Assembly (NCBI RefSeq): GCF_001661265.1
Contig: NW_017567003.1
Span: forward strand, 124,001 to 188,000
DNA from: Saitoella complicata NRRL Y-17804
Lineage: Eukaryota; Ascomycota; Saitoellomycetes; Saitoellales; Saitoellaceae
Direction of reading: 5' to 3'
Length of the DNA: 64,000 bases
The notes under the pieces are model-generated. The model was given only the letters and a program-made list of their open reading frames with translations. It was not told the origin of the DNA and searched no databases. The first letter of the stretch is position 1, and each line of letters starts with the position of its first letter. This document shows positions 1 to 64,000 of this stretch, in pieces. The translations under genes were made by a program, and so were the position numbers.

Positions 1-939
1 ACCATCGCCGACCTCACTCCCAAGGAGCTCACCTTCCTCATCGACAGATCAGCAGCGATCAAGGCCGCTACCAAGGCCGGCGAGATCCCCGAGGCCACCG
101 CCCTCAAGGGCAAGACCGTCGCTGTCATGTTCTCCAAGCGTTCCACCCGAACCCGTATCTCTACCGAGGGTGCCGTAACTCACTTCGGCGGACACGCCAT
201 GTTCTTGGGTAAGGACGACATCCAGCTCGGCGTTAACGAGTCCCTCTACGACACCTCCCGTGTCATCTCCTCGATGGTCTCCTGTATCGTCGCCCGTGTC
301 AACGGTCACTCCGATGTCGCCAACTTGGCCAAGGACTCCTCCGTCCCCGTCATCAACGCTCTCTCTGATGCCTTCCACCCTCTCCAGGCCCTCGCAGATA
401 TCCTTACCATCAAGGAGTCTTTCCCTGATAGACCCCTCAACACCTTGAAGCTCGCTTGGGTTGGTGACGCTAACAACGTCTTGCACGACCTCATGTTCGC
501 ATGCGCCAAGGTCGGAATCAAGGTTTCTATCGCCACCCCCAAGGAGTTCCCAGTAAGCGAGGACATGCTCGAGATCGCCCGTGCCGCCGCCGACGAGCAC
601 GAGGGCTGCGTCATCGAAACCACCCACGTCCCAGAAGAGGCCGTCAAGGGCGCAGATATCATCGTCACCGACACGTGGATCTCCATGGGTCAGGAATCAG
701 AGAAGCTCACCAAGTTGAAGCAGTTCGCTGGTTACCAGGTCACTAATGAGCTCGCCGAGCGTGGTGGCGCCAACGCCGACTGGAAGTTCATGCACTGTCT
801 TCCCAGGCATCAGGAGGAGGTCTCTGATGAGGTCTTCTACTCCCCCAGATCCGTGGTGTTCGAGGAGGCCGAGAACAGACTGTGGACCATGATCGCCGCC
901 ATGGAGACCTTTGTCATCAAGAAGGGCAAATTTGAGTAA
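1..939 (+). CDS. argB: Ornithine carbamoyltransferase, 5' end outside window
   Basis: Transfers the carbamoyl group of carbamoyl phosphate to ornithine to give citrulline in arginine biosynthesis; in fungi the enzyme is mitochondrial. The frame is open from base 1, so the start codon and any targeting sequence lie upstream of the window. About 312 residues are visible, ending at TAA. Diagnostic motifs are present in order: the carbamoyl-phosphate loop SKRSTRTR, HPLQALAD, the DTWISMGQE segment and the ornithine-site HCLPRH near the C-terminus. No intron interrupts the visible part. It converges on the membrane-protein gene that ends at 1238. Identification is from family motifs; argB is the Aspergillus name (ARG3 in yeast). 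Confidence 0.95.
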   Translation, partial: TIADLTPKELTFLIDRSAAIKAATKAGEIPEATALKGKTVAVMFSKRSTRTRISTEGAVTHFGGHAMFLGKDDIQLGVNESLYDTSRVISSMVSCIVARVNGHSDVANLAKDSSVPVINALSDAFHPLQALADILTIKESFPDRPLNTLKLAWVGDANNVLHDLMFACAKVGIKVSIATPKEFPVSEDMLEIARAAADEHEGCVIETTHVPEEAVKGADIIVTDTWISMGQESEKLTKLKQFAGYQVTNELAERGGANADWKFMHCLPRHQEEVSDEVFYSPRSVVFEEAENRLWTMIAAMETFVIKKGKFE

Positions 940-1237
940 GGTGCTTTCTGGGTTCGCAAGAAGTTGATGTGTCTGATTATTTGTACGGCGTTTTTTTCTG
1001 ATGCGTGATATCCGCATATGCATTTTCAATCGAATCTGAGGCAGCTGGTCATGGCCGACGATGCTCAAGTGCACACGGACCCGAAGTGCCCTGATGTTGT
1101 TTGGGGATAGACATAAGCCGCAAGCATATACTACCTGCTGGCTTCAGGGAAAAGGGATTAGGATAGTATAGATTACAAGGTAATAAATTATGATTAACCT
1201 CCAGTCAATAAGTTATGGCCAAATCTCCAATGATATA

Positions 1238-2893
1238 TCACCTGGACAAGACAGTGCTGCTACGTCCAGCATCATACATAATCATTACGAAACCTGAATA
1301 ATCTTCTTCTGTTTCTTCTCCCTCACGCTCTGCTGATGTTAACTCCAACGGTGTAGGATGAGGTATTCTCAACCTAGGTGTTCGAGGTGATCGCGGGGAG
1401 AGAGGTGAACCTGATGGTCGTGGGAAAGAAAGGGACCCTAAATTCGAGAATCTTGGCAATGTGGGCGTCCTCGATGGAGACCGTAAGGGTGGAGACAACA
1501 TGATAGTCGGCGGTGATAAAGGCGAGTTTGTAAGTTGAGGCGATGGTGGTGACGCTGGTGATGGCGGAAGGAGAGGATACTCAGGTGACGAGTAGGCTGA
1601 GTCGACCGAGAAGCGAGAGGACCCAGCGTAACTCGGTGGTGGCGGAATGATGTTGATTTTCGGAGGCATTCGTCTGCGAATACTCGGTGGGCTAGATGTG
1701 GTGGTTAAGGGGAGGGTTGAGGATAACGGCGTACGGGGTCTTCCTGGCAAGGACGACAGTGTCTGTAACCGAGCACCAATACCAAGATCTTGTCGGTACA
1801 AATAATAGTAGTAACCTGCTGAACATACTCCACCCAGGTTGACTACGGTAAATCCGAGCACGGAGAGCACGATATTCTGGATTTCGAGGGCTCCCAAGAC
1901 AACGCACGGTAGAACAAAACACTGTGAGAATGCCATGTCAGCTCGAAATTCAAAAGATCTGACAGCGTACCAACACATTGCGCCAACAGCGTCAAAGACC
2001 ACGACACAACTCTTCTCGCAGCCAACCTCTCCAAGTACCGAATCTGGTGGTTTCTCCTGTTCTCAAATGCTCTTCGTTCCTTTTCTGCAGCGAACCCAGA
2101 TCCAGACAGTCTCGGAAGCTTCATGTCAGTCTGTGAGGGTCGGACGTCTTGTCGACTGCAATGATAACTGACACCTATCATTGCGATAATCATGCTCATC
2201 GACAATACTGCAAAGTATGCCAACGAGACCAAGGCCACTCTCCTCGACACACCAGGCCATGTCTTAACAATTTCACTATCGGTACGTCCATGGATGAGCC
2301 AAAATTTCGAGGGTGCCCAAGAAGCTATCGAGAGAGCAGCGCAAAAAAAGACAAGTACGAGATTGTGGCGGTCAAGGTCGAAGGATTGTTGGACGACGGT
2401 GATGATGAGAGCGTGCATGGCGAAGACGGTAACGATGATGGGCGTAAGCCAAATTGCTGTACGAAAATGTTAGCCTTCTCAAGTGTCAAGAATGGGGATC
2501 GTTATTCGTACTCCACCAAAACAGGCCTCGAATAGTTGAAGTCATGGACTCACTGTGTATCGAAGCCAAAACGAGTCGGACAACTCCCCCAATTGCAACT
2601 CCAGTGCAGACTGCCAAAGGCATCCTTCTGGCAACTGTAACAGCTGCACCTACTTCTCTGATGGTGACGGTGACGTCGGCACTAGGGTTGAGAAAAAGCT
2701 CACGGGTCTGAAGACTGAGTCGTCGAGTTCTCCGACTCCGATAACCGGTCTCCAATATGTGAAGAATGACCAGGAGAGCAAGCAATACGTCTAAGGCGTT
2801 GAGAACGAGGTATGTCCACCCAATTGCGGAGGTGAAAACACTAGGTGCTGCTGAGGAGCTTGGAGAAGTCGAAGAAGAAGAGACTGTGGTCAT
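1238..2893 (-). CDS. Seven-transmembrane protein with proline-rich cytoplasmic tail
   Basis: Three exons are inferred. Exon 1 is 2893-2554, followed by a clean GTGAGT donor; exon 2 starts at 2456 after a TACAG acceptor. Intron 2 ends at 1922 (CACAG) and begins at 1974 (GTTGGT, frame-keeping) or, with a different acceptor, at 1970 (GTACGC), so this junction is uncertain by a few residues. The product has about seven hydrophobic helices, the first near residues 18-45, followed by a long Pro/Ser-rich tail of about 170 residues with many SP and PPP motifs. The topology resembles fungal GPCR-like receptors, but I cannot assign a class or ligand. There is no cleavable signal peptide. Confidence 0.7.
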
Positions 2894-3455
2894 CGTTGAT
2901 ATTCGTGTATTGTAAAGGATGCCAGTGAGCGTGGAAAGGAAGGAGAAGAGCGAGTGACGCGAAAAACGACTGCCAGTAGTGTACCAAGTATCTGTAGCTC
3001 AACCCCACTCAATTGCCCTTCACAACTTGGCTGCAGATGAGCGCCACGATGACACTGAACATCCTGGCAGGAGGGCTGTAACCGGCGTCTTCGAGAGTGC
3101 TTCAATCTCCATGAGCCTTGCCGCTTGGACTTTCACCGGTTGCAGTCAATATAAGGTTGGGTTGATTTACGAGAAGGTACCCCGGTGTTTCATGACATGC
3201 ATGGGGCTCAAGCTGGGCTCAGGATTCACGGCAAAGTACTCCGCTATTTCATACAGACGTTCGGCAAAAGAGGGGAAGGTCATTAGGTGATCGCCAATAA
3301 CATACGTTGTTGTATATAGCATCGCATATTGTCGGATGCCCATCGGTAGGATAGCGGTGTGGGAGTTCTTAAAGAAGCCTGCGAAAAAGAGACGAGAGAT
3401 TGCGGTACGACGGATGTTTCCGCTCGTTTTATTGTAGCTAAAAACTTTACTCAGC
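2894..3455. other. Intergenic region, no gene seen
   Basis: This stretch separates the start of the seven-transmembrane gene from the end of the esterase gene. Short open frames on both strands lack recognisable domains or splice logic. It probably holds the promoter of the membrane-protein gene and the esterase 3' UTR. Confidence 0.5.
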
Positions 3456-5117
3456 TCAACCGAAAATAGAGTAATCGAAACCAACACTCTGCAAGAAAGA
3501 GCAGTCAGTGGGACGAAGGGTCTGGTTAACCTTCGCATCACCCAACAGGTAAGCGTTAAGCTTGTTCGCGCTCTTCACCGGGGACCAAGTCTTATAACCA
3601 ACAGCGTTAGGGCTACCGGTCTTGGCGAAAGCAACCCAACGGTCCATAACCTCAGCAGAAAGCTTCTTCTGGGAGGAGGTAACAGAAGTATAGGTTCCGA
3701 AGGTGAGGTAGAGGTCATCCTCGTGACAGACCTCAGAGCTGGTGCAAAGAGAGAGACCACCGTTGTCAGGAGTGTAAGTGATACCCTTCTCGAACTCGTA
3801 GAGGTACACGTTCCTGCCAGAGGAAAGAGTGACGGCGTTGGCCTGAGTGGGACACGTCCAGATGAACTCAGTACCGAGCTTAGCCAAGGCCTCACGAACA
3901 CCATCGGAGGAGTCATCAGGGGTGTAAAGACCAGAATAGAGAACCTGGATAGCACGGTCCTGACCCATGACAGCAACAGCGACCTGAGCGAAATAGTCAG
4001 AGGAGACACCGGGGTAAGGAAGCTGGGCCTCGATGGTAGGGTTGGCCTCGTCGTGAACGGTACCCATGATCATGTCGACATTGACGGGGAGGTTGCCGGC
4101 AGCAGCCAAAGCAGAGAAGTCACCGATGATGACAGACCCGTCAATTGCAGGGGAGATGGGCTCAGCGAGAGCGACACCAGTAGACGCAGCAACAAGGTAA
4201 GGAGCCTGCTGCTGAATAGCAGCCTGTGCGTTCAAGATGTCGTCGATGCTGGCATTGCGCATGCAGGCAATGTCAGAGCAATCAATGTACGAAGAAGCAA
4301 TGGCACCAATGATGTCAGCAGAGACATTGCGCGACTGGAGACCGTAATTCTGGGGGTCAGACTGGATGATCGCACGGTCAAACAAACCCTCGGAGGCTGG
4401 AGAGGACATGAGCGCACGGATCATGTGACCACCAGAGGACTGTCCAAAGACAGTGACCTTGTCGGCGTTACCACCGAAAGCAGCGATGTTGTTCTGAACC
4501 CACTTGAGAGCCATCTGGGCGTCGAGGGTACCCATGTTACCGTTGGTGCCGAGACCGTCGAAGTAACCGAGGAGACCGAGACGGTAGTTGAGGGTGACGA
4601 CGATGACGCCTTCGGAGGCAAGGTTGGAACCGTCGAACGCAGCGTCGGAAGAACCGCCGACGAGGAAGGAACCACCGTGGATCCAGACCATGACGGGAAG
4701 CTTCGAGTTCGAGGAGGTGCTGGAAGGCGTAAAGACATTCAACGTCAAACAATCCTCAGAAGTCTCACGGCCGGAGTACTGAGGACACGAAGCCCCGTAC
4801 GCTGAAGCATTAAAAACAGCCGTAAACTTCGGAAAGGCAACCGGATCCGCAAACCTCAAGTCATCGACTGGAGGTTGCGCATAGGGGATGCCGAGATACT
4901 CCTTTCCAGAAGAAGTGGTGATACCATAAATCGGTCCAGCCGAGGAGGTGTTGATGACGCCCTTGCTACTACTCTTCAGCGACTTGATATAGCTGACAAA
5001 TTTGGTGATGATTGACCTTTTGCATGCGGTGCTAGAGCTCTTGGCGGCTTCGGCACCAGTACTTGCGAGGAGGATGAGTGCGAGAGCGCAGAGAGTGAGG
5101 TTCAAGATTCCACGCAT
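3456..5117 (-). CDS. Secreted type-B carboxylesterase/lipase
   Basis: A 553-residue alpha/beta-hydrolase of the cholinesterase/carboxylesterase family, probably secreted to hydrolyse esters or lipids. I chose the ATG at 5117 because it opens directly on a signal peptide (MRGILNLTLCALALILLA); the open frame extends to 5318 but the upstream part is not protein-like. Family features are the oxyanion-hole segment WIHGGSFLVGG, EDCLTLNVF, the nucleophile elbow FGQSSGG (Ser about residue 226), the acidic HDE segment and the catalytic His in CHEDDLYLTFGT. It has no introns. A TATA-like TATAAG lies about 100 bp upstream (around 5218). The substrate cannot be told from sequence. Confidence 0.92.
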   Translation of the reverse strand: MRGILNLTLCALALILLASTGAEAAKSSSTACKRSIITKFVSYIKSLKSSSKGVINTSSAGPIYGITTSSGKEYLGIPYAQPPVDDLRFADPVAFPKFTAVFNASAYGASCPQYSGRETSEDCLTLNVFTPSSTSSNSKLPVMVWIHGGSFLVGGSSDAAFDGSNLASEGVIVVTLNYRLGLLGYFDGLGTNGNMGTLDAQMALKWVQNNIAAFGGNADKVTVFGQSSGGHMIRALMSSPASEGLFDRAIIQSDPQNYGLQSRNVSADIIGAIASSYIDCSDIACMRNASIDDILNAQAAIQQQAPYLVAASTGVALAEPISPAIDGSVIIGDFSALAAAGNLPVNVDMIMGTVHDEANPTIEAQLPYPGVSSDYFAQVAVAVMGQDRAIQVLYSGLYTPDDSSDGVREALAKLGTEFIWTCPTQANAVTLSSGRNVYLYEFEKGITYTPDNGGLSLCTSSEVCHEDDLYLTFGTYTSVTSSQKKLSAEVMDRWVAFAKTGSPNAVGYKTWSPVKSANKLNAYLLGDAKVNQTLRPTDCSFLQSVGFDYSIFG

Positions 5118-5827
5118 CGTGCACACGCGTGGTTGACAGGTCGATAAAGGCGGCCAGCGTCGAGATGAGTAAGTGTTCTGGAAAAGAAGCTGAGTTGTCA
5201 ACGAGGGAGCGGCATAACTTATACTCCAGCCGTGGCCGCCCCTCCTTTGACACCACACTGGTCCGTGCGTGGGATCGTACAAGTCATCAATCCTAGACAC
5301 CCAGGAGAAAGGAAACAAAACGCCCTCATCGCTTCATAGTCCCCACGTAGGCAGTCCAGCAACTGATCGGTTCATTCTTCGTTGCTTTCTTTGCATGGAC
5401 GGAGTTCATATACCGAATTACCCTTTTGAGACACCAATGATCCCTCACACCACCAAGAGCACAAACGAGCCCCTTGAACGCTGCTCAAGAACGAGAATAG
5501 TGTTTCGCTTCTGGTTCGGTGTAAGCGAGTGACAATGGAGACCGACATCCGCGTCCGGGAGGTTGCCGGTTGCCGGGGTATCTGGATGCGGTCATCGTTG
5601 GGGTCGTATGAGAGGAGATGAGGCCGTTTCCGGAGGTATCAAGCTTTGATGTGAGGGCCTGAGTGACGGCTAGAGGAGAGAAGCTTCATTATATGAACGA
5701 CGATCGAGCCATATCACGGCCTTTCTGTCTAGGTCTACCCTTTCTCACAACAGTTTCCGGTGGTGTCTCCTCCATCTGGCGCATGCTCCCCGGGCACGTC
5801 ACGGCCACAACCCCGCATCACGTACTA
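5118..5827. other. Esterase upstream region
   Basis: This 710 bp contains no convincing gene. It holds the esterase promoter, including the TATA-like element near 5218, and the 3' end of the YVH1 transcript. Confidence 0.5.
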
Positions 5828-7009
5828 TCACATCCTCGGCGGCAACATAACCTGACCCCTCCTAGGAACCTCATCAACCCTTCCCCTCTGCACCGCCAAC
5901 CCCGGTGTAATCCACTCCCCACAACTACACGTCATCCCCTGCCACGCATAATTCCCAATCTTACTCCCACACTTAGGACACCCAAACTTCCCCTCGATCT
6001 CGCCCTTGTCGAGTTCAGGCTTCATCCAGATAATTGGGTCGAGGAAGTAGAGACCGCATTGGGTTGGGAGGACGGATTGTGGCGTGAAGGATTGGGGGGA
6101 GTAGCGGCGGGTGGAGAAGTGCTTTTCGGGGGTGTGAAGGATGATGTGTTTTCGCTGGGCAATGGAGTGGGAGCATTTTTTGCAGCGAAGTTCGACATCT
6201 TTGGTTTGACGTGTTGTTGCAGAAGCCGAAGGTGATGACATTGTTGGGCGAGCGAAGGGATGTGATGTTGCAACCATGTTGACACCCTCACTGTTCTGAG
6301 CCACAGTCTTCGCAGCATGTTCCATTGCAAGTCCTCCAGCCTGGCCTGGTAACGAAACACCCACGGGCCCAATAGACATTCCTGCTGTCCTCTCCACACT
6401 CTCATACTGCGCAACAACCGGTGCCCTCCCATTTGCCCCTGCCGTAAACGACTCCATCTCCCTCTTCCACCTCCTGTAGCCCGTAGTATCCTCGATCCCA
6501 TGCGGACACCCCTCACTTTCATAAATCCCCAACTGTCGCATAAACCCTGGGTTTGGCTCAACCTGTGGTCTCTTCTCCCTCATCATCCGCAATGCATCAT
6601 CCAGGCCGATCTTGAGAGTGCTCATGAGGTATGCAGCAAGGAGGGTTGCGGAGCGGCTTACGCCTGCAACACAGTGGATCATGACCTTATTTGTTGGCGA
6701 GGCCTCAAGGGCGGCAGTGATGAAGGTGTTTGAGGTGGGGATGTGGCGAAGGAGGTCTTCGTCGTCAGTATCGTCTACGTCAAGTTGGAGGGTGGTGATG
6801 TTGGGTCTGAGAGGGTTTCCAATCTTCAGAACGTTTGCGGCGTCTGTAAGAGCAGAGACGACATGGGTGATGCCGTTCGCCTTCAGGAGGGTGCCGGCAC
6901 GGACTGTGTACAGGCTGTAGGCTTCAACGTCAGCTCAGACAGCTCCCAGAGCGTATGCTCGTAAGAATTCATACCTTCCAATGTAAACGCGGTCAACGAT
7001 CTCTTCCAT
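5828..7009 (-). CDS. YVH1: Dual-specificity phosphatase Yvh1 (DUSP12)
   Basis: Two exons (7009-6975 and 6914-5828) joined across a 60-bp intron give 373 residues; the splice restores IGS-LYTVRAG. Exon 2 carries the phosphatase domain with the catalytic loop HCVAGVSRS. The C-terminal zinc-binding domain has LRCKKC and the closing cluster CPKCGSKIGNYAWQ followed by CSCGEW. In yeast Yvh1 acts in 60S ribosome maturation, where the zinc domain displaces Mrt4 and the phosphatase activity is dispensable. The gene is head-to-head with methionyl-tRNA synthetase, 148 bp apart, consistent with shared control of translation-related genes. Confidence 0.95.
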
Positions 7010-7157
7010 GATGGTTGAGTGTTCGGGGGAAGTCTAATTATTGTACGAGCTCGAGCCTTCTCAGCAGTCGCTGCCGCCGTCCTGCGCATTCAGGGCCCAT
7101 ACGGTACTTCCGCTCACAGGCTCGAAGGAAGCAGCAGCCCAACCACCAACCCCCATA
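7010..7157. promoter_or_regulatory. Divergent promoter between YVH1 and methionyl-tRNA synthetase
   Basis: Only 148 bp separate the two inferred start codons. An in-frame upstream ATG at 7041 could add 39 residues to the synthetase, but those residues are not conserved-looking, so I treat this stretch as a shared promoter and 5' UTR. Confidence 0.6.
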
Positions 7158-9614
7158 ATGGCTGCAGTCAAGATCACAATCCCTTCAGCTCCAAAAGAGT
7201 CGCCGCTCTTTACCCAGGCCATCAAAGTCTGCGTCGCCGCCGAAGCATACAAGTCCAAGAACGTCGCCCTCGCCGGCGGAGCCGCACAGAAGACCGTCAC
7301 CCTCGAGCTCGCGAAGGAGTTCAAGACTTTGATCGAGGCAAATGCGATTGTGCGGTATTTGTTTACGCATGCGTTCCCGGAGAGCCAGATCAGTATCCTT
7401 GAGGCTGCGTTGATTGAGTGGGAGGAGAGTTTCCTTACTCCCGCCGTCCAGGACAAGGCTGCCGATTTGGACAGGATCTGTGCCTCTGTTAGCAGCGTCA
7501 TCGAGAAGGCTGGCTTCACGGAGGCTCAGCCTATCCCTGCTGAGATCATCATCTTCGCGACACTTTACAACAAGCTCTCTACCGCCGATCTTTCCAAGTT
7601 CCCAGTACTGGAAAAATGGTTCAAGGACTTCACTGGAAAGGAATACGTCAAAAAGGGTGTCGAACTCGCCGCTCAGCACACTTCCGCCGGCAAGGTCTCC
7701 GTACCACAAGACACCACCCCCGCCGGCCCTGCCGCCCGCAAAGTCAAAGCCGGCATCGAGATGAAGACCCTCTACGAGAAGGAAATCCTCCCCAGGAAGG
7801 GCGAGAAGAACATCCTCATCACCTCCGCTCTCCCCTACGTCAACAACGTTCCTCACCTCGGAAACATCGTCGGCTCAGTCCTCTCTGCCGATGTCTTTGC
7901 CCGCTACAACAAAGCCCGTAACTTCAACACCCTCTTTATCTGCGGTACCGATGAGTACGGAACTGCAACTGAGACGAAAGCGTTGGAAGATGGTGTTACC
8001 CCCAAGGAGTTGTGCGATAAATACCACGCTATCCACGCTGATGTCTATAGGTGGTTCGAGATTGGGTTCGATCATTTCGGACGTACGACTACGCCCAAAC
8101 AGACCGAAATCGCCCAGGACATTTTCATGAGATTGTACGAGAAGGGATACCTCCAAGAAGACACCATGACCCAACTCTGGTGCGAGAAACACCAGGGATT
8201 CTTGGCTGACAGATACGTCGAGGGAACATGCCCTAAATGTCTCTACGAAGACGCGAGAGGAGATCAATGCGACAAATGTGGACAACTTCTCAACGCATCC
8301 GAACTCATCGAACCTAGATGTAAGTTGGACGGTAACAAGCCCGTGTTGAGGGATTCCAAACACATCTTCCTTGCCCTTGACAAACTCCAAGAGAAGGTCG
8401 AGGCATGGTCCAAGGAATCCGCCGAGAAGGGGAAGTGGTCAGCCAATGGCCGTGCGATCACTGAGTCTTGGTTGAAGGAGGGTCTCAACCCCCGCTGTAT
8501 CACCCGTGATTTGAAGTGGGGAACGCCAGTCCCGCTCGAGGGTTTCACCGATAAGGTGCTTTACGTCTGGTTCGATGCGACGATTGGGTATGTCTCCATC
8601 ACGGCGAATTACACGGACAAGTGGCAGGAGTGGTGGCAGAATCCGGAAGATGTGAAGTTGTATCAGTTTATGGGCAAAGACAACGTTCCGTTCCATACTG
8701 TTGTCTTTCCCGCCACCCTTCTTGGTACGGGACAGAATTGGACGATGTTGCATCACATCAACACGACTGACTACCTCAACTACGAGGGTGGTAAGTTCTC
8801 CAAGTCTCGTAACGTCGGTGTTTTTGGAAACAATGCCCAACAAACTGGGTTGTCGCCGAGTGTGTGGAGGTACTATTTGATTATGGCACGTCCGGAGACG
8901 AGTGATACGCAGTTTACGTGGAAGGAGTTCGTGTCGAGGAATAACACCGAGCTCTTGGCGAACTTGGGTAACTTCGTGAACCGAGTGATCAAGTTCGTCA
9001 ACGCCAAGTACGGTGGTGTCATCGCCGAGTACTCCTCCGATCTTGCCGAGGACGATGAGTCCAAGATCGCGCAGTTGAAAGAGAACGTCAACGAGCTCCT
9101 CGCGCAATACAACAAGGATCTCGAAGCATCCCGACTCCGTGCCGGTTTGCAGACCGTCATGGCCATCTCCGCCCGCGGAAACGTCTTCTTGCAAGATAAC
9201 AAACTCGACAACACCCTCTTCGCCGAACACCCCGCCCGCTGTGCAAACGTCCTCGCAGCGGCCCTGAACCTAATCTACCTCATCTCCGCTCTCGCATACC
9301 CATACATGCCCTCCACCTCTTCCTCGATCGCTGAACAGCTCAATGCGCCGCTCCGTGCGATTCCGGATGTGTGGAGTAATGATGATTTGCAGACTGGTCA
9401 CAAGTTGGGGAAGGCGAAGTATCTGTTTGGCAGGGTGGATGAAAAGATGGAGGAGGAGTGGAGGGCGAAGTTTGGTGGGGGATCTGGGACGCCGGTGGTG
9501 GATGAGAAGAAGGAGGCGAAGAAAGCCCAGAAGGAGGCGAAGAAAGCGAAGAAGGCTGCGGAGAAGGCCGCTTCTGCCGAAGGAGAGAAGAAGGAGGAGG
9601 AGGTTAAAGCGTAA
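7158..9614 (+). CDS. MES1: Methionyl-tRNA synthetase, cytosolic
   Basis: Charges tRNA-Met with methionine. Translation from ATG 7158 (MAAVKITIP) gives 818 residues without introns. The N-terminal 200 residues look like the GST-type domain that docks fungal MetRS on Arc1. The class I core follows, with the HIGH-type signature as HLGN in NVPHLGNIVGS, zinc knuckles CPKC and CDKCG, and the KMSKS-type loop as KFSKS. The C-terminus is an anticodon-binding helix bundle followed by a Lys/Glu-rich tail of about 45 residues. The absence of a mitochondrial presequence and the GST domain point to the cytosolic enzyme. Confidence 0.96.
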   Translation: MAAVKITIPSAPKESPLFTQAIKVCVAAEAYKSKNVALAGGAAQKTVTLELAKEFKTLIEANAIVRYLFTHAFPESQISILEAALIEWEESFLTPAVQDKAADLDRICASVSSVIEKAGFTEAQPIPAEIIIFATLYNKLSTADLSKFPVLEKWFKDFTGKEYVKKGVELAAQHTSAGKVSVPQDTTPAGPAARKVKAGIEMKTLYEKEILPRKGEKNILITSALPYVNNVPHLGNIVGSVLSADVFARYNKARNFNTLFICGTDEYGTATETKALEDGVTPKELCDKYHAIHADVYRWFEIGFDHFGRTTTPKQTEIAQDIFMRLYEKGYLQEDTMTQLWCEKHQGFLADRYVEGTCPKCLYEDARGDQCDKCGQLLNASELIEPRCKLDGNKPVLRDSKHIFLALDKLQEKVEAWSKESAEKGKWSANGRAITESWLKEGLNPRCITRDLKWGTPVPLEGFTDKVLYVWFDATIGYVSITANYTDKWQEWWQNPEDVKLYQFMGKDNVPFHTVVFPATLLGTGQNWTMLHHINTTDYLNYEGGKFSKSRNVGVFGNNAQQTGLSPSVWRYYLIMARPETSDTQFTWKEFVSRNNTELLANLGNFVNRVIKFVNAKYGGVIAEYSSDLAEDDESKIAQLKENVNELLAQYNKDLEASRLRAGLQTVMAISARGNVFLQDNKLDNTLFAEHPARCANVLAAALNLIYLISALAYPYMPSTSSSIAEQLNAPLRAIPDVWSNDDLQTGHKLGKAKYLFGRVDEKMEEEWRAKFGGGSGTPVVDEKKEAKKAQKEAKKAKKAAEKAASAEGEKKEEEVKA

Positions 9615-10032
9615 AGGATGGGACAAGATAGCATAGTTGAGGGGTAGACGAGCGTGTGAGCTTTTTGGGAAGTACGATAGTGCCAGTGCACGTGTACATT
9701 TTACATTCAACATCGACAAAAAGATGAGGGGGAGTCATGGCGTTTATTATGTGGACGATAGCACGTAACGAATGAATAGTAGAAGGAATTCAACATTCTT
9801 TCTGGTTCGAAGCTTAATCCACGGATGAGGTCTTTTTGCCTTATCTGTCTTCGCAGCCACTCACTTTCGCACCCGCGCATTGTTGCTCGTGAACGGAGCG
9901 GCGGTCCGTCCGACGACGCAACATTCGGTAGAGAACCTTGGAAGAGAAGACAAAACGACACAAAACATTTAGACGGCCATGAAGCTTCGATCATAGACAG
10001 CACCTTCTCAAGGCAAGCAGGCAGGCAGTTAC
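9615..10032. other. Intergenic region, no gene seen
   Basis: The 3' UTR of methionyl-tRNA synthetase and the promoter/5' leader of the Siw14-type phosphatase. Open frames here overlap antisense and show no family features. Confidence 0.5.
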
Positions 10033-10842
10033 TTGCAAGCAATCAGAGCTATAGACGCTTCCGACATGGCCATGGTCGAGGATTCAACACCAACGACAGC
10101 GCAATCCGTCACATCCGACCCCGAAACTGTCGACGCGTCGAAACATCCCATCGACCCAAATGACGCCTCTCAAGATGACCTCCAACCCGGCGAAACCTAC
10201 CGCATCCCCGAAAACTTCGCCATGATCTCCCCCGGCCTTTACCGCTCCTCTCTCCCTAAACCCCCGTCCTTCCCCTACCTCAAGAAACTGGGATTGAAAA
10301 CGATCATCCGGTTGAATCAGGAAGAGTACCCGGAGGAGAATGTTGCGTTTTGTGCGCGGAATGGGATCAGGACGTATCATTTCGGTGTACCAGGGAACAA
10401 GGAGCCGTTTGTGAAGGTGCCGGAGGAGGAAATCACGCGTGCGTTGGCGGTGATACTGGATCTTGCGAACCACCCGATACTCATACACTGCCGAAGCGGG
10501 AGACATCGAACAGGGTGTTTGGTGGGGTGCGTGAGGCGGATACAAAATTGGGCCTTGACGGTCATATTTGACGAATACCGCTCGTTCGCGAACCCGAAGA
10601 GTAGGAGTTTGGATCAGCAGTTTATTGAGTTGTATGATTTGGGACGCGTGTGGAGGCGGATAGGTACGAAAGGGATTGAGAGACTACCTTGGCGGTTGGA
10701 GGTTGGGGAGGAGGCCAGGGCGCAGGCGATGATTGGGGAGGAGAAGGAGTGTGATGGGGAAGGCGGGGAGATTGATGATGAAGGTTATGGGAAGAGTTTG
10801 CCAAATGGGAGTATTGATACGGCGGAAGATGAGTGCTCCTGA
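10033..10842 (+). CDS. SIW14: Siw14-type inositol-pyrophosphate phosphatase (PFA-DSP family)
   Basis: An atypical dual-specificity phosphatase of 269 residues (258 if the second ATG at 10066 is used). The catalytic P-loop reads HCRSGRHRTG, the CX5R form typical of the plant-and-fungi DSP family, followed by GCVRRIQNW and the FDEYRSFA helix also typical of Siw14. Yeast Siw14 removes the 5-beta-phosphate from 5-PP-InsP5 and thereby tunes phosphate and stress signalling. The N-terminal 60 residues are Asp/Thr-rich and probably disordered; the C-terminal 50 are acidic. Single exon. Confidence 0.9.
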   Translation: MQAIRAIDASDMAMVEDSTPTTAQSVTSDPETVDASKHPIDPNDASQDDLQPGETYRIPENFAMISPGLYRSSLPKPPSFPYLKKLGLKTIIRLNQEEYPEENVAFCARNGIRTYHFGVPGNKEPFVKVPEEEITRALAVILDLANHPILIHCRSGRHRTGCLVGCVRRIQNWALTVIFDEYRSFANPKSRSLDQQFIELYDLGRVWRRIGTKGIERLPWRLEVGEEARAQAMIGEEKECDGEGGEIDDEGYGKSLPNGSIDTAEDECS

Positions 10843-11159
10843 TGGAGACAGAGAACAGTAATAATGTGGAAATTGGAAGGTTGGAGTATGGAAATAGGGT
10901 ATGGCAATTGAAGCCTGAACGAGGAAACAGAATTACGGAACAGGGAACACGGAGTCGAAGACAGGAAAGTCCGACAGGAGGAGTATTGCATGCGTGGATT
11001 CGTCTGCTGGGGACATATAACTTGCAGGACTACAACGACGGTATTTATAATCAGTATTACATATACGCTTAGGGAACAATTTATTCGAGATGCAGGGTAT
11101 CTATGCTAATTGACGAGATCTTGAATCATCGCTTCACTCGTTTCTCGTCTCGCAAATGT
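10843..11159. other. Convergent 3' region
   Basis: Lies between the ends of the Siw14-type gene (+) and the Aim19-like gene (-). I see only A-rich UTR-like sequence and no gene. Confidence 0.5.
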
Positions 11160-11624
11160 TCAGTGGAATCCCGCGTAATATGACCCATACGCCGCCATAT
11201 TCCCCAGCGCCAGCATCGTCAGTCCAAGTGGCCACGGTCTAAACGAGAACAACCCTTTCCGCCCATTGATAAGGAGGTAGCCCATCGACCACGCCGTCGT
11301 AACTCCTATTTGCATCGTCAGCTATAGACCTCATAAGTCTGATATTTACGGATTCAAACCTGCTCCATTATGATGCTCTCCTGTCATCGTAAAATACCCC
11401 GATAGCGCCGTCACACCACCAATAAACGCCGTCGATATTGGCCCTGGGTATCCGTGGAGATGTTGTCGAGTTTTAGGCAGTGTCGCGAGTAAGGCGCCCG
11501 AGAAGGTCCATGCTGGTATTGGTCTGTAAGGCGGATGTCAGCACCTTCCATCGCAGAAACAACGACCTCCACCCTACGATGTAGCCCATTGTCTTTGAAG
11601 CTTTCGTAATGCCTGATAATCCAT
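11160..11624 (-). CDS. AIM19: Aim19-like mitochondrial membrane protein
   Basis: This gene is not one continuous open frame; I assembled it from three exons: 11624-11578, 11523-11360 and 11305-11160, with introns of 54 bp each that have GCTGAC-type branch sites. The product is 118 residues. It contains PIPAWTFSGALLATLP, a Gly-rich second helix and the conserved core GVTTAWSMGYLLINGRKG followed by a last helix. That core matches my memory of fungal Aim19 proteins (altered inheritance of mitochondria), small multi-pass membrane proteins of unknown activity. Exon 1 is the least certain part. Head-to-head with the gene starting at 11766. Confidence 0.72.
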
Positions 11625-11765
11625 CTTGATATTTTGTTGGAGGTTAAGATGTTGTACGTGCATGGCGTTTTAAGCTCGAGGACTTGCAGGGCTGGTGGTT
11701 CGCTTGGTGGTGAGGCCGTGTGACCTAAACACCAGAGCACCCCCTTTTTCAGCATTCAACCCACG

Positions 11766-13392
11766 ATGAACACCAGGGATGAATGCTATCCAATTGAGTT
11801 CTCTACACCTCTTCTGAGCTTGAAAGACACTTCACAAGCATTACGGTTAGATTTCGGAGTGAGGTGGAGGGTGAAGTATCCTGATGAGGAGACGAGGAAG
11901 GGATGGAAGGAGGCCGAGGTATTGGCAGCTCAATGCATTGAAGTGCTCTTGTGTTTGCGGCATATTCGACACACTAGCTAATAGCTGGAGCACAGTTGCG
12001 AATTCAATTGGGATGGAGGGGGGTGAATATCACGGAGAGCTTGGTGGACAAGTTTGGGCTGGTAATAGCAAAAGCGAAGGTTCCATTCCGTTCTTGCATG
12101 GCCATGTATGCTGGTTCTAATGCGGTCGATTGGAACAGATCTGGCACCAAATCAACCTTCACGCCGAGTATGACCTTCATGGGAAGGACCACGCTCACCC
12201 GTGTTCTGTGTTAAGTATTGCGACTTGCATTTGTCGCTTTCATGCACATATTGAAGGTGGAGTACAGTCCGTTTGCGTCGAGCTCCCTCTGCACCACAGC
12301 CTACCATCCCAGAAGACCTTCCCATGGCTCAGTTCACAGCTTTGAATCTAGAGTTAGACTTTACCATTTACTACTCACGCATCGTGCCTCAAGCAACAAC
12401 ACCATCGATAGCGGCAATGGTACCACTCGTTGACGCTGCGCTGAGGTCATTGATTGCTGATAAGCTGGCCAAGAGGGCTCCGATGGTCTTCGCAAGGGGC
12501 TGCTTGAAGGTCACTACTTCTCGTCAAGACCGGGAAGAAACGTGGCTAACGAGCACTGGTGACATTAGAGGGTTGCTAATCATTCTCAACATTTCGAAGA
12601 ACTTGGTCGAACGCTTTGTAAATTTGCGGCAAGGACTGATGACATGGATATGAAGAAAGCATTCGAAACACTCGTAAGCATCACCCAGAATGAACTTTCT
12701 GAACACTACGTCCTGACATGAAATTTCCTTCAGGCTATCGACACAGATCTGGACGAACCGTGGAAACGCCTTCAACTACCCCTGTGGAAGTATACTACCC
12801 ACCGACTATATATAACACCTGTAAAGCGTGATTTACATGAAGTAGGGGTTCTGGGACTGAAGTGAGGCTATCTCAAGCTGACGTGAAGAAAACCTTACAG
12901 ATTACCCTCGAAACACATGATGAAGAGGTTTCGTCTGATGAGATGGAGGCTGATGATGTCTTCATGGATGATTCGAATTCGGAGTATCCAGATTCTGAGG
13001 ATGACGATGAGTTTCCCTTCAGCGAACTCGATACACCGCAGACGGCATATGTTCCCACGCCATCACAATCTGTCAGTGCACCCGCAACCCAATTTCCCCT
13101 GCCAGACAGTCAACCTATCGTCAACTTAGACGACGACGAGTTTTTCGTCTTCTCCGACGATGAAGACGCGTTACATGGCCCTTTCTCCCAGCCGCTTAAG
13201 AAACGACCAAAGCTCTCACCCTCTTCTAAAGTATACGAGGGTACGCAAGCGTTGATACAACGGCAACCTCTGAACGAGCTGAAGAATACCACCTTCGATG
13301 AAGCAATAGACGAGGCGGAGTTTCCATTTTCCGACGCGGAGATGGACGAGATACAGGATGAAGATGATATCATGTCAGAGCTGAATGAATAG
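11766..13392 (+). CDS. Unrecognised multi-exon protein with acidic C-terminal tail
   Basis: No single frame spans this locus, but a chain of short exons is plausible: 11766-11918; intron to 11995 (CACAG); an exon from 11996 whose end near 12190 is ambiguous; an exon ending at 12419; a 45-bp intron; an exon from 12465; then a junction near 12655-12735; and the clear final intron (GTAGGG...TTACAG) before exon 12901-13392. The last exon encodes an Asp/Glu/Ser-rich tail with repeated FPFS/FVFSDDE motifs and one basic patch KKRPK that could be a nuclear signal. I recognise no domain. The exon boundaries upstream of 12901 are tentative; the last exon is the firmest part. Confidence 0.45.
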
Positions 13393-13448
13393 AGATACAT
13401 AAACCCACACTACGTCCTGGTATACCTGATATCTAAACATTCGCACCC

Positions 13449-14993
13449 TTACAACTTCGACGTCCACCTCTTGATCCCCTCCATATTCGGCAATACAACA
13501 TCATCCACAATCGCTTGATCCAACATCTTCGTATTAACCAGATGTGGCCCCAACTCACTCAACTTCGTAACCCCAATCAACCTCATCGCGATATTCATCT
13601 CTTCCGTCAGGATCTCGATAGCTCTAAGTACACCGTCCGTTCCCCACGCCGAGAGGGCATACAGGAACGGCCGTCCGAGCGCGACTCCACGAGCGCCAAG
13701 ACACAGAGCTTTGATAATATCCGTACCGCGACGAACACCACCATCGAGGTAAACTTCAATCTTCTCCAGCACCCACGGCGCATGCTTCCGGATCTCAAGT
13801 AACGTGTGTAAACCCGTCGGCGCATAATCCAGCTGTCTCCCCCCATGATTCGACAAAATAATCCCCCGGATACCATACTCCACAGCCAACACAGCATCCT
13901 CGACAGTCTGCACGCCCTTCAGCATAATCGGTAAATTGGCCGTCGACTCTCGGATCCATTCCAGATCCGCCCAAGACACGTTCGGAGACTGATATGTCGA
14001 TATGGCCGCCGCGACACTCAGCTGTGGTTTCGGCTTGGCGGAGGTGTTGGATGGAGCGCCTTGTGGGAGATCAGCGGCGCCTTGTCCTTGAGGTTGATCA
14101 GGACCTTGTTGGAATCCGGTGGTGAGTTGGACGTCATCGTCCATCTCGACAGCCACCTTGGCGCGTTCGTCCGCTTCGCGTTTTCCCGGGATAGCGGTAT
14201 CGACGGTGAGTAAGATCGCCTTATACCCCGCCGCCGCAACGCTCTTAAGCAAGGTTTTCGATTTGGAGACATCGCGGTTGACGTAGAGTTGGTACCACAA
14301 TGTCTGGTCGGGTGTGATTTTCGAGTTCGCGATCGTGTCGAAGGCAACAGACGCGTTCGCTGATACTCCCTGAATGAGACCAGTTCGGCCACAGCCGCGG
14401 GTGATGCAGAGTTCGCCGTCTGGATGGCCGAGACGTGCCATAGCTGCCGGTGCGACAAAGAATGGCAGCGCAGTCTCGCTACCGAGGAACCTGGTACTAA
14501 GCGAGACATGTTCGACATTCCGCATAACACGAGGCCGGAACAGGATCTTGGAAAATGACTGTTGGTTGAGGGTATGCGTGAACGTATCCTCCGCCGACGA
14601 CGAATAGTACGCCCACGCCTTCGTACTCAAGAACTGACTGGCGATCTCCTCAAAATCATGAAGATTAATACATTGACTCAACGGTTTTCTCTGCCTCTCA
14701 GCTTTCTCCTTCGCTGTCTGTTCCGCCCTACTCGGGGGCTTCACAACCGCCACGATCGTCTCCGGATCAACAGGCCCAAGGTGCTTCTCCTTCGGTAACG
14801 ACTCCTCAATCGTCCCAGGGGGGTGAATCGGGTCGTATTCCTCCGTCGCGTCTCGTCCGGCGTAGCGTAGGATTATGTTTGCACCACCCGGGTGATCCGG
14901 AAGGAAGTCGGTGACATCATAGGCGTTTCCGGAGATGATCACCCAGCAGCTTTCTTTGTTGTTGTGTTTCGCGACTTCTTTTGCGTCGAGCAT
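13449..14993 (-). CDS. Flavocytochrome b2-like FMN-dependent 2-hydroxy-acid dehydrogenase
   Basis: A single-exon protein of 514 residues with two domains. The N-terminal cytochrome b5 domain has the heme-binding DHPGG and a second His in DPIHPPG. The FMN-dependent dehydrogenase domain has the active-site SNHGGRQLD and the flavin-binding LDGGVRRGTDIIKAL. This is the layout of L-lactate:cytochrome c oxidoreductase (yeast Cyb2). Unlike Cyb2 it starts directly at the b5 domain with no mitochondrial presequence, so a cytosolic location or another hydroxy-acid substrate is possible. A Gln/Pro/Gly-rich insert of about 30 residues (around residues 295-325) sits where Cyb2 has its exposed loop. Confidence 0.92.
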   Translation of the reverse strand: MLDAKEVAKHNNKESCWVIISGNAYDVTDFLPDHPGGANIILRYAGRDATEEYDPIHPPGTIEESLPKEKHLGPVDPETIVAVVKPPSRAEQTAKEKAERQRKPLSQCINLHDFEEIASQFLSTKAWAYYSSSAEDTFTHTLNQQSFSKILFRPRVMRNVEHVSLSTRFLGSETALPFFVAPAAMARLGHPDGELCITRGCGRTGLIQGVSANASVAFDTIANSKITPDQTLWYQLYVNRDVSKSKTLLKSVAAAGYKAILLTVDTAIPGKREADERAKVAVEMDDDVQLTTGFQQGPDQPQGQGAADLPQGAPSNTSAKPKPQLSVAAAISTYQSPNVSWADLEWIRESTANLPIMLKGVQTVEDAVLAVEYGIRGIILSNHGGRQLDYAPTGLHTLLEIRKHAPWVLEKIEVYLDGGVRRGTDIIKALCLGARGVALGRPFLYALSAWGTDGVLRAIEILTEEMNIAMRLIGVTKLSELGPHLVNTKMLDQAIVDDVVLPNMEGIKRWTSKL

Positions 14994-15599
14994 ATTCGTT
15001 TGAGGGGGGGTGGGAGTGCTGATCTGTGTTGCTGAGTGTTTGAATTTGATAGGGTCTTATATACCCAGATAGGTGTTGAGGTTGCGGGGTTGGCGAATTC
15101 GAAGGTTGGCGCGGGGAACTGCATGAACCTTAATTTCGGCTCGATGCACTCCGGAACTCGAAAACTCCCAGAAAGACTCAATGTTCGAAAGATTAGCAGG
15201 TCGCAGTCGAATATCGCAAGATGTGTTGCTATTGCCATTGCCGAAAAACATTAGAGCACCTAGCCGCAGCTTGCCTGCCTCAAATAAACTGGTTGCTATT
15301 CACACATCCATAGGTACCTATGCTTCTACACGCGAAAGCGTAGGGCAGCCCCGGAGCGAAACCTTTATCAGTGGCCCAGCGGCCCGTAGCATAAAAAACG
15401 ACGGGTAGGCACCAACCTTGGATATGTAGCTTCATCTCGAGCGAGGAAGTTGCCGTACGCGTGCTGATCGGTTGATGATGTCTTCGCTTCTTTCCAGCCA
15501 TACTTTGTTGGCAAGGGTGGGCGGATTTCCTGATCATACCGCTCTTCTCCTCGTGCATTCATAGCCTATCCCATGGCTTCTCAATTATCCACCCAACGT
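14994..15599. other. Upstream region of the flavocytochrome gene
   Basis: About 600 bp without a gene. It contains the TATA box of the flavocytochrome gene and the 3' UTR of the VFA1 gene. Small open frames have no family features. Confidence 0.5.
15056..15064 (-). promoter_or_regulatory. TATA box
   Basis: The minus strand reads GTATATAAG about 65-70 bp upstream of the start codon at 14993. A strong TATA box suggests a regulated rather than constitutive promoter, which fits a carbon-source-controlled dehydrogenase. Confidence 0.55.
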
Positions 15600-16197
15600 T
15601 CACACGCCCTTGTCACCCGGTTTACTCCTCGGCACAGACGGAAACGCCGTACCCCCACCCGCTAGCATCTGCTGCGTCTTCTTCTGTCTCTGGAGTTCTC
15701 TCCATCTGCTTGCGCGCATAGCATATATCTGGCGATGGAGTGTGAATACGCGCGGGTCGGGTGCGGGGGTTGGAGTTGCGGTTGGTGAGGAGGGTTTGTC
15801 TTCCTTCTTGTCGTTGTTGGTGTCGTCTTTTTTCTTGTCTGAGTCGGCGTCTTTGTCGGTGTCTTTATCTTTCTTTAATTGTTTCTCGGCATGCTTCTTC
15901 TTTAGTCTCTCCACCTCCTTCTCGATCTCCGCTTCCCGTGCTTTCTTCGCCTCGGCTTCCTTGTCGACCACAGGCGTAGCAAAACCCGTATCACTCAAAT
16001 GACTGTTACACGCGTAAAAGAAATCGGATTGATCTGGCGTGATTAAAACCGTCGTCGTGAACTTCTTGCACTGTTGGTTAAAACAGGTGGTTAACGATTA
16101 AGATCACCAGCGAGTCTTGCGAACCTACAATGAAGCAAGGTTTGTCATTCGCCGCCGTTCGCTTGTGATAAAGGTTTGTGAATGGAGGAGTCGACAT
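15600..16197 (-). CDS. VFA1: Vfa1-like Vps4-associated zinc protein
   Basis: Two exons (16197-16129 and 16070-15600) across a 58-bp intron give 179 residues. Splicing builds an N-terminal treble-clef-like site: KPCFI-CKKFTTTVLITP followed by ACNSHLSD, with CxxC and C..H ligands. The middle is a charged Lys/Glu/Asp coiled-coil region; the C-terminus has a conserved-looking helix, LHRQIYAMRASRWREL. This organisation matches the fungal DUF1742/Vfa1 family. Yeast Vfa1 binds and stimulates the ESCRT AAA-ATPase Vps4 at endosomes. Head-to-head with CHL4, 202 bp apart. Confidence 0.82.
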
Positions 16198-16399
16198 CGT
16201 GATGATTGGGGCTGTATGCTGAAGTGCCGTTTGGCGGGAAGTTGGCGGGTTTGTGCAGCGATGTACGGGCCCTCGCTTGCGCCGGTGCAGCGGAGCATAC
16301 GGAGAGACCAAAACACAACACCAAAGGAATTGAACGATCAACACAAAGTTATCAGTCATTTGACGCGTCATTGCTGTTGTTGAAGCTGTGCTCATCCAG

Positions 16400-17590
16400 A
16401 TGGCACCCTCAATATCCATCCCAAACTCACACCTCATCCCTCACTCAGCCGCAACCCGACGTCTTCTCGGCCGCGTAAGTAAAGATGCACTAATTGATCT
16501 TATAACCTCCTGGCTCTCCGCCCCAAACCTCCATCCCCGACACGTCGACCCAGAAGACGACCAAGAAACCCTCCTCAGTCCCGAAGACGCCAAAGACTGG
16601 TACGAATGCTGCCGAACCGGGAACGGCGGTAAACGCGCAGCGATCAATAGAGTGATCGAGGTCGATTGGAGTGAAGGGTTGAGTTGCCTGCAGATTGCGG
16701 AGGTGGATATGAGGTACACGATCGATACCCCAACCTCACAGACCTACACCGCTGCACGCCTACACTATCCACCAAACACACCCCTCCCACCCCTCCACTC
16801 ACCATCCCTCGCATACGGGCTCTCACAATCCCTGTCGCCATTCTTCAAACACCATATTTATTCAGTGCAGCATCCAACTCTACCCCTCCACCTCCTCCGC
16901 CTCCAAATCCACGACCCACCAACACCGCAGACCCTTGCCCTTCTCCCACCACCCAAGAAGATCCTATACATCGCGCACTGTGAGGGGTCGAACCATGTCT
17001 TCCATACCGGAATCGGTGGTGCATACTACGACATCCTACGACAATGTGTAGGGGAAGTCTTCGGTAACTTTGGGAACGGGAGGAAGGGGATGAGGGTAGA
17101 GGTCAGGGGTACGGAGCTCGTCACGAGGAGCTTGGAGACGATGGCGGAGTTGAGGGGTGGTGGACGGGGTGCGGGAACGGCGGGCGGTGCGTGGGGAGTA
17201 TATGCGAAGGACGAAGTTGACGATAGTCCGCTACAAGCCATTCCTACACCGGCGAAGGAGGACGTGGCAGATGGGGAGGAGGACAGGGAGATAAGGAAGA
17301 GACGGAAGATTGCGGAAGCGAGGTTTGGGGTTGACAGACCGCCCGTACTGGAACGTGTTGATTTTAGGCTCGAGGAGACGTTTTTGACGGGGGATGCTTG
17401 TGAGGATATCGCTTTCGTGCCGAAGCTCCAGGTCCGGTTCGAGGGTTCGAATGTCTTCGAAGGATTGAAGGAGCTTGTGATTAAGGGTGTGATTGACGGG
17501 GTCAAGATGCCGGGATGGATGACGGGTGAAGAGGGGGTCACGACGGGTGTAGTAAAGAACGGGAGAGTAGTGAAACGAAGCTTAGATTGA
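16400..17590 (+). CDS. CHL4: Inner-kinetochore protein Chl4/CENP-N
   Basis: A single-exon protein of 396 residues from ATG 16400; an in-frame ATG at 16388 adds four residues. The N-terminal pyrin-like helical domain has LLGRVSKDALIDLITSWL, then the GKRAAINRVIEVDWSEGL segment and DMRYTIDTPTSQTYTA, which match the fungal Chl4 pattern I know. Chl4/Mis15/CENP-N is a CCAN subunit that links centromeric nucleosomes to the outer kinetochore, paired with Iml3/CENP-L. The middle holds a Gly-rich loop and a basic EIRKRRK stretch. Confidence 0.85.
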   Translation: MAPSISIPNSHLIPHSAATRRLLGRVSKDALIDLITSWLSAPNLHPRHVDPEDDQETLLSPEDAKDWYECCRTGNGGKRAAINRVIEVDWSEGLSCLQIAEVDMRYTIDTPTSQTYTAARLHYPPNTPLPPLHSPSLAYGLSQSLSPFFKHHIYSVQHPTLPLHLLRLQIHDPPTPQTLALLPPPKKILYIAHCEGSNHVFHTGIGGAYYDILRQCVGEVFGNFGNGRKGMRVEVRGTELVTRSLETMAELRGGGRGAGTAGGAWGVYAKDEVDDSPLQAIPTPAKEDVADGEEDREIRKRRKIAEARFGVDRPPVLERVDFRLEETFLTGDACEDIAFVPKLQVRFEGSNVFEGLKELVIKGVIDGVKMPGWMTGEEGVTTGVVKNGRVVKRSLD

Positions 17591-17653
17591 TTGAATAGTG
17601 GTAAGGGGATAAGTGATATGGTGGGTATACCTAATATACAACCCGCCTCATGA

Positions 17654-18712
17654 TCAGACGGACAGATTGAGCGCAGTTCTCATCCAGTTCAAGATCTCCT
17701 TGGCGGATCGCTCGGGGTCTTCTTCGAACACGAAATGTCCTGGTCCTTCCAACCCCTTGATCCGAAGTAAACCCTCATCCTTGACCCAGTCTTTCCAGCA
17801 CACCCGAATGAGATCAGAGGGCCCAAGGTTACCGATAGAATGTAACGCAAACGTCGGAACCTCAAGTTTATCCCCCCTCTCCTGATCCTCCCTCTGCTCC
17901 TCCACATCAACCGTCGCACCCGCACGATAATCATTACAGCTCCCATTAACGACATCACCCCTCCTGAAACTCTTGACATACACATCCATCGCACCCCCTT
18001 CCTTCAACTTTTCGAGATATTTGTCTTGACCAGCCCATGAGGCGATTTTGTCGGGGATGAACCACTCTACGCCTGCGCCTTGGATCATCTTTTCGGGGCG
18101 AGGGTAGGGCTGGGCGAGGAACATCCAGTGGTACATCTTGAGTGCGATTTTGTTGTCTCCGCCTTGGCTTGAGCAGCATCTTTTCCAATTCTCGAGTGTT
18201 GGGACGATATCGGCGACTACGACTCCGATCACCTTAAACTTCTCGCTTTGTTTCATGTCGATTGCCATGCGGTGAGCGACCCTCGCTCCGCGGTCGTGAC
18301 CGATGAGGATGATCTTCCGCGGGGTTGAGGTGGAAGATTGGAGGCAACGGGACATTACGTCCAGGATTTCCTTACCCATCGAGCGCTTCGAGTAAGCGTT
18401 CGTGTCCTTGGTTGATTTATTCGCAGAAGAGTCGCCGTAACCTGTTCCACGATAGTCAGCGTCTCGTACTCACGAGACTGTGAAGCTAACTACGGGACCT
18501 GGAAGATCGGGAAGAATGATAGCATAATCCTTCGGCAGCAACGGGATCAAGTGTCGGAACATGTAGTGGTTCTGTGGATACCCGTGCAAGAGGACGAGAG
18601 CCGGTTTCTCCGGATCACCGTCGCCGGGACGGTAGAGGGTGTTGATGGAGGCCATGGAGGAGGTGGCGATTTGGGAGCCGGAGAAGCCGTCGAAGGCCTT
18701 TGAGACTGACAT
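17654..18712 (-). CDS. Alpha/beta-hydrolase, epoxide hydrolase or haloacetate dehalogenase type
   Basis: Two exons (18712-18499 and 18441-17654) give 333 residues; the 57-bp intron interrupts the conserved DLPG-YGDSS segment. Motifs are the oxyanion HGYPQNHYMF, the nucleophile elbow GHDRGARVAHRMA with Asp as nucleophile, and the catalytic His in GPGHFVFEE. An Asp nucleophile points to epoxide hydrolases and haloalkane/fluoroacetate dehalogenases rather than esterases. There is no signal peptide, so it is likely cytosolic. The substrate is unknown. It is divergent from the AVT transporter gene. Confidence 0.88.
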
Positions 18713-18746
18713 CTCGAAATCAATTCTTTCTCGAAATCAATTCTTT
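18713..18746. repeat. 17-bp perfect tandem duplication
   Basis: Two identical copies of CTCGAAATCAATTCTTT lie end to end immediately upstream of the hydrolase start codon, inside the 119-bp divergent promoter. Confidence 0.9.
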
Positions 18747-18831
18747 GAGGTGATGGAGTCTCCTACGCCATGGATTCGCGCGCTGCGGACCGGATGCGAC
18801 ACACCGCAGGGTCCGAGGACTCGGAACGTCC

Positions 18832-20556
18832 TTGGCGACAGAAACGGCAACCTTAAACAAAACATTCCCCTCATACACCATGGAATCAGACAGTCGAAAA
18901 TCCATACCCATGCCCCGCCGTCCATCCCACAACGACGACTCTCCTATGTCTCGACCATCGATAGGCAGTCAACCGCGCTCCTCTCAATCATCCTTTCTCT
19001 CCGAATTTGATTTCGCGGAGGGTTTACCAGATCTTGATGAAGACGATCATGGAGGGCATGGGAGATCAGGGAACGGGATGCAGAAACCGCTGTTGGGGAA
19101 TATTGCTGCGCCAGCGGTGACGATGGCGGGCGGGGAGGAAAGTGGGGATGAGGAGGATCAGATTAAGATGCCGCAGGAGGGTGGGGGTTTGGTGAATTCG
19201 TTCTTTAACATGTCGAACTCAATCATCGGGGCAGGTATGATTTAGGATCCCCTTATGCATCCTTTGCGATGAAGCTGACTTTAGTCGTACAGGAATTATC
19301 GGCCTTCCCTTCGCCTTCAAAGAAGCCGGCGTAGTAATGGGCATCGTCCTCCTCATCGTCCTCGCCATAATGACCGACTGGACAATCCGTCTCATCATCC
19401 TTAACGCCAAAATGTCCGGAAAAGACAACTACCAAGACATCGTCTCCCACTGCTTCGGACCCAAGGGCTTCTTTTTCTGTTGTTTGGCGCAGATTAGTTT
19501 TGCGTATGGTGGCATTGCGGCGTTCTGTGTGATCATTGGGGATACGATTCCGCATGTGCTGAGTGCCCTCATCCCTGGATTGAAGGATATTCCTGTGATT
19601 GGGCTGTTAGCAAACAGGGAAGCGGCGATTGTGTTTTGCACAGTATTCATTTCGTACCCGCTCAGTTTGTATCGGGATATTAGTAAACTCGCGAAAGCAT
19701 CCGCGTTGGCGTTGGTCAGTATGGTGGTGATCATACTCACAGTTATCATCCAAGGCCCACGGGTCCCGGATACAGACGACTGGCGTGGCCGCAAAGTTGA
19801 GTGGGCAGTCTTCGACATGGGCTTCTTCAAAGCCATCGGTGTCATCTCTTTCGGTGCGTAGCTGCACAGCAGTACTTTAACTCTCATTGCTAACGTCTGC
19901 GTACAGCTTTTGTCTGCCACCACAACTCTCTCCTCATCTACGGCTCCCTCAAGAAACCAACACTAAACAGATTCACGACCGTTACGCATTGGAGTATGGG
20001 TATCTCGCTCGGAGCGTGTCTGATCATGGCGCTGGCGGGGTATTTGAATTTCAAGGATAAGACTGTCGGAAATATCTTGGTGAATTTCCCACCTGAGGGG
20101 GAACCCGGAAGCAACCTGATGGTTACCTTCGCCCGATTCTGCTTCGGATTCAATTGCGTATGTACTTTGCAAATGATTTCTGGAAAGGGATGCTTATCGT
20201 CGTACATACAGTTCACAACCCTTCCCCTCGAAGCCTTCGTCTGCCGCGAAGTCGTAACCTCCTATTACTGGCGCCATACCCCCTTCTCCCTCCGCCGCCA
20301 CGTCCTCCTCACCTCCGCCTTCGTTTTCAGTGGGATGTGTATCTCGCTCCTAACAACTGACCTCGGTATCGTTCTACAACTCGCTGGATCCACCTCCGCT
20401 GTTGCGCTGGCGTATTTGTTTCCGACGCTGTGTTGGTTGAAGGAGGCGGAGGGGCCGTGGTGGGGGTGGAAGAAGTTGCCGGCGGTTGGGTGTGCGGCGT
20501 TTGGGATGATTGTCATGGTTGTTACGAGCATTGAGGCGATTTGGAGTCGGTTGTAG
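18832..20556 (+). CDS. Vacuolar amino-acid transporter, AVT/SLC38 family
   Basis: Four exons: 18832-19234, 19293-19853, 19907-20157 and 20212-20556. They give 519 residues from the first ATG, or 503 from ATG 18880. The last intron is 54 bp and in frame, so it reads through as open sequence, but the GTATGT donor and the restored GFNCFTTLPLEAFVCRE show it is real. An N-terminal Ser/Asp-rich cytosolic tail of about 110 residues precedes about eleven helices with the family start SNSIIGAGIIGLPFAF and the FVCHHNSLLIYGSL motif. Yeast Avt5/Avt6/Avt7 of this subgroup export amino acids from the vacuole. Confidence 0.9.
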
Positions 20557-20890
20557 GCCTGGTGCCCCGGCTGCGGCATAGGTTTTTGGGCACGGGAATG
20601 GGCATTGCATTGCTATAGACGATCATACCTGTTAAGAAGAACTACAAAACTTCCACACATGTCCTCAAATGCATCCTCGTTTACCATCATGAGAGTTAAT
20701 GCCCTTTCATATTTATATCCGTTTGATTTACTCTGCAACGGCCCTCGCAACTGTTCCTGGTACTTCCTGATAACCAACTTTTTTGGCGCACGTGAATTCG
20801 TTGCGCTCGAAATAGCAGCGAGGCGGCAAAAGGTTTTGAAGAGCAACCAGTTGACGAATTCGACTCGTACAAGGTCGTTCCAGCATCAAC
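20557..20890. other. Intergenic region, no gene seen
   Basis: The 3' UTR of the transporter and the promoter of MPP10. Confidence 0.5.
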
Positions 20891-22834
20891 ATGGCCGATC
20901 AAATAGCTACCCCGACAGATCAGCATCAGACGTCGTTGTCCTCTCTCGTTAACACCCTCGAGACCGCACCCGAGACTTTCTTGACGCCTACGCCCGCTCT
21001 TCATGCTTCGACCCTTGTAGTGGCTAAGCGCCTTCTCGACCCCGTCGCAAAACAGTTTTCGAACGTGTTCAATGAGATTTACTTGCAGGGGATGGACGTT
21101 GAGCAGATCTGGGAGCAGGTTAGGATGGTGACGGATGAGGTGGTGGATGATGTTATGGAGGTTGAGGTTGAAGATGAGGAGGATGATGTAGATGAGGACG
21201 GGCTTGAGGGCTTGGAGGATGAGGATGTGAGTGATGTGGATGATGAGGAGGATGAGGAGGAGTATGGGAGTGAGATGGAGGAGAATGAGTTTGAGGGGTT
21301 CCATAGTGAGGACGAGGAGGGTGTGGAGGGGGAGAGTTTCCTTGATACTGAAGCCGAGGAGGACTTTGAGGAGGAGGAAGAGGATGAGGAGATGGAGGGT
21401 GACGCATCCATTGACCGTGATGTCGACGAGCAGATGTTTGAGAGCGACGACGAAGAGAACGATGAAGAGGGCGACGCCGCCGATGAAGAAGCTGGCGAGG
21501 AGTACACAAAAGACGTCTTCGGCCTCAACGACAAATTCTTCTCCATCGACGATTTCAACCGCCAAACTGAGGAAATGGAGAACCGCAACATGATGGACGA
21601 AGACGACGAGATCGACTACTTTGCCGACCCAGATCAGCAAAACGTCGAGGGCGAGGAAGACCAGCCTGAGGAGATCAAGTACGAGGATTTCTTTGGTCCT
21701 AAGAAGGGTGCGAAGAAGGTTGCTGGTGGTAAGAGAAAACGGACGGCTGGTGATGATGGATCAGAGGCTGAGAAGCAAGAGGAGGAGGAGGACAACGATG
21801 ACCAGATCTTTAACCGCATGCAGAAAGACTTGTTTGCGGATGAGGAAGAGGATGAGCGTGACGCTGTCGGTAAGCCCGCGTCTGCCGCAGCGAAGCGCCA
21901 AGCTGCCATCGCCGACGAGATCCGAAGATACGAGATGGAGAACATCGGGAAGAAGGATTGGACGATGATGGGTGAGGCGAAGGCGAGGGACAGACCAACG
22001 AACGCTCTCCTCGAGGAGGATGTCGAGTTTGACCGTGCGGCAAAGCCCGTACCGGTCATCACCGAGGAGACCACGCAGACGTTGGAGGAAATCATCAAGC
22101 AACGAATTCTTGACCAGAACTTTGATGATATTGTTCGGAGACATCCGGACTCAATACCGGAGTTCAAGGCGAGCAGGTTGTTGCCCGATATCGACAACGA
22201 GAGATCTTCGAAGTCTCTGGCGGAGCAGTATGAGGATGACTACCAGAAGAAGATGAATCCGACAAAGACGGATGCACGGGATGAGAAGTTGTACAAAGAA
22301 CACGAGGAGATCTCGAAGTTGTTCGCGGATATCGTACACAAACTCGATGCGCTGACTTCCTACCACTACACGCCCAAACCACCAACAGAATCCATTACAG
22401 TCGTCACCAACGCACCCACAATCGCGTTGGAAGAAGCCCAACCAACTTCCCTCGCCGCAAAAGACCAACTCGCCCCTCAAGAAGTCTACTCCGCCGACCG
22501 CCGCGCCATGCGCGCCGAAGGTCTCCTTGTCGGTCCCTCCGGACTCCCACAAGCCCGCAGCGAAATGTCCCGCGAAGAAAAAGCCACGAATCGCCGTCGC
22601 GACAAACAGAGACTCAGGAAGAAGCTCCGTGCGGAGAACGAGAAGAAGGCGGTGGACGAGAAGGCGGGGAAGAAGCAGAGTCAGAAGGACATGGATGGAG
22701 ATGTTGTGAAGACTTTGAAGAGTGCTGGGGTTACGGTTATTGGGAAGGGTGGAGAGAAGAGGGATTTGCAAGGAAAGTTGCAGCAGGGTGGGAAACAGAC
22801 TGCTGCGGCTGGTGCGGCTGGGTTGAAGCTCTGA
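20891..22834 (+). CDS. MPP10: U3 snoRNP protein Mpp10
   Basis: A single-exon protein of 647 residues. It has an N-terminal helical region ending in GMDVEQIWEQVR, then a long Asp/Glu-rich tract (about residues 90-200), the IKYEDFFGPKK motif that is characteristic of Mpp10, further acidic and coiled-coil segments, and a C-terminal core with HEEISKLFADIVHKLDALT and EVYSADRRAMRAEGLL, ending in a Lys-rich tail. Mpp10 with Imp3 and Imp4 binds U3 snoRNA and is needed for the early cleavages that make 18S rRNA. A large antisense open frame here is a by-product of the acidic codons. Confidence 0.95.
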   Translation: MADQIATPTDQHQTSLSSLVNTLETAPETFLTPTPALHASTLVVAKRLLDPVAKQFSNVFNEIYLQGMDVEQIWEQVRMVTDEVVDDVMEVEVEDEEDDVDEDGLEGLEDEDVSDVDDEEDEEEYGSEMEENEFEGFHSEDEEGVEGESFLDTEAEEDFEEEEEDEEMEGDASIDRDVDEQMFESDDEENDEEGDAADEEAGEEYTKDVFGLNDKFFSIDDFNRQTEEMENRNMMDEDDEIDYFADPDQQNVEGEEDQPEEIKYEDFFGPKKGAKKVAGGKRKRTAGDDGSEAEKQEEEEDNDDQIFNRMQKDLFADEEEDERDAVGKPASAAAKRQAAIADEIRRYEMENIGKKDWTMMGEAKARDRPTNALLEEDVEFDRAAKPVPVITEETTQTLEEIIKQRILDQNFDDIVRRHPDSIPEFKASRLLPDIDNERSSKSLAEQYEDDYQKKMNPTKTDARDEKLYKEHEEISKLFADIVHKLDALTSYHYTPKPPTESITVVTNAPTIALEEAQPTSLAAKDQLAPQEVYSADRRAMRAEGLLVGPSGLPQARSEMSREEKATNRRRDKQRLRKKLRAENEKKAVDEKAGKKQSQKDMDGDVVKTLKSAGVTVIGKGGEKRDLQGKLQQGGKQTAAAGAAGLKL

Positions 22835-23016
22835 GGGGATTGAATTGGTTGTGTAGGAAGGTTACTTTTGCATTTACGTTTAGCATCAACATTCGGTGAT
22901 CCTCAATGGAGTTTTTTGGTGATTCATGTCTACGTTACTTAATTTGCCTGATTCGGGATTCTGTCAACAAACCGTTACTTCCAACGACAAAAGTCAATCC
23001 ATAACCTCACAAAGCT

Positions 23017-24508
23017 ATGTCAATAAAGCGTCCAGCACAAGAAGATCTTGAAAAGTCTTCTTCCTCCAAGAAAATGGTTATCTCGACAACAACGAGTAGG
23101 TCCATGTTGGTTTGATCCACTAAGTGAATGGCACGCTGATAACTGTACAGAGGCTGCTGTCGCTTCCTTCTTTGCTCCAGCCTCCAAACGCTTGCTGGAT
23201 CCTGATGGTATCAAGTGGGCAACCCGGCATGGCACTTTACTCGTCGCAAAATACAAAGGCAGCGCACTCAAAGAACTAGAAGAAGGCAAAACATACAAAG
23301 TCGGTGCCTTCGACTTGGTGCGTAATTTGGACGACGGACTCAACTGCGAGAACCAGAACTAATACGTCCCGCACAGGACGGTACCCTAATTAAAACCACC
23401 TCCGGCTCCCGCTTCGCAAAAGACGCCAACGACTGGACCTGGTGGCATCCCTCGGTCCCCACCCTCATCCGCTCTCTCCACGCCTCTGGATACCTCATCG
23501 CGATCTTTTCCAACCAAGGCGGTATCTCCCTGAAGACCGCTAACTCAAAGTCCGAGACGAAGTGGAAAACGAAACTGGAGGCGGTTTGTAGGGGGTTGGA
23601 TGTGCCTGTTGCGGTGTATGGCGCTACGGGACGGGATCGGTGGAGGAAACCGAGGGTTGGGATGTGGGAGGAGTTTGTGGGGGAGTATGGGTTGGGTGAA
23701 GCTGAAAGGAAGGGGAGCTTGGATATAGAGGGGAGCTTTTATGTTGGGGATGCGGCGGGGAGGGGGGATGAGCGCAGTAAGGATTTCTCGTGTTCGGATC
23801 GGTACGTTGACTGTTGGAGGGGATGCCGGGATTCGGTGCTAACTGGTGTATAGACGATTGGCGATGAATATTGGGATTAAGTTTCATACGCCGGAGCAGT
23901 ACTTTCTTGGAAAGGATCCAGAGCCGTATAGCTTGAAGAACTCGTTCGATCCGTTGACTGTGCTCAGCAAAGAAGCACCGACAACGACTTTCACGAAGAG
24001 ATTCGAGCAGGAGCTTATTGTTATGGTTGGCTCTCCCGCAAGTGGGAAGAGTACGTATACCGAACTCTTCTTGGAGCCTCTAGGATATGTACGGGTGAAC
24101 CAAGATACCCTCAAGACGAGGGAGAAGTGTGTGAAAGTCGCGGAGGCAGCATTACTGGAAGGACAAAGTGTGGTAGTCGACAACACGAACGCTGATGCCG
24201 GGACCCGAAAAGTCTGGATTGAGCTCGCTTCACGCCTGAAGTCTCAATGTCCGGAACTTCGGGTGCGGTGTGTCTGGCTCACTACACCACAAACAATTGC
24301 ACTACACAACAACGCAGTACGAGCATGGGGAGGACTTCCATCGAAAGAAAAGCGAGACTTTTTGCCAGGCGTCGCTTTTACAAGTTACGCTGCACGATTT
24401 CAAGAACCTAAGGTCGAAGACGGGTTTGAGGACTTGGAAAAGGTGGACTTTGCATGGAGAGGAGGAGAAGAGGCAAAGAAAGTCTGGGGAAGGTGGTGGT
24501 TAGATTGA
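23017..24508 (+). CDS. pnk1: Polynucleotide 3'-phosphatase/5'-kinase
   Basis: Four exons: 23017-23095, 23151-23317, 23377-23801 and 23854-24508, together 441 residues. Introns 2 and 3 are 59 and 52 bp. Splicing creates the HAD phosphatase motif FDLDGTL exactly across intron 2. The kinase domain has Walker A GSPASGKST and VVDNTNAD. The enzyme restores 3'-OH and 5'-phosphate ends for single-strand break repair and end joining. There is no FHA domain, as in S. pombe Pnk1 and unlike human PNKP. The N-terminal basic KRPAQEDLEKSSSSKK could be a nuclear signal. Confidence 0.94.
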
Positions 24509-25212
24509 GACTCAGGGCTTAGCCAAGACCCTCTCGTACGTTAATTCACGAACCCATGGCCATTGCGGCCATGATTCCCGGATTCACATTTGTATGCCTA
24601 TCATGCGACCTCGCAGGACATATGACCGCTTTAGCTAATCATTCCAGACGTCTCGGAGGACAGGAGAGACCGTCAGCTGATCTAGTTAACCCTGTACTAC
24701 TCGTAACGAAACACTTAAAGCTTCATCATGGATCCAACTTTTTCGAAGTAATTTTGTGTTGGTCCTCACGTCATGACGCTTTCGCATATGCGATCAGCGT
24801 GCGGCAAGGTGGAGGACGCCACGTAACGGCCCGACCTCCTACGACCAAGCGACCTCCAACCACTGACGGGGTTTTCTCTGTTTACCTTCATCGACGAGCA
24901 CGACCATTTCGTTTCTCCTCGACAATCTCTCCTTCAGCTTCGTTACTGTTACAGGTATGTCCGTCACCGTCGTTTTATTGCGCTCTCTTCTCCACCGTCC
25001 TGTCACGACGATCACGCACTCCAAGCTGCGCGCTAGCCAAGCCCTTCATTGACTGACCCTTACGTGCGATATAGAGGCAGTCCATCCCTATCCTACACCA
25101 TTTACCATTTACCATTTACCAATTCCTCCTGTTCTTGCTCCATTGAACCCGGAGTACGAAGCCTTCAGCAAGATCCATCCGTGAGAAACATAAGAGAAGA
25201 CAAGATCGAGCA
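24509..25212. other. Leader region of the endosulfine gene
   Basis: About 700 bp without a supported gene; a 166-codon open frame in it shows no domain. CT-rich stretches and a short tandem CCATTTA repeat around 25098-25124 suggest promoter and 5' UTR. Confidence 0.5.
24955..25168 (+). other. Possible 5'-UTR intron of IGO1
   Basis: A strong donor (CAG/GTATGT) at 24955 and a pyrimidine-rich acceptor CTTCAG ending at 25168 precede the endosulfine start codon at 25213. No coding function is implied. Transcript data would decide. Confidence 0.3.
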
Positions 25213-25666
25213 ATGTTACCACACCAAAAGAACAAGGTCGATATCTCGAGCCTGACCGAGGAGGAAAAGAAGCTCTTCAAACTCTACGGCAAACTCCCTG
25301 CCCGCAAAGGTACCTCCTCTTCCACCCTTCCAACCCACATATTAACTTATATACACAACAGACATCCTCGCCTCAAAACTGAACGAAAGAAAGTACTTCG
25401 ACTCCGGCGACTATGCCCTCTCCAAAGCCGGAAAAGCTTCCGACGCGGGCGTAACGAACGTCGGGTACGAACATCCCTCCCCCGAATCTATCCCACATCA
25501 TGTCGGCACGCCGCAGAGTCCGGTTATGAGTCCGGCGGCGTTGATGCCGAGGGATTCGTTTAGCTTGGGAGCGAGTGCGGTTTCGGGGAGTAGTGCGGGT
25601 GCTGTTAGTAGTGGGTTGAGTGCGTCGCCGCCCAAGGAGAGGCGGGTTGGGCAGGGGATGCACTGA
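25213..25666 (+). CDS. IGO1: Endosulfine (Igo1/ENSA), PP2A inhibitor
   Basis: Two exons (25213-25309 and 25362-25666) across a 52-bp intron give 133 residues. After splicing the protein contains the invariant endosulfine core KYFDSGDYALSKAG; Ser47 in FDSGDY is the site that Greatwall-family kinases (Rim15 in fungi) phosphorylate. The phosphorylated protein inhibits PP2A-B55 and controls quiescence entry and mitotic timing. The N-terminal LTEEEKKLFKLYGKLP helix is also typical. The C-terminal half is Ser/Ala/Pro-rich and probably disordered. Confidence 0.95.
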
Positions 25667-25980
25667 GGACGAGTCTTGGCTGCATAAAGTTGAGACTTGT
25701 GTGAAGGTGACATGGTATGGATGGAGCGAATGGACTTCCAGCGTGCCACGCCGACGTTGCGGCGCGGCTTCTCAAGCTCTTTGTACACTATGATTTTCGG
25801 GATTTACTTCGAAGCTTCCGTGGTTGGGTGTGGTTTATGGAGCATGGTAATACTTAATGGGGGCGATTTGTGCTTTGTACTTGGTGTACTGCAATTCTAT
25901 GTTCCATGAGCGTTCTATGTCCTGGGTGTTTTCTTCTACATTCATTGCGAGAAATGCAATTATATCTCTTGACATGGACT
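25667..25980. other. Convergent 3' region
   Basis: Lies between the ends of IGO1 (+) and palA (-). No gene is seen. Confidence 0.5.
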
Positions 25981-28701
25981 TCACTTGCCAAATGCAATAC
26001 CCGCACTCGGGTTCCAGACTCCTGCTTTTGGCTTCGTAACCTTGATCTCCGGTACCGGCGCTGCTTGGGCAGGCCTGCTTGGGGCCGGTGACCCCCCAAA
26101 CCTGATTCCTTGCTCCGGATGCCATTGTCCCGGCGTAACATCAGGTACAGGCTCCGGCGACGGTGTCCGTACAACATCATTCAGCGGCACCTGATACGTC
26201 TGTCCAGCAACCATAGGCTCCTCCTCGAACGACTCTTCCCCGTAATCTTCGTCCTCGTCGTCCTCTGGAGGAAGGCTTGATGGGTCAATCTCTTCTGCGT
26301 AAGCCTCCTCAGGGACCTCGAAATCCCGGAATGCTGAAGGGGCGGAAGATGACGAAAGGTCACTGTATGATCTCTTAGTATCCTTTTATAAGACATTTTC
26401 AAGAGGTCATACCTCTCAAGTTCTCGTGCTTGACTTCTCCGCTCATACACGAACGCTTTACACTCATCTCTAAACTTACTCAACGCCTTCGCAAGGTCAT
26501 TGTAGAACTTTCTCCCCTCTTCCACATTGATGCCAATTTCCCTCCACTTCAGATATGCCGTCTCGAATTGCTGCAAGACATGCTCCCTTTCCTGTGTCGT
26601 AGCGTCCGATTGCTTGCTCTGCAAGAACTCCGTGTTGGCAGTACGGACGTGCTTAAGGACATTCTCTAGCTCCAACTCATCTTCCTGAATCTGAGCACGG
26701 GCATCGTCATACCGGCGAAGACGACGCTCGAAGAAGTCCTCGAACTGCGCTGGCTCGAGACGAGCGTTGGGGTCCTCACTCTCCAGTCTCGTTGCCTCAG
26801 CCAGGATAGCACGGCTAACGTCCTCGATCCTAGCACGATGTTTAAGGTCCTCAATACGTTCGCGACGCCTACGCTCGAGCCGCGCCAGCTCATTGAGGTT
26901 ATCCCGAACCTTCTTCGCCGCAAGCTCAGACTTAGCACTCGTGCGCTGAGTGAGAACGTTAGGGATGAACTCCTGGAGTTCCGTGCTGTCACCGCCCAGG
27001 ATGCCGATGAGTTCCTCCCAGTCAGCGAACTTCTTGCGGATGACCTCGTCACTCTTAGCCGCGGTTTCTAGGATGGCATAATACTGTCCTCCTTGCTCGA
27101 AGAGATGACCAGCAATAGACGCGCTCGCAGGCCTTGTCCAGTGAGCCGTACCATACTTGGCCCGAAGCTGTTCATCCTCGGACGCCTCCGCAGCGATAGT
27201 TTTATGCGCCTCTTCGAACACGGCAGTATTGTTCTTGGCCAGCTTTTGCACATCGGCGATCATCTCCTTGATCCTGGCTACACCTCCACCAGCCTTGATC
27301 TCCTCAGCCCTTGCAAGCAAGGAAGGCGGCAATCCCATGGGTGTCTCCTGTGCCTCCAACGAACCGGGAAGTCCAAGTTCTTGAAGGGCTGCGCTGCCCT
27401 TGACAGTGATCTTCTCGAGCTCAGAGACGATTTCCTTGTAGATGACATGATCCCTGCGTTCGGCGTAGATGTCTGCAGCTTGGTGAACTGCGAAGGGAAC
27501 AAGCTTCTTGAGCAATGGATGCCCTAGCACTGGATCATCACCTCTCATAAGGAGGGCCACGGCTTGATCAACTTCTTTGCTAACAACAGACTTGACCATA
27601 CACGTTTTCGCGATCGGTGCCAAGCTTGCAGTATTAGGTACAACCTGAAGGTAAATCATATCATTATCTTTCTCTGCACGTTCAGCATTCTTCCGAAGAA
27701 TGCCCTGAAGACTGCGTAGGTCATCTACGACGCTTGGTCGGACGAGTCGAATACGGGAGTTCTCAAGGGCAGTTTTGGTGGTTGCCAACGCTAACTTCAG
27801 ACGAGCTACTTCCTCGCCATAAGCCGACTGTGACAATGCTTCGCAGGCCCTACGGTACTGTGACGCGGCGGCAAAATGGAGCTTCTTCGTTGCAATATGG
27901 GCGGTCCATTCCTAACCCGAAGTCAGTAACCTGTCCAGGAGATTACGAAAACTTCAGGATACCTGTGGTATAGAGCTGTATGTATCAATGCTCTCTTCGG
28001 CCTTCTCGTAGAAGTAAGACACCTGTGCCGCCAACTTGGCAATCAACCCGTCCTTCAACCTGTCCATAGCTGCTTTCTGCCAGAAGCACTCTTGTGCTTG
28101 AGCTAACATCAGTTGCTCCAACGCCGTCAGAGTAGTAGCATCGAGGTCTCCTAATGAGCCGTTAATCCTGATATGTGGAACCACCTCATCCCTAAGGTGC
28201 TTGAAGGTTCCAGCAGCGGACTGGAAGTAGGAACATGCACGCTTGAGGCCATCACCAGATGTTCGGTTCTCAGACGAGCCAAGCAGTGAATAGAGGGCGG
28301 CAAGGTTGAAAAGAGTACATGCGCGCTCGTATTGGAGGTTATCGTGCGTCACAGGTGCTGCGTCCTGGTCGAAGGATGAATGATAGGCAAGCTCGATGCC
28401 AGTATCGATAGGGAATTTGCGTGTGAGCCAGCATAGTTGAGCGTAGTATCTGCGTCCACGGGTCAGTGAATCCCCAAGGAATATCGAAAAAAGCTAGGAC
28501 GTACCTCTGAAAGTCCTGTATACACTCCACCCGTACGCTGACGCCAACACATCGAGATCTCAGTGCATCGAGCTCCTTGAAGTCGTCACGGAACTGCTCT
28601 GGATGCTGGTCGTACTTGTTATAGACGAAGGACTGAAGCGAAGATGCCAACGACACCGGCAAGGTCCGCTTCAAAGGCACTGATAAAATATTTGAATTCA
28701 T
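25981..28701 (-). CDS. palA: pH-response regulator PalA/Rim20 (BRO1 domain)
   Basis: Four exons (28701-28505, 28449-27963, 27911-26413, 26362-25981) give 854 residues; all junctions keep frame. The N-terminal BRO1 domain (about residues 1-380) starts with SVPLKRTLPVSLASSLQSF and includes the ESCRT-binding-type segment LEQLMLAQAQECFWQKA. The V-shaped middle domain holds YGEEVARLKLAL, GLPPSLLARAEEI and long coiled coils. The C-terminus is acidic then Pro-rich and ends with two related WxPxxGI(R/A)FG motifs. PalA binds YPx(L/I) motifs in PacC and Vps32 and scaffolds proteolytic activation of PacC at ambient alkaline pH. Confidence 0.95.
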
Positions 28702-29645
28702 GAGGGTATTTCGTCTTTGTTTACAGTGTATGCAGCGCCCGCTGCCAAGAGCAACCATGACCAGCCAATCCACACGTGATCTCTCCCACGGCGCGCACTG
28801 CTTAAATATCCTGCGCGTGCCGCTCCTCCAACATTTCCGTCACACCCGTGCTCGAAGAATCGCAAACGAAGCTTACACACGGATCCGTATGGATCATTCC
28901 AAGCTTTGGGGAAAGTCCCCGGACACACACGGCGTAAACGCACCGGCATAGAAGCATCTCCGGTTTAGCTTGCGTTCAGCAAATCCGCGTCGTCCTCGGT
29001 CATGAGCTTCCTCGTCCCCTCGGGGAGAAGGCGAAGATATGAGTCTTTGGAGTTTGTGGTCATCATGGGGGCGGTGTCGGTGAACGTGGGTACATCTCGT
29101 CACAGACGATAGTTATGCGATTGCTCTTCTGTCGCAAGACGGGAGGGTAACTCGATGGGGCTTATTCTCGGCGCACGGGTGTCACATTTTCTCTCTATTT
29201 CATGAGCCTGTCGCTTAAGGTAAAAGCGCCGTTCCCTTTTTGGGTACGGAGATGTTCGTTCACATCGAGCCGAGCTCTCAGAGAGAAGGTGGTATGCTTG
29301 GTGAAGATGAGAGCAGAGGCAGTTGACATTGCCATACTCCGCAAGGATTGCACGATGATGATCTCAACATAAAATATACTAGAAGTCAAGCACTGAAGAC
29401 GCGTGCGTCGCTGTTGCTAAACTATGAGTTTCTGAGCAATCCTCGTCGAGTTATGGAGTGTTCGCTGGCTTTGGAGAATCAGAATGGAATAGCATGGTAG
29501 TTAGCATATATACCTGATTGAACTGTTCCTCAAATGATCTTTCCGAGCATCAAACCGTACTATACCCTCTGTGTTTGTATCATGCGGCCCCATGCAAGTC
29601 TTCGAGGTTACGTAAACGTAACACTTCAACCATCTCACCATAGCG
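28702..29645. other. Divergent region between palA and the SPF45 gene
   Basis: About 940 bp with no supported gene. A PacC-type hexamer GCCAAG occurs at 28744-28749, about 45 bp upstream of palA, but one hexamer is weak evidence. Confidence 0.45.
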
Positions 29646-31200
29646 ATGTCGCTCTTTGACGACCTCCCGCCAGTAGGCAACGATCCGGCAGACACTCCAA
29701 CTGCCCCGGCAGTTCCAGCAGCAGCTGCGGCACCTCCAGCGGTGCCCAAGCCTTCGTTATACGGTGATTTGTTGACGGGCGGCGTGACCGGACCAATTGA
29801 GAGAGCACCGGTGCGATATGATGCAAAGCTCGCCGAGAGGGAGGAGGCAAACAAGATCAATGAAGCAGGTGCGCTTCCTTATAGCATGGGTTGTGACCAA
29901 AGGCTAACACAGAGCCATAGCTCTTCGCTTCCAACCAATCCTTACCCGCCGACCCGCTCCACTCAAGAAACCTGTCTTGAGACCTCTGGTTGCCCGGTCT
30001 ACTACTGTCGCTCGTCCTATAGTAGCGGCACCAGTCGTCACTACATCCCTGGATGATTGGACCGAGTCCATCGACATCGATCCAGAACCCAAGCGTCGTG
30101 CTCCGAAACGCAAGAAGTCTCGGCCACAGGCCCCACAATGGGATGATGAATACGACCCAGCGAAGCCATGCGAGTACGAGGACTATCTACGCTCCGCGGA
30201 AAGGGTTGAGGAGAGGAGAGAGTGGAGGAATAGGAATGTCGTGGATGACAAAAGTGAGGAAGAGGAAGCACCGAGGAATATGATGTTTGCACCGCCGGGA
30301 ATAGGTGGAGGGATGAACTTTGCGCCGCCGCCGACGTTGACCGGTATGGCTGGCAGGAAAGACGAGGAAGAGGAGGAAGATGACTACAGACCCAGCTTTG
30401 GCGGCGGCAATGGACGGATGGGATTGGGCATGGCTGCTCCAGTTCCACCATCAGCACTGCCGTCGGCCCTGGCACCTATCCCGGAGGAGACAGCAGAAGA
30501 GGCATACGCGCGAAGGATGTACTTGTCAGCTGGTGTGCCACCCCCGCCTCCGCCTGTACAACCACAAGCACCAACATTCGTCCGTCCTGCGGGGCCCACG
30601 CCATCAATGCCCACATTCATCCCAGCCTCTGCCCCACCAGAACCCCCATCCCATCCCATCTCCCCGCCAACCGAAGAACAACGCTCCCTCCGCCCAGGCC
30701 AACGCGACTTCGCCTCCCGCCTCATGTCAAAATACGGCTGGCAATCCGGCACCGGCCTCGGCGCCGATCCCTCCCGCCGCGGAATCCTCCACGCCCTCAC
30801 CGTCGAAGCATCAAAAGAACGCAAAGGCACAGGCCGAATCCTGGATGCAAATCCTGTCCAGAAGAATGAGGGCAGGTTTGGGAAGACGAGTAAGGTTGTT
30901 GTGCTGATGAATATGGTTGGTGGAAGGGGTGAGGTTGATGATGAACTTGGGCAGGAGATTGGGGAGGAGTGTGAAAAGAGTTATGGGAAGGTCGAGAGGT
31001 GTTTTGTCTATTCCAATTCGTCGAATGCAGTGCCTGATGGAGAAGCGGTGCGTGTGTTTGTGAAGTTCACGGCGGAGCTGAGTGGATTGAGAGCGGTGAA
31101 CGCCTTGGATGGACGACTATTCGCAGGCAGAGAAGTACGGGCACGGTTTTACGACCAAATGGCCTTCGATCAGGGACGGCATAACTTGCACCTTGGTTGA
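29646..31200 (+). CDS. Splicing factor SPF45/RBM17 homologue
   Basis: Two exons (29646-29868 and 29921-31200) give 500 residues. The N-terminus is MSLFDDLPPV, typical of SPF45, followed by a Pro/Ala-rich stretch. A G-patch lies at roughly residues 335-375 (RLMSKYGWQSGTGLG), and a UHM-type RRM at the C-terminus (KVVVLMNMVG...VRVFVKFTAELSGLRAV). SPF45 works in second-step and alternative 3' splice-site choice; the UHM binds ULM peptides in U2AF65 and SF3b155. The linker is Pro-rich (PPPPPP). The intron uses the second of two AGs (CATAG at 29920), because the first would introduce a stop. Confidence 0.92.
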
Positions 31201-31349
31201 TTAGATATCCTTTCCAGCTAATACTAAGCACTACAAAATGCCAAAACCTATCTAGCCATGTGTGTGTGTATCGAGAGTGTAGCTCCGACATCTTCGATAA
31301 AGACTTGCAAAAATATTAAACCCCACAGTATACCATTATTTTCATGCAT

Positions 31350-32474
31350 CTAGTTCTTTGGCAGCTCTTCGGTGTCGATGTGCCATACGACGTAGTTTGG
31401 CAGACCGATCACCTCATATCCGGCCCTGTTGGCCATCTTTCCAAATCCTTCAGTCTCAGCCTGGTTCTCAAACGCGTACGCAGGGAAGTTAATCCCACTC
31501 CTGTGTACGTCGCCCTTGACCATAATACTCACGCCACCAATTCCATCCAACTTGATCTCCTCCTTTTGGTCCTTTCTCCAGTCACCCATCTTCGCCATAT
31601 ACTTCCTTCCAGTGTCGAATTCTGGGTATCCTTCCACGACGACGGTGTCCGGAGAAAGAGATTTCAGGAGCTTCTTGGACTTCCTGGTGTCCTGCCATGA
31701 GTTGTAGTCGAAACGACCCTCGATCTCGCCGCGGTGGAACCAGATGTTGGGGACGATAACATCGCGGTCGTGAGAGATTAGGTCCTCGACGATGGTCCCG
31801 GGACACTCGACGATATCGGCGTCTCTCCAGTAAACCCAGGCGTGCTCAGGCTTCAATGCGGTAGCAAGCAGGTAGTTTCTAGCCCTAGCCATGGCCTTTC
31901 TTCTCGGCGCTTGGTACTTGAAGGCGTGGCGGTCCTCAACGTCCTGGGAGGTAGTAACTCCCCAATCCTTCTCAACAATAGTCACACTCCTGAACGGCAG
32001 TCCCTTGACATCAGAAGACTGGATACGGTCGAGCTGCGTTGCAAGGATGCCCATGGTATCGTCGGTCGAGTCCGAAACAAGGAAGGCGAGATCGATGAGT
32101 TCGTGAGGGTAGGTGAGGTTGGTGAGAAGGCTGAAGTAAGTATCCAAGTGGTATGCAGCATCGCGCAATGGTGTCAACAGCAATACCTTCTCCTGCTTCT
32201 TCGCAGCATCCTTGGACGACACGATCGGGTTCAAGTCAATCTTCTGAATGGAGGTAGCGTTGATCTCGATCGGCTTGTGGTGGAAAACGACAGGCGTAAC
32301 TTCTCTGTACCCAACATCCTGATGCCCAAAGATTTCCAGAGGCGAATAACGCTGTGATGAATGGAAAACGTCTTTGTGCGATGTAAACAGCGGCGACGCG
32401 AGGAATAAAAAGCCGAGTAAGAGAATGACGAGCAGAAAGCGCGGACGGCGGAGAATTTCAAGTGGACCGGCCAT
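31350..32474 (-). CDS. ANP1: Anp1/Mnn9-family mannan polymerase subunit
   Basis: A type II Golgi membrane glycosyltransferase of 374 residues in one exon: a short cytosolic N-terminus, a signal anchor at about residues 13-30 (FLLVILLLGFLFLA), then the GT62 catalytic domain. Family motifs are TPLRDAAYHLDTYF, NLTYPHELIDLAFLVSDS, the metal-binding DxD in VYWRDADIVE, and LDGIGGVSIM. Anp1, Van1 and Mnn9 form complexes that extend the alpha-1,6-mannose backbone of N-glycans. The wording around LIDLAFLVSD and the aligned WRDAD is closest to Anp1/Van1 rather than Mnn9. Confidence 0.92.
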   Translation of the reverse strand: MAGPLEILRRPRFLLVILLLGFLFLASPLFTSHKDVFHSSQRYSPLEIFGHQDVGYREVTPVVFHHKPIEINATSIQKIDLNPIVSSKDAAKKQEKVLLLTPLRDAAYHLDTYFSLLTNLTYPHELIDLAFLVSDSTDDTMGILATQLDRIQSSDVKGLPFRSVTIVEKDWGVTTSQDVEDRHAFKYQAPRRKAMARARNYLLATALKPEHAWVYWRDADIVECPGTIVEDLISHDRDVIVPNIWFHRGEIEGRFDYNSWQDTRKSKKLLKSLSPDTVVVEGYPEFDTGRKYMAKMGDWRKDQKEEIKLDGIGGVSIMVKGDVHRSGINFPAYAFENQAETEGFGKMANRAGYEVIGLPNYVVWHIDTEELPKN

Positions 32475-33214
32475 GATGAATTGCCCAGCTCAGAGAGACT
32501 GACTGTCCTTGAGACTGGTGCTTGGTCGACGGAAAGAGGGAGTGTTTTCCGGGCACTGGAATTGTTCGCGACCTCTCGGCAGCCGGTAGACACTAAGTCC
32601 ACAGATTCCACGGCACGGACCCTAAAAATTGTGCTTTACTTGGAAGAGTAAAGGGAATGCACGACGATGCAGTTGGATAAAGTAGGTCTTTAGCCGTTGA
32701 TAACGGTGTCGTTCAGCTGAGTGATTGACGGTGGATGAGGTTACGGATGTGTTGAGAATGAGTGTCAATTGAAAATCTATCTGTGGGGGGCCCAACGGTT
32801 CCAGCGCGGATGGGTCCTCTCGGGTCACCTCGTATCGGAAATTAAGGTTTTATGACACACGGACGGCCGCGGTTCTGGGCCGTAACAACGGTCTCTATTG
32901 TCCGTAAAGCTGCCTGCATAGACAGGTCAGTGTGAACAGAGTCAGCTGCGTGAAGTGTCGTCCGGCCAAGACATAAAGTAACACGCATCCTGCAGTCCTA
33001 GACTCGGACGAATCTGTACAGTTGATTCTGCTAAAAGTGCAGAAGGCCTTTGCAAATAGTTTAACTTGCAGCTGTCATTCGTCTCGTCAACTGCAGCTGC
33101 GGCAAGATTGGAGGGGGCATAGCTCCTATTAGCTGCCTTTTCTGGACCCTTGTAGTCCTCGTACGCAAGGACTTCTTCATGCAATTTACGTCAGTTCCTA
33201 TCCCTTCGTGTCCC
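32475..33214. other. Intergenic region, no gene seen
   Basis: The promoter of ANP1 and the 3' flank of the methyltransferase gene. Short frames show no domains. Confidence 0.5.
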
Positions 33215-33993
33215 TCATCTCTTGATCACTCGATACAAGAAGATCGACTCTCTCGAGAAGGTCTCCCACTCCGGAAAGTCCTTAATCTCCTCCAACACAA
33301 AGTGCTTCTTGAACATCTTGAAGAAGTGCTTGTCCGCATTTCTCCTCTTCTTGTAGCAAAAGTATATCGGTGTATCAGGTGTCGTCAGGTCACGCATGGT
33401 CTGTACGAGCAAAGGGAACGCTGGCTCAAAATAGACACAATCGGCTGCGATAACTATGTCCGGTTCTTGGAGTTCGGGGGAGACTGTGGTTCCCCAGTCG
33501 AGTTCGGCTGGGATGACGGTATCTTGACAGTTGTTCAGACGGATATTCTCAGTCATGATTGGTATCATATTCCTGCACAGCGTTAGTCAGCCATCGTAAC
33601 GAACAACATGGAGAGGAGGACGTACTCTTGATCCGTCACGTAAATCTTGCTTCCCTCCAAGTCCAACCCTTTCGCCAAAGCCAATCCCGTCAACGCCGTC
33701 CCACTCCCCACCTCCACAATCCTCTTTCCACCACATATCCGCGCCCTAAACTCCGGGTCCTCTTTACATCTCCACAACAGATATCTTCCAAGGACTTCTC
33801 CGGCTGGCCAGGTCATTCCACCACACCCTGATCTGGCATCTTGGGATAGTAGAAGAGGTTCAGAGAGAAAGGAGGAGAAGGCGTTGAAGGAGGCGGTGCC
33901 CGGGGCGTAGTGGTTAAAGTTTTGTTCGGGAGCGGAACCGCTGGTGAAGTCGGAGGCTGAAGGGGAGGCGCATCCGCCTGCTTGCGTAGACAT
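33215..33993 (-). CDS. EFM6: Efm6-like protein lysine methyltransferase (METTL21 family)
   Basis: Two exons (33993-33626 and 33572-33215) give 241 residues; the splice restores VTDQ-ENMIPIM. It is a seven-beta-strand SAM methyltransferase with motif I RIVEVGSGTALTG, the acidic motif II in TDQE, and the post-II segment DIVIAADCVYFEPAFPLL, characteristic of the METTL21/EEF lysine methyltransferases. Yeast Efm6 methylates Lys390 of elongation factor eEF1A; that exact substrate is inferred, not shown. The N-terminus has GMTWPAGEVLGRYL, the usual entry to this fold. Confidence 0.85.
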
Positions 33994-34246
33994 GATGTCG
34001 GAATTCTATCTGCTATTAGTTGTCCTGGTATGGTGAAGGGAGAGCAGTGGGGGATCGGTTGTATCGACCGAGGACCCTGAGGGTTCGGATTGAAGTCACG
34101 GATCTGGGGTGGACCCTGCACTTTGCAGCTGGCGCAGATAAATTGAAGTTTATTTCACTTGATCACCACTTTCTTGGAAAGGTTCGGATGGGACTTGATA
34201 CCATTGACAAAATATAGTTCTACTCTGTCCAGCAGAGAATGCCTTT

Positions 34247-35355
34247 TTACTCCATGTCCAACGCCTTAATAGCCATCTCCAAAGCTCCCTCCCTCGTCGC
34301 ATTTCCGCCAATGAACCCAGCAGCATGAACGAACACACATCCAGGGATACCAGTCAAATCACTCAAAGCCTGATCACGGACACCCCTCCAGTTCTCGGGC
34401 AACGGCTTGCGGGACTTGAATGACTCCGGGCTCTCAGGGACGGCTTGGACGCGGTATCCCTTACCGTCAGAGTAGACGACGTAGAGTATCTGTCCAGGAA
34501 CCTGGAGCTCGGCCTCGATTTGGAAGAGGTGGTCCTTCCAGGGCAAGAACTCGTCGAAGACAACGATACGGCCTTCGGGGTCGTAGGCTCTACGGGAGTC
34601 GATGGCGCGGAAGACCAGGTCGCGGGCGGGGAGCCATGCGCGGCCGTAGTAGTTGAGACGGTCAATGAATGCGGCACCGACGAGCTCGGAGGCTTTCTGG
34701 AACTGTGCGTCGAGGATCTCGTCGGTGAAGGGCTGGTTCCACCAAGGGTTGAGGTGGGCGACCATTCCGGGAATGGAAAGTCTGTCCTTGAACGTAGGCT
34801 TAACATCTGCTGGGTAAGGAGAGACACCGTTGTCGTTGGCGTCGACAGCCTCGACGAACTCGGCGTAGACCTTGTTGTGGATGAGCTTCACCCGGGAGTC
34901 GGACTCTTCGAGACCGAGCTGCTCGCGGATGATCTCCTCACCGAAGTGCTTGTAGACAAGACCGGCGGAGGAGAGCTTGGTGTTTTGGAATTGAGGGGAG
35001 AAGAACTCGTTGAATTCGCGCTGGTGGTGGTCGAAGTGCTTGACGCCGTCATATTGACCGGTCACGTCAACGATGATGTCGCACTCCTCGAGGACGGCAG
35101 GGTCGCGAGAACGGGTGACAGCTGGGTTGATTTGTCAACAAAAAGAACGAAAGAAAAAGGAGAAGCGCAACGTACTGGCATCCTTATACTTGGGCAAGAG
35201 CCGCAACATGTAGACTGCGAGAGCCTCATCGCAGTGAAAAGTACCACTGTGAACCGTCAGCCTTGATCACTTTCAATGATCCCCGTTACGACTCACCTAT
35301 GCGTTCCAATCCTTGCCATATTTCCAACAGTCGTCGTATAAAAGCGTCTCAGCAT
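34247..35355 (-). CDS. MYG1: MYG1 exonuclease (DHH-like, UPF0160)
   Basis: Three exons (35355-35297, 35246-35176, 35121-34247) give 334 residues from the upstream ATG or 322 from ATG 35319. The assembled N-terminus contains [21 protein letters not shown], followed by [12 protein letters not shown]; these supply the metal-ligand His and Asp residues of the DHH-type phosphoesterase fold. The C-terminus has [18 protein letters not shown]. Human MYG1 is a 3'-5' RNA exonuclease present in nucleus and mitochondria. The 12 extra residues [12 protein letters not shown] look like a short mitochondrial presequence, so the two starts could give dual targeting. Confidence 0.93.
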
Positions 35356-35511
35356 CCAACCGATAACCTTCTTTACGACTACAACCACCCACCGCCCAAA
35401 AATCGCGTTGGACTCACGCTACTGCTGCTCAGGTGCAACGACCTGCAAATGCGCATCACCGCGAAACATCGATCGCCGTACGACATTTCCCAATTCCGAG
35501 TGTGAAAGGCC
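35356..35511. promoter_or_regulatory. Divergent promoter between MYG1 and ICE2
   Basis: 156 bp separate the start codons; both 5' UTRs and promoters must fit within it. Confidence 0.6.
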
Positions 35512-36854
35512 ATGTTCGCTCTACCGCTCGTCTTGCGGTTTTTGTCGAGTAGCTCGTTCTTGGTACAGTTGATTCTGGCTATTCCGTTGGCGTTTGAGGT
35601 GGGTGGAAGGAATTGTGGGCTGGTACGTATACGTGTTCGGCGGTGCGCGCTGTGTAGGTGTGCAATGGCTGACTGAAATGTAGGCATTCACGCTCGCGTT
35701 GTCGAACTTTTATTTGGTGTTGTCAACGTTGCGATTGGTGACGAAGAGGACGCCGTTATCGATTATCCCGACGCTGTTGGCTGGGTGTCAGCATGTGATT
35801 ATTCCGAGTCTTCTGATTTACTATCTGAATGAGTACTACGCCGATGGTATTGTGGCATCGTGGTGGCAGAGCATCTTCTTGCGGCCATGGGGAATGTTGA
35901 TGATGCATTCCACGCCGTTGTTTACGTTGATGGAGGGATTGGCCAGCTTGCTCTTGATCCAGGCTTTTGGAAGGGTGAGCCGTTGGTTGGTCAACAATCG
36001 CTCAGATACGTGGTTGGTGAGTTAAAATGTTCTTCGCAATAGAGCAATGCTAACTTTCAGACTCTCAGATCATCATGCTCGTCGGGTGCGGTGGTGTCAT
36101 CTCCGGTGCCCTGTACTCTTTATACCGCATCTACAACTTCCCCGTCATTGGCACCGTAAACTCAACCTTGATCGGAGTCGCCTTGACCGCATCGATCTTC
36201 CTCTGCATCTACGGAACAGCCTCTGGACGCGGTAACATCGCGGAGAGCTCGCTGATGTTCGCATACACGGTTTACTCCATCTACATGGTCTGCACCGACT
36301 TCCAACCTGCCGGTGCCCCCCACCGCGCCGCAAACCCCGACGGCAAATCCGAGTTCCCGCCGTTCCCACCTCTCATCATGGAATCCTATGCCAGCGTCGC
36401 CGCTTCCCTCGCTTCCGCGCTCCCCGATGCATTTTTCCGCTCCTTCGACTTTGTCTCCGCCGCAGCAAACACTATCACCCCTTCGGTTGTTACTTCGTTG
36501 ATATACCGCATCATCGTCCTCGCCGCAGCCACCAGAATCATCCCCGCCCTCCGCGAAGCCTCCCGCTCTCTCTCCGCATCACCCTCCTCTTCCGACCTCG
36601 AGCCCTCCTCCCGCCTCATGAATGTCTTCATCACGTACTCACCCTCAATCCTCATCGCAGTCTACACGCACCTTGTGATGCAGCACTTTGGTATGATCGA
36701 ACATGGGCCGAAGGTCTTGGGGATTGCGGTGGGGAGTGGGCAGGCGTGGAGGTGGATTAATTGTTTTGCTACTCTGGCGTTGTATGCGGGGGAGTTGGTG
36801 CTTGGGGATGAGGAGATGGGGGTTGATTTGGTGGAGCATTGGAAAGTTGAGTGA
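35512..36854 (+). CDS. ICE2: ER membrane protein Ice2
   Basis: Three exons (35512-35622, 35684-36016, 36069-36854) give 409 residues. The first exon encodes a signal-anchor helix and FEVGGRNCGL, joining in frame to AFTLALSNFYLVLSTLRL. About eight to ten hydrophobic helices follow, with the family segments FLRPWGMLMMHSTPLFTLMEG and LLIQAFGRVSRWLV. Ice2 in yeast is an integral ER protein that promotes cortical ER inheritance and ER-membrane biogenesis by controlling the Nem1-Spo7/Pah1 phosphatase. The long luminal or cytosolic loop rich in Pro and Ser lies near residues 230-310. Confidence 0.9.
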
Positions 36855-37356
36855 GGATGGGGTTGGAGGAGTCAAGGAAAAGAATACACGAAATATGGAG
36901 GCACTGCTGATGGGGTAAAACGGTCCACTGCAAGTAGGCGTCGAAGAACGCCGCCCGACTGCACGATATCGGTTAGTGAGAGAGCGATACCTCGGGCGTA
37001 CCACACCGGTTGAGAGCGGAAGAGACGACTACCGACAAGAGACGGAAACGATACAGGTTTGTCGCGGAGGAAGCGAAGGGTAGGAGCGTTGGGAGAACGG
37101 TGGGGTCAAGCAGAATGAACGTGGACAGCGCCGCAAAGCTTTGAAGATGAGATTGAACCTGCGATAGTAATCGCGGAGCAGAACAGTTATACCCGACCTT
37201 AATCGTAATCGGATTTTCTTCGCATGTTCCCATGACCATGCCCCGCTGCAAGTTGCAGACTTCGCCCGTGCATTGATGTGGATTGCCCAGTTCCTTATCG
37301 CACGCCGCAAAACACTCCACCAAACAACTTTTGATCCCGTCCAAACACAACCAACA
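36855..37356. other. Intergenic region, no gene seen
   Basis: The 3' flank of ICE2 and promoter of the SAP/LEA gene. An open frame extends upstream of the chosen start of that gene (to 37273), but lacks conserved features. Confidence 0.5.
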
Positions 37357-38613
37357 ATGTTCAGATCGATCCGCGTAGCCAAATCCGCATCCTCACTGCG
37401 TGCTCAATTCCTTCACAGCACGTCTTCCAATCCGGCGCCCTCCGTCACCCTCCTGTCCGCTGCGCAGCAAAATGTGAATAAGAGCAACCAGTGGGCGAGT
37501 AAGACTGTTGCGGAGCTGAGACTGGAGTTGAAGAAGAGGGGTTTGAAGAATAGTGGAAAGAAGTCTGAGCTTGTGGAGAGACTTTTCTCATCAGACGCTG
37601 CGACTGCGTCTGCTACGCCGATCGCGAAGCCTGCTCCGGCTGTTGCGGAGAAGTTCCCAAATGTTACAAAGAGGCATGCGTCAAGTAAGGCTAGTGATAC
37701 GAAGCAGCCTATGGATGCGAACAAGGTTACGATACCCGCTGCAGACATCCCAGCGCCAACAGAGGACGTAATCGCCGAACAGCAATTCGACGCCCAAGCC
37801 AACATCCCGATCACCCCCACCACAATCCGTGAAGCCCCCAAAGCCCCCAAAGCCCCCGAGCTAACGGTTGCGAAACCCGAGGTGCATGTCGTTGATGACT
37901 CGGCCGGTGCGGATGTTGCGCAGCTAGCGGGCGAGGTTGAGCAGCCTGTTAATAAGCAGGAGGGAGTAGGTAGTGTGAGGGAGGCTGTTGAGGCTGCGAA
38001 GGATAAGGCGCATGCTGGGGTTAACAAGTTGACGGAGGAGGTGCCTGAGAAGGTGAAGGAGAATGTTGGGTCTGTTGCTGAGCAGGTGAAGGAGAAGGCG
38101 CAGCAGGCTCCGAAGAAGGTGCAGGAGAGTGCTGGCTCCGTCGTCGATAAGGTCAAGGAGCAAGCAGAGCAAGTCAAGGAGAAGGCACAGGAGGCACCCA
38201 GCAAGGTGCAAGAAACCGCTGGCTCCGTCGTCGACAAGGTGAAGGGGCAAGCAGAGCAAGTCAAGGAGAAGGCGCAGCAGGCTCCGAAGAAGGTGCAGGA
38301 GGCTGCTGGCTCCGTCGTGGACAAGGTCAAGGAGCAAGCAGAGCAAGTCAAGGAGAAGGCACAGGAGGCTCCGAAGAGAGTGCAGGAGGCTGCTGGCACC
38401 GTCGTGGACAAGGTCAAGAAGCAAGCACAGCAAGTCAAGGAAAAGGTATCAGAGAAGGTCGCCGATGCTAGTTCCAGCGAGGCTCCTGAGGGCGAGATCT
38501 CCGGCCGTGATAAGACCATTCTCTGGACTTTATTTGGTGGTATTCTTGGTTGGACGCTCTACGGTGATAAGCTCACCAAGAAGTCGAAGAAAGAGGAGGA
38601 GGGGAAGCACTGA
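37357..38613 (+). CDS. Mitochondrial SAP-domain protein with LEA-like tandem repeats and a C-terminal helix
   Basis: A single-exon protein of 418 residues. The ATG at 37357 was chosen because it opens a classic mitochondrial presequence (MFRSIRVAKSASSLRAQF). A SAP motif follows at about residues 48-78 (TVAELRLELKKRGLKNSG). A disordered Ala/Pro/Thr-rich stretch leads to about 145 residues of Lys/Glu/Gln/Ala amphipathic repeats of 29 residues, resembling group 3 LEA or apolipoprotein-type helices. Near the C-terminus TILWTLFGGILGWTLYGD is a likely membrane helix, followed by a Lys-rich tail. SAP domains usually bind nucleic acid, so it may tether mitochondrial DNA to the inner membrane; this is inference. 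Confidence 0.8.
   Translation: MFRSIRVAKSASSLRAQFLHSTSSNPAPSVTLLSAAQQNVNKSNQWASKTVAELRLELKKRGLKNSGKKSELVERLFSSDAATASATPIAKPAPAVAEKFPNVTKRHASSKASDTKQPMDANKVTIPAADIPAPTEDVIAEQQFDAQANIPITPTTIREAPKAPKAPELTVAKPEVHVVDDSAGADVAQLAGEVEQPVNKQEGVGSVREAVEAAKDKAHAGVNKLTEEVPEKVKENVGSVAEQVKEKAQQAPKKVQESAGSVVDKVKEQAEQVKEKAQEAPSKVQETAGSVVDKVKGQAEQVKEKAQQAPKKVQEAAGSVVDKVKEQAEQVKEKAQEAPKRVQEAAGTVVDKVKKQAQQVKEKVSEKVADASSSEAPEGEISGRDKTILWTLFGGILGWTLYGDKLTKKSKKEEEGKH
38131..38460 (+). repeat. 87-bp in-frame tandem repeats
   Basis: Units start at 38131, 38218, 38305 and 38392 (the last degenerate), each encoding 29 residues that begin AG(S/T)VVDKVK and contain QVKEKAQ. The nucleotide similarity among units is high, which indicates recent duplication by unequal exchange or slippage. 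Confidence 0.9.
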
Positions 38614-38941
38614 GTTGACGACACACGGATCCCGGATCGGATGGATAGTTGAAATAATATGGTCGGAGGAGCATCTGTCACACTCTTTTGGAAGACACAC
38701 TCGTTAGGAACATCTTCGCTCGTTATACCCTAATCACATACCCATAGCTTTAGCTCTTAGTATCTCTACTCCCAACTGTTCTACTTTTTTTTCAGTTTCG
38801 CATCAATCCGATTTACATCTTTTAATCGTGTTTATGTTAAATCAGGACGAGGTGCAAGTGAGGTACCGCGATTTCGTAGTTGGACGTGTGTGTACGCGAA
38901 CCCGAAAGTGAGTTGAGAGCAATCAACCTCAATCAAACACA
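38614..38941. other. Intergenic region, no gene seen
   Basis: A tract of T residues near 38787-38795 and UTR-like sequence between the SAP/LEA gene and GLE2. Confidence 0.5.
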
Positions 38942-40249
38942 ATGTCCGTCAATAACAACGCTGATCTCAAAAATGACTTTGAGGTATGTCTCATTCGCGT
39001 CCTCCCTCTTTGCGCTGTGCTAATGGGGTGTACGTAGCTCTCTAACCCGCCAGAGGACTCCATTTCCGATATGGCATGGTCATCACAACAAGATTTCCTA
39101 GCCGTCGCATCATGGGATAAGAAGATGAGGATTTATGAGGTGCTCTCGAATGGACAGACGATTGGGAAAGCCATGTGGGAGCATGAAGCCCCGGTTCTGT
39201 CCTGTCACTGGTCAAAGGTGAGCGCCCTTCGTGTCGCAATTGATCCGCACCTCACGTACTTACAAATACAATCAGGACGGAACGAAGGTTGCAAGTGGAG
39301 GAGCCGATAAAGCTGGTCGCATCTTCGATATCGCGAGTGGACAGTCACAACAAGTAGCTGCTCACGACGCCCCCATTAAATCCGTCCGCTGGATCGACGC
39401 CGGTCAGGGAGGTAGCCTCCTCGCTACCGGATCCTGGGACAAAACCGTCAAATACTGGGATCTCCGACAACAATCCCCCGTCGCGACACTCAACCTCCCC
39501 GAACGTGTTTACGCCATGGATGTGGTGAATCAGTTGATGGTGGTGGGAACTGCGGAACGACATATCTGTATCGTGAACTTGAGTAATCCGACGAATATCT
39601 ACAAGACACTTCAGAGTCCGTTGAAGTGGCAGACGAGGACTGTGGCGTGTTTCCCGAATGGAAGTGGGTATGCGGTGGGAAGTATTGAGGGGAGGTGTGC
39701 GATTCAGTATATTGAGGATAAGGATCAGAGGTATATCTCATGACATTGCGACTGAGACGCATACTGACGTGGCATATAGTTTGAACTTCTCCTTCAAGTG
39801 TCATCGTGAGACGCCCTCGGGAGTCAACCAGCCAGCTCAGGTGTATGCTGTGAATGCTCTGTCATTCCACCCTCTACACGGTACATTCTCGACTGCTGGT
39901 TCCGATGGTTCTTTCCACTTCTGGTTTGTTGAACTCATCGAATAACGGTGGCTCGCTCCTTTACTGATGGCTTCAACAGGGACAAGGATTCGAAGCATCG
40001 TTTGAAGGGATACAACCCTCTTGGGGCTACCATCCCATGCACTGCCTTTAACCATAACGGAACTATCTTTGCCTACGCTTTGTCATATGATTGGAGCAAG
40101 GTGAGCTCTTTGACTTGGACGTTATGCAATCGATGCTGACGAGAAGCTTACAGGGCTACCAAACCAACACCCAGCAATACCCCAACAAGATCATGCTTCA
40201 CGCTACGAAGGATGAAGAAGTCAAGCCTCGGCCCAAGGGAAAGCGTTAG
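38942..40249 (+). CDS. GLE2: Nucleoporin/mRNA export factor Gle2 (Rae1)
   Basis: Six exons (38942-38983, 39038-39217, 39276-39730, 39780-39923, 39980-40100, 40154-40249) give 345 residues. It is a seven-bladed WD40 propeller: [54 protein letters not shown], and [15 protein letters not shown] are blade elements, and [11 protein letters not shown] with [15 protein letters not shown] is specific for Rae1/Gle2 (the spliced [14 protein letters not shown] follows). Rae1/Gle2 binds the GLEBS motif of Nup98/Nup116 and acts in mRNA export and mitotic checkpoint control. The C-terminal KPRPKGKR is the conserved basic end. Confidence 0.96.
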
Positions 40250-40594
40250 TCGTCTGAACAAAATATCACTTACCCCATATCCTCCGGTGTCCTCGGGTGT
40301 CCTCGAGGAAGCACAAGCAGGATCAGAAGAAACTCGCAGTGTCATGATCAAGGAACGTCCATGAAATAACCAGTTATAGACCCATACCGATTAGCGGTGT
40401 AATGAGAAACCAACATTCTTATCCTGTATTCTCTGCTGGGTGATTTCTTTTATCGCCAAAATAGGCTCATACACCTGCGTCGTATCACCGGTCGGTCCCA
40501 GCCACGTTAGACGTTGCGACGTGGGAGGGTCCAAGCTCGGCGCAGCAGCAACGACAACGGACATTCCTACCAACGACTGGGTTTGTGAGAAGGA
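40250..40594. other. Intergenic region, no gene seen
   Basis: The 3' flank of GLE2 and promoter of KEX1; it contains a short GTGTCCTCG direct repeat near 40285. Confidence 0.5.
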
Positions 40595-42670
40595 ATGAAA
40601 GTCAGTCTATGGGTGACCGTGGCGATTGGAGCCTTTGTTGGGCTTGTCGCTGCTGAGGGATCAGGTGCGGGTGCTTTGTCGAGTTGGCCGTGGTAGTTGC
40701 TGACAGGTGTATCAAGCTTCGGATTATTATGTACGGTCGTTACCCGGTTTGCCGGAGGGCAGCGATGTGAAAATGCATGCAGGGTACGCAATGATGGAAC
40801 ATTCCCTATCCAGAAATATCGACTGACATAATTGCTCACAGTAACATTATCGTCGACGAAGCCCACAACGGTGCCCTCTTCTTCTGGCATTTCGCGAATA
40901 AGCATATCGCCGACAAACAACGCACAGTCATCTGGCTCAATGGTGGGCCGGGGTGCTCCTCCATGGACGGCGCACTCATGGAAGTTGGTCCGTTTAGGTT
41001 GAAGGATGAGAACACGTTGGTGGAGAATGAGGGTAGTTGGCATGAGTATGCGAATTTGTTGTTCGTGGATCAGCCTGTTGGGGTTGGATTTAGTTATGTT
41101 GATACGGACAGTTTCTTGCATGAGTTGCCTGAGGTGAGAATGCCGGATTGAGTGGTTTGCTCGACGGGAGTTGCTGACGGGGTTCACAGATGTCGGCGCA
41201 GTTTCTTACGTTCATGGATAAGTTCTTTGCTATGTTTCCGGAGTACGAGGATGATGATGTACGACGATTTCCCCTATTTCTGAGTCCAGGTTGCTGATCA
41301 TTGTTGTGCAGATTTATATTGCTGGTGAATCGTATGCCGGGCAATACATCCCTTACATCGCCAAAGCAGTGCAGGACAGGAACACGAACAACAAAGACGC
41401 GAAGCACTACAACATCGCGGGCCTCCTCATCGGCAATGGCTGGATGGACCCAGCGACGCAATACGACGCTTATCTCCCCTTCGCATACCAGAACGGCATC
41501 CTGGATCAGCTTTCAGACGATGCCAAAGATGTGGAGAACCAGTTGGCGGCCTGTAAGGCGGACCTTGCGAAGGAGATGCACATCGGAAACACGAAGTGTG
41601 AGGCAGTTCTTGATGCAGTACTGAAAGCCAACCGAAGAATGCTGGATAAGACGGATTGTTTGAACATGTACGACGTCCGACTCCGTGATTCCTGGCCCGC
41701 CTGCGGGATGAATTGGCCGCAGTCGTTAGTGTATACGCAGCCATACCTCAGGAAACCTGAGGTGATCAAGGCGTTGAACATCAATGCGGATAAGAGAACT
41801 GGGTGGGTTGAGTGTACGGGTGCTGTCACTTCGACATTCAAGGCGCAAAACTCTAGGCCGTCTAGGGAGTTCTTGCCGGAGTTGCTGAAGGATATGCCGG
41901 TTCTTCTCTTCGCTGGAGATCAGGATTTGATCTGCAATTATGTTGGGATTGAGTCGATGATCAACTCGATGGAGTGGAATGGGTTTACCGGGTTTGCTGG
42001 AGAGGACGGAAATTGGGCTACGAGGGAGCCATGGGAGTTTGCGGGTGAATCTGCTGGGTTGTACCAGTCAGCACGAAACCTGACGTATGTTCGCTTTTAC
42101 AACTCGAGTCATATGGTGCCGTATGATTACCCGGAGAGGACGAGGGACATGCTCGACAGGTTCATGAAGATCGACATCTCTACTATCGGAGGTAAGGCGA
42201 GTGACAGCAAGATTGGCGGAGAAACTGGACCGGCTAAGTCTGTAGAAGCGATCAGCCAGGATGAAGCAACCAAAGTGGCCGATGAGGCAGAGAGGCTGAA
42301 GCAGGCGACTTGGAAGGCTTATTACAGAGCCGGATTCGTCGCACTTTTGGCTGTCTCCGTCGGTGCGATTGGGCTTGGAATCTTTGTTTGGAAACAGAGG
42401 ATGAAGGAGGCGCAGAGAGGACATATGAGGAGACCTAGCAGGAGTCATATTTTGGAAGAAGGATATGATGAGAATGAGTTGGATGAGCTTGTTGTGCAGA
42501 CTCCTGTTTTCGACACGCGGGAAGAAGGGATGAGGGGAAGCTTGGAGGACCAAAGCGAAGAGAGACGGAATGATGATGGAGAGAATCACGATCCATTCGG
42601 TGATTCTGATGACGAGGAGGACGATGATCGGAAGAGATTGGTGAAGGACTCGAGTACGGAGCGAAAGTAG
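40595..42670 (+). CDS. KEX1: Kex1-type serine carboxypeptidase, Golgi
   Basis: Five exons (40595-40664, 40717-40783, 40842-41133, 41190-41258, 41312-42670) give 618 residues. An N-terminal signal peptide ([20 protein letters not shown]) precedes the S10 catalytic domain: oxyanion region [15 protein letters not shown], nucleophile GESYAG (Ser about 173), Asp in AGDQDLICN, His in [10 protein letters not shown] single membrane helix ([20 protein letters not shown]) and an acidic cytosolic tail of about 100 residues follow. Kex1 trims C-terminal Lys/Arg after Kex2 cleavage of secreted precursors. The first acceptor is ambiguous: the AAG at 40716 keeps frame, whereas the CAG ten bases earlier does not. 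Confidence 0.95.
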
Positions 42671-42885
42671 AATACTGAAATATATCACATTCCAGTGAAC
42701 TTCGCGCGGTTACAGTACAGTACAGTATCTGCGGTACATGCACGCGCCAATCTTGGCATGGCGTTCCACAGTTCCGTGCATACATCCAAGAGAACAACTG
42801 AACCATCGAGCAACCGATTCAGCAATCAGCCAGTCTTTCTTTCGCCAGTCGTTCTTTCAACATCTACACTCTTTACCGATCAACA

Positions 42886-43695
42886 ATGAAGGCTTCTGTC
42901 TTCGCCGTCCTCTCTATCGCCGCTCTGGCATTCGTCCGTGCCGAGACGCCCGCCTGTGTATTGTCCTGTGTCAACACAAGCCAAGGCTCTTGCAGCTCCC
43001 TCGGAGACTTGTCTTGTCTCTGCTCGGACCAGGCTAGTGATGTCTTGAGCTGCTTGTCGACCTCCTGCTCTGGCAGCACCGGAACCGACTTCTACAAGTC
43101 TCAGTGCTCCTCTGCTGGATACACCGTCACCGCCAGTGCTTCCTCCTCTGGCATGTATTCATTTCGTTTTTTCTAGCATACATACGCTGACAATTGGCAT
43201 ATAGTCGCTTCTTCGGCTTCCCGCACATCGTCAGTTTCCCCCTCCTCTAGCACTAGCTCTTCGTCCTCCACCGAGACTTCTACGAGATCCTCATCATCCT
43301 CGGCTGGAGCTGCGGTTGTAGCAGCAGCGTCTACATCCTCTACCTCTGTAACGAGTACTGAACAGTCATCTTCCAGCTCCGGCGCCTCTTCTGCCTCTGC
43401 CTCTGCCTCTGCAACCGGCATTTCCGCCGCTGCCTCTTCCACCGCCTCCTCTGCCGCTGGAGCCGCCCTCGTCGACGCCGTCTCCGCTTCCGGATCTGGT
43501 GTTGCGGCCTCCGGATCCGCCGCCAGCGGTACCAGCAGCAGCGCTCGCAGCACCCGTACTGGCTCGGCCTCGTCTTCCGCTAGCGGTGCCTCTGCCTCTG
43601 GCACGACTCTCGCGGAGAACAGTGGTGCGGAGAAGGTCATGGTTGGTGGGATCCTTGGACTGGTGGGTGTGGTTGGTGCATTGATTGTTGCCTAA
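42886..43695 (+). CDS. CFEM-domain GPI-anchored cell-surface protein
   Basis: Two exons (42886-43150 and 43205-43695) give 251 residues. A signal peptide (about residues 1-19) is followed by a CFEM domain with eight cysteines spaced CVLSC...C...CLC...C...C...C, then a long Ser/Ala/Thr-rich stalk and a C-terminal hydrophobic GPI-attachment signal (VGGILGLVGVVGALIVA). CFEM proteins bind heme or act in adhesion and host interaction. The intron has no frame-compatible GT donor close to the break; GCATGT at 43151 does fit, so it is probably a GC-AG intron. Confidence 0.88.
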
Positions 43696-43998
43696 ACGTA
43701 CTGAGAAGGATGGATTTGGGGGGTGGACAATGCATTCTGAGGACTCATCACATTTCGTCTCTTTTACTGGTATTGAGGACATTTGAGAAGTAGATTAGAC
43801 AGTGCCTCTGGCATGCAATATACTACTTCATCACAATTGCGGTGAGCTCAAGAATCTAAGTGCCCTTTGAGTGTACTGTACGAGGCCTGGCGACGAATGC
43901 GTGCCTTGCCCTTGCTAAAGTATATTGTAGCTGTAACTACCCCGGATTTATACGAATAAAAAGTATCGACATCTCCATAGAAGGAGGAAGAGCTCGCT
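43696..43998. other. Intergenic region, no gene seen
   Basis: UTR and promoter sequence between the CFEM gene and the mL59 gene. Confidence 0.5.
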
Positions 43999-44516
43999 AT
44001 GCCAAAGAATATCCCAGTTCCAAAGCACCGTCTCGTGTCTCTCCTTCCTCAACCTCTCCTGCGATTCTTCTCCCGCTATCCACCATTACAGCCTCTCCCG
44101 GCAGATAAACCCCACCCTTTCGAATTCCACATCAACCCCTTATCTGGCAACCGCAATGACCCAGTCTACTCCCGGAGACGGCAAGCCGATTTGGTCAATA
44201 AGGCGAGGCCATTTGGCTTGGATGGTATCCTGAAGGAGATGGGTGCGCTCCGTGACATGGGAAGCAGCAAGCCCATGAAGGGTCTGATCAAGTGGAAGCG
44301 TCACAAGTCTGAGAGAACATATAAGTCTAAAATGAAGAAGCGGGCGGATGCTCTTGAGGGTATGGCTGAGAAGATCAAGGCCTGGAACCCAGCGAAGGTC
44401 AGTTTTCTCCTTGTCCCTTTGATTTGTGCACTGTACTTACCATTATGCAGGCGGAAGGAAAAGCACAACGTTTGGCAGAGAAGGAAGCAAACATCAAGGC
44501 GGCAACCAGGGAATAG
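43999..44516 (+). CDS. MRPL25: Mitochondrial large-subunit ribosomal protein mL59 (MrpL25)
   Basis: Two exons (43999-44397 and 44451-44516) give 154 residues. Family features include RFFSRYPP near the N-terminus, NPVYSRRRQADL-like NDPVYSRRRQADLVNKAR, and the basic KWKRHKSERTYKSKMKKR helix followed by AEKIKAWN. The splice adds the final AEGKAQRLAEKEANIKAATRE. mL59 is a fungal-specific mitoribosomal protein of the large subunit. Confidence 0.88.
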
Positions 44517-44958
44517 GGTGTTTTGTCCTTATATATCACACTGTTCCAAAACTCAGGCTCATGGACAAGCTCAAGCGAGACCAATCGATTCGTAATAAGT
44601 TGTTGATAGTAAAAAGACGCAGCAAACATCTAGCGACTATATGGTATATCGATATCATGCAAAAGACCAGTGACAAAAGAACATCCCACTCATCGACCCA
44701 GGTTCGTGTCCATGTCCAATGTCTGTAAAGAAGAAAAGCATATGCAATGCGTGTGAAAACTTCAGATATGTGTGTGCAAGACCCATGCAACGTTGCAAGA
44801 GCACCCAAGCTCAAGAGAACCAGCGATCCCAAATCTCAGACGTAACGTAACATACCCCAGCCCAACCGCTCATTGTCCAACCAACAATCCCAAACAAAAC
44901 TCCCCATCCCACATCCAATCGTACAATAAATACCCCAAACATAACCTACATCCACCCA
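44517..44958. other. Convergent 3' region
   Basis: Lies between the ends of the mL59 gene (+) and the GATA gene (-). The sequence is C/A-rich towards 44950; no gene is seen. Confidence 0.5.
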
Positions 44959-46104
44959 TCATCCACCCCTAACCTTCACCTCACCCCCACACTGCAAGCA
45001 CCTCATCCCCCCCTTTCCCCCAGCACTCCCCAACTTCATCTCCCTCCACTCCGTCCTAACGGGTAAATAACAGCAGTCCTCATTCACGCAACGCACTCCG
45101 GTTTTCTTGTAGCGGAGACCGCAGGAGTTGCAGAGCCAGGTGCCGGGGGTGAAGCCGGGGCGCCAGCAGGGTGTTTGAGAAGCGCGGCAGGCGGCGCAGG
45201 TGCGGTTGCTGGTGAAGGTAGAGGCGGTAGTGGTTGTGATGGAGGAGCGGTGGTGAGGGGTGGTTGGGGATGTGGTGGAAGAGGATGAGGACGTGCGGCG
45301 CATACGGCTCGAAGAAACGACAGGCTCGGCCTCGTGGGAAGGAGCAGGAGTCATCGGGTACGACATCGGCCCTTGCTTCTTCGTCACAACTGGCGTCGTA
45401 AGAGCAATTGCTCTCTCTCTCTCGACACGCGCATTCATCCCCGAAACAATCTTGATCGGGACTGGACGAGGCACAGTGACAGACTTGACAGAGGGTTGTT
45501 GACGGCGTAAACGATCGCGCCAGGAGGCAATGTCGGGGGCTGTGTCCGGGTATGCGTGTGCGTAGGAGATACGGCGTTTCGGGACGTTGTATGCTTCGTC
45601 TTCGTCTTCGTCGTCGGAGGGGGCAGTGGAGGAGCCGTAGAGTCGTTTGCGCAAGGTAGCGGAGAGACGACGTTCAACGATTTGAGGGTCTTCGCGGTCG
45701 TCTTCGTCTTCTTCGATGTCGTACTCAGATTCGGAGGAACCGGAATGAGACTCGCAGTCGGAGTGATCGCCATCGGTAGGGAAGAACTGCGAATCGGTTT
45801 TCTCCTTCGGCGGGGTACGCAACAACATCATCATCTGCAACGCCGAGACAGCATCCGCTTCGGCTTCGGAGTGTTCGCTATCACCAGCGGACGTCGGCTT
45901 GCGGGTGGCGGCGACAGGCGATTGACAGCGAGGAGAGGTAGGCGGGGTGTAGTTCATGATGGCAGAGATAGGCGAAGCCTGCTCGCGATCGCACTGGAAC
46001 GAGAAATCACGACGAATGGGAGAAGTAGTGTCGCCATCCATACTGCTGGAATTGGTGAAGAGTGCGGTGAAGTCGGATCTGATCGCGTGGGTAATTGATG
46101 ACAT
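44959..46104 (-). CDS. GATA-type zinc-finger transcription factor with extra C-terminal cysteines
   Basis: A single-exon protein of 381 residues from ATG 46104; an in-frame ATG at 46185 would add 27 residues. The long N-terminal part is Ser/Thr/Pro and Asp/Glu rich and likely disordered. One GATA finger lies at about residues 303-330: CAAC, 18-residue loop with TPCWRPG, then CNSCGLRYKKTG. The 18-residue loop is the animal-like length. Downstream are CVNEDCC and a last CLQC, which may form a second zinc site. The overall type resembles yeast Ecm23/Srd1-like single-finger factors; target genes are unknown. Confidence 0.85.
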   Translation of the reverse strand: MSSITHAIRSDFTALFTNSSSMDGDTTSPIRRDFSFQCDREQASPISAIMNYTPPTSPRCQSPVAATRKPTSAGDSEHSEAEADAVSALQMMMLLRTPPKEKTDSQFFPTDGDHSDCESHSGSSESEYDIEEDEDDREDPQIVERRLSATLRKRLYGSSTAPSDDEDEDEAYNVPKRRISYAHAYPDTAPDIASWRDRLRRQQPSVKSVTVPRPVPIKIVSGMNARVERERAIALTTPVVTKKQGPMSYPMTPAPSHEAEPVVSSSRMRRTSSSSSTTSPTTPHHRSSITTTTASTFTSNRTCAACRASQTPCWRPGFTPGTWLCNSCGLRYKKTGVRCVNEDCCYLPVRTEWREMKLGSAGGKGGMRCLQCGGEVKVRGG

Positions 46105-46838
46105 GACTGTAACTGGATCAAGTTGAAAGAACGAAGAAGTACTACTGATCAGAGTCGTAACCGAAACGCAAAGTCCAAGTCGCACGTCAATTGACTCCGA
46201 TGAAGGTGCGAATCAAAGGGGGAGGAGGCACGGGTCTTTAAACACCTCCTGAACGTAGGTTCAGCTTTGGCGATCAAATGACCCCGTTTTGAGCACAAGG
46301 TGATCAACAAGATACACGGCAGAGTTTACCCCGCCCTTATCGAGATAGCAGCAGGGGTCCAGGAAAGGAGGTTCGGAGTTCGATTGAACCCTGGTACCGT
46401 GGTTACTGAGCTCAGTCTCTTGGCCGAAACGTGTACGGAAACCGAGGATCAGCAGTCTCCTTTATGCCAATAGAATTCCGTCAAAGTCGGAGTATGTCCG
46501 TTTTTCTTCGTTGCAATGTTCGAGGACTTGCTGAGAGCGTGGCGATTTGCCTTTCACATGTCGCTAGATGAACCGCGCGGACTTCGATAAAGTTGAACAC
46601 CCACAGATCGATGCTGATCCGGTTTCACGACTCAATATCGAAGGAGAAATTGGAACGGTCCGGTGTCACTTCTCCATCTTGTGCGAAACAGACGGCTGTG
46701 TTTAAGAGTCGATGGAAGGTGCCGTAACATCCGGTGTCAAACTCGGCATTTCCCGCGGGGCCGTGTTGCCGTCCCGTACATTTCGCCTCCTCGATACGAG
46801 ACTCACCGCATCCTCTACCAATCGTGAATCGGGAATCG
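46105..46838. other. Upstream region of the GATA factor gene
   Basis: About 730 bp without a supported gene. Part of it may belong to the 3' end of the SET-domain gene if that gene has a small extra exon. Confidence 0.45.
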
Positions 46839-47321
46839 TCAGATTTCGATATTACCCAGAAACCCCTCATCATCACCGCCGTCATTCTCAGCGGCAAGGG
46901 CGTCAGTATCGACAAACCACAGCTTACTCCCATACGAGATACACAGTTCCTCGCCGATCTCAATCTCCCTCAATGTCTGATACCTAACGCACATCTGCTC
47001 CACATCACGGGTCCAGCCTACGTTTGGGTTCCGGTGGTGGTTGAACATACTCCCCAACCCCAACACCACAGCCTGCGAAGGCCTCCCCTCATATTGCCAC
47101 GTGTACGTATAATGATCCAACAACGTGTGTCGTACATGTTCCTCGACATCAGACGGCGGGAGGATCAAGACGTTTGAGATGTCGATGAGGGTGTAAGCGG
47201 GTATCGGACGAGTTGCGAAGACGCCGCGGCCTTTGGGGGTGTTTAGGCGGATTTCCAGGCCGTGGGGGTGGTGGAGTGAGACGGCGGAGGTGTCGGGTGG
47301 TGTGTGTTGTGTGTTGGACAT
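46839..47321 (-). CDS. Small SET-domain protein methyltransferase
   Basis: A compact SET protein of 160 residues from ATG 47321; the frame is open to 47459, so a longer form (206 residues) is possible. Motifs in order: KGRGVFATRPIPAYTLI, the tyrosine region YTYTWQYEG, the GLGSMFNHHRNPNVGW segment that carries the NHxxxPN SAM-binding motif, and IEIGEELCISYGSKLW. There is no pre-SET or MYND domain, so this is the small stand-alone type seen in fungi. The substrate is unknown. The C-terminus FLGNIEI may be extended by a very short (40-bp) intron, which I consider unlikely. Confidence 0.82.
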   Translation of the reverse strand: MSNTQHTPPDTSAVSLHHPHGLEIRLNTPKGRGVFATRPIPAYTLIDISNVLILPPSDVEEHVRHTLLDHYTYTWQYEGRPSQAVVLGLGSMFNHHRNPNVGWTRDVEQMCVRYQTLREIEIGEELCISYGSKLWFVDTDALAAENDGGDDEGFLGNIEI

Positions 47322-47605
47322 CTCTGGGACGGGACTGAGCGAGGGAGGGGGCCGAGGGAGGTTTGCGATGGGGAGGCGTGCCAAGGGGGTGGTTCCAAAA
47401 GTCACGGGCTTGTAACGTAGACATAGGCAGGCGATATACAACGTGAGAACCTCAGACATTTTCGTTAGCCAAGAAGATAATATCCATCTTCAACTGGTGT
47501 ACGCCCCACCCAATGCACGGGCACGGTCGGAGCTCAGGTGTGTACGACATGTTCCTGTAGCGTCGACAAAAACACCCCGACTACCTCCCAATCCGGTAAA
47601 CCACC

Positions 47606-48737
47606 ATGGACCACCCTCTCACCCTCAAAGTGATGCGAATTTCGCGTCCTTCGCTTCAATTGCAATCTCCAACCTACGTAGATCCTGTTTTCTCTGCCTC
47701 TACTCCCTCGGAGGCGAGCTTGGCGTTGAAAGCCCTTGAGGAAGCAACGACGACAACTATTCCGACTTTTCCAATTACGAATCATGCGATTCTTCCACCT
47801 TCTTTTGGAGTTATATATGTTGGTCAGACTTTTTCGAGTTTGGTTTGTGTGAACAATGATGGGGAAGAGACGGTGCGGGGACTGAAGGTGCGAGCGGAGA
47901 TCCAGACGCATTCCGGAGTTGTTGTTGAGTTGGTGCCCAAAACCGCGACTAATGACAACGAAGAGGGAGAAGGATCAGAGGAGGAGCAGGCAGAGCTGGA
48001 GGAGGAGCAGGGAGAGCTGGAGGTGGAGGGCGGCAAGTCGATAAGGCGGGTTATCTCGCATGATATCCGGGAAGTCGGACCACATGGTATGTTGATTCGA
48101 CGGTAGATGTGACAACAGCTAAGCGTTGAATCGGTGTACAGTCCTCACCATAACCGTCTCCTACATCACCCCTTCACCACCCTCAAACGCCGACACCGAC
48201 ACCGACCCAAACTCCAACCCCGAACCAACAACCCACTCCTTCCGCAAGATCTTCAAGTTTTCCGGCCGTCAATCCCTCTCCGTCAAAACCAAAGTCAATG
48301 ATTTCCAGCCGAGTGTGGGGGCGAAAGTGGGCGAAAACGTTATTCTGGAGGTGCAGATACAGAGTTTGGAGGAGGGGATGGTTATGGAGTCGTTGAGGTT
48401 TTTGCCGGTGAGGGAGTGGGGGGTTGAGGATTTGAACACATTTACAGCGCCGTCGTCCTCGGATGCCAGTTCAGAAGGAACTGGAAAGGAGGAGAAAGGC
48501 ATCTTTGAGTCACTGGCGGTGCTAAACCCGGGTTCGGTATGGCAGTACATGTTCCTACTGTCGAAACGCTCGCTGGAAGGTGGACCGGGGAGTAGGCGGG
48601 TGAGTGCGGAGGCCGAGGCGATTATGGTTGGAAGAGGAGAGCAACTTGGACGGCTGGAGATCAATTGGAGAACGAGTATGGGAGAGGTTGGAAAGTTGGT
48701 AACGAGTGCTTTGGTGAGGAGGGTCGCGCCGAGGTGA
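47606..48737 (+). CDS. TRAPP complex subunit 13 (TRAPPC13)
   Basis: Two exons (47606-48086 and 48142-48737) give 358 residues. Features are an N-terminal KVMRISRPSLQL, a beta-sandwich core beginning FGVIYVGQTFSSLVCVNND with VRGLKVRAEIQT, and a second part with FRKIFKFSGRQSLSVKTKV, GENVILEVQIQS and a C-terminal RLEINWRTSMGEVGKLVT. This matches the DUF974/TRAPPC13 family, a subunit of the fungal TRAPPII/III-like tethering complexes for Golgi and autophagy traffic. A Glu-rich low-complexity insert lies at about residues 115-140. Divergent from the SET gene. Confidence 0.88.
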
Positions 48738-49141
48738 TCCCGTCAACCCACTCAAATCTGATTAGATACCCAGATATACCTTGTCATATTAGGAGAGACA
48801 GATACAATTTCGTCATACGTATCAGCATGATTTTCCCCAACGATTTGTTTGGTCCTGTCCAAAATAGGCTATCTGCTATATGTGCGCCTTGTGCATCCTG
48901 CAGCTGCGTTTTAAGTAGCTTGAACTTCGGCCCGACCTTATCATAGAACGTTGAACTTTTTGGCGAACGACCAGAGCAGCATCAAGGGCCGGTTCTCTTC
49001 GCATTTTTTCAGGGGTCTTTTTCTACGTGTAAGATTGAAGCGGGAGCGGTCTTTACCGGCCTTGTTACGAGACCTCTTGTCTGTCGCTTCGTTTCGTCAA
49101 CAACCTCCAATCTTGGGAGATCGACGACCCAGCATTCGGAG
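48738..49141. other. Intergenic region, no gene seen
   Basis: The 3' UTR of the TRAPPC13 gene and promoter of the DENN gene. Confidence 0.5.
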
Positions 49142-52100
49142 ATGGAAAACGGACAGCAGCAGCCATTGTCTGATTTCTTGTTTATTTGTGGGTTATATGA
49201 GACGGATATCATCAGTGCGCCTGTTCCGCAGTCACAGAGGGAGAGTGCGAAGAGTGATTTGAGGAGGGAGGTGTCGATACCGGAACATGCTGCGTTGGAA
49301 ACGCCGAGTGAGTTAAGGCCTGTGTCTGTACCGCCAATAGAGGTACATCGGGCTAGTACGGTCGCGACTGAGGCAGACTCGTCGTTGCCTACGCCGCCAG
49401 CTTCGGTGAGCTCTGCTGAGAAGAATGCTAGGGATACGGGTGCGGAGCGGGAGAGCAATGGGCAGGTTGAGGATGAGCTGCGGGAGAGTATGCCAAAGTC
49501 TTCATCGGGGTTGGGGTTTGATGAGATGTTGACGAAGTTCACGTCGGCACGGGATAACTTCATCTTGAAGCTCGAGACGCCGGGGACTCAGCAACCTGTG
49601 GTCTCTGTTCCGGCCGTCTCGGAGACGTTGAGCGTACCGCAAGCTACGCCGAAAGCATCGAAGCATATATCGCGGGCGAGGATTGAGGATGAGGATGAAG
49701 ATGACCCGATAGCTGCGCTGTCATCAGCGCCTCTAACAAGAAATTCGACTAGGTCGCATAGCCGGAGTCCGTTTTCGCCAGGAAGTTTCTCCGGGAGTTT
49801 TTCGGATCTGGTGAGAGGGCCGTCATTCTCAAGAAGACGGACAATGAAACGGCAAGGGTCACAGCGGACGTTACAGAGGTCATCGACAGTAATCTACAAC
49901 GACTTCATTCTCGAACCAGATCCGCTAGTCCTTCCGCCTGGTACGCACCCGATGAAACAAAAGTTTCCGCCAAGACTGCTATCGAGGTGGCCATTACCAG
50001 AAATGCAGGCTGAGACGGCCGCGCGAGGTGGGTTTCCGGATTATGTCCCTATGTTCGCATTCCCCAACGATTGTCGCATTCAACTCGCGGACGAGAGACC
50101 GCAATCCACTTGGCATGGATTCGTGATGACGAAGGGTACGGGAGAGAACATTCATGGAATGTGTGTCGTGATCTGGGTTCCCTTGAGTCCGGAGACTGCC
50201 GCAGTTGTCGATGAGCAATGTGAGAAATGGAGCGAACGTCACATGACCTTGGAAGAACGAGAGTTGGCTGCGAGTTTGAGTTCGAGGTTGGCGGCTGAGA
50301 GGACGAAGTTGAGTCATCTTCTCACCGGGTTGGCAAAATCAGTTCCGGGTCCGGATCGTGAGGCTTTCGAGGAGAGAATCACGCAGTGCGAGGAGAAGAT
50401 TGGATTGTTAACGGAGACCCTGAAACCTATTCGACATGGAACTGCGGCGAAAGTTGAAGGACTTACGGAGATGGGAACTGGGATGTGGGTACCGCGTGCG
50501 TATGGACTCCTATCACGTGATGGCAGCTTCCAGACACTGAGGAGGGATTGGCTAAAGGCGATCTGTACGCCTATGCTGACGGGTGAGATCATCGGTGTCC
50601 CGCCTTCGAGTCCGAGGGTAGGGGTGTTCCTTCCTCTTGAGAGGTATGCTGTGAATATGTGCGGTGATATCCCTTTGCCGACAAGGAGGGATATACAACT
50701 GGAGCTTGCAGTGAGAGAGTTGCGGTTGTATGCAATGCGGGAAGCACCGAATGAGCTGCCAGGGTGGAGAGATGTGGATCTGTATCCCCTGTTCAGGGCA
50801 TTGGGTTTGAGTAATGTTATCGTGTTGGTTGAGGCCGCGTTAAGTGAAGCCAGGATCATCTTTCGTTCGGCGCATGTCTCGATGTTGCATCTGGCTGCAA
50901 AGGCATTGACGCACCTCATTTGGCCTTTGAAATGGACGGGGGTGTATATCCCAATCTTGCCGGCTCGTCTGGCGTCGTGCCTCGAGGCTCCGGTGAGCTA
51001 CATCATCGGTATCGAGAAGAGGTTTGAAAACCTTACGTTGCCTGAGGAGGACTTTGTCCTCTGTGATCTTGACAATGATCTCATCATCGCCCCGGTACAA
51101 CCTCCGACGCTGCCGGCACCGCAGAGGCGGAAGTTGGCGCATTTGTTGAGTTTGGCGGCGCCGTTGCACTTGAGGTATGGTGTGCAGAAGGGTCCACCGC
51201 CGTATGCGGTATCGACGTTTCCCAACAAGAGCTTCGTTGCGAGCGCGGAGGTTGCGACGAATGTTAGGAGGCCCAGTACGCTGAGCAAACTCCTGCTACG
51301 GAATTCCACGGCGTTTGGAGAGCGAAATGTGGAGTATAAGTCCCAGGAGCCGGTGTTCAATGCATTTTTACAGAGCTGCGATGAGAAGGTCGTCAACTAC
51401 AATCAGAGACCGACAACACCGTTCTCGAGAAGATTACCGAGTTTCGCATCCAGTACTACTAACAGTCCGACGAGGCATGGAAGTCAGGCCAGCATCACTC
51501 CGACGATCTCCCGTGAGAATTCACAGGCTAGAAGAGCGAGCACATTGGGACTCGAGGGACGTATCGAACGGAACCGGAGTACTTCTATCGATACGCGGTT
51601 CTCGATGGTGCTCAGACCAGGTGCTATCTCCGTTTCGAGTAACTACAACGACAATGCTTCAACGTACGGGTACAGTCCATCACTCTCAGGACAAAGCACC
51701 TTCGCCGGCTCGAGTGTCTTCAACTTGGACGTTCTTAGCCAGCCTATCCGACCACCTACGGCAGGTGAAGATATGTGGTGGTGCGAAGGCCACTGCATGC
51801 TGTGGAAGGAAGACATGAACACTGTACCTACGGATTGCACGGTATGTGGGGAGAGGAGTGAGGTGTATATGTACGTTTGCCGTGAATGTGGGATGATGGT
51901 TCATCATCGTTGTAGGGATGCGGTGACTTTGCCGTGTTTACCGGTGTGTTTTGATGCGGATAAGGTCCGTGCGGCGTTTTTGAGGCTGTTTGCGAGCTTG
52001 CTGTATACACATCGGAGGTTCTTGGTGTCTGTCAGCAGAGGCAAGAGGATCAGCTCTGATGGAGCACTGTTTACGTTTGATCAGGAAGGGTTCGTGAGAA

Positions 52101-52492
52101 GTGTCCCCAAAGATCACGGAAGCTATCTCAACATGCTACTCGAGACACAGGCTTTCAGTGAGTTCATCCACGAGCGGTGTCATAAGATGCCGGATGATCC
52201 GGAGGTGATGTTGTTTGAGCAGGTTGTCATGACGAAGAAGAATAGGGGGCGGACGGGGCTTAAGTTGGGATTGTTTAGGGGGAAGAGGGGGGATACAGCA
52301 TTTCTGAATGGGAGGGGTGGGAGTGCACAGGTTCAGACGAGGCGGGCACCGGTACCGCAAGGAGATGGATGGGATCGGACCGAGGCTCAGGCGGGACGGA
52401 CGCCGGACAAGTTGGAGAAGGGGTTGATGGTGCCCGGATTACTGGATCAGACGCGGCCGAAGAGGCGGCCCGTGAACGGCACGTCACCGTGA
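49142..52492 (+). CDS. DENN-domain Rab regulator with C1 zinc finger
   Basis: A single-exon protein of 1116 residues. The N-terminal quarter begins SDFLFICGLYE (start of uDENN) and then has a long Ser/Pro-rich insert with a basic RSHSRSPFSPGSFSGS segment. The DENN core continues with STWHGFVMTKGTGENIHGMC, GLLSRDGSFQTLRRDWL and the central LSEARIIFRSAHVSMLHLAA with SCLEAPVSYIIGI. A C1-type zinc finger sits at about residues 879-935 (HCMLWKEDMN, CTVCGE, CRECGMMVHHRC). dDENN-like sequence follows to the end. DENN proteins are guanine-exchange factors for Rab GTPases; the particular Rab is unknown. Confidence 0.92.
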   Translation: MENGQQQPLSDFLFICGLYETDIISAPVPQSQRESAKSDLRREVSIPEHAALETPSELRPVSVPPIEVHRASTVATEADSSLPTPPASVSSAEKNARDTGAERESNGQVEDELRESMPKSSSGLGFDEMLTKFTSARDNFILKLETPGTQQPVVSVPAVSETLSVPQATPKASKHISRARIEDEDEDDPIAALSSAPLTRNSTRSHSRSPFSPGSFSGSFSDLVRGPSFSRRRTMKRQGSQRTLQRSSTVIYNDFILEPDPLVLPPGTHPMKQKFPPRLLSRWPLPEMQAETAARGGFPDYVPMFAFPNDCRIQLADERPQSTWHGFVMTKGTGENIHGMCVVIWVPLSPETAAVVDEQCEKWSERHMTLEERELAASLSSRLAAERTKLSHLLTGLAKSVPGPDREAFEERITQCEEKIGLLTETLKPIRHGTAAKVEGLTEMGTGMWVPRAYGLLSRDGSFQTLRRDWLKAICTPMLTGEIIGVPPSSPRVGVFLPLERYAVNMCGDIPLPTRRDIQLELAVRELRLYAMREAPNELPGWRDVDLYPLFRALGLSNVIVLVEAALSEARIIFRSAHVSMLHLAAKALTHLIWPLKWTGVYIPILPARLASCLEAPVSYIIGIEKRFENLTLPEEDFVLCDLDNDLIIAPVQPPTLPAPQRRKLAHLLSLAAPLHLRYGVQKGPPPYAVSTFPNKSFVASAEVATNVRRPSTLSKLLLRNSTAFGERNVEYKSQEPVFNAFLQSCDEKVVNYNQRPTTPFSRRLPSFASSTTNSPTRHGSQASITPTISRENSQARRASTLGLEGRIERNRSTSIDTRFSMVLRPGAISVSSNYNDNASTYGYSPSLSGQSTFAGSSVFNLDVLSQPIRPPTAGEDMWWCEGHCMLWKEDMNTVPTDCTVCGERSEVYMYVCRECGMMVHHRCRDAVTLPCLPVCFDADKVRAAFLRLFASLLYTHRRFLVSVSRGKRISSDGALFTFDQEGFVRSVPKDHGSYLNMLLETQAFSEFIHERCHKMPDDPEVMLFEQVVMTKKNRGRTGLKLGLFRGKRGDTAFLNGRGGSAQVQTRRAPVPQGDGWDRTEAQAGRTPDKLEKGLMVPGLLDQTRPKRRPVNGTSP

Positions 52493-53642
52493 AGAATAGA
52501 TGAGAGGCGGCTGGTCAATTGAGTATTCGGTATTTGTGTTTCCCTGGGACTATAGTATCATCAAGGCGGAAACGGCGTTATTGCTTTCTTGTGGGACACT
52601 GAGGTTGATTGCATCGCGAAGGCCACGCATGGCTACAGTATAGACTAAGAAATTGACAACGCGCAAAGTACACAAAAACCGTTCGATTCCGTTCGCTTGT
52701 CAGCATTGAATTGAGTAGGGATAGATTACGCGGTCGGTCGGTTGGTTGCCTCGTCGGCCATGCGTTACGATCCGGGCGGCGAGCGCGGGGTACTTACGTG
52801 CGTACCGGTACGAGCGCACGGGCGCACGGGCCCGGCAGTCTCGGCCAAAATGAAGGGGAACAGTTAACAGCTGCATGTAAGGAAACAAAACACCCATGAC
52901 GCAAGTCGATTTGCTCAGCAACTGAACCACAAATCGGCTCGATCTTCGGGTAAGGAGTGAGCCGGTGGTGGGTCCAGTCTCATGGTCAGGGTAGGTTGCC
53001 TCTTCTGAGGGGGTGCTTGTCTTACACTGTCTCGGTGAACAGGCTGCCGAAGCATTTTGTTTGTTCTTAGTGTTCTTGGTGTGAGCTCTAGAGTGCATTC
53101 GCTGCACGTTTGCCGGGTCGTTGTGAATTTCCGCACTCGGGATATCGATGGTGGAGACCGGCGCGGTCACTGCAGAGGTGGACGTGAATGCTGTTGTCGA
53201 AGCTGCTACGGACTGTTTATAGGCTGGATGGAGAGTAAACCGGCCGTCGTAGCTGCTTAATAATACCCCCCGTTCAGCCGGTCACTCTCTCCCTCTCCAC
53301 GGAACTCCTTCTTGATTTCCGATGCGGCTGAGTTTTCTTGCGGCTGCAGCATCTGACACAGTGCCCACAGAGCCACACTCTCAAACGCCGCCCCTTGGCA
53401 CAAGTGCTTTAAGATGTGATTCTTCTGCTGCTCTGCTGTTTTGACTCCCTAACTGACCCATACCAGACAATACACTCCTCGTCGCTAACCTTGTCTTGCT
53501 TGTTATACCTCGCCCCGCTCACCCATCGTCGTTCTCGTTCAGTCAGTCTCTCGACAGCATAGCATATACCTCCCCGTTCGACCTCCTTTTTACCTTTCTT
53601 TATAACTGGTGAGCGACCGCCGTCCGCATATATCCCGGAAAG
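52493..53642. other. Long upstream region of the TCP11-like gene
   Basis: About 1.15 kb without a supported gene. The 300 bp before 53643 are C/T-rich, typical of a fungal promoter and 5' leader. Open frames here are short and without domains. Confidence 0.5.
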
Positions 53643-55712
53643 ATGGACACCTCGCAGCCGCATATACCTTCCTCCTCTTCCCGGCCGTCACAGTCGAGAC
53701 GATCGTCAAAGGGGAGCCATCGACCACCAACCATGACTCTGGAGATTGAGGAGTCTACCGCTGCACTGCAGTTGAACTCGCCATCGACACAGGCTGTCGA
53801 TATGCAGCGTTCGCCGAAGCAGGACAATATCGCCTACGAGACTACCTCCACCTCTTCAGGCAAGAGATCGAGTGATTACTTGAGGGAGCCACCGGTTGGT
53901 GTTACCCAGCAGGAAATCGCTTCAAAGAGACCGAGAAGAGATAGCAGGCCTCAAATCGCTTCGGTACAACCTTTTACTGCCGTCGAGCCGTCTCCCGCCT
54001 CCCCAACATTTTCTACCACGTCACAGTTTTCATCTGAGGTGGTACCTTTCCGTACCCGCCTGGGCCGAAGACGTGCACACTCTATGCCAGATTTGCCTAC
54101 AGGCGGCCGACAGTTCAAGAAGACCCAGCATTCATCCCAGTTTCTTACTTGGCAGCAGCAGTCGACACTCACGGAGACCACGCTCGCCTACGGCCGTGAG
54201 ATTGCCACTCCGATTCTTACCCGTCGCCGTAACGCCATTGCTGGACCTTCGACGACTCGTCTGACTCACGTATACCCACCTGCGCCTTTGCCACCCATCA
54301 CGCAGACCACTCTTCACGAACTAGAGTTGAGCGAGATCTTGAAGAATGTTCAGTTGAGGCACGATATCGTGCATGACCCCAATTTGCAGTTCAGGCCGAA
54401 CTACGATGGTGAGCGTGGAATGCAGAAGAGGCTCGCTGCGGATAAGTACTGGAGGAGTCTTGGGCGGGAGATCGAGAGGATCATCATCCGTGCCTCCAAC
54501 CACGGAAAGCCCAGCAAGTTGCCTGGAATGTTCACCGGGATGCGCAACATCTTGGCTGGCTTGCTCCCGGCCGAGGACCGCGCCTCCGTCAGTCAAGTCC
54601 TGGACCCCGCCCTTCTCGAGCAGCAGCTGAGGCATCACTGTGTCGACTTTACCGCCTTGGCCGACTACCTCGGAAATGTGATGCGTAAGCACTGTGCGCC
54701 TATGCGCGATACCCCCATCGACAACATGGTCAAGCACTTTTCCCAAGCTAAGACGAGCGTACAATACGTTCAAGGCCTCCAAATGGTCTTTGAGTTATTG
54801 GAGGCGATGAAGCTCGATGTTGCGAATCATCAGTTGAGGCTGTTGAGGGGACATCTGTTGGAGAGTGTTGTTGATGTCGAGAGGAGGTATTGGGCGGATC
54901 GGGTTGAGAGGGGAAGATGTGATGTTGTTAAGGTTGTGGAGTGGGTTCGGGAAGGTGCGGAGAAGATCCCTAAGACGACCAAGGGCAACTTGGACTGGAT
55001 TACGGGCTTCGTGAGGAGTTTTGCGGATTTGTTGCCCATTGGTGCGGCTACGGCGAAGACTGCTCCCAACGGTGGCAATGCCTGGACTTTGGAGAAGTTC
55101 CCGCAGACTTTGGCTTTTGACTATGAGCGTGTGTGGAAGTTGAGGGAGGATTTGAGGGATGTTGTCAGCGTCACTCTTTGTCTTCTCTTGTTCCGCCAGC
55201 TCGTTGGTGCGCAGAACGCAAGCAAAATCACTGAGGAGGTCGTGGCTTCTTTGAAGCATGAACTCTGGGTCATTCTTGCGGTTGGGCCTAGTGAGGGTAG
55301 ATGGGCCAGGACTGCCAGTGCTGTTGCATTGCAGATCGCGAAGAGGGCCGTTGAGTTCCGCGAGGGCAAGACGGAAGCTCATCCTTCTACTTCTGAGGTC
55401 ACGGTTGCTGAGAACTGGATCAAGAAGAACGTTCTCTATGAGTCCAACAAGCCTTCGGACATCTATAAGATGGTTGAGAGGCGTATCTTGGACAGTACTT
55501 TCGTTACCGTTGCTGCGCAGATCAAGTCTGCCTATACTACGGGCACGAAGACGAAGGATGCTGTTGTTGCTGAGGCAAAGGTTACGGATGCGGTCTTGTC
55601 AAGCAACGTCAAGACCGAGCTCGTCTGCTTTGCGGAGAGGATTACGAAGATTGCTGGGTTTCATTGGGGTGTGCATGGTGCTTGGTACGTCGAGTGGGCG
55701 AAGCAGTGTTAA
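53643..55712 (+). CDS. SOK1: TCP11/Sok1-family protein
   Basis: A single-exon protein of 689 residues. The N-terminal 190 residues are Ser/Pro/Arg-rich and disordered, with possible PKA-type sites such as RRRAHSMPD. The TCP11 domain covers about residues 215-685, with LPPITQTTLHELELSEILKN near its start, ALADYLGNVMRKHCAPMRD and VELLEAMKLD-like FELLEAMKLDVANHQLRLLRGHL. Yeast SOK1 was found as a high-copy suppressor of cAMP-dependent kinase mutants. The molecular activity of the family is not known. Confidence 0.9.
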   Translation: MDTSQPHIPSSSSRPSQSRRSSKGSHRPPTMTLEIEESTAALQLNSPSTQAVDMQRSPKQDNIAYETTSTSSGKRSSDYLREPPVGVTQQEIASKRPRRDSRPQIASVQPFTAVEPSPASPTFSTTSQFSSEVVPFRTRLGRRRAHSMPDLPTGGRQFKKTQHSSQFLTWQQQSTLTETTLAYGREIATPILTRRRNAIAGPSTTRLTHVYPPAPLPPITQTTLHELELSEILKNVQLRHDIVHDPNLQFRPNYDGERGMQKRLAADKYWRSLGREIERIIIRASNHGKPSKLPGMFTGMRNILAGLLPAEDRASVSQVLDPALLEQQLRHHCVDFTALADYLGNVMRKHCAPMRDTPIDNMVKHFSQAKTSVQYVQGLQMVFELLEAMKLDVANHQLRLLRGHLLESVVDVERRYWADRVERGRCDVVKVVEWVREGAEKIPKTTKGNLDWITGFVRSFADLLPIGAATAKTAPNGGNAWTLEKFPQTLAFDYERVWKLREDLRDVVSVTLCLLLFRQLVGAQNASKITEEVVASLKHELWVILAVGPSEGRWARTASAVALQIAKRAVEFREGKTEAHPSTSEVTVAENWIKKNVLYESNKPSDIYKMVERRILDSTFVTVAAQIKSAYTTGTKTKDAVVAEAKVTDAVLSSNVKTELVCFAERITKIAGFHWGVHGAWYVEWAKQC

Positions 55713-57329
55713 GGTGTTGAATTCACATACTGGGCATTTTCGGTTGGTTTGTGTTTGATTTATTGGTTCGGAAGGGTTGAAAGGGTTCAAGGAACGATTC
55801 AGAGTGACAAGGACATTACAGGAGTTATTTATTTTTATCACGCGAAACGATAGGGGGTCGGAAGGGATGGGTCGTGTTTTTCTGCTTTTCTTCTCGTTAG
55901 GTCGTTTACTGCATACCAACAGCGCTCACACAAGAGACTTGTTTACCACCATATACTCTTTCGAGGTCTTTGCGAAATTTTCATGGTGGCTATTTGCATA
56001 GTACGTAAACGAGTGTCATTGTTCCTTAGGTAAGCTTCATCTCGCTACAGTGCTCGCCTCTTCCGCGGAATCCGAGAACGCTCCGAAACAAGTCGGACAG
56101 CCTTTTCCGTGTTATGTCAGGGTAAGAGTTGGATACATGTATGCGAAACCTGTCGTCAGACACAGCCCCTTGTCTCCGTGGTTGAGTAATGAGAAGGAGG
56201 TACGCAATCTGCTATTTGTTACAAAGCGGTGTTTCGAACCAGCACACGGCACCCTCGAGATTGGCCTGCTGTATGGTCAAGCTCACGCCGCCAAGACGGC
56301 CGACGTCGATTTCCCGCTCCCACGGTCACGCTCCGGGCCGGCCCTCGAAAAATAAATGGCGCCTTCGACAAGATGAAAGATCATACGTTCCACATTCGGC
56401 AAAGGGTAATTAGTGAGCGTCTGACAGGTTTCACAGGCTTCTGTTCAGCCGTCAATCAATGTGGTGCCGTAAACCCTACCTTGCATGCTTCGTCGCTGCG
56501 GTGGACAAGCTGCTTCTGCACCCTGATTGGCGGAAGTGGGCTACCGTTCAGCTTCTGCAGATCAGGCAGCTTTTGGGCACCACGGAACGGAGGCCTCCAA
56601 TTAATAAGGGCCTGAAGCCCGCAAGCAAAAGAATTTTGAAGATGTGGGGCAAACTCGCGGTAAGGAACCGATCAATTGAACGATCGCTAGCGAGGAATGC
56701 TGGGGATGCATTCGAAGAACGCACCGGTTTTCGACCTACTGCAAGTTTATCGTGGAATGTATGCGTAGGCGTAGGATCAACTGCGCAAGGAGAACCTGCT
56801 GAGTTATGACGGCTCGGAAGGCCTTGATCTACGTCAGTGGAGAGGCTCGTCAACGCGGTTATCTTGGCCGAACCGCCCTGCGAATTGGGTAAATGTCGGC
56901 TGGCAGCATTTTGTGCAGTCGGGTGAGGGTTGGACGGAAACGAAGACAAGGGTCAGTTCACAGGGTCGGTAGGCCATAGACATGTTAGACAGAGTCGGAA
57001 CGTGTATTCAATTTATGTATCAGTCAGCTGTCAGAGTCGTTTTCGTTGGTCTTAAAGAGATATTAACTTCCCCTCTCCTGAGCTTCGGTCAGGGTCGCTG
57101 CACCCTGCGCACCCAACATTGAAAGGGAAAGCTTATTGCCAGCGGCGGGAAACTGACCGCACCCACCGCACCCCCACTCGATAGATAAGACACAGCGAGA
57201 AGCCGGTTCGACGTTCATTCATTTGAACGAGGGCTCTTTAAGAGCAGCAGGCGTTTAGAATTCGGCAGATCAGTGCTCAACAGCGACCAACAGCGACCAA
57301 CGTGCAGCGAATCGCAATCAGCATACAGC
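55713..57329. other. Long intergenic region, no gene supported
   Basis: 1.6 kb. Overlapping open frames around 56050-56810 have atypical composition and no splice or domain support. A short direct repeat ACAGCGACCA occurs twice at 57279-57299. No tRNA, repeat element or fossil element was recognised. Confidence 0.5.
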
Positions 57330-58697
57330 ATGGCGACAACTAGAATCTTTGCTCGGAGGGGTTTACCGTCACTACCGGAGCTCGGAACGGTTTTGGAGGA
57401 TGATGCGATCTCACAATCGTCGATTACGTCGTCACAGTCCAGCGTTTCTTCGTCGTATCAACAAGCACTGACGTCGGTATCCTCCTTTACCAGTCCGATC
57501 GCAAAAGTCTACGTCGCCGAAGAACAGCAGTCGCAGCAAGCACAGGAGGATCAAGAGTCAATTATTTATAAAGAGCCGGAAGAGGAGGCGTGGAGAGATC
57601 ATGATGAGGCTCCGGCTAGGCTTGGGTTGACCTGTGAATGCGGGTGCCCCGAGGAGGAACTGTGTAGATCGAGCTTGGATCTCGGGTATACTGGGCTTGA
57701 TCTGGATCAAACTGGCGCAGGATGGGAATACATCAACTACTTTGCGCATTCAGACCTGTCTCCGAGTGGTATGTTGGCCGTGGAAGCATGGATCAGGGAT
57801 GTATGCTAACGTTATTATGCAACAGAGGACCCCCTATACGAGATCATGGCGCATTCAACCCCCAAAGTCACTGAGTCCCACGGGTCTGAGATCGCTCTAG
57901 ACGCTGAGGCTTTCGCATCGGTTACTTCACTCCCGCTGTCTGTCGCTTCAGCATCCTCAGACGCCACTACTGCATCTGGCAAGAAGGTAAAGAAAGGTGC
58001 TGAGATCTTTCGCAAGGTCTTCTCTGCAAGGACATTGCGTCTGCGCAAGAAGTCGTCCGTTCCGGCTCTGAAGGAGGTGCTGGATCAGCCTATTTCTCCT
58101 CTCCACCCACCGCCGAATCTCCCTCACATCATGGCCCTTACTCTCGACGAAGACGACAGTCTGTCCTCGACGCCCTTGGAGAGGGTGGACTCGGAGTATT
58201 GGGATTCTCCTGCCATGATTGCACACCCCACGACGCCTCCTCTGCCTGATCTGATCATCGAGCAGGTGTCGGTGCCTATGGCAACGGTGTCCGTTCCCTC
58301 GTCTTCCGTTCCAGCGACGCCCACCATGATCACGTCTGCAGAGATGGAGGCTCTCCTGTTCGACTCGCCAACATCTTCCTCGTCACTGGCACCTCCAATC
58401 TCCTCGCCAGCTCCTTCGCCCTCGCCAGCATCGTCGATGATCTTCAGTGAAGCCTCTTCCTCGATACTGTTGAGTGGACCGGTCAAAGCGGCACCCCTCT
58501 CGCTGGACGAGATGGTGGCGAACATGAGGTTGGAGGATGCTGCATTTGCGGCTACTGAACGCAAGCTCGTCGAGTCTGGGTGGAGTACCGCTCAGGAGAT
58601 CAGTGATGTTAGGAGGAGGCGAGAATCTGCTCGCAGAAGCTGGGATGCCAAGATCAGGGTGGCACAGGATGATGCCGCACATTTCGAAAGCGGATAA
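57330..58697 (+). CDS. Unrecognised low-complexity protein
   Basis: Two exons (57330-57768 and 57826-58697) across a 57-bp intron with a good TGCTAAC branch site give 436 residues. I recognise no domain. The first exon is Ser/Gln-rich, then acidic with a CECGCPEEELC cysteine cluster. The second exon has a basic KKVKKGAEIFRKVFSARTLRLRKKS stretch split here as KKVKKGAEIF and RTLRLRKKS, followed by a Ser/Pro-rich region and a C-terminal helix with DEMVANMRLEDAAF and RRRRESARRSWDAK. It looks like a disordered regulatory protein and may be lineage-specific. An in-frame ATG at 57273 would add 19 residues. Confidence 0.6.
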
Positions 58698-59250
58698 GCA
58701 TCCACATCATGCGCTTGCTTGCTTTCTTGCATTCCTTGCCCCGCTTCAGAGTGGAAGCTTGGCATTCAGCCTACGCACGCGCATGTGGGAAGAGAGAAGA
58801 GAGAGACAAAACGCATTTTGAATTCCGGAGCCGGCTATTGCATCACACTCTCTACAACCATACACGCTCTCTACGCCGCAGCGACACTGCTTCCGGCCTC
58901 GTCGCCGTTCATTCATTACGCATGTCCACCGAATGGCTTGCCTGCGTACGCAAATTCAAGCATCTTTCCCGCGTTTGGGAATCGGTCATGCACTTAACAC
59001 GCCCACCCGGCATATGTCTTAGCCAGGCGTGTTATCATTGTTGTTATTTATTCATACAGGGACGGTCATCATAGCATTATTATCTGGACCGTCAAGGGCA
59101 TTACTCAAGGGAAGGCGAAAATGAGTTATCATAGAAGGTCGAGGCATACATATTGATAGTGGGTATACTACTGTTGATCAATTGACACGCGATATTATCG
59201 TCCAATGAGTTCTTGCTTGTAGACATTCCATTAATTTTGCATTGGGGGGT
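58698..59250. other. Convergent 3' region
   Basis: Lies between the gene ending at 58697 (+) and RCL1 (-). No gene is seen. Confidence 0.5.
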
Positions 59251-60447
59251 CTATGTAACCTTCTTGTTCGTGTTGACGAAACCAGTTCCCATACACGATA
59301 CGAGGAACTCCGGTTCTGGGGTTTCCTTCTCCTCATCATCGTCCTCCTCTTCTTCGTCATCCTCATCCATAGGGTTTCCTTGTGGCTTTTCTCTCAACAA
59401 GAACTCGGCTCCCCAGAAAGTCTTGATATCCCGCAACATCTCGACCAGGTTCTCATCCACTCTGGCTCCGATGTCGCACCGCCCAACATCCTCCGATCCA
59501 AGAACCATGAAAGGCAGAACGATACCAGTACCTGCCGAGTCAACCGCACCATTCTTCCTGATCTCCCGTAACAGCATCTTCGCACACGCCTTTCCCACGT
59601 CCTCCGCCGGCTGTCCGGGTCCACCCGTCAAATCCGCCGTATAAATCGTCTGCGTATTCGCACATTCCGCAACCAAACTCAACGAAAACCCAGGCGAGTT
59701 ACCACTCTCCGCACCCTTATACACATCCGTATAGATATACACATCCGGGATATATCTGTTCAACACACCTCTTGCTGCCTCCACCATTCTGTTTGCGATT
59801 GCAGGTGAGACACGGGTCGAGGCGGCGATACCTCTGATTCGGGAGATACGGCCGGGGTCGAGCCAGTGGATTGTTTTGACGTTTCGGACGTTGGGGCAGA
59901 GGAAGTGGACTTCTCCTCCGCCGAGGGGTGGTGCTCCTCTTTTCAGGATTCGTAGTTCAACACCATCTGGGACACCGAAGCGAGTGAGAAGGGGAAGAAT
60001 TCCTGTTCTGATAGTGTCGATGGTCAAGTCAAGAGAATCGGCTGTGATTCCCTTGAGGTGTAGTGAGAGCGGCTGCTTGGTGAATGGCGCAAGTAACAGA
60101 AGAGGGTAGAGGAAGTAGGATATTGATCGTGATGGCGGGCATTCGTGGGTATGTGTTCCTCCGTGAATCAATCCAGGTTTGTAGAGCACCGTGGTACCGG
60201 TGTACGAGATCTCGATATGTGCTCCGTTCGTCACAGCCTCCAGCAATCGTAGCAAAGACACCTCGTAGTCTCTCAAACCAGGTTCCAAATCATTAGAACG
60301 GATTCCGTCGAACCTTACGGGGCGGCCAGTCAATGTGGCATAGATCAGGCGGCGAGCAAAGTGCTTGTGTCCGGTGAAACGGACGAGCTTTGCCGCTGAG
60401 GTCGCGGAGGCAGCGTGGGCCGCTGAAGAGGGTGCTACTGAAGGCAT
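59251..60447 (-). CDS. RCL1: RNA 3'-terminal phosphate cyclase-like protein Rcl1
   Basis: A single-exon protein of 398 residues from ATG 60447; the frame is open to 60615 but the extra part is not family-like. It has the RTC fold with KLVRFTGHKHFARRLIYATLTGRPVRF split as KLVRFTGHKHFARRL and YATLTGRPVRFDGIR, SISYFLYPLLLLAPF, and RGAPPLGGGEVHF. The Rcl1 branch lacks the catalytic His of true cyclases; the C-terminus has an acidic DDEEEEDDDEE run. Rcl1 works with Bms1 in the SSU processome and is needed for pre-rRNA cleavage at A2. It is divergent from the snoRNA host gene. Confidence 0.94.
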   Translation of the reverse strand: MPSVAPSSAAHAASATSAAKLVRFTGHKHFARRLIYATLTGRPVRFDGIRSNDLEPGLRDYEVSLLRLLEAVTNGAHIEISYTGTTVLYKPGLIHGGTHTHECPPSRSISYFLYPLLLLAPFTKQPLSLHLKGITADSLDLTIDTIRTGILPLLTRFGVPDGVELRILKRGAPPLGGGEVHFLCPNVRNVKTIHWLDPGRISRIRGIAASTRVSPAIANRMVEAARGVLNRYIPDVYIYTDVYKGAESGNSPGFSLSLVAECANTQTIYTADLTGGPGQPAEDVGKACAKMLLREIRKNGAVDSAGTGIVLPFMVLGSEDVGRCDIGARVDENLVEMLRDIKTFWGAEFLLREKPQGNPMDEDDEEEEDDDEEKETPEPEFLVSCMGTGFVNTNKKVT

Positions 60448-60696
60448 GGGAAGTCTGATGTACGTAGCAGGATGTCCAAGTTCCTCATCAACGATGCCAA
60501 AAATAACGTTTATCCGCCGAAATTTCGAACGTGGCGAAACATGGCTCAGCAGGCACGTCGCAGGAGCTGCCAACTTTTTTGGAGTGCGCGGTGCTCGAGG
60601 AGGAGGAATAACCAACCTTCTCGAACCAACGTCAACTTGCTTTTTGCAATCTATTCTCCTCGAGCTGCCTTTATAATCCGATAGAACGGATCAACA
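60448..60696. promoter_or_regulatory. Divergent promoter between RCL1 and the snoRNA host gene
   Basis: 249 bp separate the start codons of two genes that both bear on ribosome synthesis; a TATA-like TTATAATC lies at about 60671, upstream of the host gene. Confidence 0.5.
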
Positions 60697-61386
60697 ATGT
60701 CTCACGCACGAGCAACAAAATCTCTTACAGTGCTGTTGGAGCGAAGACATGGCATCTCCACTTCAGCGACACCAGAAGCTGGCAAGCCATCCAGAGCAGC
60801 TAAGCGAAGAAAAGCAAAGAAGGCCGAAAAAGTGTTTGACGTTGATGGTGGGTCTTCTTCCTTTCTGTGAGAGCGTTACAGCGCGATACGAACACGACGA
60901 CGGCGACTTCGCAATTGAACGGTAATGATGATAAATTTGCTATTATTTCTAAACCCAGCTCTCCGATGCCTGTGTGCAATATGAGTTCGATGACCTATTA
61001 TATCTGACCCCTTACAATTCTCGACAATGTCGTCTGTTCTATCGTCGCTGCTGCCGCTCTCGCTGATCTCGCGATTTTGAGTGAGCATAGCTAACAAGTA
61101 TGTTATAGCCGTTCTTGCATCAGAGTCGAATACCAAGTCTTCGCACCTCTCCGATAACCTCCAGTTCCTGAACCGTTACTCTGCTCTCCCAACAGAGAAG
61201 GAGCAAGAGCTGAAAGCCAAGCTCCTTGCTGCAAGAGAAGCAAAACTTTCGGCAAACAAACCGAAGACGAAGTTGAAGAGCGGCAAGAAGAAGAAGCCGG
61301 CTGACAAGGGATACACTCTTCCTGGTTTGACTGCAGGGTTGGCTGCTGTTGGTGACGAGGACAGTAGTGACAGCGATGACGAGTAA
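60697..61386 (+). CDS. Small basic protein, host gene of an intronic snoRNA
   Basis: Two exons (60697-60847 and 61109-61386) give 142 residues. The protein is rich in Lys, Ala and Glu: a KRRKAKKAEK stretch at the end of exon 1, a helical EKEQELKAKLLAAREAKLS segment, KLKSGKKKK, then an acidic DEDSSDSDDE C-terminus. Composition suggests a nucleolar protein, but I cannot name the family. The intron of 261 bp is four to five times longer than any other in the window and contains the C/D snoRNA reported separately. Confidence 0.7.
60921..61011 (+). ncRNA. Intronic C/D box snoRNA, predicted 25S rRNA 2'-O-methylation guide (snR69-like)
   Basis: Inside the intron of the small basic gene. Box C is ATGATGA at 60925-60931 and box D is CTGA at 61004-61007. 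An internal D'-like CCGA lies at 60963-60966 and a C'-like CGATGAC at 60988-60994. Upstream of D', TCTAAACCCAGCTC (60948-60961) is a perfect 14-nt antisense match to the conserved large-subunit rRNA stretch GAGCTGGGTTTAGA near the peptidyl transferase centre. Counting five bases from D' selects the C of GAGC, equivalent to yeast C2948, the snR69 site. The flanking stem is weak. The CCGA box departs from CTGA by one base. Confidence 0.75.
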
Positions 61387-62891
61387 GGCTGCTGGGTTTT
61401 AGGATATCAGAACTTGTTTTGCTTAGGTTTTATGGGTTGCATGGCGTTCTTCTTTTATACTTGATTCATTACGAATGCCTTTCATGTTGGAGGGCAAAGG
61501 CTTCAAAGAAGCTGTCAGCAGTAGTTGCTGCGACTTACCTAGGACAATGGAAATCACACATTATTCTTTATACTAGCGCACCTTGAGTTTGACTTTTTGC
61601 AATTGGTTCGAGCTCTTGGGCTTATTGGGCGGCGTGAAGTTACCATCCTGCAAAGACACCCATGCGTGAGAATTTGCTGCGAGAGGCGAATAGAAATCAG
61701 TCAGCGACCAGAGAACAAGGCCTTCTGCTACAACGTGTGTCTGTCTATGACGTTGCTCAAGATCATGGATGATAAGTCCAGCAGCTTGTCGGTGGAATTC
61801 ATTTCTGCGACGTTGCCACGAATTCCGACTTTGCTTGCCTCATCTTCGAATTCAACGTCGAAACACACGGTCACAGAAACAGCGACTCCATGACCATGTA
61901 AACTTTACCCAGTCCTCCTGAACTTTACCCATCAGCTTACCTCTTCGGCGAAACTTTGGTACCGAACGGAATACGAAGTTTCGCAGCGAGGCAGGATGCT
62001 TCATTTTACTCGCCAGTCAACACGCGGTCAACCTCCAACATTACGAATCGGGTTTACCCACTATGTCATTTTACCTTCCTCACAATGGGCAATGTTTACC
62101 GCATCGGAATACTACCTCGCTCGCGCCATAGCTAAAACCGAGATAACACAACCCGACCCCCAACACTTTTCCTTGGTCAACTTGGAAATCTGCATTCTGC
62201 TTTCCCCACTATTTCATTTGCCTACACCCTCCCAACGTGAAACATGCCGATCACGCCCAGGACGGCAATACGGCCGGCCCAACCTGGCCAGCTGGGCTGC
62301 GTATCATCCTCCGAGTCCTATTATTTTGTGGTGAGGAGTCGTGGGGTGACCTCAGTCCACCTCAGTCCACGCAACGTCAGCTGGCCTGATTATGAGGCCG
62401 CGGCCGAGTTACTTGACTGAACAGCGTGAGAAGTCTAGTCTGGCGCAGCTGTCACAATTTCAAAGCTGAATGAACAACACCGTCAACTTCAAGAAACAAA
62501 GCACTCGCAGTTCAGTTTTGATAATCATGCTCAGTTCCCAACCTACTCCTAATGTCACTCTCCGCACCCACTGCGATGTTCATATTCTCCTCCTCCTCCG
62601 CCATCCTCATCGAGCTCAACTCTCCATCCTCCATAACCAAATCAGAAAACGCCCGCCGATGTTCGTGTATGCATCCGAGCCTTGTACTCCCCATGAATCG
62701 ATACCTTAACCAGAACTCAAAAGCAAAAAGAACGCCCGTACCACGCCGTGTTTGCCCCAAGAAAAAAAACCGTCACAAATCACAAACTCGTACAAAACAG
62801 CCAAACCTGAACCATTCATATCATACCCATACCCAATCCATCACTCGCAAGTAACCATCACCCCATCTGCGCAATCGAAAGGAAGGTGGAG
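61387..62891. other. Long intergenic region, no gene supported
   Basis: 1.5 kb without a convincing gene on either strand. A direct repeat CTCAGTCCACCTCAGTCCAC is at 62351-62370. It contains the 3' flanks of the host gene and the NRG1-like gene, which converge here. Confidence 0.5.
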
Positions 62892-63992
62892 TTAAGCAAG
62901 GACGGACACAGCGGCAGCCCTCGCCAACTCCCTCAACCCCTCCTCACCCTCACCCTCATCCCCACTCTCCCCCCTCTTCCCAGCTTTCTTCCCCTCCTTC
63001 CCACCAACCAAACTCCTCCTCCTCCCCCCTTTCTCCCCTCCATGCGTCCTCCAATGCTGCATACAATTATCCTGCCTCGAGAACTTCGCACCACACCCCT
63101 CCTGCGGACACACGAAATTCTTCTCACCGGTATGAATACGGTTGTGACGGGCGAGATGGCCGGATGTCGTGAAGGATTTGTGGCAGGAGAGACATGTGTA
63201 GCGGCGGGGTTTGGGTTGTTGTTGTTGTTGTTGGGAGGCTGAGGCGGAGGCAGAAGAGGAGGTGGTGGATGCGGTCGGCATGGAAGGCGAAGGTACCATC
63301 GTCGTGGCCATCTGCGGTGAGGGAGCAGATGTGGGCACAGAGGCACTCGTCATCATCGCCTGACCACCCCCCGGAAACGTCGCAGTGGTCGCACTCACGG
63401 GCGTAACTGGCGCCGTCAACGGATACGGCGCAGCCTGGTTCCTCATGTTCGGAGACGGACTCATGCCCACACCCACACTCTCCGACGAAGACATCCTCCT
63501 CACACCCATGCCCTCGTAAGAAGTAGTGGAGGCGAGGGACATGGTCGAGCCGCGACGGATGGGACCACCGGGTGAGGGACGACGGTGAAGGTCGAGTTCC
63601 TGGAGGGAGGGAAGGCGGTCGACACTTGGGCGACGATGTCCGTGTGCTTGGTGTGCATTTCCGTAGGAAGGGTGGTTGAAGGGTGTGAGTGTCGGCAACG
63701 GCGACCTCTCCCCATCACTAGACCCACCAGCCGATCCCGCACTCGACCCCGACGAAACCAAAGACGGCGTAGACAGCGACCGCTCATGTTCGTAATAGCT
63801 GTGCGAAGCGACCTCAGACGCCGACAGAAGAGCATCGAAAGATGTCATAGACGTGTGTGTATGCGGCATCAACGGCGAGGGACCAGGACGTCTGTGGGGT
63901 GAATGCTCCCCCATGAACGAAGTAAGGGGCGGTAGAGTGACTGTTCCCTCCCTGGGCTTCACCCCACGGTCGAAAGAAATAGGCAAATCCAA
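62892..63992 (-). CDS. NRG1-like C2H2 zinc-finger transcription factor, start near window edge
   Basis: 366 residues are visible. The N-terminal 255 residues are Ser/Pro/His-rich and disordered with a short poly-Gln run (QQQQQQ). Two C2H2 fingers lie at about residues 265-320: YTCLSCHKSFTTSGHLARH and FVCPQEGCGAKFSRQDNCMQHWRTH. The finger sequences, especially SFTTSGHLARHNRIHTGE and SRQDNCMQH, match the Nrg1/Nrg2 repressor type. Nrg1 represses glucose-regulated, filamentation or stress genes with Ssn6-Tup1. The ATG at 63992 is eight bases from the window end, so the real start may lie beyond it. The C-terminus is Lys- then Glu-rich. Confidence 0.85.
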   Translation of the reverse strand: MDLPISFDRGVKPREGTVTLPPLTSFMGEHSPHRRPGPSPLMPHTHTSMTSFDALLSASEVASHSYYEHERSLSTPSLVSSGSSAGSAGGSSDGERSPLPTLTPFNHPSYGNAHQAHGHRRPSVDRLPSLQELDLHRRPSPGGPIRRGSTMSLASTTSYEGMGVRRMSSSESVGVGMSPSPNMRNQAAPYPLTAPVTPVSATTATFPGGGQAMMTSASVPTSAPSPQMATTMVPSPSMPTASTTSSSASASASQQQQQQPKPRRYTCLSCHKSFTTSGHLARHNRIHTGEKNFVCPQEGCGAKFSRQDNCMQHWRTHGGEKGGRRRSLVGGKEGKKAGKRGESGDEGEGEEGLRELARAAAVSVLA

Positions 63993-64000
63993 GGCAGACA

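Follow-up and report, generated by a model that had tools for sequence, protein, structure and literature searches.

What does a small gene of the ascomycete Saitoella complicata NRRL Y-17804 carry in its 261-bp intron? We examined this locus within a 64-kb window, the whole stretch of contig NW_017567003.1 analysed (positions 124,001 to 188,000, forward strand), and confirm the letters, intron, guide and register described in the original prediction. Judged from sequence, the intron probably encodes a box C/D snoRNA of the snR69 type, aimed at residue C2948 of LSU rRNA (yeast numbering), and we place the probability of this reading near 0.87. It rests on the order of boxes and guide in a spliceable intron, on 14 base pairs with the rRNA and on a D'+5 register that falls on C2948. 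It rests further on an end-to-end Rfam match, on the rarity of the full arrangement, on the listing of the site in yeast, Dictyostelium and Neurospora, and on intron flanks that, in a fold with the snoRNA masked, pair right up to 60922/61009 beside boxes C and D. Once spliced out, the intron would be debranched and trimmed by exonucleases to about 60921-61009. The snoRNA would then assemble with the usual C/D proteins, and its D' guide would direct 2'-O-methylation of C2948. In Fusarium without the debranching enzyme, five intronic snoRNAs are reported to be lowered (PMC9606315).

Table 1. Coordinates of the features at the snoRNA locus and elsewhere in the 64-kb window.
Feature	Position	Strand	Basis
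Host gene exon 1	60697..60847	+	ATG at 60697; open reading frame and splice junction
Intron, 261 bp	60848..61108	+	frame-preserving splice, predicted from sequence
5' arm of 31-bp stem	60869..60902	+	predicted fold
snR69-type box C/D snoRNA (predicted)	60921..61009	+	extent of Rfam RF00475 match
Box C, ATGATGA	60925..60931	+	sequence
D' guide, 14 nt, TCTAAACCCAGCTC	60948..60961	+	complementary to LSU 2945-2958 (yeast numbering)
Box D', CCGA, 3/4 to CTGA	60963..60966	+	sequence
Box C' candidate, TCGATGA, 5/7 to consensus	60987..60993	+	sequence (CGATGA 60988-60993)
Box D, CTGA	61004..61007	+	sequence
3' arm of 31-bp stem	61028..61061	+	predicted fold
Host gene exon 2 with stop	61109..61386	+	
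RCL1	59251..60447	-	PDB Rcl1 chains E 8e-99, below 1e-70 for five chains; Pfam RTC
RNase MRP RNA gene	28845-29178	+	Rfam RF00030, 111.6 bits, complete
MPP10, U3 snoRNP component	20891-22834	+	Pfam E 5.9e-126
Protein with SAP domain, then apolipoprotein-like amphipathic repeats	37357-38613	+	Pfam SAP E 1.1e-9, ApoLp-III E 2.4e-12
Mitochondrial ribosomal protein mL59, first exon region	43999-44397	+	Pfam E 6.3e-24

The intron is bounded by the donor GTGGGT (60848) and the acceptor TATAG (61108), with a branch-like CTAAC at 61091-61095, and joining the host exons from GTGGGT to TATAG (60697-61386, plus strand) yields a protein of 142 aa. The claim that boxes C, D', C' and D lie in order inside this intron is borne out by the letters and by the predicted splice. 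An RTGATGA motif stands near the 5' end and a CTGA near the 3' end, as in box C/D RNAs, and the antisense element of at least 10 nt adjoining D or D' is here 14 nt long and ends one base before CCGA. C' and D are spaced by 10 nt. Counting against the snR69-type reading, D' and C' are both degenerate, and the snoRNA begins 73 nt from the donor, compared with mainly 41-60 nt for Neurospora intronic snoRNAs (PMC2780460). We also considered a second guide before box D; a 10-mer scan, run against E. coli 16S/23S rRNA and a 90-nt piece of eukaryotic LSU rRNA, not fungal rRNA, returned the D' guide only.

Which residue does the guide select? It forms 14 Watson-Crick pairs with LSU 2945-2958, in agreement with the perfect match first proposed. 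The target GAGCTGGGTTTAGA occurs in E. coli 23S rRNA and in the Rfam eukaryotic LSU consensus, the latter read from its alignment to a contig picked out by pattern, in keeping with the stated conservation from bacteria to fungi, and a typed 41-mer containing it matches 5375 of 5426 genomes. Positions 60947-60961 are antisense to E. coli 23S rRNA over 15 nt (two overlapping 14-mers), and on the eukaryotic LSU piece the match is one nucleotide shorter, the next base, C2959, being unpaired. Anchoring yeast numbering on U2921 gives, at 2922, 2946, 2948 and 2959, the letters expected for the known sites in a table row of PMC8817022. G60958, the fifth base before D', faces C2948, so that the fifth-base rule leads, as predicted, to the snR69 site, and the D' guide places C2948 at D'+5 as in snR69. 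D' is placed for C2948, not for A2946.

The residue is already on record as a methylation site. A published table assigns Cm2948 to snR69 in yeast and its Dictyostelium equivalent, Cm3281, to CD15, the residue being the one predicted as target of the Saitoella snoRNA; the same table has no human or Arabidopsis entry for the site (PMC8817022). Neurospora crassa CD27 is likewise intronic, with a D' guide listed for the same residue (Cm2906 there), and is given an Arabidopsis counterpart, snoR69Y (PMC2780460); over Arabidopsis, then, the two sources disagree as far as their listings go. Unlike the Saitoella snoRNA, CD27 is also listed for the neighboring snR71/U29 site, Am2904 (PMC2780460).

The Rfam snR69 model (RF00475) aligns from end to end (model 1-94 of 94) on the snoRNA span with 31.3 bits. 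The covariance check proposed at the outset succeeded in extent and fell short in score: the gathering cut-off is 50, and for this reason we file the RNA as snR69-type and not as a certified member of RF00475. At the Rfam gathering threshold, no snR69 match is reported in the window. On the preselected 276 bp, snR69 is the best Rfam family (E 0.0014); across the entire window, with 4227 families compared, its E-value is 0.34, second after a strong RNase MRP match, and division by 4227 puts the value for snR69 alone at about 8e-5. The alignment extends beyond the rRNA-complementary stretch into CTCTxCGAT. With S. cerevisiae snR69 (25S Cm2948) the Saitoella snoRNA has in common the predicted target residue, the D' guide with flanking CTCTxCGAT and the box order; it differs in scoring under the family cut-off and in sitting in a protein-coding intron. 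To our knowledge, S. cerevisiae snR69 itself is not intronic. Most S. cerevisiae snoRNA genes are non-intronic (PMC2780460). The second match at the locus, DdR16 of the distant organism Dictyostelium, has a similar guide but scores 18.1 bits (E 1.2), far under its cut-off of 70. A search for the snR69 family found it in 0 of 1 genome and 0 of 14 control genomes and is thus uninformative.

Could an ordinary intron resemble a snoRNA by chance? Measured against E. coli 16S/23S rRNA and the 90-nt eukaryotic LSU piece, five 14-mers antisense to rRNA occur in the window, at three places, compared with a mean of 2.35 in 150 shuffles. Since about two such matches would be expected in a window, the 14-nt match by itself is not significant. 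The full arrangement is rarer: an exact box C together with box D, a D'-like box and a guide of at least 12 nt is seen at one place in the window, and 150 shuffles yield two cases. With a 10-nt guide allowed, the 150 shuffles yield 49. A chance reading is also favored by the whole-window E-value of 0.34, and the box C-guide-D' pattern, scanned for in two very large collections without fungal genomes, is matched exactly on three contigs, two of them bacterial and one viral, none with an Rfam match at E<=0.5. We read these as chance; they are, however, three places across both collections, whereas the Saitoella locus has an intron setting, a known methylation site, an exact D'+5 register and an end-to-end family match. 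A fortuitous likeness is accordingly exceedingly improbable, and the case for an snR69-type guide lies in several signs jointly: family model, known site, register and intron.

Two further readings accept a box C/D snoRNA or its remains. A D' guide of the snR71/U29 type, marking A2946 alone or together with C2948, has a precedent in Neurospora CD27, listed for both adjoining sites via D' (PMC2780460), and A2946 does lie within the stretch paired by the guide. That residue faces T60960, however, which would place the beginning of D' at 60965, where GATG makes a poor box; T60962, the base beyond the guide, is unpaired with U2944, and snR71/U29 is absent among the 10 matches listed, with snR69 the best Rfam family. 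We consider this reading very improbable. About equally improbable is a decayed or unexpressed snR69 copy at this locus whose functional counterpart lies at another site of the genome. A second copy could lie outside the 64 kb examined, and the degenerate D' and C' would fit decay, but boxes C and D are intact, as is the 14-nt guide, and degenerate D'/C' boxes are described as common among working eukaryotic snoRNAs (PMC8413462).

Around the snR69-type snoRNA, the intron flanks are predicted to form a 31-bp stem with four single-nucleotide bulges and one 1x1 mismatch, and pair probabilities are 0.93-1.00 at the six positions checked. When the snoRNA is held unpaired, as if protein-bound, flank pairing reaches 60922/61009, adjoining boxes C and D, for a total of 43 pairs; the terminal stem would then consist of GG 60921-60922 with CC 61009-61010 plus 41 outer pairs. 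The inner 12 form only under this masking. In the unmasked fold they are absent and parts of the snoRNA pair otherwise, which counts against the snR69-type reading. The 31-bp stem begins 21 nt past the donor and stops 29 nt before CTAAC, leaving linkers of 50 nt in all, and subtraction of the 193-nt stem-loop gives an effective intron of 68 nt. This geometry agrees with that published for zipper stems, namely at least 6 bp, at least 10 nt after the donor and at least 20 nt before the branch site, linkers of 42-85 nt in all and at most 5 bulged nucleotides (PMC12350175). Should the mismatch be treated as a bulge, the inner 24 bp by themselves stay within these limits, with a linker of 66 nt.

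How unusual is such a stem? Zippers of at least 6 bp are found in 89 of 500 shuffles and in 158 of 798 window segments, and because they are so frequent only the length of the stem is unusual: a zipper-position helix of at least 31 bp occurs in none of the 500 shuffles and in two of the 798 segments. Other measures set the stem apart less clearly. No shuffle out of 2000 reaches the energy of the flank duplex, but 39 of 3188 places in the window do, counting the locus itself. Its helix score is reached in 0 of 1000 shuffles, at 9 of 3188 window places (one being the locus) and at 5 of 1343 GC-matched places. For the whole intron the folding z-score is -1.72, with 13 of 200 shuffles as good.

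Why enclose a snoRNA in so long a stem? A stem of the intron flanks could hold the two snoRNA ends together and bring the intron down from 261 nt to an effective length of 68 nt. We tentatively suggest a composite device, on balance doubtful and drawn from the fold model, in which the 31-bp zipper stem would loop out the snoRNA, present an effective 68-nt intron to a spliceosome accustomed to introns of roughly 50-80 nt and also clamp the snoRNA ends for snoRNP assembly. Pairing that shortens the distance from donor to branch site is reported to promote splicing of yeast RPS17B (PMC2536676), and in RPS17B and other yeast zipper introns the stem likewise lies between the 5' splice site and the branch site, with linkers within 42-85 nt (PMC12350175, PMC2536676); the Saitoella stem differs in enclosing a snoRNA, and the 2025 zipper-stem study excluded the eight snoRNA introns in its set (PMC12350175). 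U74 is an intronic snoRNA that also has a stem outside its boxes, an extended external stem reported for splicing-independent production, whereas the Saitoella intron looks ordinarily spliceable (PMC12205218). If the suggestion is true, a composite stem could be a general route by which short-intron fungi house intronic snoRNAs, and the enclosing stem offers a concrete, testable idea for how short-intron genomes accommodate them.

Are the introns of this window in fact short? The others had been put at 45-82 bp, which our results bear out in part. Many of 49-61 bp are indeed found, along with some of 85-149 bp, by gene finders that are crude; with 400 bp allowed, the finders also give many introns longer than 149 bp, which we judged spurious. 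The first finder returned 65 introns with a median of 198, with genes fused via false long introns. The second returned 94 (median 157) with 400 nt allowed and 70 (median 61.5) with 150 nt allowed, opposite-strand models included in both, and mis-modelled the host intron as 243 nt in a wrong gene model or as a split of 111 + 119. Stricter scans gave 1, 3 and 22 introns; among the 22, 12 are below 100 nt and 8 above 200. Since these results are crude and conflicting, we build no claim on the exact length distribution, and the closeness of the effective 68 nt to the short introns seemingly common in the window is a rough comparison.

The host had been described as of unknown family; it has sub-threshold RRT14/AROS-like matches. 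Residues 83-139 of the protein match Pfam RRT14 (E 1.8e-4, 22.1 bits) and residues 8-112 match AROS (E 0.012, 16.6 bits), both below the Pfam cut-off of 27, and weak matches to PDB Rrt14 chains are also obtained (E 0.46 and 1.2). None of nine block-shuffled copies matches RRT14 or AROS at E<=0.1; three of the nine match other families at E 0.027-0.092, so that the AROS value alone is weak. A match to NCBIfam EzrA (E 0.058) was rejected. A published table of small-subunit assembly factors includes RRT14 as well as AROS/RPS19BP1 (PMC13248013), and we infer that the two are counterparts of each other. RCL1 is divergent to the host gene, with 249 bp (60448-60696) between the start codons; as read from this arrangement, the region plausibly holds a promoter common to RCL1 and the snoRNA host. 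As a side observation, the same divergent region offers possible joint control of ribosome-assembly genes. No relatives of RCL1 or the host were found in viral contigs, a poor place for fungal genes.

What does the locus add? The site is already listed for yeast, Neurospora and Dictyostelium, so the kind of guide and its methylation are already known, and intronic snoRNAs are familiar in fungi: 45 of 55 Neurospora C/D snoRNAs are intronic (PMC2780460), and introns of the ribosome-related genes RPL7 and NOG2 carry snoRNAs across many fungi (PMC8476143). Within the parts of the literature on snR69, fungal intronic snoRNAs and RPS19BP1 available to us, we found no description of this host-snoRNA pair. 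It would add a fungal pair whose snoRNA and host protein (if RRT14/AROS-like), together with the divergent neighbor RCL1, would all serve ribosome assembly.

Elsewhere in the window, an Rfam match to mir-1744 at 39910 (23.8 bits against a cut-off of 73) was taken as chance, and a bacterial promoter/terminator scan was set aside as inapplicable to a fungus. The 64 kb hold several ribosome-assembly genes, namely MPP10, RCL1, the RRT14-like host and the RNase MRP RNA gene.
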